Below, one piece after another: positions 1-64,000 of a stretch of 64,000 bases of DNA. Below the pieces are notes generated by a model that was not told the DNA's origin, did not search any database, and was given only the letters and a program-made list of their open reading frames with translations. Every line of letters starts with the position of its first letter. The first letter of the stretch is position 1. Made by a program: the position numbers and the translations under genes. This DNA is from Tetrapyrgos nigripes (Eukaryota > Basidiomycota > Agaricomycetes > Agaricales > Campanellaceae). The DNA is taken from the NCBI GenBank assembly GCA_013368315.1, contig JAACJM010000021.1, forward strand, positions 372,001-436,000. Reading direction: 5' to 3'.

Positions 1-362
1 GTTGATAATTGGCTGTGGTTTTGAGATATGCAAGTAGATGCATCCCTGCTGCCCAATGGACTGGTCTTGGGTCACTCGCATATTGTTGAAGTAGCAATAT
101 TGAGAAGGAGATGTCAGGTTGTGTACCTTGGCTGACGTGGTTTAGAGCTCCAATAAGACCATGAAGAGTTTATTGTTTACTGGGATAGGATCTGGTTGGC
201 TATTGACAAACTCGATTCTGGGGGAAAGAGGAGTGTATAGGGAACAGTATGGGTATCCTGCAGGTTAATTTTTCTGACCTGTCCCCATACCTGCAAAGAC
301 TCATACCCATCCAGACGGGTTGAGGGTTTGCACGGGACAGACAGATCATAGGCTTGACCCAT
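1..362 (-). pseudogene. copia-0 RT/RNase H linker at the window edge
   Basis: Reading 180 to 1 on the minus strand gives LIGAL..VSQGTQPDISFS..QYASDPRPVHWAA..LLAYLKTT with scattered changes. This is the conserved copia stretch between RT and RNase H (GTRPDI..HW..RYLKGT). The 177-362 part is the preceding, poorly conserved RT tail. The element continues beyond base 1. Confidence 0.7.
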
Positions 363-677
363 GGGATAGTATGCCTAGGTAGAGTGAAAGAGGGTTTAAA
401 GAATGAAATATTGATACTCTCACCTTGTAAGTGTTTTTTATTTGAGAATAAAACAAATAATGATCAGAAGATGTCTGCAGAACTTGATATTTCCAGTGGA
501 TGTGGAGTTTTTTTACCCCCTCAGTGGATTTAGAGATGCCAACCTGTACCCATACCTGCCAACCCTATACCCCTAGGAGTGTATTTGAGTGCACAGTCTT
601 GCATTCTGAAATGTTCCAGGGTCTTCTTGATAAGGGGTTGTTGATGTATGGATATGGCTCCCAATTCCTTGTCCTTT

Positions 678-1260
678 CTAACTGTCATCCCCCATAGTCC
701 CTAAACTCAAATCCCTCTGCAATCTCCTTCCTTGCTTTCTCTCTGTCTTCTTTAGTTGATGAAACCCTGGTAAATGTTGTTGGTGTAGGTCATAGTGAGT
801 GTATCCAGTCTTGGTCTGGCAATATTGTACACATGGGTCTGCTGGGTTTGTTTTATACCCAAGCTTGCAGTAGTATTTGTCAAGCATGTGATACCAATTA
901 TTACCTGTGTCCATAGTCCCATATATGTTAATATTCATCAATAATATTGTCTCCTCTCCATCTCACAAGCTGTACTGGCTTTCAAGGTAATTCACTCCCT
1001 GTGGCTTCACATTGAGATACACTCCTATGAAGTTGCCTGACCACAAGTTGAGCCCCTCGTATGCAGCAATGGCAATAGCAAACCATTCTGATTCATAGCA
1101 CATGACAATAGACCAGGTATCATCATAGTGTATCCCCTTCACCTGGTTGTATCCCCTAACCACCAATCTAGCATGTTTCTCTGTGATCTTCCCTTCGCTG
1201 TTGTACCATAATGTGTATACCCATCACATGGTGATAGTTTTCACATCTTTTGGTTGAGGG
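678..1260 (-). pseudogene. copia-0 reverse transcriptase fragments
   Basis: Minus-strand frames give the start of a copia RT (MVVRGYNQVKGIHYDDTWS, matching the usual G-x-DY-x-ET-x-S opening) at 963-1,166. A later block, NWYHMLDKYYCKLGYKTN at 678-941, matches the W-x-x-L-x-x-L-x-x-x-G-F stretch. The catalytic YVDD region lies in a damaged frame and is not clean. Confidence 0.65.
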
Positions 1261-1679
1261 ACAGGGGTGAAAGTCTTGCAAGAGTCTAATTTCGCCAGCT
1301 CCTTCTCCATCAGGGTTACCCATAGGTCTGGTCAGGTCATGGCTTCAGTATACGATGTTGGAACCCATGTGTTGTCAGGTTCAATCACTGATACTTCAGT
1401 ATTATTTGCAGCTGGTGTATCCTCATTGAACTTGGGTAGTAACTCGTGTTCCTTGTCATTTGCCCATTGTTCTCCCTCTTCGTTTGCTTCTCTTTCCCTC
1501 TTCTCATATCTCTTGGATTGAATGAGTTGTGACATGAGATACCATGCATGGGACAAGGATTGGGTTGGTTATGTTCCCCATATCTCTTCCTGGGTACAAT
1601 GGGTATGTTTTGGTTTGGGAGCATTTGGAGTTGTTTCTTGGCTTGGGGATTGCAAGTTTAACACAACTTGATTGAGGTC

Positions 1680-2780
1680 TCAGTTATAATCAGCTGCAGT
1701 CTGATCAGGTTTTGAGTTGACATCATGGTCCTCAAGGGTTTTCAGGGTTAGAAACTCTAAGTCCTCATTCTCTCCCTTGACCTCAGAAACCCAGTGTCCC
1801 TTTGACTTCTCCCATACCACATCACTCATGTGGTACACCACATTTGAATCCCACTCTTTGACCACATGGACCTTTCTGCCTGCATACCCCACCATTTGCG
1901 CCTTGAAGCCTCTTGCATTCAACTTCTTTCTTCCACTCTTCTCTGAGATATGGACAAAACCAATGGATCTGAATGGGACAAGGTGCAAGATGTTTTGATG
2001 TTGGCCAGTTCAGAGCTCTTCAGATATGTTACTGTTTGCATTTGGGAATAAGTTCTGAACATATGCAACAGAAACCATTGCATGTCCCCACCACAAAAGA
2101 GGTAGGCCCAAGTCAAATAGTGCTGCTCTGGTTCCCTTAAGAAGGAGTCCAATTCCATGCTCAGTGACACCATTTGATGGAGATGTGTATGGCGCCATAA
2201 ACTCATGTTCAATACCATGTCTTGTCATCCATTCCATTCTGGTGCATTATCTGTCCTAATCCACTTCAACTTCTTTTCCATCTGCACTTCAGTCTTTGTC
2301 TTCAATGTGTCAAGAATAGTGATAATGGTTTCAGCCATTTGGTTTTTCATCAATTCCACCAGTTTCTTTGCTGTTCCCACATCCACTCCTATGAGGGTAT
2401 ATGAGTTTCTGCCCATGGAAATGACTTGTGCTGGACTCCATACATCTAGGTTACATTAATAATTGGCCTCAGTGATGATTTCAGTACTGGGGTTGTGGTG
2501 TTGCTTATTGGTGTGAGCCCTTTTGCAGTCCTTGCACCATCTCATTATCCTCCCTTTCAAGTTTCTCCACAGCCATCTTGAGTCTTTCTGGCATGATATG
2601 TCCTGTGGCACAATGGACATATCTCAGATCTTTCAGGAGACATTCCACTGTCGTTGCTTCCACATTGTTTTTTGCCACCTCAACATCCAATGTGTAAATG
2701 CCTCTATTTAGTCTAGCTTTGAACACCTCAATTCCATCCTGCAACACCCATACCATCCTCTCTCCTTTGATTGTTGCTGT
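1680..2780 (-). pseudogene. copia-0 GAG-pre-integrase and integrase, degenerate
   Basis: From 2,780 downward the frame gives ILDKLGYTATIKGER and a GAG-pre-integrase block (RHVHCATGHI-like, 2,505-2,756). The integrase core follows: VDVGTAKKLVELM, then RTDNAPEWNG (second catalytic Asp region, about 2,225-2,270), then EFMAPYTSPSNGVTEHGIG (catalytic Glu region, about 2,150-2,190). The segment 1,680-1,988 gives the post-integrase GFVHISEKSGRKKLNARG block. At least three frame changes are needed to join the pieces. Confidence 0.8.
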
Positions 2781-2832
2781 GTATCCCAGTTTATCGAGTA
2801 TGCCAGTTGATAATAGGTTTGATGAGAGTCAT

Positions 2833-3290
2833 TGTCATGACGTCTATATTTGGTACTATTTATTTCTTCTTATCTCTGTATCCTCGGACCTTTACACCAT
2901 TTGACTCTTGTTCCACATGCTACGCACTGGACCTTTCATTTCTCTGATACAGCTTCGATACAGCTTCTTGACAGCTTCCTTTACAGCTTCCTTTATAGCT
3001 TTCTTTACAGCTTTCTTTACAGCTTTACTTTTACATATATAAACCCTGCCCTGACACCTGGTTCCCCATCTTGACCTCTTCATCGTTGGGACCAGGTGTG
3101 TATTCCCCTTTTCATTACTTCTTTCACCTTTACTGATGGGCACTGTAGTTCCAGTACTTACTGCTGTCTGTTAGGTATTTAATACATTCTTTGTCGTTGG
3201 GACCAGTTCCAGTACTTACTGCTGTCTGTTAGTCGAGTTGAGCCCGTAGCTCCTCGTTATCGCTATCTAAGTGCTCGCCTCTTTGTGACA
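2833..3290 (+). mobile_element. Solo LTR, family L1, copy 1 (458 bp, TSD GTCAT)
   Basis: The span begins TGTCATGACG and ends TTTGTGACA, so it has TG..CA ends with a short inverted terminus. It is flanked by GTCAT at 2,828-2,832 and 3,291-3,295. It interrupts the protease-integrase part of copia-0. A reverse-oriented copy lies at 7,887-8,308. The inside holds a run of 12 bp units related to ACAGCTTCCTTT, with TATATAAA near 3,035. No internal domains are present, so this is a solo LTR left by LTR-LTR recombination. Confidence 0.88.
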
Positions 3291-3366
3291 GTCATGAGAC
3301 ATTTGGAGCATGAAACACATTTCAGAGTGGAAGGTACTTTGGGCATCCATTGACCATGGTCTTCAA

Positions 3367-3697
3367 TCATACATTTCCCTTCCTGATAATCTCAAAACTT
3401 GTCCCCTTCTTTGACCTGTTCCCTTCCTTGGTATGGGTTTTGTATGTGGTGAAGACTGATTGGTCTTGGAAAAAATGATGGGTGGCCCCTGAGTCAGCAA
3501 CAAGCATGATCTTTGTGCCATTTCTGAAGGTGTTGTTGGATACATTTGTGAAGAGTATTTGCAGATGGGGTGTTGGATAGTAACAGTATGTCTTTCTTCC
3601 CCTTCCACCATGTGGGATATTGACCCTGTTTTCCTCTGCCTTCTCTAAAGCAGTTGTCAATTGTATGGCTGACATGTTTACACTTCAGATTCAGCAT
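3367..3697 (-). pseudogene. copia-0 zinc knuckle and aspartic protease
   Basis: Two overlapping minus-strand frames carry a decayed zinc knuckle (CKHVSHTIDNCF, first cysteine lost) and a retropepsin active site in the form VADSGATHHFF. DSGA is the catalytic signature of copia proteases, which cut the Gag-Pol polyprotein. A frameshift separates knuckle and protease. Confidence 0.75.
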
Positions 3698-3769
3698 ACT
3701 ATGTTCAGGTTTGCTGGACCTTTCTTCTGTGTCTGCATCTGCATCAGCAAAATGTACATTGGGCTTTTA

Positions 3770-5192
3770 GCAACTTTTCCACAAATTTTTCTGGATCTGG
3801 CTCAACTTTGAGAAGCTATGTCCCCTTTATTTGAAAAGTTCCCAGGGACTTTTCAAACCTCATTAAAAGTACAGAAAAAACCATTCTTGAAAGTACTTGA
3901 AAATATGCTACTACTGCTATGAATGCTTCAAATGGCCATTATGGAGAAACAGAAACTAAGAAAATATATTCCACCAGTAGTACACCACAAGAACACTGAT
4001 GGTACCTCATAATACCACTTGCCTTACCTACATACATCACAAGCTGTCTGACATGCTCTATACTCCATATCCCATACAGCAATAATCACAAGCATGAAAT
4101 GAAACTAGAAGCAAATACATCAGAAGAGAAGTGAAACAGAAAAGCTTGTGGACATACATCATATAACCCATCTACCAACCACCACCTAGTGTTCTTCCAT
4201 CTTGCTGCAGGCCACTTGAAGACAATACTGTCAGAACCATATTGCAGAACTAGGAAATGTGTTAGTGAATATCAGAGAAGAAGAGGAAGCATGACATACT
4301 GGCAGAAAATCTCCTATTATTTAGGTCCTGGTAGCAGCTGTCAGATGAGGAAAAGGGAAAGAGAGATTTTAGGCAGAACCTACCAGTCATATGTACATTA
4401 GCAATACAGACAATCAGTTTGACCTGTTTAGAGGGAAAACTGTGGGAGAGAAGGTGAGCATCACATCATCAAGCTGATGGTGTAGAAAGTCTCACCAAGA
4501 TAGAATACCTTAGTGTGGGCCCTTCAGTATGAGTGTGTTACACTGAGAGCCTATGTACAATGACGAGGAAGAAGAGAGAGACAAAGAAAAGACAAGTTGA
4601 AGTTGCATCTTGTTGATAAAAATTTTTCAAGCTCTGACAGTCCCATCATCATGACATCATCATGGTAGCTGTTGCAGCATTAAATTCTGTTGACTGCTCC
4701 CTTTCCTCCCTCACTGTCAGCCCTCAGGTTTGCATGTCCATGAAACTGGGACTGTTGATTTTACTTTTCAAACCTTGCAACATACAGGCAGCTACCCCTG
4801 CCTCTGTGCTATATACATATAGGTACATCTGTGTGCTGTCTGAAATCTGGGATAGCAATGAGTATACTCAGAAAAGTGCACATTGCCAAAGGGGTGTGAT
4901 GTTGCAAATGCAAATTCTCACTGGCCTGATAAGAGAGAGGAATAGAAAAGATGTTGGAGTATTAGGCTGTAGTGTAATATACTGTAGCAGCTGGCCAAAC
5001 ATAAGATATGACAAAAAAAACCTCAAAAAAGTTGAAGCACCAGGGGAAAAGACCTCAGCAAAGTTCATGGGAAGAAAAGTGCATGGAAAAAAGGAAAACC
5101 TTGCTAAAAGTTCTTAGAAAAAAGGATGGGAAAAGCTTGAAGCAGAAAAAGGATCAAAAAGTGGATCAAAAGCCAGAAAAGCCAGATGTATG
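3770..5192. mobile_element. Unassigned 1.42 kb insertion inside copia-0 gag
   Basis: Copia-0 gag stops being recognisable at about 5,198 (after SAMHIS) and resumes at about 3,769 (PNVHFADADAD, then the zinc knuckle). TTTTA is present on both sides (3,765-3,769 and 5,193-5,197), compatible with a 5 bp target duplication. The inserted DNA is A-rich, has no recognisable domain, and shows no clear terminal inverted repeat or LTR. Divergence of the gag linker is an alternative explanation. Confidence 0.35.
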
Positions 5193-5197
5193 TTTTA

Positions 5198-6348
5198 CTG
5201 ATGTGCATGGCACTCATCTTTTCTGTCAATTCTTTCACTTGTGCCTGCAACGCTGCAACTTTGTCCATCCCTAGTATGCCTTCACCATTTTCTCCCCCCA
5301 TCAGCCTGACATGCTCCTGTAGGCACTCAGCTGCAGTTCCAATTTCTAGGTCTCTCTCGGACAGCATTGCACCAACTGTAGGAATCCATTCCAATGTATG
5401 AGGGAATGAGTCAAGGAACATGGTGAGAAACTGTGCATCAGTGTAGGTTGATCCTGCATTGGTGGCTTCTTTGCAAAGGAGTTTGTACTTTGATGTGTAC
5501 CTGTCAGAAACCTCTCATTCCTTATTCCAAAAACCCTCAGAAGGATTCCTTTCAATTACCACTACCCATTTTCCCCTAATGAGATTGACTTCTTCTGAGC
5601 TTGGTCATTTATCACTCCATAGTTGTCTGCAGATCCCCTTAGATTGCAAGCACATTGTCATAGGACTTTAACTTATTGTACTGACACTTATTCAATTCAT
5701 TCATTTAGAAACACAGAAATTATTCACAGAATAGTATATATAGTGTAGGATATTTGTGGTCTTATCATACAGACCTTGCCTTATTTTGCTTGTTTCTCAG
5801 TCTCATAGTCACCTCACCTAACACCCTTGACTCAGTTCTGACAGTACCTGTTCTCTCCAGTGATACATCCTCCTGTGTACCTGCAGTTATGGAGCTTTGT
5901 CCTTCCTCTGGCAAGCAAGATGGTTGACAGAAATGAACTGCTTCTCTATGAATTCCCAGAGCTCATCTGACTTCTTGTTGGATGGGAAACCAAGCGAGTC
6001 TGGGTTTTTGATGTTGTCCCAGATCTTCAGGTATGCAATGGATTCACAAATCTCATATTTGAGGAAGTTTGGGGTGCAACTGCTAATAGCAGTGGCAGAC
6101 ATGGTGCTCTCAGAATTGCTTCAGGTTACACTCTCTGTTTCACCCTGTGAAGTAACAGCTTCAGTTGTATCCAATAAGTCCTTTGGTATTGTTATATTCC
6201 CTTCCCAGTACAGATGTAGTCCCTTCAACTTCCCTCAGCAAAGCATAGACTCTTTCCACAAGACGTAATTTTTCCCATTAAACTTTTGGTTGTCAGGGAG
6301 TTCATGGATTGTCATGTATTTACTTGGGTTGCCAATGTTGATAGACAT
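5198..6348 (-). pseudogene. gag: copia-0 gag, degenerate
   Basis: The likely start is the ATG at 6,348, followed by an MSINIGNPSKY-like N-terminus and an FNGKNYVLWKESM motif typical of the N-terminus of copia gag proteins of the DUF4219/UBN2 type. The frame is broken by several stops but continues through SCTPNFLKYEICESIAYLKI and the WEFIEKQF block. A later piece (about 5,198-5,421) reads as a helical segment ending KELTEKMSAMHIS. The following zinc-knuckle part lies beyond the insertion at 3,770-5,192. Gag would form the virus-like particle; this copy cannot make a full protein. Confidence 0.7.
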
Positions 6349-6427
6349 GTTGATTAGGGATATGGGATACTATGGAATGTATTTTGTCATTTGTTGAGTT
6401 GTGTGATGTGTGCAGTTTAGGGCACAG

Positions 6428-6438
6428 GGCCCATAACC
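6428..6438 (-). promoter_or_regulatory. copia-0 primer-binding site (initiator tRNA-Met internal type)
   Basis: The minus strand reads GGTTATGGGCC directly after an LTR-like TAACA end. This is the copia-type PBS that pairs with the anticodon-arm part of initiator tRNA-Met rather than with the tRNA 3' end. The same ten bases, GGTTATGGGC, follow the 5' LTRs of copia-1 and copia-2 in this window, which supports the assignment. Confidence 0.7.
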
Positions 6439-6601
6439 TGTTAGAAAAGGGTACTGGTAAGTAAAGGTACGTCAGGTGGTGTCGTACAGTATATGTGAAG
6501 TATCATAGTCAAACAGACAGATCGCAAATATGGAGTAAGGTGGTGAAGATATGAAAAAGAAATAGGAGAATAATATAAATGGAAATTACTTATTAGACAG
6601 T
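6439..6601 (-). repeat. Probable 5' LTR end of copia-0
   Basis: The LTR edge at 6,439 is fixed by the adjacent PBS and the TAACA terminus. The outer edge is uncertain: a TG..CA span to 6,601 is possible, but no partner LTR lies in the window to confirm it. Confidence 0.35.
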
Positions 6602-7886
6602 ATGTGCAGCCACAACCATGTGTGAAATGGCACATGCACCATATGAACTGGTTGAAAAGTTGCATTGTGCTTACATTAGAGCTGCACAACACATGTCATT
6701 TTCTGTGTGTTTTTTTCTCCTCAGAGGAGAGACACTGCACATAGTCAAACAACTATGGTAAGATTTGAGAAAGTGGGTTTAGAGGGTATACCAGGTCTGA
6801 CAATCCACTTGTGTGCCAAAGATTCACAAAAACAGCAGAGTTTTTGCTTTAGAGACCATGTTCCTGTGCAACACAACTTTTTGACCAGTTCGGACAGTGC
6901 ACATGCCACTTCGCACATGGTTGTGGCCGCACAAACTGTCTATTATAGACAAATTATAGATGTAGGGACTCGTTTCTTCAACACAGCTTCCTAACAAGAT
7001 GACAGATGTTGGGTATGAGATGGAGGCCTCAAGGGATAGGAATGTTGAGTCTTTACTGTAATAATTCATTAGAAGGAAACACAACACACCTTAAACTTGC
7101 CTTCTGAACTGGATTTAAGTAAATTGTAATACCTTGCATTGGGTGGGTGGGCTTCCAACAGTATTTCTTCCAGTGAAGCTGTTATCATCCCTCCTACTGT
7201 CAATGCAGCAAGTATAGAGAAAGCAGAAAGAGAAAGCATACCATGGGCGCTTTTGCACAGTGGGCACATTGTGATTTGGGAGTGTCACAGTGTGACATGT
7301 CACTTCAACTCAACTGTGACTTGATAGTATCTCATTTGGCTTAGGCATCAAGTCCCTTTCCTTCTGCTACATAGTGTTGTAACAGTTCAACTACAGTTGG
7401 CTCTGGCTTGGCTCCAAACAGCTCCTTAAGTAAACATCTCAGCTTGGCTTTTAGATCTGACTCAAGTCACTAAAATTCTGTGAAAACCACTTCCCTTCTA
7501 GACATGCAGATAGGAATGTAGGAATGAGAACTTACAAGTCATATTGACACTCCAGGAGTGAAATCAAGCTTCCAGATATGGTATGCACACTCTGAACCAA
7601 GAGATACATCATTTTCCTTAATATTGTGCTAAAATTAGAAATTAAAATACTGTGAGAACTTATCAAATTAAGGCACAACAACTTTTTTGAGTTACATCTC
7701 ATGGTCTTTCTTGCTCAAAGTACACCAAACTTGCTTCAAAGACACTCCCTGATGTCAGCTACTAAGACAGTACACTTTTAGCTAATTTCTGGTGTCACTA
7801 GAGGATGGTCTTTCTGAGGGAATTTGACCCAGCTTTTACAACTTGAGCCAGAGTTGGTTGAGAGCCACCTGGAGCTGGGCCACAGC
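6602..7886. other. Unassigned CpG-poor relic DNA
   Basis: I see no domain, clean exon set, LTR or terminal repeat here. CpG is nearly absent and TG/CA are common, like the neighbouring dead elements. The right end is the insertion point of a solo LTR. Confidence 0.5.
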
Positions 7887-8308
7887 TGTCACAAAGAGGT
7901 GAGTGCTTAGATAGTGATAATGAGGAGCTACAGGCTACTCGACTAACAGACAGCAGTAAGTACTGGAACTGGTCCCAATGACGAAGAATGTATTAAATAC
8001 CTAACAGACAGCAGTAAGTACTGGAACTACAGTGCCCATCAGTAAAGGTGAAAGAAGTAATGAAAAGGGAGATACACACCTGGTCCCAACAACGAAGAGG
8101 TCGAGATGGGGAACCAGGTGTCAGAACAGGGTTTATATATGTCAAAGTAAAGCTGTAAGGGAGGCTGTAAAGGAAGCTGTAAAAGAAGCTGTATCAGAGA
8201 AATGAAAGGTCCAGTGCGTAGTATGTGGAACAAGAGTCATATGGTGTAAAGATCCAAGGATACGGAGATAAGAAGAAATAAATAGTACCAAATATAGACG
8301 TCATGACA
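7887..8308 (-). mobile_element. Solo LTR, family L1, copy 2 (422 bp, TSD ACAGC)
   Basis: This is the reverse-oriented partner of the solo LTR at 2,833-3,290. It starts TGTCACAAAGAGG, ends GACGTCATGACA, and is flanked by ACAGC at 7,882-7,886 and 8,309-8,313. It has fewer copies of the 12 bp internal unit (near 8,155-8,200). The length difference from copy 1 is 36 bp, exactly three units. Confidence 0.88.
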
Positions 8309-8313
8309 ACAGC

Positions 8314-9759
8314 TCAAAAACTGGCTCAGCTCATCAGCTCGCTGGAGCTGAGCTGGACCGTTTACAACACTACAGCTACACTTAAGCACTTCAAATTAGT
8401 GAACTGCACAGGTATCCCATGGGTACTTTTGGCTGGACCCATACCTGTACTCATGAAAACCCGTACCTGTCAGACAGGTATGGGTTTTTGGCAGGTTTGG
8501 TGGGTATGGGTCTGTACCCTTGGCAGGTAGCCCATCAGTTCAAGAGTATGTATATCTGATGTACGAATGTATATGTGTAACATGTACTTCCTAATACAGA
8601 CAACTATATAGTTTACATATCTATTCACACACCTTCTAGTATATAAGCCACTTTCACTGCCTGTCATGCTTGTACCTAGGAACATTTAGGTCTTGAGCAT
8701 TGGGCTCAGTGAGAATATCTACATATCAACTTTACACTTTTTTAAGCCTTCAGTTATTGTTCTGAGGCACAAGCCTGGACATCTGTCCAGAGAACTCTCA
8801 TCTGATGTTGACATTGTCCATTGCATTATCCACCTCTTTGTAAACAGATTGTTCTTTACATCATTCGAGTGTAAGCCCTGTAGCATGAGTACTGCATGTG
8901 AATCACAATCCAACGGTCCACAAGACTGGATGCCCTAAATATTGCAACATCCAGAGGAGGCTGTTATGTCCACGTCGGGAAGGTCACAATTGGCTTCCAT
9001 ATCCACATTGTGGACCCCAAATCTGATGTGTCAAAGATCTGCCATTCAGAGCCTGGCACCAGCAGAATATTACTCTGCTGCTCCAACCAATAGAGGAGTA
9101 CTGCAGTCAAAGACTGCTGACAATCACATAATGGGAAATTCATTGTGCCCAATGCCATCATGGCCATCCAGAAGAATACTGACAAGTCTTTCATTGTCCA
9201 CTCTATCTATTTGAGTGTTGAATATTCCTCTTAACTGAGCATACCATTCCACAGTATGACTAGTGCCATTACTGTGTGCAACACCAGTCAGCAATTGTGT
9301 TACCTATTTACTCAGGAACTGAGATTGGAGAATCTCCTGCATTACCAGTAAGACCCACTTTGGGGCCTGCATCGTGGACTCTGAGGTGAGGCACTATGGA
9401 AAACCAGAAGGCCCTCACTTTAAGTGAGATAGATTTTGATTTCTGATGTTGAGACCCTGGCCATGGCCATTTTGGAAATCAGTCAATATTAATAATACAT
9501 TTATAGATAGGTACACAGTTTGGACTAGAGTGCACTCCTGAAGCAAGCTGACTGAGTCTAGGGTCGATTGTACATACCAAAATAGTGCAGTAGTTCTAAT
9601 AGAAAGTGCATGGAAATGCTGGGCAGAAATGGTGTTGGTGAATTACCTGATATAGACATTCACCAACTTCATAAGTTGGAATAATGATTGTGACTGTAAT
9701 GGAATGACCCCTACCTGGTTGTAAACATCTTGTATTCTGTTTCTTTGAGTTTCCTATGT
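8314..9759. other. Unassigned relic DNA
   Basis: Minus-strand frames at 8,719-8,913 and 8,964-9,194 look mildly protein-like but have many stops, and I recognise no motif. Near 8,400-8,530 there is a local repeat of GGTATGGG/CCCATACC-type words. Nothing else is supportable. Confidence 0.4.
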
Positions 9760-10342
9760 CTTGATCTACTGTACTTACAATATAATTGATGCTTCAGGCA
9801 TCCTTTTCTATGGCATTCTAATAATGTTCCCTTCTATTCTAGATACTTCTAATGACTCACAGCTTAAGTATATAAGTATCTTGGTATGTACCCTTGTAAT
9901 GACCTTTCCTGCCTCGCAATACACACCTATGCTTCAATCTTGCATCTTGACTGATCATAAGCGCAAGCTTGCTTAGTGTGCTGTTTCTTGACCTTGACTG
10001 ACTACCAGTGTGCTCACCAAGTGCTCAGGAACCTGGTATTTCTCAGTAATGCGAAAGCTTGCCTTGATTTAAGTACCTTTTTCTCACTACTGATTATCTT
10101 AGAGTATCCTGAACCCAAACCCATGGTTCCCACTGGTTTGGTTCTTTACAGTGATGTGAATTGACAAGGATAGATGCAGAATTGCATATTGAACAGAGGA
10201 GTGCACATTGGATCTTGGTATAGCAGTAAAGCACATATTGGAGAGGGGAGTGCATATGAGATTTGAGATTCTAAGTCTAAGTCTAAATAAATATTGAAGT
10301 ATAGTTTAGAGGTACATGTCTGTGAGCACATCAAATGCCTTC

Positions 10343-10556
10343 CTCGAAACTACCCTTTCAGAGTTACAGTATATGTATGTGCTTCCTTTGTAGTTACGTG
10401 CTTCTTACCAATTTATGCTTCAAGGAGCCTCAAAGTTACCCTTCTTCTATACTGGTACATGTGCTTCACTTGCTTCGAGGCTACCAAGCCTCAAAACTAC
10501 CTGTTCAAAGTTACAGTATATGTACGTGCTTCCTTTGTAGTTACATGCTTCTTACT
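10343..10556 (+). repeat. Tandem duplication, unit about 147 bp
   Basis: A 67 bp block beginning CTCGAAACTACC at 10,343 recurs at 10,490 with about 90% identity; both contain GTGCTTCCTTTGTAGTTAC. The words TACATGCTTC and GTGCTTC continue to recur to about 10,670, so the duplication sits in a broader GCTTC-rich array. The reading frames across it are hydrophobic shadows and not a gene. Confidence 0.7.
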
Positions 10557-10677
10557 GCTTTGTATCTTACCACTTTATATTTACTAGGGGGTTGTACTAT
10601 GTATGTGCTTTGTACATGCTTTTCACTGCTTCTTTATGTACTGCTTTGTGCTTTATACATGCTTCAAGGCTACACAA

Positions 10678-12773
10678 TGATATGCCATACAAAATTGCCA
10701 TACATATACATACTTCGATTTTGGTCCATAATGTCAGTCTTTGACGCTCTTTAAGGGAATAAGAGGACTAGGGTGAGCCCTGAACTGCTAGTTAATACCT
10801 AGTGGGACTAGAAAACAACGGTACAATAATATTAAGTGCTCATTCTAAGTACTATGATAGATATGTATGAATTGGAGTTATGATAGCAGACCCACCAAAT
10901 AATAAAGATAGCCTACAAAGGCTTTCGAATCCTATTATAACGACTAGTACTGCTAGCGTGATCCAAAGGGACAGTGAAGTGCAAGGTAGCCCCTATTCAC
11001 AGGCATAGGAACGTGTAAGCAGCACAATCCTTGGCTGAAAGGTCGATTGGAGAAGACAGCACTAAGATTGGACATGCAGACAAGCATGCTAGGTCTAGAT
11101 CTATGTATCAGTAAATCCCGTAGTACTAAGACGGCTTCAAGGGAATCTTAAGTATCTGTAAAAGGTACATGTGGACAAAAGTAGGACAAAGTATATATGT
11201 ATGGGATCCCAGAGAGTTCAGCTATCCATCAGTACAGAAGGGATAGTGAACAGATGTCTCTACACAAAGATATAAGGGACAGAAGCGCTAAGTCGCAGTA
11301 CATCTGAATGATCGGAATACAACCCAAACAAGTAACAGTATTTCCAGATAAGGATAAATCCCCCAGTAAGCGTCTAGCTAGGCATTGAAAGCATTGAAGG
11401 ATGAATAAGCATGTAAACAGGACTGCAGAAGAGCTGGACTTGTACATGTCAAGGTTGTTGGTACACTTAATAACAAACCACCCAAGTCACACAGAGACAA
11501 GATTGATTGAGAATTAGAGAGATAGATAGAGAGCAAGAGTAAGCTGACTATACTCTACACTGCGTAGTACTAGTACAGAGTGGAGACGAAGTGAACGAAT
11601 TAAAGGACTAGCTAGAATGTCTAGTGGTTTATATAGAAGAACAATGAATAAGTGATAGGAGAAAGACAGGAGAAAGATAGGAGAAATAGGAGAAACATAG
11701 AGGAAAGTGGAAAAATGTAGGGTAAAGATAGGATCGATGGAATGGAAGATTGATTGACAGGTTTTATAAGGTTTGAAGTCAGTAATATAAGGTTTAAAAG
11801 GTTTATTGAGGAATGCAATAGGTGAATGATCAGAAAACGGGTTTAATAGTGTAGTAGAAGAGGATAGAAGAGGAAGGAGGACAAAGAACTGTAGCAGTTT
11901 GTGACAGTACGTAGGACTCAGTAGTAGACTGTTGGCAATACATAGAACACAAATAAAGCAAGATCAGAGAAAAGGGAAAGGAAAACTGAGCAGAATAAAG
12001 AAACTACAAGAAAACCATATGCCCCTAGCATAAGGACACATATGAGGGACCTAGCAGTCATAAGTGGAGCGTTCTGAGTCAGAGATGCAATGCTCGCTAA
12101 CCAGGACGGTACACAAAAACACCAGATGGCTTACAAAGAGGACTGAAGAAAGTTCCTACAAATATTTAGATAATATTGAACAGTTTCTGTATACCCTAAT
12201 AAGCAAGTCTTTACTTACAAGGAAATAGGTAGAACTCGCTAGCGGACTTTTCGATTTGTTTTGTATTTTCTCTATGTACCTTTTAGCAGACATCAAAAAG
12301 AAATAAGTAACTGTATATTTGTAAGTAGTATAAAAGGACCAGATATTATGAGTAGCTACCCAAGCCACATACTGTAGAGTATCAGATCTCACTAGCAATA
12401 GTAGAGGACATGAAACACGGACTAAAGCTTCTAAACAAACTTAACTGCACTCTCTATGAGTATAAACATTGTGTTGGAGATAATAGAGCTTAAATTGAAC
12501 ATTTTGTGGTTATAACTGTGATCTTTGTGTTGACCTTCTGGTCTATTAAGTGTTTGATTTTAAGGCAACTGTGGCCTACAAGTGTTTGATTTGGGACTCA
12601 TTAATCCCCTTGGTGTTAAACTTGCATTGAAAAACCCCGATCAAAAGTACTTATAGTACAAGTAAACTGGGAATTTGAGTACTCTGACTACTTGGAACAC
12701 TTGTCTCATTTACATTTGTATACAGTTTTGTGTTTGGGTGTAGTTCCTAGCACTTAATTACAAAAACCACCTA
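10678..12773 (+). repeat. Unclassified 1.6 kb repeat, copy P
   Basis: This block matches, in reverse orientation, the Q copy at 27,279-36,275. Homology begins near CCATACAAAA (about 10,690) and ends at ACAAAAACCACCTATTA (12,773). Without its solo LTR the copy is about 1.6 kb, close to the length of Q without its insertions. It has no long reading frame, no LTR and no clear terminal inverted repeat, so its class is open. Confidence 0.8.
11447..11906 (-). mobile_element. Solo LTR related to the gypsy family, inside P (460 bp)
   Basis: It begins TGTCAAGGTTGTTGG and ends GTTTGTGACA, the reverse complement of the gypsy-1/gypsy-2 LTR ends. It shares the CCACCCAAGTCACAC block and a GAGACGAAGTGAACGAA block with those LTRs. 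Flanks are GTACA and GTACG, an aged target duplication. The same site is empty in Q near 35,550-35,560, which confirms the insertion. Confidence 0.85.
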
Positions 12774-14440
12774 TTAACGAGGCTACAAGTATATGTAGTA
12801 CCTTATGATACATAGAGTATTGTACTCTATGTACAACCGCTCTATGTACACTATTAGATATAGAATCAATATATTGCCCCAAAATCAAAAATGGGATGAA
12901 TTTAGGACACTCATGAACATGTACAACTCTAATTTGAAGCCATAAGAAAGAGAGAAGTATGACTTCAGGAGCCGTCAAAGTGGACATATGCATTTTCTGC
13001 TATGCGGAAATTGCCGGCTGGCCACATGGCCAGGCCCCTTTGTGGCCATTTCAGTGTAGTAGTCTTTCTACAATGCAATACATCTATGTACCATCCTATA
13101 GAGTCTTTATATTGCATATCAGAAAACTAAGACTCTTATGAATAGTGTTTAGCATGGATAAATGTCTAGATTGCATGTAAAGTTCAAAAATATTCCAAAA
13201 CCCATTGAAAATGCGAAGTTTTACATTCAGTCTGCTTGAAAATTGATGTTCAGAAGGAGAAAGAGCCTGGACCCTGGATGTCTGAATAGGAGCATTGCAA
13301 TTTTAAGTATCACTGAGATCCAGTAATTTGGAAAAAAGAGATCGGCTTGTTAAAAGCCAGCACATCAACTTATGATACAAATTCTAGTAAAGGTCAAACC
13401 CCAGCCAATAAGTTCAAAAGGGATTTGGAGCCAAAAGAGGTTGGGAACTATGACTTCAGGACCTGTCATGGAGGTGCCTCAGATTCAACAAAGTGGCTGT
13501 GCTTTTCACTTTGCTAAGGAGGAGGAGTGTATTACTTGGGCTGGGACCAAGAACTGATACACCAGGGTCCAGGAGGCAACCTGATGTAGCTACTGTATGT
13601 AATACTAATAGGTACATCATTGTCCCAGGATCAAGCACTTCCAGGGAGGATGAGCTCACAGTACGTTTAAACTGCTGTAGATCCATCTGGTCATGGCGAC
13701 CACCAAGATACCTGAAAAGGTATCCTATGTAAGTACAGTAATTGGTGACATCTTTTAGCAGCGATATTCGAGTGGCATGAATAATGGAATTTTCTCAAAG
13801 ACTAGGGGGAGAGAGCCAACACGAAGCTATTGTGTGTGTCTCAAGCAGAGGAAGGAGAGATAGGTAATAGGGATAGTAATGGGGGAGGCTGTAGTAATGT
13901 ATATCTTTACACCATGCAGGGCAGATTGGACGGTATGTGTGTATTGAGAGGGGGGTCTAGCGCAAAGGTATTCGTGAGAACTGCATAACTGTCATGCAGT
14001 AACTCATGGAATGAGAAATTTTTGAGCTCGTGGTTGTAGACAGCATGGAAGTCATTATTTCGACTTTGGGAATACAAGACTCAGTCAGAGGGTGAGCTTG
14101 AAGTGTATATAGTATGTTGTCCAACCTTTGTGGAGAATGGATGGTATGAATAGGTTGGATTGCAGCTTTGCAATTTGGATGATGGTGGTGGGAGTCTATA
14201 AGGAACAGCACAGCACCACTGAATGTGAATGTTCTACAAATGCTACACAAATGCTAGATGGCATAATAGTAGATAGTGGTCAGTAGATACAATGTAATAC
14301 AGTAGAATATAACATTAATGCCAAAATACATGTCCAAAGATACAGATCTATGTTCAAAACAAAACACATTAGAAGATTATTCTCAGATCAAATCAGAATT
14401 ACCTCTGTGAGTCAATCTTGGGCTTTCTAGGAGCTTTCTG
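12774..14440. other. Unassigned region between repeat P and gene X
   Basis: No transposon domain or convincing exon was found. Short protein-like frames at 13,372-13,735 are interrupted by stops. GCCGGCTGGCCACATGGCCA near 13,013-13,032 is an isolated GC-rich partial palindrome. Confidence 0.4.
12810..12832. repeat. Perfect 10 bp hairpin
   Basis: ACATAGAGTA and TACTCTATGT are separated by TTG, giving a perfect 10 bp stem with a 3-base loop. TCTATGTAC recurs just downstream (about 12,840). No element boundary is evident, so it may be incidental. Confidence 0.6.
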
Positions 14441-15710
14441 CTAAGAATCAGCAGTATTGAGCTTGCGCTTCTTTGGAACAAGGGGTAATTTGGAGGGTTG
14501 AGGATTGGCTAATGTGGATTGACGCAGTGCGTAGTGGAAATATACCATTGATTTTGTTGATTGCAACCTGTTGCATCATTTTAAGACTGTTAATAAGCTG
14601 CTCCTTTCACTGTTGCAGCTCTTGAATGGATTTGTCTTTTAACACACCACCAGGGCGTCCAGTAGCATGCTGAAATGAGGGTGAGGGTGAGGGTTAGAGT
14701 CAAGTCGAGGAGTAAGAGATACTGGACTTAAGTACAGGACTCACTTGCACAGGTCTATGGGTTCCCCAACTGGATCTTCTTTCAGATCAATCATATTGGA
14801 CTTGAATTCTCCGAAGTTTTCTGGACCAATAGTAGTAGAATATTGACAAAGGTGATGATATTTTGCAGGATCCTGAGAAAGTTAGGGGTAAGCAGTCAAT
14901 GAAAGACTTTCAAGAGAGAAGAGAATATTCAGGAGGAATGAAAAACAAACCAGAGACTAAAAGAACTCAAAAAGAGGGGACAGAAACAGGAACAACAACT
15001 GAACAACAAATAAAGACAGCAAAAAGACTCGAAAATGAACTGTGAACAAATGAACAAACTAAGAAAAAACAAACCAAGATTCAAAAGGAACCAATGAATG
15101 AACCAATGAGGAGACTCTTGAAAGGAACCAATGAAAGGAGTCAAAACAAGGAATGGAACAAACCTAGAGCGAGTGAACATAATGGTAAGAACACATACCA
15201 ACTGGTTAGTTCCAGCCCAACCAGTGGGCGTTTGTGCCCAAAGGACAGTGTAAATGCCCTTGCCTGGATAAATGAATAATAGTATAAATGTTTCAAACCT
15301 TTTTTCTGGAATCAGAATATGAATCTTACCTCGCTTCCACACAGGAAGCATAATGTATTTCAGTTTGCCATGAGTGATGAGAATATTGGCATCTTGGAGT
15401 TTGTAAGGTCAACCTATGAATCTGAGGTGAGTGGGAAAGATAAAAAAGAAAGCTGGAGTCAACAGGAAACTCACTGATAAGATGCTGAGGGTCTAGTAGA
15501 CTGGATAAGACCAATTTGTTGAAAAATGGTATATCAACCTTAACAACACCCTTCCTAACACATGCATGTGTACTGCATGTCTGCCTTGTCATTGAATGCG
15601 AAGGGATTGAGAGAGCTTGCTCGCACTGCAACAGTATTGGGAAATCTGGAACCCAACAGAGAAGTGATATATGAAAAGTGACCCATAAAAAAATCTGTGT
15701 ACAGGCTACC
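14441..15710 (-). pseudogene. Gene X, 3' part (unknown protein with NLS-like C-terminus)
   Basis: The frame crossing the gypsy-1 site runs to about 15,560 (SLYTDFFMGHFSYITSLLGS..FNDKADMQYT). Blocks separated by intron-like borders follow. VVKVDIPFFNKLVLSSLLDP is followed by GTGAGT. LQDANILITHGKLKYIMLPV is followed by GTAAGA. KGIYTVLWAQTPTGWAGTNQ is followed by GTATGT. A block at 14,745-14,872 (YSTTIGPENFGEFKSNMIDL) starts after CTTTCTCAG and ends at GTGAGT. The last block, from 14,669, holds GRPGGVLKDKSIQELQQ, an in-frame TGA, and in another frame VPKKRKLN, which resembles a classical nuclear localisation signal. The 330 bp intron before the 14.8 kb block is strongly pyrimidine-rich on the sense strand. 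Function unknown; phase breaks suggest a decayed gene. Confidence 0.55.
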
Positions 15711-17886
15711 TGTCATGAATCGTCTCCCGCCTATTCATTTCCTTTCTATTCTTTTCCTTTTACTACCCATTTCCCACTTTAACCCCATAAATACTAACCA
15801 TTTCTCATCATCGTCTATAGTTACCATCTCCATAGATCTATGACTCACACTCTTATCTCCTCCGATCCCTATCTCCTATCCCTACCTCCATGGACATTCT
15901 CACTGTCAATCACTCCGTATGATCTAGTACCTTCATCTATCCATATTTGACTCATTATTCTCTCGCCCTCGACATTTCCACATGATACCGTCTATTATTA
16001 CTTACTCTTTCCCATCTGTTCATATTTTACTTATATACCTGTGACCTTTATAACCTATTCCTTAGTTCGTTCACTTCGTCTCTGCTCCGTACTCTTACAG
16101 TGGCCAAAAAAATTGTCCACATGTTTGGCACTTTTGGGAAGATTGCTGATTTAAGAGCTATTGAGCAGAAATCTCAAAACATGGCTGGTGGTAGCAAGAA
16201 AGCTTTTGATTAGAGCTACAATAATCTGTCTGTTTTGTCTTATTTGGCCAAATATCTGTGGAGTTATGATTGATTTAAAACTGTATGTCATTTGGACAAT
16301 TTTTTGAGTTGCCACTTCAAAATCATTATTGCAATAACCTGATGTGTTATACATGATGTCATGGGTGGAGCTGTACAGTAATGAAATGTATACACTACAA
16401 TGATGTCATAGCTGACAGCTGGAGCATACATAGCAACATACAGATGCTCTACAGCCTCTATGAAAATCATGGGGTCCCTCATATCAGCCCAGAAAGACAA
16501 TCTCTACTCTCTCCTCTTAACTGCCTCTCCATCTGCAAAAATTGCAGCTCAGACTGGAGTATGGAAGCCAAGAGTTGCTTTTGTGGCTTAAAAGACAAAT
16601 ACAGACAATGAGAACAATACAGCAGGGTGTCCTAGGAGGCTCTCTACTACTTGTGAAGAGGTTAGATTGGAAAAAAATCCATTCTGGTAAAGCCAGATTG
16701 CTACTCAAGTGGCCTGAAACATCAAGGCTCTTCTTGGACAACCTGTCCCAACCTATAACAGCCAAAACATTCCTGAAAACGTCTTGTGGCGATCTCCAAA
16801 ACACAGAACAAGTGCAAACTTACAGTGACTTGCAGCAAGGCTCACTTGAAGTTTGCACAGATGTAAAAAGACCGGGCTGTAGAAGGCTAGAAGTGGGTTA
16901 TTTTCTCAGATAAGACCAAAACCAATTATTTTGGGGCAAATATGCCCCAGCATGTGTGAGAAAAGAGAGATAAATTCATAGTACAGCAAGATGTGACAGA
17001 AATGATGACATTTGAGAGAGAAAATGACATGATGGGGTAGGGTATGGGGCAACAGTAAGCAGTAAAAATGGTCCAGATGAAGGGGAAGATAGATTGCAAA
17101 CACTATATGACCATCTTAAGTAACAAAATCCTGGAAAGCATTAATAATATGGGAGTTGATCCAGAGGTGGCCATTTTTCAGCTGGGTATTAACTTTCTAA
17201 AGTGCTATATCCAATGGTTTCCTTTATCAGAACATGTCTCTCTACCTATAAAAGCAACACTCTGCTTTCATACTTCAGTCTGAGCTGAAATTTTGATAGA
17301 GGGAGGGGCAGTTTGGAGGAGAGAGTAGAGATTGTCTTTCTGGGCTGATATGAGGGACCCCATGATTTTCATAGAAGCTGTAGAGCATCTGTATGTTGCT
17401 ATGTATGCTCCAGCTGGCAGCTATGACATCATTGTGGTGTATACATCACATTAATGTACAGCTCCACCCATGACATCATGTATAACACATCAGGTTATTG
17501 CAATAATGATTTTGAAGTGGCAACTCAAAAAATTGTCCAAATGACATACAATTTTAAATCAATCATAACTCCACAGATATGTGGCCAAATAAGACAAAAC
17601 AGACAGATTATTGTAGCTCTAATCAAAAGCTTTCTTGCTACCACCAGCCATGTTTTGAGATTTCTGCTCAATAGCTCTTAAATCAGCAATCTTTCCAAAA
17701 GTGCCAAACATGTGGACAATTTTTTTGGCCACTGTATTACGCAGTGTAGAGCCTAGTCAGCTTACTTCTCTCTATCCCTTCACCTCTCTATCTCTTTTGA
17801 CCAATCTATTCTCTTGTGAATCGACTCTCTCTCTCTCTCGTATTGTGTGACTTGGGTGGTTATTGAGTGTAACGACAACCTTGACA
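15711..17886 (+). repeat. gypsy-1 5' LTR, interrupted
   Basis: It starts TGTCATGAATCG and ends CAACCTTGACA. Subtracting the 1,637 bp insertion and one duplicated TA leaves 537 bp, exactly the length of the 3' LTR. U3 differs from gypsy-2, while the downstream half (GTTCACTTCGTCTC.., ACGCAGTGTAGAGCC.., GACTTGGGTGGTTATT) is shared. A TATATA stretch near 16,031 could be the promoter. Confidence 0.92.
16098..17734 (+). mobile_element. Mariner-like non-autonomous element, copy A (1,637 bp)
   Basis: Ends are CAGTGGCCAAAAAAATTGTC and its inverse, flanked by TA (16,096-16,097 and 17,735-17,736). The uninterrupted 3' LTR reads CTCTTATTACGC at this place, so removing the element and one TA restores the target exactly. 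Terminal inverted repeats are about 471 bp (16,098-16,568 and 17,264-17,734). The 695 bp centre holds broken Tc1/mariner transposase pieces: ALLGQPVPT in the DNA-binding part, VIFSDKTKTNYFGANMPQHV around the first catalytic Asp, and MKGKIDCKHYMTIL..PEVAIFQ. The segment that should carry the second Asp after IFQ is replaced by other sequence. It must rely on a transposase supplied elsewhere. Confidence 0.9.
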
Positions 17887-17923
17887 CTTGAACGAACTCC
17901 CATACACCCACCTCACTATTTGA

Positions 17924-18355
17924 GTCCTTTCCCTTATATCTTATTCGCCTCTATTCTCAACTCCTTTCATCCTGTCTACCCCACGTCCCCGAATTCGTAT
18001 CGAACCTCCTGAAACCCCTCGTGACTACGAACGGATTCCATTTCCACTTCCTCGTTACCTCCTGTACTCCGAATACGCGGTCTCTCACGGAAGGAAACTA
18101 CGAACGGATCCTTGGAGTCTCGACCGACACTTCGTTTGCACAAGACGTTGGGTGTGGAAACTTATCTCAGGTGACGTAGTCCTCTCAACGTTCTCGTACA
18201 TAACGGTGAAAGAAGACTTCGATACAGGAGAAACTGTGGTTCAGATTCAAGGACCTTTATTCCTCAAAGAACACGTCGATTACTCCCCATTTGCACCTTC
18301 CCCCGAATACGGCCTAGCATCTTCCTATATACTAGGGCCCAACTACCTTTCATAA
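17924..18355 (+). CDS. gypsy-1 leader ORF upstream of gag, no ATG
   Basis: A 143-codon open frame runs from just after an in-frame TGA (17,921) to TAA at 18,353-18,355, ending 10 bases before the gag ATG. It has no ATG. Its second half, including WKLISGDVVLSTFSYI and a VQIQGPLFLKEH block, matches the equivalent place in gypsy-2 (WKFRPGEVALSRYSHI, VRISGPFYIRDH). Conservation across two diverged copies argues that it is translated, perhaps from a non-AUG start, after splicing, or as an upstream part of Gag. Function unknown. Confidence 0.5.
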   Translation, partial: VLSLISYSPLFSTPFILSTPRPRIRIEPPETPRDYERIPFPLPRYLLYSEYAVSHGRKLRTDPWSLDRHFVCTRRWVWKLISGDVVLSTFSYITVKEDFDTGETVVQIQGPLFLKEHVDYSPFAPSPEYGLASSYILGPNYLS

Positions 18356-18365
18356 AAATTAGTGT

Positions 18366-19877
18366 ATGACTGAGCGACGATCCGCATCTGCAGATCCGAA
18401 ACTCCGTTGTGCTAACCGACCACACGTATTCCACCCCGCATCGAACCAAGACGCTTGCTATATTCCTGAAAACGGCGACGACCCTTGGGTTCCGTGTAAA
18501 GCTCAACCTTGTCTAAACAGATACAACACTCAGCGACTTACCGACGTAGAACTCCCGAATTGGCTACACGTTATAACCCAGCTCCAAGAACTTGCGATTC
18601 AGAAAGCACATCGAAAACCTAGAACCAGATCAAACCAAGGGACTTCTACGCCCACTAACCAACCTTCCGAACCCAACCCAGTACCAGAAACACCTTCCAA
18701 TAACCCACCAGAACCAAACGACCCCACTTCCCCACCTTCTTCACCCATCATTCCATCCGCTGAAGGACCATCCGTAGCCCCTCGTCGCCCCCCTACACCT
18801 CCGTCTCCAGACCCTTCAGACCCAAACGACTCAGTCATGGCTGACACACCTCCTATCGGGTCAAACGGAACTTCTGAACGAGGGAGAAAACCGGAACCCT
18901 TCAACGGAGAACGTAGCGAGGCGAAACGATGGTTGGCCCAGTTTAATAACTATCTACACATGAATCAAGGAAGGTATCCAACCAAAGAAAGTCAGGTTTC
19001 ATTGTTTCTGTCATTCTTCACGGGAGAAAAAGGAGGAGATTGGGCAACACAGAGATTGACGGAACGAGATATAGACGAAGAAGACGAAGAGTTGAAAGCT
19101 ACACCAGATCAACGGAGATGGATAACCTTAAAAGAGATACGTGATCGATTCAAAAGGGACTTCAAACCTTTAGCCTCAGAAGACGTGGCCAGAACAAAAA
19201 TCAAGTTTGCCAGAATGAAGGGGACGGATATCAGCGGCTATAACAGCATTTTTGACACGTATGGAGAAGAGTCTGAATTCGGAGAAGCAGCACTGTTGGA
19301 ATTCTATCAGGACGGGCTGCCACCCAAACTTCGAGAAGCAGTTGGAAGGACGTATCCGAAATGGAAAGACTTCGACCAGTATCAGGAAAGAGCTGTGGAG
19401 CTTCACCTAGAGTGGTTGAAGGAACGAGAGAGACAAGGACGCTGGAAGACTACTTCAACGTCAAAGAGTAGTCCAGGTCCGTCTCAGGGAAGAACGGTAG
19501 CTAGCGTAAATGCGCTCATGGGATCAGGTGCTAACTCGTCTTTCAATCTACCGCCGAAACTGACACCTGATGAAAGGGACCGACTCCGAAAGGCAGGAGC
19601 ATGCTTCGCATGTAGACAAACCGGACACATGAGTAACGAATGCCCAACATTCCCGAGAACGTCGTCTCAGAACACTTCTCGAACCTTCCCTCCTCGCACC
19701 ATTCGAACAGCCGAAACTGCGTCCCCTCCACCGGCAACGGTGGCACAGGCATCCTCTTCTCGAAACACGATCAAGGAGATCTCTGATATGGTGAACAGGG
19801 TTAAAGGATTAGAAGGAGAGGAAAAGGAACAAGCAACCGTCTATTTGAAGGATATTATGTCTAAATTGGATTTTTGA
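18366..19877 (+). CDS. gag: gypsy-1 Gag
   Basis: This 503-codon frame starts at the ATG at 18,366. Residues about 80-155 form a proline-rich low-complexity linker. A retrotransposon gag domain follows (PFNGERSEAKRWLAQFNNYL, then SFFTGEKGGDWATQRLTE). One CCHC zinc knuckle, CFACRQTGHMSNEC, uses C413, C416, H421 and C426. Gag packages the RNA into virus-like particles in the cytoplasm. The frame is intact and ends TTG GAT TTT TGA, where pol overlaps in the -1 frame. Confidence 0.92.
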   Translation: MTERRSASADPKLRCANRPHVFHPASNQDACYIPENGDDPWVPCKAQPCLNRYNTQRLTDVELPNWLHVITQLQELAIQKAHRKPRTRSNQGTSTPTNQPSEPNPVPETPSNNPPEPNDPTSPPSSPIIPSAEGPSVAPRRPPTPPSPDPSDPNDSVMADTPPIGSNGTSERGRKPEPFNGERSEAKRWLAQFNNYLHMNQGRYPTKESQVSLFLSFFTGEKGGDWATQRLTERDIDEEDEELKATPDQRRWITLKEIRDRFKRDFKPLASEDVARTKIKFARMKGTDISGYNSIFDTYGEESEFGEAALLEFYQDGLPPKLREAVGRTYPKWKDFDQYQERAVELHLEWLKERERQGRWKTTSTSKSSPGPSQGRTVASVNALMGSGANSSFNLPPKLTPDERDRLRKAGACFACRQTGHMSNECPTFPRTSSQNTSRTFPPRTIRTAETASPPPATVAQASSSRNTIKEISDMVNRVKGLEGEEKEQATVYLKDIMSKLDF

Positions 19878-22800
19878 ATCGCTCCTCTGTTACGTCGTCA
19901 GCAGGAGTAAAACAGTACACCGGACAGTTAAAGAACAATCGATATAGTGTGTTATACCCCTCTTGTGAGCGATCCTTTCCTTCAGAAATAAGAATGTCAG
20001 CAATCACTCGCAATAAACAGATACCGTCAATCACACTCAAAACTGAACTAATCGGCAAAATTACTGGCAGAAAAATCGACGCAAACGCTCTAATAGACAG
20101 CGGTGCAGAAGGCATAATCATTAATAGTCAATTCGCACAAAGAAATCAACTTACCCTCCTTCCTATCAAAAACCCATTCCCAGTTCGAAACGTTGACGGC
20201 TCTGAAAACACTATGGGGTGGGTACGAGAATACACTATCCAAAATCTTCGTATCTATTCTCGAGACAACAAGGCATACCATGAAGAACAGGCCGAATTCT
20301 ATGTAACGGACATCGGGGACCACGATATAATCCTCGGTACCGACTGGTTGGAAGAACATAACCCAGATATAGACTGGTCGGACTCACGGGTAGACATGAC
20401 TAGATGCCCAGAAACATGTATCACGGCAAAACCTCCCGTTCTCCACTTGAAAACTAAAACCTTAAAACCCATAGTCATCGATCCAAGAACCCATCACAAG
20501 GAGTACCAAGTCAGGTGGATAGAACCAGTTGGACGATTCAAACCAACAGCCCAACCGAAAATTGCAGGGCGACGTCGTCGAATTCCTATTCGATCTTTCC
20601 ACCGAAATTCAGAAGAAACGGCAATCTTTACCGAAGATGACTACGGGAGAGATACGATCCCAGAACGATGGGAACAGGACGTAATGGAAGAATTATTAGG
20701 GAAAGAGGAGAGATTCGATGAAGAAGCATCAGGGACACCGGATCTGAACATCCGTGCGGGTTTTACGAAAGCACAAGAACTCGCAGAGGCAGCTCAGAAC
20801 GTTCAGGTCGATGTACCTCTTAAAGATAAGATTCCTTCGCAGTATCATCAGTTCCTACGAGTCTTTGACAAACAAACCTCAGAAAGATTACCGAAACGTG
20901 GCGAATGGGATCACGCTATCGAATTAAAATCGGACTTTGAACCACGCCCTTGCAAAACATATCCGCTGTCCCCAAATGAACAAAAGGAACTTGACGAATT
21001 CATCGAGGAAAACTTGGAGAAAGGGTACATAAGACCGTCGAAGTCTCCGATGGCAAGTCCCTTCTTCTTTGTAAAAAAGAAAGACGGAAAACTACGACCA
21101 GTACAGGATTACCGTGCCCTAAATAAAGGGACCGTCAAGAACGAATACCCTCTACCGCTTATATCGGAACTCGTAGACAAACTCAAAGGGGCACGAATAT
21201 TTTCCAAAATTGACCTTAGATGGGGATATAACAATGTGCGTATCAAGAAGGGAGATGAATGGAAAGCGGCGTTCAAAACCAACCGCGGTCTCTTCGAACC
21301 AACGGTGATGTTTTTCGGTCTTATGAATTCTCCAGCCACATTCCAAGCAATGATGAACACTCTATTCAAGGACTTGATCGACTCTGGAAAAGTCGTAATC
21401 TATATGGACGATATTCTCATATTCACGGAATCACTAGAAGAACATCGACACATGGTAAAACAAGTACTGGCACGACTCCATGATAACGACTTATACGCTA
21501 AACCGGAAAAATGCACCTTCGAAACCGACTCGGTAGAATTCCTCGGCCTCATCGTGTCACATAACACACTGGCGATGGATCCGGTCAAGGTTGAAGGAGT
21601 AACTAAATGGCCAATCCCACGGAACGTCAAAGACGTACAGTCATTCCTCGGCTTCGGAAATTTTTATCGACGTTTCATACGAGATTTCTCAAAAATCGCA
21701 CGACCACTGTTCGATCTCACGAAAAAGGAACATCCATGGGAATGGTCTGAGGAAGCTCAAAGGGCCTTCCAGGCACTCAAAGATACGTTCACGACCTCAC
21801 CAGTTCTTCTCATGCCTGATCATTCTAAACCTTACCGAGTAGAAGTCGACGCGTCAGACTACGCCACAGGAGGTATCCTGCAACAACAAGGATCGGATGG
21901 CAAATGGCACCCAGTAGCCTACCTGTCAAAGGCGCTGTCCGAAACCGAACGGAATTACGACATCCATGACAAAGAACTGCTAGCAATCATATGAGGACTT
22001 GAAGCCTGGCGGCACTACCTTGAAGGAGGACCACACACCATCGAAATCTTAACTGATCACGACAACCTTAGATATTTCACCTCGGCTCAAAAACTCAGCC
22101 GACGACAAGCAAGGATGGCCTTGTTCTTGACCAGATTCGACTTTACGCTCACCCATAAACCGGGAAATCTGAATCGAAGTGACCCACTCTCTCGAAGATC
22201 GGATCATAAAGAGGGGGTCGAAAACGACAACAAGGACAGGGTCTTACTTGACCCTAGATTCTTCAGAATTCGAGCGACATGACCAGGAACAGTAACCGCA
22301 ATAGGAGATGCGGAATTGAAAAGGCGAATAAAAGAATGTCCGGATAAGGATGCTGAAGTCGTGAGTGCGTTACAAACTATCGTTGACAACGGACCCCGCG
22401 CTTTGGCAAAGAATTTACAGGAATGGAACTATGAAGACGGAATTATCTTGTTCCGAGGGAAGATCTATGTCCCAAACGATCAAAAGCTCAGACGGGACAT
22501 CGTTAAAATGCATCACGACAGCCTTACTGCAGGCCACCTGGGACGATTCAAAACATATGAACTCGTCAGTAGAGAATTCTGGTGGCCCGGTATGTCAGTA
22601 TTCGTTCGCAACTACGTTGAAGGATGCGCTACCTGCCAGTTAACCAAAGCAAACAACCATCCTGCGCATGTACCCTTAATCCCGAACGAAATACCGGAAC
22701 GACCCTTTGGTACCATTACGACCGACTTCATCACGGACCTGCCAGAATGTGACGGCTTCAATGCAATTCACGTCACAGTCGATCGTTCAACAAAAACAGT

Positions 22801-23983
22801 TGTCATCTCCCCATGCAGGAAAGATATTGATAGCGACGGAACAATCGACCTATTGTTCGACAACACTTGGCGACGGTATGGCTTATGGGATAAAATGATA
22901 TCTGACCGCGGACCTCAATTCACAAGCCAAGTGATGAAGGGCATTTACGCTAAGTTAGGTATCACTTCGGCACTTAGTACCGCTTACCATCTGCAGACAG
23001 ACGGCGAAACAGAGAGGTTCAATCAAGAACTGGAACAATACCTTCGAACCTTCTGTAACTATCGCCAAGACGATTGGGTCAAATACCTGCCGTACGCTGA
23101 ATTCTGTCATAATACCCGGGTTCACTCAGCAACTGGGAGATCGCCGTTTGAATTACTCCATGGATTTTTGCCCCGACTATTCCCTTCCATCAACCCAACT
23201 TCACACGTACCAAAAGTCGAAGAACGCCTCCAGAACTTAGATACAATTCGAGAAGAACTAAAAGCAAGTCTGGCGACGGCAGCTGAGCTAATGAGAGAGC
23301 AAAACAAGGACTACCGGAACAAAGGGGTGAAGTTTAAAGTTGGGGATAAAGTGCTGTTGGATGGGAAGAATCTAAAAACGACGAGACCGAAAGCTAAGTT
23401 GGCAAATCGTCGTCACGGACCATTCGAAATCACTGACGTTATCGGTGAAGTCAATTATCGACTCAAATTACCGAATGGTTGGCGCATTCACCCAGTGTTC
23501 CACGCCTCACTCCTATCGCCGTACAAAGAAACCGAAGCCCACGGAGCGAACTACCCGGGAGAACCTGCTGAGCTATTACCCGAAGACAACGAATATGATG
23601 TGGAGGCGATTCTAGATTCAAAACCAACGAGGAACCGACGGGGAGTACAATACCTTGTCAAATGGTTAGATTATGCTGACTCGGAAAATTCATGGGAACC
23701 AGCGTCAGGATTGACGAAGGTGAAGGAGATGATCGAGACCTTCCATCAACAACATCCAGATGCATATCGACCCAAAAACCTGATACGTCCAGGAACAACG
23801 GTGCGTTCACTAGGCGTCGCCATGGAAGACATATGGCGAAGTACTCGTGTGCTTCAAGCGAAAGCACAACTCCGAGGAGAAACATTGTTACGTACCGTAG
23901 GCATCCTATGCCCGCCTTCACACCCCACTCGGCAATCGAACTCAGAATTCTGTCATCACTCATCAATTGCATTCCCTCGTTAA
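19865..23983 (+). pseudogene. pol: gypsy-1 Pol (protease, RT, RNase H, integrase, chromodomain) with two stops
   Basis: The frame opens at 19,865 in the -1 frame to gag. Order: aspartic protease (LIDSGAEGIII, D about 75); RT with YMDDILIF at about residues 510-517; RNase H (VEVDASDYATGG); integrase with a zinc-binding HHCC region ending EGCATCQ; a DDE core (TTDFITDLPE, SDRGPQF, DGETERFNQE); and a C-terminal chromodomain (YLVKWLDYADSENSWEP) that marks a chromovirus. It is broken by TGA at 21,992-21,994 (inside RNase H) and TGA at 22,280-22,282 (between RNase H and integrase). Both lie where arginine is expected or present in the sister copy. Apart from these it is complete. Confidence 0.92.
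19868..19877 (+). promoter_or_regulatory. Candidate -1 ribosomal frameshift site, gag to pol
   Basis: The end of gag reads GGATTTTTGA. The pol frame is open from 19,865 and is -1 relative to gag. Slipping the TTT codon back one base keeps the UUU pairing and lets translation pass the TGA. The same ten bases occur at the same place in gypsy-2 (32,586-32,595, minus). No downstream pseudoknot was worked out. Confidence 0.55.
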
Positions 23984-24152
23984 CGGCGTTTACTGTCAAA
24001 ACCATCCTCGGGGGTGACTCGACCGTCCATTCAAAATCTCCTCCATACAGACAAACGAGTATAAAAGACCCCCCTCCACAACGAAGAAGGAGAACTCAAC
24101 CACATCCTACCAGTTTCACCGAACTCCTCTCTACTACACCCTCATCATTACC
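23885..24152 (+). promoter_or_regulatory. LTR-derived relic and TATA-like box upstream of ORF3
   Basis: The last Pol residues of gypsy-1 (ILCPPS..SNSEFCHHSSIAFPR) match the part of gypsy-2 Pol encoded inside the start of its 3' LTR (VLCPPS..SDHSSIAFPR). So this gypsy-1 internal DNA descends from an older LTR start. Downstream, TATAAAAG at 24,060-24,067 lies 86 bases before the ORF3 ATG, followed by a pyrimidine-rich stretch, as expected of a polymerase II promoter. That it drives ORF3 is inference. Confidence 0.5.
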
Positions 24153-24668
24153 ATGTCAACCACTTCCTCCATCGACACCATCGCGAACGACGCGCTCCCA
24201 ACCAACAGGGGGCGCTGCAACTATGGAACCCGCTCTGGACGTCGATGCAGACTGCCAAAACAACACACAGGACCTCACATTGGGTGTCAACGTTGCACGT
24301 GGGGAGGAGAGGATGGACCAGGACGGTGTAGATTAGGCAGAGGACATAAAGCCCGTTGTGTGGTGCAATGGACGTCGCTGCGGGCGGAACATAGAGGAAA
24401 TCTGGGATGGGGAGGCGCCAGTATCTGGGGGGCAGATAACAGTATACACTGGAACACAGACGATAATGGAGGAGGATGGGGAACGGCGACCAACACAACA
24501 GAATGGGGAAACTTCGACTGGAACGACCCTAGATGGGAGAATGGAGACGGCACTATAGATTGGGACAGATATTGGCCGAGCCAGGGGGATGTAGACAGAC
24601 GGCTCCGCAAGCAATGGGCAGAGCATTGGAAAACTAGCTTGACGAGCTCCGGTGAAAGCTCGTCCTAA
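24153..24668 (+). CDS. gypsy-1 ORF3: tandem zinc-finger-like units plus GW/WG-rich tail
   Basis: This intact 171-codon frame lies between pol and the polypurine tract, with start context ATTACCATGTC. Residues 22-42 have C22, C32, H38, H42 (C-x9-C-x5-H-x3-H). Residues 48-69 have C48, C59, H65, C69 (C-x10-C-x5-H-x3-C) with W50 two residues after C48. From residue 82 the protein is rich in Trp, Gly, Asn and Asp: 13 Trp in 171 residues, including G85-W86-G87, W92-G93, G108-W109-G110 and W118-G119. GW/WG motifs in disordered tails are known Argonaute-binding hooks in silencing proteins and in some viral suppressors. The role here is inference. It is not an envelope: no signal peptide or membrane span. 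The same double finger occurs in copia-1. Confidence 0.8.
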   Translation: MSTTSSIDTIANDALPTNRGRCNYGTRSGRRCRLPKQHTGPHIGCQRCTWGGEDGPGRCRLGRGHKARCVVQWTSLRAEHRGNLGWGGASIWGADNSIHWNTDDNGGGWGTATNTTEWGNFDWNDPRWENGDGTIDWDRYWPSQGDVDRRLRKQWAEHWKTSLTSSGESSS

Positions 24669-24679
24669 AGAGGGGGTAA
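24667..24679 (+). promoter_or_regulatory. gypsy-1 polypurine tract
   Basis: AAAGAGGGGGTAA sits immediately before the 3' LTR and would prime plus-strand DNA synthesis. The same purine run precedes the 3' LTR of gypsy-2. Confidence 0.85.
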
Positions 24680-25216
24680 TGTCATGAATCGTCTCCCGCC
24701 TATTCATTTCCTTTCTATTCTTTTCCTTTTACTACCCATTTCCCACTTTAACCCCATAAATACTAACCATTTCTCATCATCGTCTATAGTTACCATCTCC
24801 ATAGATCTATGACTCACACTCTTATCTCCTCCGATCCCTATCTCCTATCCCTACCTCCATGGACATTCTCACTGTCAATCACTCCGTATGATCTAGTACC
24901 TTCATCTATCCATATTTGACTCATTATTCTCTCGCCCTCGACATTTCCACATGATACCGTCTATTATTACTTACTCTTTCCCATCTGTTCATATTTTACT
25001 TATATACCTGTGACCTTTATAACCTATTCCTTAGTTCGTTCACTTCGTCTCCGCTCCGTACTCTTATTACGCAGTGTAGAGCCTAGTCAGCTTACTTCTC
25101 TCTATCCCTTCACCTCTCTATCTCTTTTGACCAATCTATTCTCTTGTGAATCGACTCTCTCTCTCTCTCGTATTGTGTGACTTGGGTGGTTATTGAGTGT
25201 AACGACAACCTTGACA
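24680..25216 (+). repeat. gypsy-1 3' LTR (537 bp)
   Basis: It runs from TGTCATGAATCG to CAACCTTGACA and ends at the CTACC target duplication. The sequence is uninterrupted, so it serves as the empty-site control for the mariner-like insertion in the 5' LTR. Confidence 0.93.
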
Positions 25217-26337
25217 CTACCAGGCTGGCAGATCATGTATGCAGGCATGCCAGGGTAAATAGATATAGTGTGCAGTACATCAGAAATAAGATGTTTGCCA
25301 AAAGAACTGAATACCAGTGTGTCTTCCATAGCCTTGGTGATGCTCTTTTTGGAGGAGGGTCTCTCAAGGATAGAGCTTTGCCACGCAGACAGATACTCTC
25401 ATACAAGAGCTTGTTCATATGCTAATAGCACCAGTCAGGACTGCAATTTAACTTGCTCCAAACAACAGGCCATAGCTAAAGGCAGACAAGCGATGTAACA
25501 TAGGTAACTCAACTGTGCTGTCTAGACACAGATCATCTGCAGTCCATATACAGTCCAATGAAACAACATGAAATTGGATGAGGCAAGAAAAGTCAACGAT
25601 TGTCCAAACCCATGTTTCAGTAATAATAGCAGCATGAATGCAAATGGGGCGTGTGATTTGGCCTGCCAGAAGTGGCTGAGAGTGTGGCTCAATGCACTCT
25701 GAGGGGATTGAGAACACTTTGAGATTTTTGGCATTGTCTGCATTGCTGTTGGGGCCAGGTCTACTGGTGGCTGTGATGCTATTATAGTCCTTTCAAGACA
25801 TGCCTACCAGATGAGCTTCCATCCCTCATGAAATGACAAGGCAATGCTAGAGAGAAATAAGAGCTCTAATGAAAAAAATACAACTAGAGAAGACTATAGA
25901 CTATAGAGCGTACTGTATATTTGCCTCTAGTGATGATTAACACTGGTCCAGAGACCTTAGGATGCACAAAAGGCTTGATAATTTGGCTCATTGAGACACA
26001 TCCTGTCATACTGATCCCCATGTAGATCACTTGGGTTGGATGGAGCAGGTTCCAAACAGAAATTGTATCTCGAGGTGTCCCAGGTGGCTGTCTGATAGGT
26101 AGCTGCCCACATGGAAGGATGAACTGAGATGTATCCTATTAGTTTTGAATAAGCCGCCCAAATACAATACAGTGGCAAAAACCTGCCTGTAACTGTGCCT
26201 TTCCCTTTTTGCTGAAGGTCTTTGAGGGTCTTCTTGGCCTTTATTTTGAAGGCTAATGCTTCTGGAGCCTGAGGCATAGTGCTATTGAAAGGAGGATGGC
26301 AGAACAAATTTGAGACACGATGCATCTGAGCCACCAT
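25217..26337 (-). pseudogene. Gene X, 5' part (unknown protein, split by gypsy-1)
   Basis: The minus strand shows a set of protein-like blocks. One starts at the ATG at 26,337 (MVAQMHRVSNLF..) and continues in a second frame through DTISVWNLLHPTQVIYMGIS to about 25,890. Another at 25,500-25,720 holds NLKVFSIPSECIEPHSQPLL. A third at 25,217-25,395 holds FGKHLISDVLHTISIYPGM. The last block reaches the gypsy-1 insertion point in frame and continues without a stop on the other side of the element when one CTACC copy is removed. I do not recognise the family. Frame changes between blocks are probably introns plus decay. Confidence 0.55.
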
Positions 26338-26835
26338 GTGAACGCCTATTCACATGCATCCATTATGTCACATTATGTCATGTCATAACATCAGCAGTTG
26401 TTCAACGTTAGGACACATACAGGCTAAAGGGCAAGAAAAACAGGACACATGTTACATGGTAGCAACTGAAAACTTATGGTGCACATTGACTAGCATAGGT
26501 GTCTGAGGTCTTATTGACTATATAAGTACATATCACCGAAATTATAACTACACAGGCTAACTGACTGATCTGGAGCAGTGAGGGCCTTCCGGCTTTCCAT
26601 AAGGCACAAATTGTCAAGCATTGGCCACGCAATTGAAGTTTGGAAGTTCAGAAGCCCTTTGACAAACCCATCTCAATCTGAAGCAGAATTAATCCAGTGC
26701 GCAATGCTGCATGTTTACTTGGTATACATGGTACACCAAGGTCCACCGCTGAAGCTGGTTCCTCTTCTAGTGTTGAAACTACATGGATGGAGACAATTCA
26801 GAAACAGATTCCATAAATATTTTCGTCATCCCTCC

Positions 26836-27135
26836 TAATCAGAGGCACCTTAGGAAAGCAATTTCCAGAAGAAAAATAGTATGGATTCCCTATTGCAAAG
26901 GGAATCCAGTTATGCTGCCCATTCAGAGGCGTCTTCAGAAATTGAATTCTGAAAGAAAAATATTACGGCTTCCCAATCGTGATGGGAACCTAGTTATGCT
27001 GCTCATTCAGAGGCGCCTTCAGAAAACAAATTCTGAAAGAAAATTGTATGGCTTCCCTGTTGCAAAGGGTATCAGTTACACATCATAATAAGTGGTGCCT
27101 TCGGAGACCAACTCTGAAAGAGAAATAGTACAGGA
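26836..27135 (+). repeat. Minisatellite, unit about 87 bp, about 3.4 copies
   Basis: Units begin with CAGAGGC(A/G)CCTT or CAGAGGCGTCTT and include TTCTGAAAGAAAAAT and a small inverted repeat such as GATTCCCTATTGCAAAGGGA. Because 87 is a multiple of three, a plus-strand frame (26,783-27,088) stays open through three diverged units (Q-R-x-L-Q-K..N-S-E-R-K). Whether it is translated is unknown. Confidence 0.75.
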
Positions 27136-27171
27136 CCAAATTTCTAATTTGTGTTGTTCTGCTCTTTTTAC

Positions 27172-27232
27172 GAGGCCAAATGAAATGAGGGTGAGTTCTT
27201 TACACTCCATTTCCACGTGTGGCTATGTCGAA
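27172..27232 (+). repeat. 60 bp dispersed repeat, copy 1
   Basis: GAGGCCAAATGAAATGAGGG through CCACGTGTGGCTATGT recurs at 63,558-63,615 with about 85-90% identity. It lies just outside repeat Q and may be the edge of an unrecognised element. It contains the E-box-like CACGTG. Confidence 0.65.
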
Positions 27233-27584
27233 TCGATCCCTGCTTTTCCCATTCATAAATTCCTAGAACTCCCGATAATAGGTGGTTTTTGTAATTAAGC
27301 ACTAGGAACTGCACCCAAACACAAAACCATATACAAATGTAAATGAGACAAGTGTTCTGAGTAGTCAGAGTACTCAAACTCCCAGTTTACTTGTACTATA
27401 AGTACTTTTGATCGGGGTTTTTTCAATGAAGTTAGTGCTTAGCACGTGACACAATAAACACAAGTTTAACAACAAGGAGATCAATGAGTCCCTAAAATCA
27501 AACACTTGTAGGCCACAGTTGCCTTAAAATCAACACTTAATAGACCAGAAGGTCAACACAAAGATCACAGTTATAACCCCAAAG

Positions 27585-28007
27585 TGTCAAGAACATTGTC
27601 ACTTAGCAATTAACCACCCAAGTCACACGATGAACAAGATAGATTGACAAGATACAAGAGATGAGAGAGATATGGAGAGGAACGAGTAGCTGACTATGCT
27701 CGACACTGCACTGTACTGAGAGCGGAGTGGAGACGAAGTGAACAGACTAAAGAACTAACTACAAGCCCCTTGGTATATATGTAAAAGAAGTGAATAGAGA
27801 ATAAGTGAATAAGTGAGAATGTCCATGGAGATAGGAATCGGAGGAGATAAAAGATGTACATGTCAGATCAAGTGATGGTGACCGTAGACAAGGAAGATGA
27901 TGATGGGAATATGAGGGAAATGAATAGTAGTTGGAGTTAAGAAGTGAATAGTAGTCCGTGGAGTTAAGAAATAAATAGGGAGGTAAATACAGCGGCGATT
28001 CGTGACA
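27585..28007 (-). mobile_element. Solo LTR, gypsy family, inside Q (423 bp, TSD CAAAG)
   Basis: It starts TGTCAAGAACATTGTC and ends GCGATTCGTGACA, with CAAAG at 27,580-27,584 and 28,008-28,012. It shares the CCACCCAAGTCACAC and GTGGAGACGAAGTGAAC blocks with the gypsy LTRs. The site is unoccupied in P. Confidence 0.9.
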
Positions 28008-28125
28008 CAAAGATGTTCAATTTTAAAACTCTATTATCTCCAACACAATGTTTATACTCATAGCAAGTGCAGTTAAGTTTGTTTAGAAGCTTTAGTCCGT
28101 GTTTCACGTCCTCTACTATTGCTAG

Positions 28126-28630
28126 TGTCAAGGTTGTCGATACACTCAAATAACCACCCAAGTCACACACTTAAGGGAGCAGATATAGACAGATATATTG
28201 AGAGAGATGTAAATGAGATGTAGAGAGGAAGAAAGACGAGTAGGCTGACTAGGCTCTACACTGCGTAGTAGTAGTACGGAGCAGAGACGAAGTGAACGAA
28301 CTGGGGAATCAGTTACAAGAGATCTCGAGTATATATGAGAAATGTGAAGGGATGGGAAAAGTAAATAAAATAGAATGGTACCATATGGTTGAGAAAGATA
28401 GGAAGATCGGATCAATCAAGTTAAAGATAGGAAGTATGGATATGAGATAAGAAAGATAGGAAGATTGATCAACAATTATTATAGAGTTTGACAGGTTTTA
28501 TAAAGTTCAAAGTCAGAAGTATAAGATTGGAGGGTTTATCGAGGAAATGCAATGGACGAATGATCAGAGAAAGGGTTCGATAATAAAGTAAAAGAGGAAG
28601 GAGGGCAAAGAACTGTAGCAGTTCGTGACA
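28126..28630 (-). repeat. gypsy-2 3' LTR (505 bp)
   Basis: On the minus strand it begins TGTCACGAACTGC at 28,630 and ends TCGACAACCTTGACA at 28,126. The first 95 bases encode the last residues of Pol. The upstream half differs from gypsy-1 U3, while the downstream half is shared with it. Confidence 0.9.
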
Positions 28631-31600
28631 TTACCCCCTCTTTAAGCTGTGCTTTTGCCTGGAGCACACGCGTACTTTTCCAAATATCCACAAAACTAAT
28701 TCCCATTGACCATACTGTTGATCCTAATTGTATGAGGTTTGGTGGACAATATGCATCTGGATGTTGTCGATGGAAGGTTTCGATCATATCTTTCAACTTT
28801 GTCAACCCGGATGCTGGTTCCCATGAATTTTCTGAGTCTGCATAGTCTAACCATTTGACCAAATATTGTACTCCCTGCTGATTCCTCGTTGGTTTCGAAT
28901 CCAAGATTGCTTCGACATCATATTCATTGTCTTCTGGTAGCAATTCGGCTGGTTCTCCTGGGTAGTTTATGCCATGGGCTTCTGTTTCTTTGTATGGTGA
29001 TAGAAGCGAAGCATGAAAGACCGGATGGATCCACCAGGTGGTCGGTAGTTTGAGACAATAATTAACTGTGCCGACTACATCAGTGATCTTGAATGGGCCA
29101 TGCCGGTGGTTTGCCAACTTAGCTTTTGGCCTCGTGGTTTTTAAGTTCTTTCTGTCTAGTAGTACCTTATCCCCCACTTTGAATTTTACCCCTTCCTTTA
29201 CATGATCCATATGTTGTCTCTTCATCAACTCTGCAGCGGTCGTCAGACTTGCTTTCAATTCCTCCCATAGTGCTTCTAAGTTTTGAAGATGTTCTTTGAC
29301 TTTTGGGATGTGTGAGGTAGGGTTGATTGAAGGAAAGAGTCGAGGGAGGTATCCATGGAGTAATTCAAAGGGTGACTTTCTGGTAGCGGAGTGCACTCGA
29401 GCGTTATGGCAGAATTCTGCGTAAGGCAGATATTTGACCCAATCGTCTTGTCGATAGTTGCAAAAGGTTCGTAGATACTGTTCGAGCTCTTGGTTGAACC
29501 TTTTGGTCTCTCCATCTGTTTGTGGGTGATAAGGTGTACTAAGTGCTGAGGTAATACCTAACTTAGTGTATATCCCCTTCATAACCTGACTCGCAAATTG
29601 AGGTCCTCTGTCCGATATCATCTTATCCCAAAGACCATAACGTCGCCAAGTGTTATTAAATAGCACGTCAATTGTCCCATCACTGTCGATATCCTTCTGA
29701 CATGGTGAAATCACTACAGTCTTGGTCGATCGGTCTACTGTTACGTGGATCACATTGAAACCTTCACATTCTGGAAGGTCCGTAATGAAGTCGGTTGTGA
29801 TAGTACCAAAAGGTCTTTCTGGTGTTTCGTTCAGAATTAATGGTACATGTGATGGATGATTTTGTGCCTTGGTCAATTGGCAAGTAGCACATCCTTCAAC
29901 ATAATCACAGACAAATACTGACATACCAGGCCACCAGAATTCTCTACTTGTCAGTTCGTAGGTCTTAAACTGGCCTGGGTGTCCTGCATTTTGACTATGT
30001 CTCTCCGTAGTTGCTGGTTGTTTGGGACGTAGATCTTTCCTCAGAACAATATAATCCCATCTTCGTAGTTCCATTCCTGTAAGTTCTTGACCAGTGAGCG
30101 TGGACCATTATTTAAGATGACCTGTAAGGCACTCATGACCTTGACGTCCCTTTTTGGACATTCCTTAATATGTCTTCTCAATTCAACATCCCCTATTGCA
30201 GCTACTGCTCCTGGTCTTGTGGCTCGAATTCTAAAGAATTTGGGGTTGAGCAACACTCTGTCCTTGTTGTTGTTCTCAACCCCCTCTTTATGATCTGGTC
30301 TTTGCAAGAGGGGGTCACTTCGATTGAGACTTCCGGGTTTATGGATTAATGTGAAGTCGAATCTGGTTAGGAATAAAGCCATCCTTGCTTGTCGTCGGCT
30401 GAGTTTCTGAGTGGTAGTGAAGTATTTCAAGTTCTCATGATCAGTGAGGATTTTGATAGTATGTGGACCTCCTTCAAGGTAGTGTCGCCAGGCTTCTAAT
30501 CCACATATAATTGCCAACAATTCTTTATCATGAATGTCATAGTTATGTTCAGTTTCCGATAAAGATTTCGATAGATAAGCAACTGGGTGCCATTTGTTGT
30601 CAGGTCCTTTTTGTTGTAAAATACCTCCTGTGGCGTAATCCGAAGCATCGACCTCTACTCGGTACAGTTTAGAATGATCAGGCATTAAGAGAACTGGTAA
30701 AGACATGAACACATCTTTGAGTGCCTGAAAGGCTCTTTCTGTTTCATCTGACCATTTCCATGGTTTGTCCTTCTTCATAAGATCGAAGAGTGGTCGGGCA
30801 ACTTTAGAAAAGTCATGTATGAAATGATGGTAGAAATTTCTGAACCCTAAAAATGATTGAACATCCTTGATATTTCATGGTGTTGGCCATTTAGTAACAC
30901 CTTTGACTTTGACTGGGTCCATAGCCAGTGTATTGTGGGAGACAATGAGCCCTAGGAATTCTACCAAACTGGTTTCGAAGGTACATTTCTCTGGCTTAGC
31001 ATAAAGATCGTTCTCTTGAAGTCGCGCGAGCACTTGTTTGACCAGATGTTGATGTTCTTCTGGGGTTTCCGTGAAGATCAAGATGTCATCCATGTATATT
31101 ACCACTTTTCCAGAATCAATAAGATCCTTGAAAAGAGTATTCATCATTGCCTGGAACGTCGCAGGAGAGTTCATAAGACCGAAAAACATCACCGTTGGCT
31201 CAAAAAGTCCTCTATTCATCTTGAATGCTGCTTTCCACTCATCTCCTTCTTTATTCGTACATTATTATATCCCCATTGAAGGTCGATTTTCGAAAAGACT
31301 CATGCTCCTTTGAGTTTATTGACTAGTTCCGATATGAGTGGTAAAGGATATTCGTTCTTGATGGTTCCTTTATTTAATGCTCAATAGTCCTGCACAGGGC
31401 ATAGTTTCCTGTCTTTCTTTTTGACAAAGAAGAAAGGACTTGCCATAGGAGACTTCGACGGTCTAATGTATTCCTTCTCCAAATTTTCCTTAATAAAATT
31501 ATCAAGCTCTTCGTTTGGAGATAAGGGATAGGTTTTGCAATGGCATGGTATGAAGTCCAGTTTCAATTCGATAGTGTGATCCCATTCTCCACGTTTCGGT

Positions 31601-32595
31601 AATTGTTCTGAAGTCTGTTTGTCAAAAACTGATAAGAACTGATGATATTGGGATGGGATCTTATCTGTAAGTAACATGTCTTCTTTCATTTTCTGGGCTG
31701 CTTCTGTGAGTTCTTGAGCTTTGGTAAATCCAGCACATATAGACAGTTCCAAATCTGGTATCAAGTCCTGGCCTTCTTTTCTCAACAACTCTTCTAATAC
31801 TTCTCTTTCCCATTGATTCGGAACTTTGTCTCGACCGAAGTCTTCTTCAGTAAAGAGTGATGAAATGATTGTATGGGAATTCGACGACGTTGGCCTGCAA
31901 TTTTCGATTGTATGATCAGTTTAAACTGTCCAATTGGTTCTGACCACACTACTTGATATTCCTTGTGGTTGGTTCATGGATCGATAATACTTGGTTTGGG
32001 AGATCTGGGTTTGGTGCATAGATTCAAAATAGGAGGTCATTCCAAGGTGCAGGTTTCAGGACATCTAGACATATTAACCCCAGTAAACGACCAATCTATT
32101 TCTGGATTATGTTCTTCCAACCAGTCGGTACCAAGGATTATATCATGATCTCCAATGTCTGTTACATAGAATTCGGCTATTTCTTCATGATACAATTTAT
32201 TGTCCTGGGAATAGATACAAAGTTTTTGAACAGTGTAGTGTCGTACCCATCCCATGGTATTTTCAGAACCATCAACATTTTGTACTGGGAATGGAGTTTT
32301 GATAGGGAGGAGTGGTAGTCAGTTTTCTTGTGCAAAACGGCCGTTGATAATTATGCCTTCCGCACCACTGTCTATTAAGGCGTCTGCATCAATTTTTCTA
32401 CTGGTGATTTTGCCAATTAGTTCAGTTTTGAGTGTTATTGAGGGTACCTGTTGGTTACGAGTGATTGCCAACATTTTTAACTCTGAAGGAAAGGTATGCT
32501 CACCAGAGGGGTATAACACACTATATCAATTGTTCTTAAATTGTCCGGTACATTGTACAACTCCTACTGACGACGTAGCAGAGGATCAAAAATCC
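28536..32595 (-). pseudogene. pol: gypsy-2 Pol, degenerate
   Basis: Fragments follow gypsy-1 Pol: protease (DADALIDSGAEGIII, 32,319-32,519), RT with YMDDILIF (about 31,085-31,110), RNase H (30,041-30,778), integrase zinc domain and DDE core with chromodomain (28,536-30,074). TGA codons at 31,381-31,383 and 30,875-30,877 fall on arginine positions of gypsy-1, and several frameshifts are present. The C-terminal chromodomain (YLVKWLDYADSENSWEP) is intact. The last residues (SDHSSIAFPR) are encoded inside the LTR. Confidence 0.9.
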
Positions 32596-34186
32596 AACTT
32601 TGACATAATATCCTTCAAATATACAGCTGCCTGCTCCTTCTCTTCTCCTTCCAAACCCTTGACCTTGTTAACCATATCAGAGATGTCCTTGATTACATTA
32701 TGAGAGGAAGACAATGACAATGTTTGAGCTACTGTCACTGGTGGCGAACTAGACAATGATAGAACTGAAGTTTTGGCTGTCCTGACAGCACAAGGAGGGA
32801 AGTTTTGAGACATGTTTTGAGCTGTCAAAGACCTCAGAGTATTGTTCAGGAATGTTGGACATTCATTGCTCATGTGCCCAGGTTGTCTACATGCGAAACA
32901 TGCCCCTAAGTTTCAAAGTCTATCCCTTTCTTCAGGTGTCAGCTTGGGTAATGGAGTAAAGGACGAGTTAGCACCTGGTCCCATGTTCATAAGCACATTC
33001 ACGTTTGCTACTGTCCTTCCTTGAGAAGGGCCTGCACTCGTTCTTGGTGTAGAGAACGGCCTTGATCGCCCTTCTCTTTCTCTCTCGTTTACCCATTCCA
33101 AATGAAGATCCATCGTTCTCTCTCTATACTCATCGAAATCCTTCCACTTCGGCCAGGTCATTCCTACTGTCTTCCAAAGCTTCTCTGGGAGACCTGCTTT
33201 GTAATAATCCAGAAGAGCCATTTCTCCAAAGTCCGACTCTTCCCCATACATGTCAAAGATACTGTTATAAATACTGATGTCTGTTCTCTTCATCCTAGCA
33301 TTCTTGATTTTTGTCCTTGCAACTTCATCAGAAGCAAGCGCTTTGAAATCTCTTTTAAACCTATCTCAAATCTCCTTCAGCGTTGTCCATTGCCTCTCGT
33401 CTGGTTTGACTTTGGTATCCTCCTCATCCTCCTCTCGTTCTGTAATTCGTTGAGTCGCCCAATCTCCCCCTTTCTCTCTGATGAAAAACAATAGGAACAA
33501 GGACACCTTGGAGTCCTCAGTAGCATATCTAGCCTTGTTCTGACGTAGATAATTGTTGAATGAGGCTAGCCATTGCTTTGCCTCCTCACGTTCTCCGTTA
33601 AAAGCATCTGGTTTCCTCCCTCGTTCTGAAGTGCTGTTCGAGTCGTTGGGTGCTATGTCTGACATGGCTGGCCCATCTGGATCTGATGGTTTGGGGGATG
33701 GACTAGGGGCTGGACAACGAGGGGCTACAGATGGTCCTTCGGTGGATGGAATGATGGGAGAAGAAGGATTGTTTGGTTCTGATGGATCAGGGGAAGGTTC
33801 ATGGGGAGGGGTTCATGGGTTATTAGAAGGTGGATCTGGTAATGGATTTGATGCTGAAGGTGGGTCAGGTGGTACAGGAGAAGAGGGTTCTGGGTTTGGT
33901 TGAGTGTTTGTAGGAGTCGACGTTCCTTGTTCTGGTTCAGTTTCTGAGTCGATTATAGGATGGGCTTTTTGAATAGCAAGTTCTTGGTTGTGTGTTATTA
34001 CTTGACACTCGATAGGGAGGGTTTCGTCTTCAGGAAGGGTTTGGGTATTATACCTGTTAATACAGGGCTGATTTTCGCAGATTTGATAGGGTTTTTCGAT
34101 TTCTGAGTTATAATTACAGTCGAGGATTCTTGGCTTAAGGAAGACATGTGGAAGGTCTGCACAGATGTGGATCGTCGACTCGTCAT
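32586..34186 (-). pseudogene. gag: gypsy-2 Gag, degenerate
   Basis: The ATG at 34,186 (MTSRRSTS) corresponds to gypsy-1 Gag, but the frame shifts soon after; the true continuation (QPCINRYNTQ) is in another frame. A proline-rich linker and the gag domain (AFNGEREEAKQWLASFNNYL) follow, then the CCHC knuckle near 32,865-32,910. TGA at 33,366-33,368 and 32,913-32,915 replace arginine codons of gypsy-1. The 3' end keeps the GGATTTTTGA slippery context. Confidence 0.85.
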
Positions 34187-34189
34187 ATA

Positions 34190-34420
34190 CTAGGTGGACG
34201 GGAAAGGGAGAGGATCGTCTTGCTCTGGATTGAGGATAAGGGGAAGGTGTTCCTCATTATGGTCTCTGATGTAGAAGGGACCAGAGATCCTGACAGTATA
34301 CTCCTCAGATTCGTGGTTATAAGTGGTTTGTATGTGTGAATATCTAGACAGGGCTACTTCACCTGGTCTAAACTTCCAAATTCAACATTCAGTACAGATA
34401 AAACTGTCATTGTAGAGCCC
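34190..34420 (-). pseudogene. gypsy-2 coding leader, partial
   Basis: On the minus strand this reads WKFRPGEVALSRYSHI and VRISGPFYIRDH and ends with TAG at 34,190-34,192, just before the gag ATG. It is homologous to the gypsy-1 leader ORF. An upstream TGA within FICTEC-x-IW breaks it. Confidence 0.6.
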
Positions 34421-34702
34421 TGCGAGTGATTATAATGACTATGGGCGTCCACTAATTGTGGTGGAAATGGGGGTCGATGACGATCTTCAGCAGTATAGAC
34501 TGCAGGTATGAAATGAATTGGCCTGGTAGCCAGGGTAGATGATGTATACAGGAGGGAAGACGGTTGTTGCTACACTGATACTCGAAGTAGTGTCTGCTAG
34601 TAATCGACATGAAATTGAATTACAATGAAGGGAAACGATGCTTGCGGTATAAATGGAATAGGGATAGAAAAGGAACAGGACTTTTGAGAATAAAGATGAA
34701 CG

Positions 34703-35100
34703 AGATAGACGAGGAAGAAAGACGAGTAGGCTGATAGTAGTAGTACGGAACAGAGATGAAGTGAACGAACTGGGGAATCAGTTACAAGAGATCTCAAGTA
34801 TATATGAGAAATGTGAAGGGATGGGAAAAGTAAATAAAAATAGAATGGTACCATATGGTTGAGAAAGATAGGAAGATCAGATCAATCAAGTCAAAGATAG
34901 GAAGTATGGATATGAGATAAGAAAGATAGGAAGATTGATCGACAATTATTATAGAGTTTGACAGGTTTTATAAAGTTCAAAGTCAGAAGTATAAGATTGA
35001 AGGGTTTATCGAGGAAATGCAATGGACAAATGATCAGAGAAAGGGTTCGATAATAAAGTAAAAGAGGAAGGAGGGCAAAGAACTGTAGCAGTTCATGACA
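34703..35100 (-). repeat. gypsy-2 5' LTR, truncated at its downstream end
   Basis: The outer end (TGTCATGAACTGC on the minus strand from 35,100) matches the 3' LTR. The downstream end is missing about 80 bases, plus an internal 20-base gap near 34,732 (CTAGGCTCTACACTGCGTAG in the partner). It would not support reverse transcription. Confidence 0.8.
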
Positions 35101-36629
35101 GCTAGCAAGATCCGATACTCTACAGTATGTGGCTTGGGTAGCTACTTGTAATATCTGGTCCTTTTATACTACTCGCAGTTACAACCATACAGTTACCTAT
35201 TTCTTTTCGAGGTCCGCTAAAAGGTACATAGAGAAAATATAAAACAAATTGAAAAGTCTGCTATATTAGGGTATACAGAAACTGTGCAATATTATTTAAA
35301 TATTTGTAGGAACTTTCTTCAGTTCCCTTTGTAAGCCATCTGGTGTTTTTGTGTACCGTCCTGGTTAGCAAGCATCGCATCTATGACTCAGAACGCTCCA
35401 CTTATGACTGCTAGGTCCTTCATACGCATCCTTACGCTAGGGGCGTAGGGTTTTCTTGTAGTTTCTTTATTCCATTTGGTTTTCCTTTCCCTTTTTCTCC
35501 GATCTTGCTTTATTCACATTCTATGTATTGCCAGCAGTCTACTACTGAGTCCTACATACAAGTCTAGCTCTTCTGCAGTCCCATTTGCATGCTTATTCCT
35601 TCCTCAATGCTTTCAACGCCTAGCTAGATGATTACTGACAGATTTATCCTTATCCAGGAATAATGTTACCTGTTTGGGTTGTATTCCGATCATTCGGATG
35701 TATTGCGACTTAGCGCTTCTGTCCCTCATATCTCTGTGTAGAGATGCCTGGCCACTATCCCCTCTGTACCGATGGATAGCTGAACTCTCTGGGATCCTGT
35801 ACATATATACTTTGTCCTACTTTTGTCCATATGTTTTAGTACTACAGGTTTTACCGATACATAGATCTAGACCTATCATGATTGTGCTGTCTTCTCTGAG
35901 CAACCTTTCAGCCAAGGATTGTGTTGCTTACACATTCCTATGCCCGTGAATAGGGGCTACCTCGCATTTCACTGTCCCTTTGGATCACACTAGCAGTTCT
36001 AGTTGTTATAATAGGATTTGAAAGCTTTTATAGACTATCTTTATCATTTGGTGGGTCTGCTATTATAACTCCCAACTCGTACATATCTATCATAGTACTT
36101 AGAATGAGTTGTTTCTCCATTCGTAAGCACTTAATATTATTGTACTGTTGTTTTCTTAGTCCCACTAGATATTAACTAGCAGTTCAGGGCTCACCCTAGT
36201 CCTCTTATTCCCTTAAAAGAACGTCAAAACTGATATTATGAACCAAAATCCAAGTATGTATACTGCGATTTTTGTATGGTGTATCACCAAGTTTTAATTA
36301 TCATAAAAATGAATCCAGCCCCTTCCCAGTGTCCTTCTCTGCTGAAACTTGGTACACTCACTATCTCACTCTTCCCAAGTCTCTCTTGCCTCTGTTGTAG
36401 TGAGATACACCATAGTCTAGTTTTAAGATTGAGAGCCTATGGACCAGTTTTTTGATTACAAATATTGTTAATTGCATAATCTCCCCATGGGTCCTCCCTG
36501 CCAAACTGCCATGTTGCACTGTCTACTCAACACTCTTGAGCTCTACTGATAACACTTTCCTTCCTATTATACCCCAATGCTCTAATATAGTCTATTCTAC
36601 CCGTAATACATGACTTGACGCCCACCACA

Positions 36630-38095
36630 ATGTTGGAAAGGTACTGTTGGCAATCTTCAGAGGGTCAAGCTCTCCTCAACAACATTGTTCAGAAATGTGT
36701 CCCTCAATGGACTAACGGCTTGAAGGATGGTCAAAGTAGAGCTATCACAAGGATATTGGATGGAGAACAGGTGCTATGGGTTGCAGCAACTGGAGAGGGA
36801 AAGTTAGCTGCCTTCCATGAAGAATTGCAAAGGAACCCTGAGCTGTGTCCAAGTTTTGTCCCAAAGGAGAAGCCCATAGGAATTGTGGTTACACCCACAA
36901 AAGGGTTAGCCACCAATATTGTGCATTCCAAACTTATTTTCTTGGTTTCCATTGACTGGTTCTGTCTAGGTACATGAACTCTCAAAATCATGCATAAACA
37001 CACAAGAACATTGCTGACAATGTTATAAAGGGTGTTGATGTGTTCAAGAGATCTCTAACTGCAAGTATCACATCATATATGTCGATCCAACACATCTCAA
37101 GAAGAATAAATGGAATCAAATTGCTTCTAATCCCACCTTCTGTTGTAACATCATCTTTGCCTGTGCTCAGGAAGCTCACCTCATTGATGAATGGGGAAAC
37201 CCTGATTTTTGCCTGGACTTTAGATATGTACATTGGGGCATACTTCCATAGCCACCTTCCCTCCAATATATCTTTCTTTGCACTATCTGCCACTATCAAG
37301 CCCAGAAAGCCTACAACGATCATTTGCCATCACCTTGGATTCAGAGAGCTGTCATTTCATCTTATCCAAGGTTCTAACGAGCATCTGAATATACAATTCA
37401 TTGTGGAACTGCTCACTCATGGCATTGGTGGAGAGAATTTCCCCCAACTCCTTCCATATCTCACAAGTGGCCAGAAAACAATCATTTACTGTCAGATGCT
37501 TGAAGCTGTCTTGGACAAATACAATGCAGATACTCTCAATATGCTTGAGAACAACCCAAACTGCCAAATCGTTATTGCAACAGTGGCATTTGCCAACAGT
37601 ATCAGCATGCAAATGCTTCTTGACAGCATCATCATTGAACATAATCTGGCAAGAGAAGGGTTGTGCAGGCTGGAACCCAGAGTCTCTTGCACGAGGTATA
37701 GTCCTGGCGTCTCCAACTGCTATCAAGAATGCAGAGAAGTACATCAAAGGTATGTGACTTTGAGTGTAATTTATGTTTTGTCATTCATTAACTTGATAAC
37801 ATAGCTATCAATGCCAATATAGCTCCACTGTCATCTAACCACGCTATAGCATTGGTACTTACTGAGAACATATGTATGCTACATTGCATGCATAAACAAG
37901 ATCTACCAAAACCTGCCACTGGAACTCACATTACTTGATTGTGTTCCTTGTTCCCTTTGTGCAGAACATGGTCAAATCAATTTCACCTTTGATCCATCCC
38001 CAATTGCATCACCATTCCATTCCACACCACCTCCTGTCGATAAATCTAAATCCTCGAAAACCCTTCAACTGAAGAAGACCAAATATGCTCATGTC
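36630..38095 (+). pseudogene. RecQ-like DEAD-family helicase, broken and cut off by copia-1
   Basis: The start ATG at 36,630 sits in CCACAATG. Motif I is VAATGEGK (about 36,780-36,805) and motif Ia lies in VVTPTKGLA. A 49 bp intron is likely at 36,921-36,969, giving NI-VHELSKSCIN. Later come YHIIYVDPTHLKKNKW, motif II as LIDEWG (37,190-37,205), motif III FALSATIKP and motif V NCQIVIATVAFANSIS. Motif VI appears as QEKGCAGW, with both expected arginines lost (about 37,650-37,673). A 215 bp intron follows (37,750-37,964, GTATGT..GTGCAG) before EHGQINFTFD. Two in-frame TGAs after exon 1 and a frameshift near 37,250 make it a pseudogene. Copia-1 begins at 38,096. Confidence 0.8.
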
Positions 38096-38446
38096 TGTTG
38101 AACTGGCGCATTTACATGCAGCCATCAACCTTCTATGTAAAACAATAGAAGTACATAGTCAACAGATACTAGTAAGAACAATAGGTAATTACCATCATTG
38201 ATATATTGTAAGTAGTAAATACATCATTCTCAGTGCCACAGTAGTCATACGTAGTTACATGAGCAACCCCTGTATCACATGTATTTACTCTCTCTCGTAG
38301 ATGGCCCTCTAATAACAAGTTTTATACTTACTTTCATTGCTCAACAAGCCCTATAACAAGCTCTTATCAAGCTACTCTTATCCCCAGAGAAGTATGGAGT
38401 TGCCACTCCACTTTTAGTGTACTGTTCATACCATGCCTGCTCAACA
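38096..38446 (+). repeat. copia-1 5' LTR (351 bp)
   Basis: It is bounded by TGTTGAACTGGC and CCTGCTCAACA, a six-base inverted terminus with TG..CA. The right edge is fixed by the adjoining PBS. No second copy lies in the window. Confidence 0.72.
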
Positions 38447-38457
38447 GGTTATGGGCC
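38447..38457 (+). promoter_or_regulatory. copia-1 primer-binding site
   Basis: GGTTATGGGCC directly follows the LTR, as in copia-0 and (first ten bases) copia-2. It is complementary to the anticodon-arm part of initiator tRNA-Met. Confidence 0.75.
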
Positions 38458-38612
38458 CCGGAGGCCCTTTGGAGTGCCATCACTTGCTGCAAACCATAGA
38501 CTCCATTACCTACCTGGATGGCGCCTTTATGGCAGCCTGAAGTTGCCTTCAATGGGTTGACGTCACATCCAACAGTGCAGTTGTAGATGCCCAAGGGGTT
38601 CTTGTCATTGTC

Positions 38613-40109
38613 ATGGCATGTTCATTGCTGCCTATTTTAATTTATATAGGTGCACCTTTGTTGCTGCCTTCTTTATTATGCATCAGGATAAATGCTGACA
38701 ATTTGACATCCCCAGAAATTCTATCAAGAATTTCTTCCAACACACTCTACACTGCTGTTCCTGAACTCGATGGAACCAACTGGAACCTCTGGTCCAAGAT
38801 GGCATTTCCCTACATGCAAAATGCTGGCTACAGCCATGTCCTCTTCACCCTTTGCTCTGAAACCATCCTTGTCAATACTCCTGCTGCATCTGCCCCCGGA
38901 GCTCCTGGTGGTGCAGGCAGCACTGCTGCTGCTGATGAGGCCCTTCCTCACCAGCCTGACAATGAGAGTACTACTACTTCCACTACCTCCAAGGGTGACA
39001 GTCCCATCATCTCTGAATATGACATTAAACAATGGTATACGGACAATGACAAAGCCATGGGAGCTATCAAGCTCCAAGTCAATACTGACATCTGTCAGGA
39101 CATCAAAGGTCTCATGACTGCTAGGAAGATGTAGAGGCAGCTCGCTAGAGACTTTGGCAAAGCTAGTGCTGCCGAGGTCTTCAACGACTTCAAATGTCTC
39201 CTCAATATCACCTTCCCTCACAATGCTCATCCCGGTCCTGCTCTCAAAAAAATCCTCGCACTCTTCAAGAAGATGGAGGAAGCCACTGAAGGGGAAGTCA
39301 AAATCCCCATCATGCTCAAGGCCATGATCCTCTTCTTGAAATGTCCTCCTTTATACAACAATCTCGTTGAGAAGGAGACCACAGACACTATCAATAACCT
39401 TGGCTGGACCAACTTCAAGACTCTTAAAACCATCATCGTTACAATCTGGGAAGGGAAGGACATCACATCTTCCAGGCCTCAGGCCAACTGTCTTACTGCC
39501 ATCAAACATAAGCTGGGTAATCCCAACTTCAACCAACAGCAGCAGCCACAGTGCCAGAATAACGGCAGCAGTGGCAGTGGTACTAGCAGTCAGAACCAGG
39601 GTAACCCTGACTGGAAGGGGAAAGGCAAGGCTAAACCTTATCTCCACTGTGGAGCTCGCACTGGAAAGCAGGCTCAAGGCAAAAAGGGGCAAGTACACAT
39701 GGCGCAGGGAGGAATCTCTGCTATGGCCCACACTATTGTGGTTGACCAGCCTAGTGTTCAGGATGTACATCATCCATTTTTTCATGAAACTGAAAAGAAA
39801 TTTGACACATTTTTCCCTGCTACTAAACTTGCTATAAACCTTGCCCGTGATATGGATATCAAGCCTTCTGGTGAGCATGTCAGAGTCCTTGAAGATGTCA
39901 TCATGTCTGATTCCGCAGCATCCACCTCTCACACCCCAGTTGTACTCTTATTGAATGACTCTTCAACAATATCCACTCCCAATCCTGGTCTGATGGTTTG
40001 GGTACCAACTCTGAAAATCAAAACTGGAATGACTGGACACAGTGAAATGTTGCAGTTCAAATGGTCGATGCCAATATGGAATTCTCTCAGGACACAGGTG
40101 TTACCTTAA
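38613..40109 (+). pseudogene. gag: copia-1 Gag, degenerate
   Basis: One frame runs through AVPELDGTNWNLWSKMAFPY (typical copia gag N-terminus). It is broken by TAG at 39,132-39,134, then continues with a gag core (ARDFGKASAAEVFNDFKCLL) and a glutamine/serine-rich linker. A degenerate zinc knuckle (YLHCGARTGKQ) follows. The frame ends at 40,109, after which a different frame carries the double-finger segment. Confidence 0.75.
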
Positions 40110-40797
40110 CAAGGGACACAACAGCTCACACCAGGGGTTTAGGCAGTGTATTTGGTGGGTCGATGGTCTCAGATGCCTTGCCACTGAGAGACACTTTGGA
40201 TCTTGCTTTGAGCAACTGAAGAATGTCGCCAGATCCAGCTGCAAATTTGATCGGGCGAGGCTCTGCGATGTGGCAGAGCCTCTTCATCACCATGCTTACC
40301 CAGTTGGGATGCCTTTTGCACTGGAGACTACAAGTCACACACCAAGTGAGGGGGAGTGGTTGCACCTCAACCAAAGGTCTGCCTCAACACTTGGGAACAA
40401 TGTAATGTCTCTGTCCCCAAGCCTGGATCTCGATGAGATATTGTCACCAAGTTGTTCACTGGTATCTTTGCCTGATGCTGACAACAATTACAGTTGGGGA
40501 GCTACTCCTAATGGCATGGACAATGGCTACTACAGGTCAGATCTCCTTTCAGATCTTATAAATAAATGTACTGATGTGCCTTCTTTGGCAGCACGGACGA
40601 GTAAAGCAGACTATGAACATTCTATTTATATATGTCATACTGCTCCTCTGGGTTCTATAAACCCTTTTATTTATAATGATCTGTACAATAGTCCTCTGGA
40701 CAATATATATTTATGTCCCTGTGGCACTCTCTATTCTTTGTGCACTAAGTGTAAAGGAAAAGGAAGATCTGTCCAACGTCATTTTAATGATGGATAG
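40042..40797 (+). CDS. copia-1 segment with tandem C-x-C-x5-H-x3-H/C fingers
   Basis: This frame lies between gag and protease. From 40,069 to 40,206 it reads two units: C-x9-C-x5-H-x3-H (CQYGILSGHRC..H..H) and C-x8-C-x5-H-x3-C (CIWWVDGLRC..H..C), with Trp two residues after the first Cys of unit two. Cysteine and histidine spacing matches gypsy-1 ORF3, as do GRC-x-YG, SG and C-x-W. The rest is acidic and serine-rich. In another frame just upstream is a short Trp/Asn-rich stretch (QNWNDW). It ends at TAG 40,795-40,797, directly followed in frame by the protease. Whether it is a Gag-Pol linker or an acquired module is open. Confidence 0.6.
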   Translation: MKCCSSNGRCQYGILSGHRCYLNKGHNSSHQGFRQCIWWVDGLRCLATERHFGSCFEQLKNVARSSCKFDRARLCDVAEPLHHHAYPVGMPFALETTSHTPSEGEWLHLNQRSASTLGNNVMSLSPSLDLDEILSPSCSLVSLPDADNNYSWGATPNGMDNGYYRSDLLSDLINKCTDVPSLAARTSKADYEHSIYICHTAPLGSINPFIYNDLYNSPLDNIYLCPCGTLYSLCTKCKGKGRSVQRHFNDG

Positions 40798-40989
40798 TTA
40801 CTTGACTCGGGTGCTTCAGCACACTTTATGTTTGATATAAAGGACTTTGCTGAATTGAGTTATATTGAACCAATTCTGGTAAAAACTGCCAATGGATCAA
40901 CAAAAATCACTGCATCTGGAACAGTTCTCCTGACTCAACATAATAGAGTGATTAAATTAGATCTGGAAACAACACCTGAGGATGGATAA
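40798..40989 (+). pseudogene. copia-1 aspartic protease start
   Basis: In frame with the preceding ORF but after its TAG, the sequence gives LLDSGASAHFMFDIKDFAEL, with the DSGA active site, then TANGSTKITASGTV. It stops at TAA 40,987-40,989. The rest of pol is missing. Confidence 0.75.
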
Positions 40990-40999
40990 TTGCATGAAG

Positions 41000-41544
41000 A
41001 AAAAAGTACACAAAGGTGAGATGCATGGATGGAGATAAGAAGACCATAAACAGTGAGTATGATGAAGGAGAAGAGAGCAGATAAAACCAACTCAAAACCA
41101 TGAAAAGTAGTGCAGTTTGCGACCCTAAAGAAAGCCCATAGCCTGTAGGAGTTGGGGTTCAGACCAGACACAGGAGGATAACCACAATGTATAGATGGTG
41201 GTGGTACAGAGACAAGGTATGTAGTACAATAGACAAGGCTATATGAGACAGGCTGGAGTAACTATAGTAGATGACTATATGGAAACTTCAAAATTCACAA
41301 CAACAGCTCTCATGACACACACATCTGTAACACCATTCACACTAGCCTTGAGAAATGCTGGAAGAAGGTTGACCATGATGTGTTTATTTTGGCTGTTGTT
41401 TTCAGTCAACTGCCAATCTATGGTGTATCATCTCTAGGGTGTTCAAACACTTCTATGATATCTGCATTCGTATGAGCTGGAAATCCAATTTTCATGTATG
41501 TCAGTCAAAAAAGGTCATTGACCTTTGATGTGTCCAGTCAAATT
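41000..41544. other. Unassigned DNA after the copia-1 break
   Basis: No recognisable domain or repeat. TGACCAGTCATGACTGGTCATGACCC-like short repeats of TGGTCATGAC and CAGTCA occur near 41,530-41,575. Confidence 0.4.
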
Positions 41545-42110
41545 TCAGTCATGACTGGTCATGACCCAGTCAAGTGCAACCCTGCTCACAGTGGGTCTAG
41601 GATTGACAAACTCCTCAAGAGCCTCATCTGAGAGCTTCATCACATGCAACGATGCAAGTAGTTTGCCAAGCCTTTCACTGACATTATGGACAATGACCTC
41701 TAAGTCCAAAGGTGGGGTTTGATGGTGCTGGAGGATGTTATTATCTTGATCATGGTGTAAGAAGTGAGAGATTTGGACACCAGTTCTTTTTTGAGCTTCA
41801 GTGAAGCCGGGGCCTTTTCTATGAGGCTGAGAGCTCTGGTTTCTATGGTCTAATGCAGGCATGAAGTAGAACAGCATTAGTGTTGTGGTTCATGAATTTG
41901 AGTGTAAGACAATATATACATACCAGATGGTATGTAGAGAATGGTGCAGATTCCCCATTTTGACCAGCCTGATCAGATTCATTGTTCAGAGTAGCCCTTA
42001 CAAAGAGATTCACCAATCCACCTGCCAAAGGGGATATGGTAAATGAGGTAGAAGGCTCGAGCTTGAGCCTTGAGGTAGTTTTGAAAATCAAAACTCACAG
42101 CGGATGAGGA
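41545..42110 (-). pseudogene. Unknown two-exon gene relic
   Basis: A minus-strand block (TISPLAGGLVNLFVRATLNN..STYHL) is followed by GTATGT and, 75 bases on, by CTGCATTAG. A second block then reads TPPLDLEVIVHNVSERLGKL and MKLSDEALEEFVNPRPTVSR. Splicing at the obvious sites is out of phase by one, so the copy looks damaged. I do not recognise the product. It lies directly downstream of gene A on the same strand. Confidence 0.45.
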
Positions 42111-42338
42111 ACTTCGACATGCTTTATGGGCAGGAATTGGACAGCATAGCTTTAAGTACCTTTGATTGCTATTTACATGGAATACTACATCTTCAACAAG
42201 GGAGCAACTTCAGAGAGTCAGCTGGCTGAAGCTCAGGTGGTACTGTAGTGACACAAGCAATCAAACAAATGTATCTGATTGAATGAATGTGATGAAGACA
42301 AGGTCAATGTGTACTGAACAAACCCAGATGAAAAATCC

Positions 42339-43309
42339 TCAGAACATCTGTAGTACCACCCACTGAGATACCAAAAACATCCAAGTCAAGACAACACTAT
42401 GCACAAAGGCAGCAGGCCATCCTGCCAGTGATACGCTGGAATTTGACTGACCAGATCTAGTCTGTATCGCAGAATCTGACTGAAAGGTTACACTGACATT
42501 TGCAGGTTGATCAGAATCAGTGGCCTGAGGAGGAGTCAGTGCAGGATCTGGCTGGATGACATCAGAAGTCAATGAAATAGAGGATGCTGGTTCAGGAACA
42601 ACCAAATCCATCACAGTCAAGACATAGCCAACAAGCCAGTTTCCAAAAAAGTTATTATGCAGTATAGGCTTTGGGTCATTGTATTCTGTTCAATCACAGT
42701 TAATTCCTGGTCTGTTGCCAGGGCCATGAAGGACAGCATTGTGATCTGTGACCTGGTAGTCGTCAGTGAAATTGAGGAAAGAACCCTCAGAGGTTTGGAA
42801 GGTCCAGTTTTCACTGTTGGAGACCAGAGTATCAGAATGGGGTGAAATACTTAATGTCAGTATCTAAGTGAGAGAATGGGATGGTCACGACAAAGAAATC
42901 ATCCAAACGCACCTGTGATTGTAGAAGTATATGGACTGATGGTAACAGAAGGAGTATCCTCAGGGAAATAAGGAGCCAGTGTCATTGCTGAAGGAACATT
43001 AAGGACCCTTTCCTCGATATACGTCGTATAGTCTACTCCATCGAAATGTGTTCTACCAATCAGCTTGACAGTAGCAATGCTGGTGTAGGTATATTCTGGC
43101 CCACTGTATATCGATTTGGGTAACTGGCTGGGCATAAAGAACATTATAGTTTGTACAGTTGGGTTTGGGTCAGATGAAAGAGGTTGGTTGGACTGAGTTG
43201 AATTGTCACGGATTGCAAGGCCATTGGTCAATGAGAAGATTGTGGCTTTGGGCAGGGCATCAAATCGACCACTTCATTAAGGTATTCAAAACTTACTTTG
43301 CACAAAGTG
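42339..43309 (-). pseudogene. Gene A: decayed paralog of gene B, 5' end split by copia-2
   Basis: Exon blocks match gene B (53,668-54,629). The middle exon (about 42,913-43,250) reads FSLTNGLAIRDNST, DGVDYTTYIEERVLNVPSA and VTISPYTSTIT, ending at GTGCGT like gene B. The last exon reads ENWTFQTSEGSFLNFTDDYQ, then a premature TGA after GINCD, then NNFFGNWLVGYVLTV. It ends with a hydrophobic C-terminus (WMFLVSQWVVLQMF) typical of a GPI-anchor signal. The acceptor AG before the last exon is lost. Copia-2 begins at 43,310, separating the body from a possible signal-peptide exon near 48,700. Confidence 0.7.
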
Positions 43310-43569
43310 TGTCGAAGTATGATTAAGAGACGCGTTGACACGTTACGGTCACTTACGGTTACTTACGGTTATTCCTTTTCTTTGTCTCTTTCCTCATTCA
43401 TGGCCCACGTGTAGAATAGTATATATACCTATAGCCTACCTTAGGACACCTCTATCTTCGCTACTATGAGATAGAGGTGAGCCACTAACTTATAATGTTT
43501 CTCTTTCATACTTACTGACATACCTAGATTTACATTTCTCGTATTGTTATCTAGGACTGAGTTTTAACA
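43310..43569 (+). repeat. copia-2 5' LTR (260 bp)
   Basis: It starts TGTCGAAGTATG and ends TGAGTTTTAACA. TATATATACC near 43,421 is a likely TATA region, and CCCACGTGTAG contains a CACGTG box. Confidence 0.92.
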
Positions 43570-43579
43570 GGTTATGGGC
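43570..43579 (+). promoter_or_regulatory. copia-2 primer-binding site
   Basis: GGTTATGGGC follows the LTR directly. It is identical over ten bases to the PBS of copia-0 and copia-1. Confidence 0.75.
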
Positions 43580-43695
43580 TTTTGATGTCATGTATTTCAA
43601 CATTGACGTTAGAACTCAGGTACCTGATCAAGTGCCACTGTATTCTCTTTCATCAAGTCTTTGTTACTTGTCTTTGTCTCGCGTGCTTTTCGCAT

Positions 43696-44680
43696 ATGCC
43701 CAGCTCTGAAGTCGATCCTTCAGATGTCACTGGCTCTTCTCCTACCCCGGTCATCCCACCGTCTACCTCGTCAAGTACTCCATTGTCATTCTCGTCAAAC
43801 CTTCTTTCACATATCATGTCTACCCCTTCCGCCGATACTACTCGGCCCTCTGTCGCTATTATCTCTCTAAGCACGGGTCTCTTCAATCATGACAAACTTT
43901 CTAAAGATCAAAACAACTTTTCGTCCTGGAAACAACAGTTCATTCACACTCTGCGCATGAATCAAGGCGCTAATGGTTACCTCAACGGTGACATCGCTCC
44001 ACCAGATCGATCTTCTGAGCCTCGTGCTTATAGCAACTGGAAGGCTAACAATGGGAGTATTCTTGGATTTATGGGGCTAGTCATAGACGAGGCGGAGCAG
44101 GAAGTGATTGAGGATGCCACCACAGCCAAGGAAGCCTGGAAGCTCCTTGTGCAACGCCACGCTCAGGAGGGACCAGTGAAACAAGTCCAACTCATCCAGG
44201 AGGCGCTCGGTACACGTTACTCTTCTTTGGAAAAATACACTACCACTTCCTCCAAACTCACGACTCTCAATAAACATATTTTTGGCATGGGAACCCTTAA
44301 CAAAGAACTTTTCCTCTGCATTACCATGATTAATGCTATGTCCAACGTTCCCGAACTCCGCGCCACACATGAGAACGTCACCCAATCCTTAGCCCTGACT
44401 TGACAAAAAAATCCCAACGCCAAGAAGTATGACTCCAATGACATCAAACGAGCCCTAGAGATGGCCCAAGGTCTTGTCGATTCTGATTCAAAGACCAGCG
44501 ATATTGCGTTATCATCTCAGAACACACAAGGTTCAAACTCCCACCCTCGCACAAAATGCACGAACCCGAAATGTACCCAACCTCTCGGCCATACGAAGGA
44601 CTGGTGCGTCGTACCGGGAGGAGGAATGGCGGGAAAGACTATTGCAGAATCGAAGGAGGCACGTATGAAAGCTCGAGAGA
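43696..44680 (+). pseudogene. gag: copia-2 Gag with one internal stop
   Basis: The ATG at 43,696 (MPSSEVDPSD) opens a frame with a serine/proline-rich N-terminus and a gag core (NNFSSWKQQFIHTLRMNQGA, KEAWKLLVQRHAQEGPVKQV). It is broken by TGA at 44,401-44,403 and continues in the same frame. A zinc-knuckle-like CTNPKCTQPLGHTKDWC (C-x4-C-x5-H-x4-C) follows near 44,560-44,610, a spacing wider than the usual C-x2-C-x4-H-x4-C. Confidence 0.82.
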
Positions 44681-46236
44681 AGAGGAATGGGAGGACATCG
44701 GAAGAGACGAAACAGCCTAATTATCGTGTGATCGAGAGTGATGGACAAGCCTACATCATTGACGTTGCCAACAATACTGTGATCCATGCTACCCCTTCCA
44801 GCTCTACCTCTGAGTTTGCAGGAATCACTTGCGATCCTATCGCGTCTATCGACCCTTCAATGATTACAGAGCCAGAAAGAGCAGAGTATGAAGGGTGGTT
44901 GGCGATGGAAGATGTGAAGGCATCCATAGACTGGAACGAGAGGAGGAGAGATGTTGATTTTGCTGGGATAACATGTGAACCCCTGAATCAGAAAACTCGT
45001 ACCCAGATCTCCCTCGTCGACTTCCCATACATCTTAGACAGCGGAGCTATGACCCACATCTCCCCAGACCGTTCTGATTTCCTCAACCTTCGCCCTATCC
45101 CTCCTCAATCTGTAAAAGGTGTTGGGGGTTCTTCAATAGCGGCATACGGAATTGGGGACATCAAACTTAGAGTCGGAAAAGCGGCTTATCTCACACTACA
45201 AGACTGCCTTTACATCCCTGAAGCAACCGTCAGACTTATTTCCGTTGGCACTTTGACCACCCACTCCAAATGCACCGTACATTTCGACAGCAAAGGAGCC
45301 TGGATCACCCCACAGAACAGCTCTACCACTCTCGCTCGTGGAACTATACATTCCAATCGACTCTATGATATTACCTTACGCGCTGAAGCCAAACATGTGT
45401 ACCTCTCCCGAGATCCACCTCCGAACACATGGCACAAACGTCTTGGCCATCCCTACGAACAAATTGTCATTGATATGGCCAAGAAGAACTCAGTGGAAGG
45501 TATGCCAATTGATCTATCCTCCTACAACACGCATTCTAAATGTCGTCCCTGTACCCTTGGCAAACAGGTTTCAAATTCATTACCAAAGAAGCGTGAGGAA
45601 GATCATAGGGCTACCCATAGACTAGAGAAAGTGTTCGTAGATCTTACAGGACCTCAGGCTGTACGCTCCCGGACTGGAAATTATTATATTATGGATATCG
45701 TAGATGATGTCTCGAGTCATCCTTGGTCCGTTCCTCTACCCGCAAAGGATAAAGCGTTTGAGCCCCTAAAAGCTTGGGTTGAAGCAAGAGAACGAGAGAC
45801 AGGCGAAAAAGTCGGGATCATTCAAATTGATAACGGCGAGTTGACGTCAGAGGAGATGGCTAAGTGGTGTGAATCAAAAGGTATCACCCTACGATTCACC
45901 GCACCTTACACTTCAGCGATGAATGGCCATGTAGAATGCCTTCATCGCACCTTGATGAACAAGACTAGGTCAATGATGATCAACGCGAAGTTGCCCGATT
46001 ATCTATGGGACGAAATTTACCTCACGGCATCATACCTTCACTCACTCACGACTACAAAATCACTCGAGGGTAAAACCCCAGCTGAATTATGGTATGGGAA
46101 GAAACCCAATATATCCCATCTGAGGGAAATTGGATGCCAAGCCTTCGTACTCATTCAAACACATAACCCTAAGATCTATCCAAGGTCTATCGAGTGTATA
46201 CTTATCAGGTACGAACATAACTCGAAAGCGTACTGA
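44681..46236 (+). pseudogene. copia-2 protease, GAG-pre-integrase and integrase
   Basis: The frame from gag continues with the protease site YILDSGAMTHISPD (about 45,030), GAG-pre-integrase (NTWHKRLGHPYEQIV), and integrase. The integrase shows FVDLTGPQAVRSRTGNYYIM, QIDNGELTSEEM and APYTSAMNGHVECLHRTLMN; the final Asp/Glu region is present (VEC where VER is usual). It ends at TGA 46,234-46,236, where arginine fits (KAY-x-CYHR). Confidence 0.87.
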
Positions 46237-48285
46237 TGCTACCATCGACAAAGTGGGAAAATCATTTCCTCTTACCATGTCAAGTTCATCGAGAGCCATC
46301 AAATTCAGACTGGCTCACCATCTGTCACACCTGCCATTCCAGAATCAAATCATGATATCTCTCATCCCACTCCTATTACTCCTACTCCTGCTCCCACTGT
46401 CGAAGACGAGGACGTTGTACTTCCTCCAATTCAAACCCAAATTCCCATCCCTGATCAACCTCCCCAACTTCCAGACCTTGATCCACCTATTCAACCAGTC
46501 AATCAACAACCCGAACCCCGCAGATCCACACAACTCAATGAGAAAAGTGATCTGGCTTAGGATAACCGTACGCAATATCAAAAAGCTGTTGACGCTGTTT
46601 GGGAAAGTACAATACATACTGAGGCAGCTAAGGAAGCACGGAAGAGGACTCTTGCTGAATTGCAAAATGAGATTCCACCGGTTGATCAGGAAGACATGGA
46701 TGCACCAGCGTTAGAGGAATTACAAGCGTTGATATTGGAGGCTGTTCAAAAGGAGATACAACCTGACGAGACTCACCTCATTCATGAAATCTATGAGACA
46801 ATATGCGATGAGGTGAAGAATTTCCAAACTGAAGATGAACCACATACAGGGAAAGATGCCCTAGCATCTGGTGATTCCACTAAGTGGGAACACACATGTC
46901 AGGAGGAGTCTGATTCACTGAAACATCATGATGTCTACAATACTATTCCACGATCGGACGTCCCTGCAGGTACGAAGATCTATAAGGGTCGAATGGTGTT
47001 CACCATCAAACGGGATGAAACTGGGAAACCAGTACGATGGAAAGTTCGGTTAGTATTCAAAGGCTATGAACAGATTTTCGGCTGAGACTTCACCAAAACC
47101 TCCTCACTGACAGTGCACATGGAATCCTGGGGTGTTTTGATGGACATTGCCGGGAGATTGAAGTGGGAGGCAGAACAAGTCGATGTGAAGACAGCATTTC
47201 TACATGGAATATTACCAGCGAACGAGGTGCAGGTTTCCAGGAACCTGGACAGGAAAACCATGTTTGGCGATTGAAGAAGAGTTTATATGGAATGAAACAA
47301 AGTGGACAGATATGGAACAAGACCCTTCATGCAGCGATGATGGAATGGGGATTCACAGCGCTTGGATGCGAACCTTGCATCTACTACCGACGAACATCAA
47401 CTGGTATAATCATTACAGCTGTCCATGTCAATGATTTCTTGATCATTTCAGATTCGAAAGCCGAGGCTGAGAAATTCAAGACCCAAATCAAAACGAAATG
47501 GGTGATATCAGAACTTGGTGAACCCAAGTACTGCATTGGAATCGCCATCCATTGAGACCGAAAAAGTCAAGACATTCTCCCTATCCCAAACAGCTCTAAT
47601 TGACCGAATAATTCAACAATTCAGACAATACACGTCTAGTACCTCCATCCCTGAGACTCCTATGGATCCAGGTCTTAAGATGCGGAAACCTGATGTCGAG
47701 AAGCTCACCCTAGCTCAACGATCCGATCTAGATCGCCTACCATACACATCCCTAGTCAGTTGTCTCATCTACCTAGCTGTTGGGACCCGCCCCAACATCT
47801 CATACACCGTCCAACAACTATCTCAATATCTCACCAATTACTCATATGTACATTGGAATGCTGCCATTTGACTAGTGCGGTATCTAAAAGGTACAAGGGA
47901 ATTGAAGCTAATTCTTGGGGGTGTCGACAACAACATAATGCTACAGGGGTTTACAGATTCCGATTGGGCAAATTGTCTAGATACCAGGCGAAGTATAGGG
48001 GGGTATTGCTTCAATATGGGATCTGGAGTCGTGTCTTGGGCTGCAAGGAAGCAGAAAACGGTCGCTGCATCATCGTGCGAAGCGGAATATATGGCTGGGT
48101 TCGAGGTGGCAAAGGAAGCAATATGGCTTTGGGCAGTACTTAAAGGTATACATTTTGATCAAGGAATCTCAACCATCATCTCCTGCGACAACACATCCGC
48201 TGAAAACGCCACCGATATTTTCACGAAATCGACTCACTCGAAAGCAGAATTCATCCGTCTCCGGGATATGTTAGGGCTTAGGTGA
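46237..48285 (+). pseudogene. copia-2 reverse transcriptase and RNase H, broken
   Basis: The same frame resumes with a proline-rich linker, TAG at 46,558-46,560, then a long segment to TGA at 47,083-47,085 (KIYKGRMVFTIKRDETGKPV, FKGYEQIFG). RT continues with VDVKTAFLHGILPANEV, a frameshift, then LYGMKQSGQIWNKTLHAAMM and AVHVNDFLII, where YVDD would be expected (here HVND). A second frameshift lies near 47,550 and TGA at 47,869-47,871. RNase H (FTDSDWANCLDTRRSIGGYC) is good, but the segment between CDNTSAE and ADIFTK-like ATDIFTKS is shortened by roughly 40 residues. Confidence 0.87.
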
Positions 48286-48335
48286 GAGGATTCCATGTGA
48301 GGAGGAGAGCAGTTACTATCCACGGTGAGGAGGAG

Positions 48336-48676
48336 TGTCGAAGTATGATTAAGAGACACCATGGATAGGGATTGACGCATTGACATGTTACGGTCACTTA
48401 CAGTTACTTACGGTTATTCCTTTTCTTTGTCTCTTTCCTCATTCATGGCCCACGTGTAGAATAGTATATATACCTATAGCCTACCTTAGGACACCTCTAT
48501 CTTTGCTACTATGAGATAGAGGTGAGCCACTAACTTATAATGTTTCTCTTTCATACTTACTGACATACCTAGATTTACATTTCTCGTATTGTTATCTAGG
48601 TACTTATATCTATCTTCGCTACTACGAGATAGAGATTTACATTTCTCGTATTGTTATCTAGGACCGAGTTTTAACA
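48336..48676 (+). repeat. copia-2 3' LTR (341 bp) with a 62 bp internal duplication
   Basis: The ends match the 5' LTR. It is 81 bp longer: 62 bp come from a tandem repeat (AGATTTACATTTCTCGTATT at 48,571 and again at 48,633) and 19 bp from an extra stretch near 48,356-48,376. Confidence 0.9.
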
Positions 48677-48681
48677 AAGTG

Positions 48682-49721
48682 GTGTGAACCATCAGAGAAA
48701 AGACGCCCGCTCTGAATACTTGCAGACGGGTTAGGGTGAGAGCATGAGTTTTAGGGTGGGTATGAAAGAAATGCATCCAACACCAACGCAGATCACATAT
48801 ATAAGTTTGGATGCTGATGTTTATCAATTCGACTGGACCATGCAGACAGTATGAATTCCAAGGATGGCCCATCAGCGTTAAATATTCGAACGGGTGAACA
48901 AGAGAATATGAGAGAACAAGAGGTAGAGTGAGCAAGTTTAGTAGACACATGTAGTACATACTAATACCAATTACCAATCCATATTCCGATGCTTCCTCTG
49001 CTTTAATGGTCGATGAAGTGAAACAAAGGAGAGCTAAAAGAGCAGCGAATATAAGAGGAAGAGACGAGAAGAGAAGTCTAGACTGCGCGTTTGACGGACG
49101 TTTGTGTAAACCATGTCATCATGGTGCGGGTATGGATGAAGACAGAGTTAACGTAAATATCAGGAGCATAGGTACGGTCGTTGAATAGCGTACAAGGTTA
49201 CCCTGTTGAAACGAATATACTAACTAATCTTGCACTTGCAAGGTCGTTCGGGAATTTCTCACACGGAAATGAATAGGGGATTCAGGAGTCCTGAAACAGC
49301 GATTCCCCTGGCCAACCCGCGGCCACATATATATTAGCGACAAGACTCGGAAAGCGTATACAAAACGGGTGTAACTAATTGTAGTGTGAGTAAACAGAGG
49401 AGTGGACGGTGGGCAATGCGAAAATTAGCTGGCAACAACTAAGAGACTCGTGAATGTAGATGGTAGAGTCAAGAAATCGAAAACACAGGGGGAAATGGGC
49501 GTGTAGGGATCACGGAGACGGAAAAAATAATAGCCACGAGGCGGGTATGAAAGCCACAGGGGCTGTAGTCTTTTAGATATCGAGCGTTTGGTTATAGTTT
49601 GAGTGAGTATTGAAGGAAGGTGGAATCAGCGCCGAAGGAGCCGTAGTCAGAACGTCAAAATCTCGTCGCCTCCCGATAAGTAGCCCGGCGTCTGGGCACA
49701 TTCATCGCGATTGGTTTGGAA
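48682..49721. other. Intergenic region right of copia-2
   Basis: CpG content rises here, unlike the dead elements to the left. The first 100 bases may hold the displaced first exon of gene A (minus strand, ATGGTTCACACC near 48,691). Frames at 49,006-49,188 look like shadow. Nothing else supported. Confidence 0.4.
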
Positions 49722-49961
49722 TCACTCCTTTTTACCCCTGCATTCCGTGCTCGGGTTGCATGGACGATTGTATGGGTTAGCCCCTGCGCCTCCGCCGCCG
49801 GGTTTATGGCAGTTAGCTGCGTTTGCCCCACCCCCCGTCTTATTGCACGGGACCTTATTGCGATTCATGGCAGGGTTACTGATGTTTTCGGGAGCGGGAG
49901 CGGCCGTGGCCGTGGCAGCGAGGGCAAGGCAGACAAAGGCTGTGATAGTGCGGAATTGCAT
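49722..49961 (-). CDS. Small secreted cysteine-containing protein (79 aa)
   Basis: The ATG at 49,961 begins a textbook signal peptide (MQFRTITAFVCLALAATATA, cleavage expected before APAPENISNP). The mature part is about 59 residues with four cysteines (KVPC, ANC, RPC, TEC), two glycine-rich runs (TGGGAN, PGGGGAG) and two N-glycosylation-type sites (NIS, NKT). The longer open frame upstream is 5' UTR; this ATG is chosen because it starts the signal peptide. A TATTTATTA stretch near 50,118 could be the TATA region. Single exon. Small secreted proteins of this kind are common fungal effector or wall candidates; the function of this one is unknown. Confidence 0.75.
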   Translation of the reverse strand: MQFRTITAFVCLALAATATAAPAPENISNPAMNRNKVPCNKTGGGANAANCHKPGGGGAGANPYNRPCNPSTECRGKKE

Positions 49962-49999
49962 TGTGGCTGGGAGATGATAAGAGGCGGTAGACAGTCTAT

Positions 50000-50100
50000 A
50001 AGATTCGTGAGTGAAGATGCAAAGGCAGAGAGAGAATGACATGCTACGTACCCGAGAGACTCGTGAGTGAGGATGTAAAAGCAGAGAATGATGATTGAAC
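50000..50100 (-). repeat. Imperfect direct repeat upstream of the secreted-protein gene
   Basis: GATTCGTGAGTGAAGATGCA (about 50,003) and GACTCGTGAGTGAGGATGTA (about 50,058) share most of 35 bases, in the 5' leader of the gene at 49,722-49,961. They could be paired regulatory sites or a small duplication. Confidence 0.45.
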
Positions 50101-50571
50101 GAGTCTTCTCGGGGATAATAAATACTAGTACGCATCAAACGCGTCCAGGAATAACCAACTACCAGGAAGAAACGACACGATAGATTGTTAAAAGACTGGG
50201 CCGTCCGATCATGTTTTGCATGTTTCAGAAAACATGCCCAATGACGGACCTGCCATGGCTACTTGCTATCGGGGGAAATGAAGCGTGTAATTTGAGTCCG
50301 TGACGGAGACGGAAAATGATAGCCACGGAGTCCTCAACATAGATATCCGGTTTTCAATTACACCATTATGGTCTAACAAGAATGTTTCAGCAGCTAGGGA
50401 ACGACTACGACGCGTTCACGCTTAGATTCCTGAATGAGTGATGCTATGAGGCTGGTGAGGATCAAATCTTAACAGCTGGCAACAGAGTATCGAAGGAATG
50501 TGTGTATTTCAATGAACGGATACGATCAGATCAGATCAATGTTAAATCTAACAAATACTAAACCCAAAACC

Positions 50572-50830
50572 CGACACCACAAAAATTGACGGCCCAATAT
50601 ACGCTGAGATCTCGTCTGATTTTCAGTATTTTGTCTGTCCGGAAAACGCCACAATATAATAGGGAGACGGACAATATTTGAGCGTATATCGGGAATATAC
50701 TGAGGCCGCTTTGCAATATAACGCGAGCTGAAAAAAGTACTGTGAAGTGAACAATGTATTGTAATGTGAGCAAAGTATTGCAAAACGAAGCAAAATATTG
50801 CGAACTGGGCAAACTAATGAGGAGTGGGCA
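50572..50830 (+). repeat. AATATTG-rich repeat, copy 1 (possible MITE)
   Basis: The block opens with CACCACAAAAATTGACGGCC and is full of AATATTG/CAATAT words and phrases such as GCAAAGTATTGC and GGGCAAACTAATG. An inverted relative with the same opening lies at 53,440-53,722. Element ends are unclear. Confidence 0.4.
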
Positions 50831-51586
50831 AGATTTTACCAAGTAAAGCACACATCGGATAGCAGGCAATCTTTCCTTGCATTCCAGGGCACAGCTGATC
50901 ATAAGAAAGACATATATTCTGTGATTACTACACCTACTACAAGGACAGAGCTCTACACTATGTAGGAAGCGAAACGATAAGGAAAAAGATTGATGATAAG
51001 GAATTACGCACGAGGGATGGAAAAGATGCTGAAACAAGGACAGAAGGGATTCGACGATGGAGTGTGAACGAAATCTGACGTTGATGCAAAGAAAAGACCT
51101 AGCCAATATTGAGTGCTATTATCAGTGATGGAATACAATGGAGAGGAACTCACCGAATGATGGCCAGGGAAAAAGTGCACGCGCATGCACTACCCTCAAC
51201 GTGTTAGAAGGATGAAAGGAAAGACTTGAAGAGCCAAAAACTCACCGTAGAAGTAGATATATATGCCTATCGTTTAAGGGTATGGGGATGTGTAGCCACG
51301 GTGCGTATAAGGTGAGCAACAGGGGGCAAATGAGAGGATGACACGTACCTTTGCTCATTCTACTACCCAAACCTTCCCAAATCGTGGTGTGAAGCGTCCT
51401 AGGATAGTCAACGGTCGATGTTGTGCGTGACCACAGAAAGTAAAGGGGCTTGAGGCTGGAGCTGACTTCGAAGGGTGTGGGTCCTCGGTGGTAACTGAGT
51501 TGAGATATGTTAAGTCCTTGGCAGGTTGAACGACGCCGATGAGCTAGACCCAGAAAGATGAAGCACAGAGATGGTGGTGGTACGAG

Positions 51587-52444
51587 TCCCCGACTCCGGA
51601 CCGAAGGGACAGGAGGAGGGACGTGTCCCACCGATCGATCAACAAATTCGGGTTCTGAAATTTTAAACGGCGATTCCCGCATGAGGTCATTGTTTTCAGC
51701 GTTCCATTGCCTTCTACGCTTTACCACCATGACTCTCTCGCAATGCCTCGGTCTTGCTGCCAGCGCGTGCCCATTATTCCTTGCTCAACGTTGTCAGAGC
51801 TCTTGCAACTTTTGTCTGCTATTGACCTATTGCATCTCCACCAGTGTGTAGTAGACCATACAGCTCCGAACAAGCAATCTAAAATATTGAGAGCTCGTTT
51901 CAAAGCCGATGTTATTGCCGAAAAGCTACTTTATTCAGAGAATTTTGTCTACAGCTTTCTTGTTTGCTCACGAATATGAAGCAAAGTGTCAAGTAATGGA
52001 CCACGCTTTCGGTGAGGGCTTTTGTCGTCTGTTCGGTGAAAAGGTTTTATATTCAATGGTTCAGTCTGGGTGCTGTCAGACTGATCAATTCATTCCGACT
52101 CCGGATGTAACCAACAATCATCACAAATCCTAATTTTTGATCCCATTGATTTGTATCAACTGCAGTTTTTGGAGGAATGAGATTGGTGGCCTGAGTTTGA
52201 AGACATGGAGAGTAATGGTCCTATACTGCGGAGTGTTAATTGGTCAATTGCGTGGGCTGCTTTATGGTGCATGAGTGGAAATGTTTTTGGAGCTACGCTG
52301 CTAGTAGTGAGTACTAGTACTGTCAGGGTCCAGGGAACTTGCATATACGTCTGACCCAGTTTAACACCGTGACCGAATGACTTGATTTTCGAACCTCAAC
52401 TTGATGAACTGCTGCTGAGTTCAATTGGGCTTACAACGGAGTCG
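51587..52444 (+). other. Decayed gene-like segment bounded by AGTCCCCGACTCCG inverted ends
   Basis: AGTCCCCGACTCCG at 51,587 and its inverse CGGAGTCGGGGACT at 52,431-52,444 bound 858 bp. Inside is a broken coding region. An ATG at 51,730 opens a frame that shifts to STLSELLQLLSAIDLLHL and then to MLLPKSYF..HAFGEGFCRLFGEKVLYS (51,909-52,133). A frame near 52,138-52,354 gives DPIDLYQLQFLEE, a stop, then DWWPEFEDMESNGPILRS. A similar CCCCGACTCCGG..AGGAGGGAC leader lies upstream of gene C (55,366). Product unknown. No target duplication was confirmed. Confidence 0.4.
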
Positions 52445-53439
52445 GGGACTGGCGCACAAGTTGCACTGCTAAGAATAAAAGAGGTCAACGGACGCGTCGC
52501 CCTGTTTTGATTAGTTTTAGTCGGAGTTTGAATACACTTTGCGTACGCATCCCTTCCTCAACCCACCAACACCTCTAACCTCCTCTTCTTTCTCGTCATT
52601 GCTACTTCTTGTCTGTGCCAGTGCGTGCTGGGACTAATTGAACATATCTACTGTCATTAATGATCATTTTCCGCAGCCAAACTCTGTACTTTCAGTCGGA
52701 CCCTTGCTGGTCAATTACGCGCTCTCGTCTCGTAGTCCTCGGTTGTCCAGGTCAAGATATCATCAACGGCACATTTTTACAGTACTTGCTCCCAGCATCT
52801 CGTGCTTCAATGTCATCGTCACTATGCTGACATATGCGCAAACATCAACGTCAACGTTTGTGGTAACTACGCCGTTGTCAGAACAGTATAAGTACAAGGG
52901 ACAGAGATGGGGAAAGGTGCAACCAGGTATGTACTGTTTATATCCCATTTTCGTCCTTTGTTTTCCTAATTCTTCAGTTTCAGATTCGCAATCTTATCGT
53001 CCTTGAGCCCTGTCTTTCCTCTTTTTGTTCCTATTTTTGGTGAAGGACCCTGCCGATTGGTGTCTCCATTGTATAGCATCCTGCCCCATCCCTCTTACAC
53101 CCAGATTATGCCTAATCCTCAAGACCAGTCATGCAGATGAGTATTGTGTCCCCCTATATGCATATTTACCTGGTCTGGCGTGTTTTCTTTGCCAGAAGGA
53201 CTCGTAGCTGGCATTCGGCGACGCGTTGTACACTGCAACCTTGATGCATCGTTACGAGAACCTAAATTATTGCAATGGAGTAGTAGAATCTTACTAGTGT
53301 AAAAGTAGTTTTTTTTTTTGGTCAACTATATTCCTGGACCAACTTTAATGAGATGCTGCATAGGTACTGATGTTTGTAAATACTTTTGCTGAGGAAATAT
53401 ACTACTCATGGCTTTGAGAATGTATCTACGAAGTATTAG
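52445..53439. other. Region with a possible small gene, unresolved
   Basis: A plus-strand frame at 52,638-53,006 includes TSTSTFVVTTPLSEQYKYKG and reaches GTATGT at 52,929, with TTCTTCAG about 50 bases later, so a short spliced gene is possible. I could not define its start or end. A T10 run lies at 53,309-53,318. Confidence 0.35.
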
Positions 53440-53722
53440 CAATATATTGACCCTTTTTCAGTACATTGAAAAACAGCTCAAAATTTCCCCAAAATCTTCC
53501 TAATACCCTGCCAAAGTTTGAGCCTGTCTGGCATAGTTTGCAAAACAGCCCAATATACGGCAAATTATCACCCAGTTTGTGGAACATCACAATTCAGGGC
53601 AAGATATCATCAATACTTCTCCAACGCTTTGACAAAATATTGCCCTGTTTTAAAAGCACCCAATATTTCAACATATATTGGTCCGTTTTTCGATATTTTG
53701 CTCTGTCAATTTTTGTGGTGGA
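53440..53722 (-). repeat. AATATTG-rich repeat, copy 2
   Basis: On the minus strand it opens CACCACAAAAATTGACAGAG and is rich in AATATTG words, like the block at 50,572-50,830. It overlaps the 3' end of gene B, where it appears to supply the last coding residues. Confidence 0.4.
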
Positions 53723-54629
53723 ACCAAGACGAGAGAACTTTGCAACAGCCGTAAGAACACCCACTGAGATACCCAAAACATCGAAACCAAAGCAATACTA
53801 CCCGATAAAGCAGGACTATATCTCGATACACCCGCTCCATTCGACTGACTACCGGCAGTCCGAGTGGCAGAACCCGATTGAATGATAATAGAAGGTGCTG
53901 TAGGGGAAGGGATATCCGACTCTGCCACAGTCAAAGTATAGACTGCGAGTCTGTCTCCAAGAAAATGATTATGCTTGATATGGTCGGTGAGTTCTGCTCG
54001 ATCGCGAACAAGTCCGGGGGTAGAGTCATCGCCAACTTGAATGGCTGCATTGGAATCTGTGACCTCGCAGTCTTCGGTGAAGTTGAGGAAGGAGTTGTCG
54101 GATGTTTCAAAGGTCCAGGAGTCACCATTGGAGATTAGGGTGCCTACAAAATTGAGATCAATGGCATTAGTGTCGGGACTTGCACTGCGAGGATGGTATG
54201 AAATAGGAAGTATGAAAAAGGTCTTCAAACGCACCTGTTATAGTAGAAGTATATGGACTAATAGTAACAGAAGGATCATCCTGAAAAACAGGAGGCAATG
54301 TCGTGGCTGAAGGAACATTTAGAACCCTCTCCTCGATATACGTCGTATATTCCACTCCGATTGGACTGGCAGTAGCGATACTCGTGAGCGTATATTGCAT
54401 CCCAAAGATTGTCTCGGAGAAAGCACTGGGCATGTCGAACGTTATGGTGTGTATGGTTGGAGTTGGGTCAGAATTGGGGGACGAGGAATCGTCTCTGATT
54501 GCGAGGGCATTGGTGAATAGGAGGATCCCTATAAAAGCAAAGGCACCTATTAGTATAGGGAGCTAGTGGTGAACTCAGTTTTAAGGGCTCGCCTTGCACA
54601 CACAAAATTGCCACTAAAGCACGAATCAT
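53668..54629 (-). CDS. Gene B: secreted, probably membrane-anchored protein (3 exons)
   Basis: The proposed exons are 54,629-54,602, 54,528-54,235 and 54,143-53,668. Introns are 73 bp (GTGTGC..TTATAG) and 90-91 bp (GTGCGT..TTGTAG), with phases that keep the frame (..TSTIT-G-TLISNG..). The product is about 265 residues. It has an N-terminal signal peptide (MIRALVAIL..LLFTNALA), conserved blocks VEYTTYIEERVLNVPSA and WTFETSDNSFLNFTEDCE, a serine-rich region and a hydrophobic segment near the end (SGSIALVSMFWVSQWVFL). In pseudogene A the protein ends right after this segment, as GPI-anchored proteins do. Here about 25 extra residues come from repeat sequence. Fungal-specific family; function unknown. 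Confidence 0.68.
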
Positions 54630-55548
54630 GATCTGGAAGGAATGAAGTAGTTAGATTAGTGCTTGAGGACGACCTGTGCTGGCATTTACAAGGTAGTGGT
54701 GGAGAGAAAGACCGAGTCAATGGCAGTTGTATATATAAGTTCATAAACTCCTCCTCCTACTCCTCCAAAGCTGATGCTTATCATTGTCAAGCGTGGTGGC
54801 CGTCGCTTCGCTCCGGCTTCCTGGTAGCGGCAGAGGAATAGGGGCCAGTCAGATAATTGCCAATACTTTCTTAAGAGGGAAAACATGTCCTTAAAAGGCT
54901 ATTTGAAATGGTGCAGTCGTTTATAAAGTGTTTGACATTGATCACCATGGATTCCGCTAACCGTTCCGCTTTCAGTTGGATTCTATGGATCCGGAAGGAG
55001 GTAACCAGGAGAAGTGGTTACTCAGGCACCGAAAGTATCAGCCTGCAGATGGTGGGACAATGGTGAGGATACTACTCAGTACTTCTCATTCAGCAATAGA
55101 TGAGACGAAGAGGTTATGCAATAAACTCAGCTACATAACCAGCATAGTACTTAGGTGTCTCTTCGCCATCGACGCGTCTACTCTATAAAGTCTATGTTTT
55201 ATTCCCAACTGCCCGCCCCACGGAAGTAGCATAGAATTTTGGAAGGATCTAAGATTTAAGCACTCATGATTCTTCTTGTCAGATTCCCATTTTAATAAGT
55301 CAGCCTCCTCTGTTTTCTTCTGAGGTATGTGGTCGGGATTTGTAGTAATAGAATTGAAAGCATTCCCCGACTCCGGTAGGAGGAGGGACTTGCAAAACTC
55401 GAATGACCATGATCGAACGTTTTTCTCCGGTTTTAGAAGTTCTTTACCACGTTCTCGTCATGCGGCCATAATCATGCAGTCACTCTTTTCAAATTCGTAG
55501 TCCGCCTCTTTGACTCCAACTGCCGTCTTGTCAACATACTGAATCGCT
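54630..55548. other. Intergenic region with the gene C leader
   Basis: No clear gene. CCCCGACTCCGG followed by AGGAGGGAC at about 55,366-55,390 resembles the leader at 51,590. The 100 bases before 55,549 are pyrimidine-rich, as for a 5' UTR. Confidence 0.4.
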
Positions 55549-56507
55549 ATGGACCATCATCTTCGCACCGTAGCCTCAAATACGCCTATATTTCTTGAGC
55601 ACCCTGTCCAGACTACAACTGAACTATTGCTGCAGTTTCCGCACACGCTTTTATACTCCGTTCACTGTATTTTTGAACCTCACATATCTGAAACACTACC
55701 TCGAAAACACTATGCGTCTTTCTTGGTCGGTAAACTTCTGCTTGTTGGCATTCTCCCGTACGATGGCCCTCTTGTTCCCGAACATGTCTATCATTCTAAA
55801 ATTTTGTCTATGCAACATATCTTCGGTTCTGAGTTTACTGGTCAATACACGCGTGCTGTGCTGTCACAATTCTTGGCGTCTAAGTTATCTGAAACTGATA
55901 TCGGTGATAGCAACTCTGACATAGAGAATATGCACATCTCTTTTGTTCTCACATGTATTTCACCTCTTCCTCTTTCTCATCTCATATCCTGTTCTAGCCA
56001 AAGGCCCTTGGCCTCTGCCTCATGCCTGATACCTCTGGCAAATACAAAAGGCTTGCTGGTACAAATAATCTCTCTTCGTGGTTTGTTAATGAACCTCCAT
56101 ACTTCAAACCCAACGGTGAAAGGCTTCACCCCGCTTTCTATGACGATTTCTTCAAACCTGGTGCAATGTTTGCTGTCATTCTTTCTGTCAACTAGTGAGT
56201 ATCCATAACACTTCCACTACTAACCACTAATATCTTCCGAAATCATCCAAGCCAAAAATGGTCCACTAACTATGCTTCCATTATCATGGAACGTGTATGC
56301 TTTCTGCCGTCCAGATACGAAGATATGTCGTCGTTCATCCAAAACTTTTATAGCGACTTTGCTATTCCTCCCCCCTTCAAACAAGAAATCTCTCAGCTCT
56401 CCACACTGACGCTTTCAGGCTCTGAACCCACAGATGAGCTGACTACAGGCGTTGAAACTCGCGCACAGAAAAAACCTAAATTGGCTGACTCTCATAACAA
56501 TGTCTGA
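55549..56507 (+). CDS. Gene C: unknown three-exon protein (about 282 aa)
   Basis: The ATG at 55,549 opens exon 1 (to about 55,944; HHLRTVASNTPIFLEHPVQT, then GQYTRAVLSQFLASKLSE). A first intron of about 53 bp (55,945-55,997, ending TTCTAG) leads to exon 2 (PDTSGKYKRLAGTNNLSSWF, LHPAFYDDFFKPGAMFAVIL). A second intron, 56,195-56,251 (GTGAGT, TACTAAC branch, CCAAG), joins SVN-Y-QKWSTNYASIIMERV in frame, and exon 3 ends at TGA 56,505-56,507. Without splicing the frames stop, so the gene looks real. The second intron is clear; the first donor (GTTCTC) is weak. The C-terminus has a basic QKKPKLAD patch. Family not recognised. Confidence 0.6.
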
Positions 56508-56604
56508 TTTATATCTTTCTAAATCCATCATGTACTAGCCGCTTCGTTACTCTTCGATGAACAATATGCTCTTTCTCATCAAACGGTTCTTGTACTTATA
56601 CAAT

Positions 56605-58380
56605 CTCTGTATGATTGCTAGTAGTATCCATAGTATACACTCTTCTGTCATCATCGTCTCATACTCTAACGTTTATCTCTGTACGATTACTAGTAATACA
56701 GTGGCCAAAAAAATTGTCCACATGTTTGGCACTTTTGGAAAGATTGCTGATTTAAGAGCTATTGAGCAGAAATCTCAAAACATGGCTGGTGGTAGCAAGA
56801 AAGCTTTTGATTAGAGCTACAATAATCTGTCTGTTTTGTCTTATTTGGCCACATATCTGTGGAGTTATGATTGATTTAAAATTGTATGTCATTTGGACAA
56901 TTTTTTGAGTTGCCACTTCAAAATCATTATTGCAATAACCTGATGTGTTATACATGATGTCATGGGTGGAGCTGTACATTAATGTGATGTATACACCACA
57001 ATGATGTCATAGCTGCCAGCTGGAGCATACATAGCAACATACAGATGCTCTACAGCTTCTATGAAAATCATGGGGTCCCTCATATCAGCCCAGAAAGACA
57101 ATCTCTACTCTCTCCTCCAAACTGCCCCTCCCTCTATCAAAATTTCAGCTCAGACTGAAGTATGAAAGCAGAGTGTTGCTTTTATAGGTAGAGAGACATG
57201 TTCTGATAAAGGAAACCATTGGATATAGCACTTTAGAAAGTTAATACCCAGCTGAAAAATGGCCACCTCTGGATCAACTCCCATATTATTAATGCTTTCC
57301 AGGATTTTGTTACTTAAGATGGTCATATAGTGTTTGCAATCTATCTTCCCCTTCATCTGGACCATTTTTACTGCTTACTGTTGCCCCATACCCTACCCCA
57401 TCATGTCATTTTCTCTCTCAAATGTCATCATTTCTGTCACATCTTGCTGTACTATGAATTTATCTCTCTTTTCTCACACATGCTGGGGCATATTTGCCCC
57501 AAAATAATTGGTTTTGGTCTTATCTGAGAAAATAACCCACTTCTAGCCTTCTACAGCCCGGTCTTTTTACATCTGTGCAAACTTCAAGTGAGCCTTGCTG
57601 CAAGTCACTGTAAGTTTGCACTTGTTCTGTGTTTTGGAGATCGCCACAAGACGTTTTCAGGAATGTTTTGGCTGTTATAGGTTGGGACAGGTTGTCCAAG
57701 AAGAGCCTTGATGTTTCAGGCCACTTGAGTAGCAATCTGGCTTTACCAGAATGGATTTTTTTCCAATCTAACCTCTTCACAAGTAGTAGAGAGCCTCCTA
57801 GGACACCCTGCTGTATTGTTCTCATTGTCTGTATTTGTCTTTTAAGCCACAAAAGCAACTCTTGGCTTCCATACTCCAGTCTGAGCTGCAATTTTTGCAG
57901 ATGGAGAGGCAGTTAAGAGGAGAGAGTAGAGATTGTCTTTCTGGGCTGATATGAGGGACCCCATGATTTTCATAGAGGCTGTAGAGCATCTGTATGTTGC
58001 TATGTATGCTCCAGCTGTCAGCTATGACATCATTGTAGTGTATACATTTCATTACTGTACAGCTCCACCCATGACATCATGTATAACACATCAGGTTATT
58101 GCAATAATGATTTTGAAGTGGCAACTCAAAAAATTGTCCAAATGACATACAGTTTTAAATCAATCATAACTCCACAGATATTTGGCCAAATAAGACAAAA
58201 CAGACAGATTATTGTAGCTCTAATCAAAAGCTTTCTTGCTACCACCAGCCATGTTTTGAGATTTCTGCTCAATAGCTCTTAAATCAGCAATCTTCCCAAA
58301 AGTGCCAAACATGTGGACAATTTTTTTGGCCACTGTATCCATGGTATACACTCTTCTGTCATCATCATCTCAAACTCTAC
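56605..58380 (+). repeat. 72 bp tandem duplication, second unit split by mariner-like copy B
   Basis: CTCTGTATGATTGCTAGTAG (56,605) and CTCTGTACGATTACTAGTAA (56,677) start two 72 bp units. The second unit is interrupted by copy B at its TA and resumes at 58,336 (TATCCATGGTATACACTCTT, matching TATCCATAGTATACACTCTT in unit 1). Unit 1 is therefore an unoccupied version of the target. Confidence 0.8.
56699..58335 (-). mobile_element. Mariner-like non-autonomous element, copy B (1,637 bp)
   Basis: It is the reverse orientation of copy A with the same length and CAGTGGCC ends, flanked by TA (56,697-56,698 and 58,336-58,337). The translations of its shadow frames are the same as in copies A and C, so the copies are almost identical. 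It holds the same broken transposase centre. Confidence 0.92.
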
Positions 58381-58512
58381 GGAGTCGGGGATGCCATGTC
58401 CCACGGCCTTAAGATTAGAAGCATAAGAAGTCGAAGGAAATCAGGATGACATGATAACAAGTGGTACTCACAAGGGGGTCCGGGCTGGAGAATCCCGTAC
58501 CGGGGCTAGGTA

Positions 58513-60149
58513 CAGTGGCCAAAAAAATTGTCCACATGTTTGGCACTTTTGGGAAGATTGCTGATTTAAGAGCTATTGAGCAGAAATCTCAAAACATGGC
58601 TGGTGGTAGCAAGAAAGCTTTTGATTAGAGCTACAATAATCTGTCTGTTTTGTCTTATTTGGCCAAATATCTGTGGAGTTATGATTGATTTAAAACTGTA
58701 TGTCATTTGGACAATTTTTTGAGTTGCCACTTCAAAATCATTATTGCAATAACCTGATGTGTTATACATGATGTCATGGGTGGAGCTGTACAGTAATGAA
58801 ATGTATACACTACAATGATGTCATAGCTGACAGCTGGAGCATACATAGCAACATACAGATGCTCTACAGCCTCTATGAAAATCATGGGGTCCCTCATATC
58901 AGCCCAGAAAGACAATCTCTACTCTCTCCTCTTAACTGCCTCTCCATCTGCAAAAATTGCAGCTCAGACTGGAGTATGGAAGCCAAGAGTTGCTTTTGTG
59001 GCTTAAAAGACAAATACAGACAATGAGAACAATACAGCAGGGTGTCCTAGGAGGCTCTCTACTACTTGTGAAGAGGTTAGATTGGAAAAAAATCCATTCT
59101 GGTAAAGCCAGATTGCTACTCAAGTGGCCTGAAACATCAAGGCTCTTCTTGGACAACCTGTCCCAACCTATAACAGCCAAAACATTCCTGAAAACGTCTT
59201 GTGGCGATCTCCAAAACACAGAACAAGTGCAAACTTACAGTGACTTGCAGCAAGGCTCACTTGAAGTTTGCACAGATGTAAAAAGACCGGGCTGTAGAAG
59301 GCTAGAAGTGGGTTATTTTCTCAGATAAGACCAAAACCAATTATTTTGGGGCAAATATGCCCCAGCATGTGTGAGAAAAGAGAGATAAATTCATAGTACA
59401 GCAAGATGTGACAGAAATGATGACATTTGAGAGAGAAAATGACATGATGGGGTAGGGTATGGGGCAACAGTAAGCAGTAAAAATGGTCCAGATGAAGGGG
59501 AAGATAGATTGCAAACACTATATGACCATCTTAAGTAACAAAATCCTGGAAAGCATTAATAATATGGGAGTTGATCCAGAGGTGGCCATTTTTCAGCTGG
59601 GTATTAACTTTCTAAAGTGCTATATCCAATGGTTTCCTTTATCAGAACATGTCTCTCTACCTATAAAAGCAACACTCTGCTTTCATACTTCAGTCTGAGC
59701 TGAAATTTTGATAGAGGGAGGGGCAGTTTGGAGGAGAGAGTAGAGATTGTCTTTCTGGGCTGATATGAGGGACCCCATGATTTTCATAGAAGCTGTAGAG
59801 CATCTGTATGTTGCTATGTATGCTCCAGCTGGCAGCTATGACATCATTGTGGTGTATACATCACATTAATGTACAGCTCCACCCATGACATCATGTATAA
59901 CACATCAGGTTATTGCAATAATGATTTTGAAGTGGCAACTCAAAAAATTGTCCAAATGACATACAATTTTAAATCAATCATAACTCCACAGATATGTGGC
60001 CAAATAAGACAAAACAGACAGATTATTGTAGCTCTAATCAAAAGCTTTCTTGCTACCACCAGCCATGTTTTGAGATTTCTGCTCAATAGCTCTTAAATCA
60101 GCAATCTTTCCAAAAGTGCCAAACATGTGGACAATTTTTTTGGCCACTG
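58513..60149 (+). mobile_element. Mariner-like non-autonomous element, copy C (1,637 bp)
   Basis: Same length and ends as copies A and B, flanked by TA (58,511-58,512 and 60,150-60,151). It lies 177 bp from copy B in opposite orientation, so B and C form a 3.45 kb inverted repeat. Its empty target would read GGGGCTAGGTAGGTAGGTTC. Confidence 0.92.
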
Positions 60150-60481
60150 TAGGTAGGTTCCCTCGCGAAGCCCTTAAATATAATCGGCGAAGGGCCAGCG
60201 GGGCAGCAAAGCCCGCTACCCACATGCCGACGGGCAGCAGGCTCACCCAGGCATAGGCTCGCGATCCCGTTACTGTGTTTGCTCTCGATACCTAAAAGAA
60301 CCAACAATACGAACTGAACCATATGTCAAGCAAAAACAAAAAAAAAACATCGTCCAAATGGATCTTAACACGAGAAAGACACTAACCATGATAATGGGTC
60401 TCAGTGAAGCCGTGGTGAGCTCAGTGCAACAATGCCAAACTCAAGTATGTTGGTACGTTCAATAATCTTAAGAGTAAACAT

Positions 60482-60692
60482 TGTCCTCTGTGGTCTAGTG
60501 GTGTTGTTCATCTAGCGCACCATGATGGGTTCAATCCCCATCAATGGACATATAGCGAGAAGATCCATCGATCTGAGTCTTTTCCGCTTAACTTCTATAG
60601 TGGATTCTTTTTGGGTATTCGGTATCTCAAATCAGGCATTTAGGAGCAACGTCCCGTCACAGATAAAGAACACCACTAGACCACTGAGGACA
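60482..60692. repeat. Inverted pair of tRNA-like sequences
   Basis: TGTCCTCTGTGGTCTAGTGG.. at 60,482-60,513 and its inverse at 60,661-60,692 differ at only three of 32 positions. Each contains TGGTCTAGTGG, a good polymerase III A box. In the left copy a B-box-like GGTTCAATCCC follows at 60,528-60,538. Confidence 0.6.
60484..60550 (+). tRNA. Degenerate tRNA-like sequence (anticodon not assignable)
   Basis: The A box TGGTCTAGTGG and B box GGTTCAATCCC are correctly ordered. The T arm ATGGG-TTCAATC-CCCAT is perfect. The acceptor stem TCCTCTG/CAATGGA has two mismatches. The anticodon region is too short and irregular to read. A tRNA-derived SINE head or a pseudogene is more likely than a working tRNA. 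Confidence 0.3.
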
Positions 60693-60927
60693 AATTACGA
60701 CGACATGATCCCTGTTCACTTGAATACATTCATCAGAGTCCATCAAGGGAGAGTTCTCGATGCGCAGCCAGCTTCTTATCAGCCATCACACCAATGCTCG
60801 TTTACCACCGTTTTTTAAATTTACATATCTTCCAGAGTACAACCAAGTAGTTAGAAAATGCAAATAAACCAATCATCACCGTTCCATCAAAAAACCAAAA
60901 TACTATCATACACACACAGTCCCCCAA

Positions 60928-62625
60928 TCACACCAGGTCTTGCACCAGGTAGAAGTGCATCCCTTTGTCATTCAAGACAGCCTCGCAATTCATGGCCTGC
61001 AATGAGTAATCCACAGCCACCCTGGCCCTCATCCAAGTATGATTATCCAAATCACCAGAGAACTTCACGGTGATACATTTACATGGCCTACCACTTTCCG
61101 TCAACTTGCCCTCGCTTACAACCTGCCAACGTGTCAGGATTGATTTATAATTAAGGAGCAATATACATGCACCGTCAAACCCCTCCCATCTCCCTCACAG
61201 AGTGCCATCGCAATCGCTACAAGTGCCTCGAACCAGAACAATTCATCACGCAGTTCAAGGTCATTCTTGGATAAACCGTTCAACAGTGCAGAACTCGCAG
61301 CAAGTCGGGATTTGTGTGGTTCTGAATTCAACAGCAAACCTTCTTTGATTTGGTCGCATAATTTTCCAGAGCATACCCTAGGTTCTGTCAGAAATTGTCC
61401 AAAGTATCAGAGTCAGTGACTCAAAAACATACCATTCATCTCTTCCATACAGATATCCAACACCCTCTTCCACACACACAGTGAGATCGTTACATGACTT
61501 AAGCAAAGAAAACACAATTCTTGGCCAACCCACGAGATCAAATCGAATTGACCAAGAGTTCAAGAACACCTCGTTGGGTAGCCTCTCGGGCGCAGCTGTA
61601 GCTTCCATCGAGATGGGCACAACCTTGCACAAACTATCCCCTATGACTCGGACTCGATGGGAGAACTCTTTGTTGGGAGAGAGATAGTGTTGGGCACCCA
61701 TGGTCCTAATCGTAGGCCAGCCACGCCGCTGATACTTCCGCATGGCTGCAGAGCGTCCGGCAGCTCCCACCGGAGCGAATGCCAAGTTGACCTTCTCGCA
61801 GTACGTGGCATGGGGATACAAAGATATTGCGTAGTCGTAAGTGATGAAATTCATGACACAAGCTTCAAAATCGCAATCAGCACTTCATGTCTTATGGCAA
61901 TTGGACATTAACACTCACATGAATGAAAGCCCATTATAGCTGCAACCGTGGGGCTGTCACAAGAAATCAACTGGATAACTTCCGTACGTAGACCAATCGT
62001 CTTGCAGAAATCGTAGATGCCAACAATATGGGAAGATGAATAGCCGGTCCTAGAACAATCCCCTTCTCCAAGATTGTCATTGAGATCCGTCTCCTGGTCA
62101 CCTCAGGGTCTACCCACAGCCCTCCAGAAAGAAAGCCAAGGTTGGAGTGTAACGCTGTGGGACATAAAGGTCCAGGTCACCATTGTGCTAAGTCGAACTC
62201 TCCAATGCCCTGAGCGCCATGTCTTTACTAGGGGGGAACGAGTAAACTTGAGGTAAAGATACAGATGAAGAGACAGAAGTATCAATGGTTGCATTCTGAA
62301 TACCAGAGATAGAAGCGTTCTGAATAAGACCAGGGAGTTCTGGTAGGCTTGCCCTCAGACAGGTGTCGAAAATGTCCTTGCCCAGGACCACTGAAGTGTT
62401 ATAGGGGCAGTAATTTGTGAGTGTAAGGTCAATTGCCGTTGTCAAAGGTATCAAGTCAGACAGAATGGTAACAGGCAGCGAGCGGACAATGCCTGATTTG
62501 AACTCAGGGAAAGGCAAACCGCATTGTTTGGCATAGGAGACAGAGAGCAATGAACTCATTAGACATTGGTCACAAGCATATGAAAGAACAGAGACACCTT
62601 CAATGAGAACGATGAGAAGAACCAT
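60928..62625 (-). pseudogene. Gene Y: multi-exon gene of unknown function, partly broken
   Basis: Minus-strand blocks in order: 62,625-62,188 (YAKQCGLPFPEFKSGIVRSL, TTAIDLTLTNYCPYNTSVVL-GKDIFDTC, SLPQVYSFPPSKDMALRALE); a TAG, then QRYTPTLAFFLEGCG near 62,100; VIQLISCDSPTVAAIMGFHS ending at GTGAGT (about 61,920); after a short intron, CVMNFITYDYAISLYPHATY to about 61,378; then LSKNDLELRDELFWFEALVA, and after TTGGCAG, RPCKCITVKFSGDLDNHTWM to 60,928. The LG-x-D-x-F ending of the first block and the preceding SVSYAKQCGL resemble the frame of a retropepsin-like fold without its DSG. The CVMN..SLYP..T block reminds me of a widespread agaricomycete family of unknown role. At least one stop and one frame break suggest damage. 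Confidence 0.5.
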
Positions 62626-62919
62626 GACGAAAAGAGGAAAGAGAGAAAGATGTTGGGTGGTGGTTGGGCCGAACAGATCTTGAGGTAGACAAAGAAGACG
62701 TGAGTGGGAAAGCAGGGGTCAGCGAACGCGTGCAGATACCCACCCACACTGACTAAGGTAAAAGAAGAGGGGTGTTTGGACAGGACAGCAATTGCCGGCC
62801 CAGGTACACAAGGAATGCAAACTCCAGATCACAAACAGCAAGAGCTGCGGTGCGGATTGACTGGACACTCCCAATCACTGATCACCCATGGAAACGTAAA
62901 TTTGATTGCTTCGTAAAAA

Positions 62920-62939
62920 CCCACTACTTACGTAGTGGG
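62920..62939 (+). terminator. Hairpin followed by a T run
   Basis: CCCACTAC and GTAGTGGG form a perfect 8 bp stem with loop TTAC, followed within three bases by T8. This resembles an intrinsic or polymerase III type stop, but no transcript ends here that I can name. Confidence 0.3.
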
Positions 62940-62949
62940 AATTTTTTTT

Positions 62950-63557
62950 ACTGACTAATTTGGAGCTGGCAAGCATGCTGGCAGGTGTCAATCTGGTGCG
63001 CTGTGAAGTTAAACACATAAATATATGCTCACCAGATGTTTTATGACAGTTATGCGGTATCTCTGAGCACAAGCTGGTAAGGTTCCGACTGTCCGGCAAA
63101 GCACGAGACTTTAGGTCATGTGCACATACTATATTTGGCAGGTAAACTCATGTGAACTTACCTTATATAGATGGTAAGGTAGGTAGGTTCCTCGACCGAG
63201 GCACTAAATTTTTTTCCAACCCCCGGTCATTAATTTTTTTTTTTGGACCCCCTTGGGTACTCACTCCAGAATAAACTGACCACACTAACCACCATGAATC
63301 ACAGGGCTGCTCACCATCCATGAAGGTAACAGCGTCTTTATTTCCTGCTGGCATTTGACTCGGCCATCTGCTAATCTTTCCCTGTATCTTTTCATCTTTT
63401 CCCCTTCTACCTTGCTTTCCTTACGTCTTACCTGCTGGTCCTCAATGACTGCCAATGACCTTCCTATCGCTGTTTCCTTGTAATCATAACTTTCAGGAAT
63501 TCTTGGTCTTGTCTGTCAACAGCGGTTTTTGACTTCACATCTTGTTGTGACAGTTAC
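62950..63557. other. Region with GTAGGTAGG / GGGGGTCC repeat words
   Basis: GGTAGGTAGGTTCCTCG at 63,179 and GGACCCCCTTGGGTACTCAC at 63,245 are shared, in altered arrangement, with DNA flanking mariner copy C (GTACTCACAAGGGGGTCC at 58,474 and GGTAGGTTCCCTCGCG at 60,152). T-rich runs lie at 63,208 and 63,235. No gene seen. Confidence 0.4.
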
Positions 63558-63615
63558 AAGGCCGAATGAAATGAGGCTGAGTTTCTTACACTCTCTTTCC
63601 ACGTGTGGCTATGTG
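63558..63615 (+). repeat. 60 bp dispersed repeat, copy 2
   Basis: AAGGCCGAATGAAATGAGGC through CCACGTGTGGCTATGT matches 27,172-27,232 in the same orientation. CpG is better kept here (GGCCGAATG versus GGCCAAATG). Confidence 0.65.
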
Positions 63616-63814
63616 TAAGTGTTCCCTATTTTACCTGTCCGTTTCATTCCGCATAATCTTCCATGTGATTTTCATTTTGTTTGTTGTTGCTTTTCTTCTG
63701 CTTCCTCCCACTTTCTGTCAGACCCAACATTATCACTTTCTTCCTTCATACCCTTGCCATTGGACCCAACCCTATGGCCCGTCTTTTTTCAATGATATCC
63801 TCCCCTCTGCTCCC

Positions 63815-63841
63815 ATCTATCTATCTATCTATCTATCTATT
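63815..63841 (+). repeat. (CTAT)n microsatellite
   Basis: TCTATCTATCTATC.. gives about six tetranucleotide units. Confidence 0.9.
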
Positions 63842-64000
63842 TGGTATCTGAGCTGTGATTCAAAGTCCAACTCAATGTGCTTCTCTCCATACCACCAACA
63901 CCACGTCTGTTCTAGTCTTCCTGGCTGTTGATATAAGCTCATCCCAGCTGCTGCAAGATCAGGCTGACCTTTACTTTCACAGAGACTAACATGATAATAC

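Follow-up and report, generated by a model that had tools for sequence, protein, structure and literature searches.

A gypsy-type retrotransposon in the 64,000-nucleotide stretch of DNA analysed here (the window) carries an additional reading frame, ORF3, between pol and its 3' LTR. The locus raises the question of whether ORF3 is a gene, how the element came by it, and what its protein may do. A first-pass annotation of the same DNA had proposed a retrotransposon-borne accessory gene with tandem zinc-finger-like units and Argonaute-hook-like GW/WG motifs. Few accessory genes of fungal retrotransposons have been described, and no description of a protein or a layout like that of ORF3 was found in the literature searched, most subscription journals lying outside it; the accessible parts of PMC3248453, PMC3411680, and PMC7175516 hold nothing resembling ORF3. 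If the ORF3 protein binds Argonaute, the transposon would possess a counter-defence of its own against RNA silencing. Should it not bind Argonaute, the locus would still illustrate a route by which a retrotransposon can gain a gene and a promoter behind an old LTR front, the new gene being followed by another polypurine tract and LTR. A new observation made here is that deep-branching copies of the element have, ahead of ORF3, a further polypurine tract and LTR start in a decayed state.

The host element and its additional reading frame

The element spans positions 15711–25216 of the window on the plus strand, with the target duplication CTACC at both flanks. Its 5' LTR (15711–17886, with CTACC on its left) is split at 16098–17734 by another transposon, and is followed, all on the plus strand, by gag (18366–19877, containing a zf-CCHC match with an E-value of 2.4e-05), pol (19994–23983, encoding protease, RT, RNase H, integrase, and a chromodomain), ORF3 (24153–24668, encoding an accessory protein of 171 aa), the working polypurine tract (24667–24679, overlapping the ORF3 stop codon), and the 3' LTR (24680–25216, with CTACC directly after it). 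The protease-RT-RNase H-integrase order, the chromodomain, the LTRs, and the target duplication place the element among the chromodomain Gypsy elements (chromoviruses). In the window copy, the ATG of ORF3 lies 170 bases past the integrase stop; the intact frame of 171 codons that had been annotated between pol and the 3' LTR was confirmed in its coordinates, start context, and placement. The two LTRs differ by one mismatch in ~540 aligned bases, which, together with the flanking CTACC, indicates that the element is young and bears out the age given to it by the first-pass annotation. Young as it is, the element is not intact: in the window copy, the pol frame is interrupted at 21992 and 22280 by in-frame stops. 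Elsewhere in the genome, 14 of the 150 integrase-tail matches listed fall in a frame that stays open for 1,372 codons. The transposon inside the 5' LTR is 1,637 bp long and is flanked by TA, with terminal repeats that open with CAGTGGCCAAAAAAATTGTCCAC and inverted arms of 523 bases that are 93% complementary.

ORF3 recurs across the genome and evolves under selection

Homologs of ORF3 were searched for across the genome (98.5 Mb, 587 contigs). At the DNA level, all 40 of the candidates scored, out of 185 candidates, were matches. At the protein level, there were at least 150 matches genome-wide (150 scored of 529 candidates), with identity extending down to ~60%, and 45 of the 150 protein matches listed contained at least one stop. 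An 80-residue integrase tail was employed as an independent probe, with 150 places scored of 540 candidates and totals that are lower bounds. A match to ORF3 was present within 1.5 kb downstream and on the same strand at no fewer than 135 of the 150 integrase tails, with a median gap of 174 bases, and among the 100 best-scoring tails at least 96 have a downstream ORF3; some of the 15 tails without a listed ORF3 may be false misses. ORF3 is thus a sense frame between pol and the 3' LTR that is selected and present in most copies, as expected of a conserved additional ORF, and its standing as an accessory gene of the element was upheld.

The selection acting on ORF3 was assessed in 70 fetched copies, the first 30 of which were taken by score alone, while 40 divergent ones were hand-chosen and mostly free of stops. 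Alignment included 63 of these copies; the other 7 were excluded as being shorter than 150 aa owing to stops. Pairwise Nei-Gojobori dN/dS among the 63 copies was 0.16–0.33 across dS bins, the median declining from 0.327 at dS 0.02–0.05 (4 pairs) to 0.162 at dS 0.8–2 (935 pairs). By region, dN/dS was 0.33 for residues 1–20, 0.11 for residues 21–72, 0.16 for residues 73–120, and 0.20 for residues 121–171, and the minor-allele fractions at codon positions 1, 2, and 3 were 0.09, 0.08, and 0.24, respectively. When the same 70 copies were binned by integrase dS, the ratio was 0.08–0.14 for integrase and 0.17–0.20 for ORF3, indicating that ORF3 is constrained somewhat more loosely than integrase, yet clearly constrained. 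Within the unselected 30 copies, stops were present in ORF3 in 4 copies (4 in 5,129 codons) and in integrase in 10 copies (17 in 12,794 codons). The other five frames of the 63 aligned copies contained 1,489 stops, a figure that serves for contrast only, as the copies were retained for an open ORF3 frame.

ORF3 is a real gene under selection. A chance frame was rejected in view of the dN/dS ratios, the third-position bias, and the linkage to at least 135 of 150 integrase tails. The same linkage, and dN/dS far below 1 at all depths, also make it very unlikely that ORF3 is a passenger, that is, a fragment of a host gene acquired by transduction and useless to the element, although such an origin would agree with the absence of any relatives found for ORF3. 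As judged among copies of one genome, dN/dS is well below 1 rather than near it, and the frame and the Cys/His and Trp positions that the first-pass annotation had singled out are conserved.

Probable addition of ORF3 behind an old LTR front

The window also contains a sister element on the minus strand, which had been reported to lack ORF3 and was confirmed to do so. In this sister (28127–28643, minus strand), the polypurine tract occupies 28643–28631 and the LTR runs from 28630; the integrase stop, at 28536, falls within the LTR, and integrase codons contain both its polypurine tract (AAAGAGGGGGTAA) and its LTR start (TGTCACGAAC). In five more sister-type copies, this tract and TGTCA occur at the corresponding site, with the integrase frame continuing through in 4 of the 6; the sister lineage, which lacks ORF3, is abundant. 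Copies of the ORF3 lineage share this integrase tail, but have the working tract and LTR start ~800 bases further on, beyond ORF3. At 23873–23893 (plus strand), the window element has the codons equivalent to those that hold the sister lineage's polypurine tract and LTR start; both features are decayed in this copy and can be recognised in deep-branching ones.

For 65 copies, each copy's own tract-plus-LTR start was compared with the region upstream of ORF3, using 200 shuffles. Among the 12 deepest-branching copies (L066, L067, and L069 to L078), 9 had a second tract and LTR-start match at the integrase-tail codons (0 of 200 shuffles), the best LTR-start match scoring 35 points in L070; two of the remaining deep copies were at p=0.05, and L072 was without a match. 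No second match stood out in the other 53 of the 65 copies scored, including the window element (gypsy-1). Comparison of the spacer upstream of ORF3 with the U3 of the sister's LTR gave p<=0.023 in 4 of 15 copies and 0.053 to 0.863 in the others, a weak homology that suggests that the rest of the spacer may have descended from the old U3.

ORF3 is probably a later addition, placed behind the front of an old LTR. On the simplest account, the LTR of the ancestor would have overlapped the end of integrase, as it does in the present sister; ORF3, a new polypurine tract, and a new LTR would have been gained beyond the old LTR front, and the inner copy of the tract and LTR start would later have decayed, persisting as integrase codons. 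The history could also be reversed, with ORF3 being ancestral, the sister having lost it, and the sister's polypurine tract having arisen anew inside integrase, since the direction of gain or loss was judged within these two lineages. However, this requires an independent tract and LTR start in the same codons as in the deep ORF3 copies, and we regard it as decidedly unlikely.

One copy, L048, is a mosaic in which a distant integrase (67% protein and ~70% DNA identity) is joined to the ORF3 and LTR of this lineage, the DNA identity of ORF3 and LTR being 80% to the window copy and 86% to L050. The L048 integrase has its own end, soon after the chromodomain, and carries a stop, and the TATA box described below is not recognisable in this copy. 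The mosaic indicates that recombination can move ORF3 into another lineage. Over 2,415 pairs, the correlation between integrase identity and ORF3 identity was only 0.59.

A putative internal promoter upstream of ORF3

Conservation of the noncoding spacer was scored on 23 copies less than 88% alike, drawn from 65. Conservation averaged 0.73 over the spacer (sd 0.12); it was highest, at 0.95, in the 8-base block CTGTCAAA (23993–24000, plus strand; position -160) and reached 0.94 in the block TATAAAAG (24060–24067, plus strand; position -93). The latter is a TATA box located 93 bases upstream of the ORF3 ATG and presumed to be the core of an internal promoter; the TATA-type box that had been annotated upstream of ORF3 is therefore present as described and conserved among copies. 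In a second set of 23 copies, TATA[AT]A occurred at -78 to -96 in 19 and was altered in 4. With this conserved TATA box, ORF3 probably has a transcript separate from that of gag-pol.

The motif CTGTCAA is present at 23993–23999 in the spacer, at 24872–24878 in the 3' LTR, and at 28488–28494 in the LTR of the sister. It is found in the spacer and LTR of many copies and is absent from some. As a candidate shared control element the motif was rejected, since it comprises 7 bases only and is not over-represented in the window (17 occurrences vs 14.3 expected). The front part of the LTR (24680–25216 and 22 other copies) shows unusually strong conservation among divergent copies, exceeding that of the spacer.

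A basic Cys/His module and an acidic, Trp-rich tail

Residues 22–69 of ORF3 (24216–24359, plus strand) contain nine candidate ligands, of which C22, C32, H42, C45, C59, H65, and C69 are kept in 63 of 63 copies, and H38 and C48 in 62 of 63. The ligand codons vary at the third base, indicating that the constraint acts on the protein. The two tandem Cys/His units of the first-pass annotation are conserved, with the amendment that there are nine candidate ligands rather than eight, C45 being present besides C48. These could form two sites, one comprising C22-C32-H38-H42 and the other C45 or C48 together with C59-H65-C69. Residues 21–72 are basic (12 K/R vs 2 D/E), and zinc and nucleic-acid binding are putative activities of the module. 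A retroviral-type zinc knuckle (C-x2-C-x4-H-x4-C) was considered and rejected, as the spacing in ORF3 differs and a Pfam zf-CCHC match was obtained for 0 of 21 members. AlphaFold2 on 21 ORF3 sequences gave a pLDDT of 33.3 and a pTM of 0.25 over the whole protein, with no usable model.

The module is followed on the plus strand by an acidic, Trp-rich tail (residues 73–145; 24369–24587), in which W86, W92, W109, and W118 are each next to Gly, and by a C-terminal stretch (residues 146–171; 24588–24665) in which W155 and W159 are conserved and the end is Ser-rich. The GW/WG motifs were at the annotated tail sites and are conserved, and one more WG lies at residues 50–51, within the zinc part; the 13 Trp attributed to the tail proved to be those of the entire protein, of which the tail has 12. 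The G-flanked tail Trp are retained in 62–63 of 63 copies together with their neighbouring Gly, whose codons show third-base changes, and W86 and W92 are spaced by 6 residues only. The other tail Trp were kept in fewer of the 63 copies (W73 in 51, W100 in 31, W123 in 51, W128 in 50, W137 in 47, and W141 in 58), the losses among these six occurring partly via deletions. W155 and W159, which lie outside GW/WG, were kept in 62 and 63 of 63 copies, respectively. In the window copy, the number of G-flanked Trp in the tail is at composition level (4 vs 3.14 in shuffles, p=0.39), so that the count is no argument there, while the positions of the motifs are conserved. Across 15 copies examined, there were 4–6 G-flanked Trp per copy, with shuffle p-values of 0.008–0.39 and p<=0.05 in 6 of the 15. 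In 6 copies examined, 39-residue windows had a net charge of -7 to -10 and contained 7–9 W/F/Y/L.

Plant elements with additional ORFs downstream of pol are known, and many third ORFs in that position, ahead of the 3' LTR, have been proposed to be env-like (PMC7264820). The additional ORFs described in the accessible part of that source resemble ORF3 in occupying the same place, in sense orientation, and in being retained in most copies of a family. Position and orientation thus match an env-like protein, but ORF3 is without a hydrophobic segment, the highest 19-residue Kyte-Doolittle mean being -0.19, and we consider this identity extremely improbable. Furthermore, the ORFs in the accessible part of PMC7264820 are mainly env-like or antisense, whereas ORF3 combines a Cys/His module with a Trp-rich tail and is preceded by a decayed LTR start.

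Relatives of the protein were sought in a set of 5.8 billion proteins, in which a single ORF3 sequence gave 39 candidates, none at E<=1, a 21-member ORF3 alignment gave 849 candidates, again none of them a hit, and residues 18–95 of a divergent copy gave no candidate. Among viral contigs, there were 14 pattern matches to ORF3, none of which was confirmed, and PDB contained no relative detectable by sequence or by profile. Pfam searches with the window copy and 21 members returned chance-level matches only, the best two, with E-values of 0.2 and 0.27, occurring in 2 of 21 members each. With no relative and no predicted structure, the function of ORF3 is argued from composition and conservation.

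Proposed function of ORF3 and comparable systems

We propose that the ORF3 protein would be a trans-acting adapter, in which the basic, putatively zinc-binding module would hold nucleic acid and the G-flanked Trp of the presumably flexible tail would dock a host protein. The host partner thought likeliest is Argonaute, in which case ORF3 would blunt or redirect silencing of the element. Argonaute is favoured because the G-flanked Trp outlast most of the others and because the genome has Piwi-domain matches (on 10 contigs) and RNA-dependent RNA polymerase (RdRP) matches (on 8). It is disfavoured because the enrichment in GW/WG is modest, W155 and W159 are equally conserved, W86 and W92 are closely spaced, and the tail is activation-domain-like. 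The Argonaute-hook reading of ORF3 is a possible one. Our tentative explanation, to which we give clearly less than an even chance, is that ORF3 encodes an accessory adapter that was added behind an old LTR front, has Argonaute as its likeliest partner, and blunts or redirects silencing. A more specific version, in which ORF3 would be a silencing suppressor with an Argonaute-docking tail, a new zinc module, and its own promoter behind a fossil LTR, the whole cassette being passed between lineages, appears unlikely.

GW182, Tas3, and Gwo1 are Argonaute-hook (GW/WG) proteins. The P1 protein of wheat streak mosaic virus belongs to the same group (PMC6563293). ORF3 resembles the Argonaute-hook proteins in having conserved G-flanked Trp in a flexible-looking tail, and differs from them in the attached Cys/His module and in the GW/WG count of the window copy, which is not above composition.

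The evidence accommodates a transcription activator almost as readily as an Argonaute hook. By analogy with foamy virus Tas, the zinc module would bind the LTR and the internal promoter, while recruitment of the transcription machinery would fall to the acidic aromatic tail. Consistent with this are the pairing of a basic zinc part (12 K/R, 2 D/E) with an acidic tail, the strongly negative and aromatic/Leu-bearing tail windows of the 6 copies examined, the conserved TATA box that ORF3 has of its own, and the occurrence of CTGTCAA in both spacer and LTR in many copies. By contrast, Trp beside D or R vary while Trp beside G persist, and CTGTCAA is a short motif of 7 bases that shows no over-representation in the window; an activator is, on this evidence, a little less probable than the Argonaute-docking adapter. 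According to the accessible parts of PMC8670036 and PMC4929722, Tas, like ORF3, is an accessory gene after pol, and it has a second promoter where that of ORF3 is putative; unlike in the Tas system, the promoter of ORF3 may be descended from an old LTR.

The small basic Cys/His module and presumably flexible tail would also suit an RNA-binding replication helper, which would act in the export, protection, or packaging of the genomic RNA of the element. A retrotransposon protein required for genomic RNA export, CERV of Cer1, has been described (PMC10309623, accessible part). However, gag retains its own zinc knuckle and the sister lineage is abundant without ORF3, and we view a helper of this kind as improbable.

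Two further additional ORFs invite comparison. The 'add. ORF' of PMC2864245 is likewise an extra frame in a fungal chromodomain Gypsy element; in the accessible part of that source it is named in a figure legend only, with neither a sequence nor a function given. In sunflower Tekay chromoviruses, an additional ORF at the 5' end is kept in 500 of 523 elements and has a proposed link to RNA silencing (PMC11728184). Like ORF3, it is a conserved additional ORF in a chromovirus; unlike ORF3, it lies at the 5' end and encodes a proline-rich protein of ~400 aa, for which the accessible part of PMC11728184 describes no Cys/His module.
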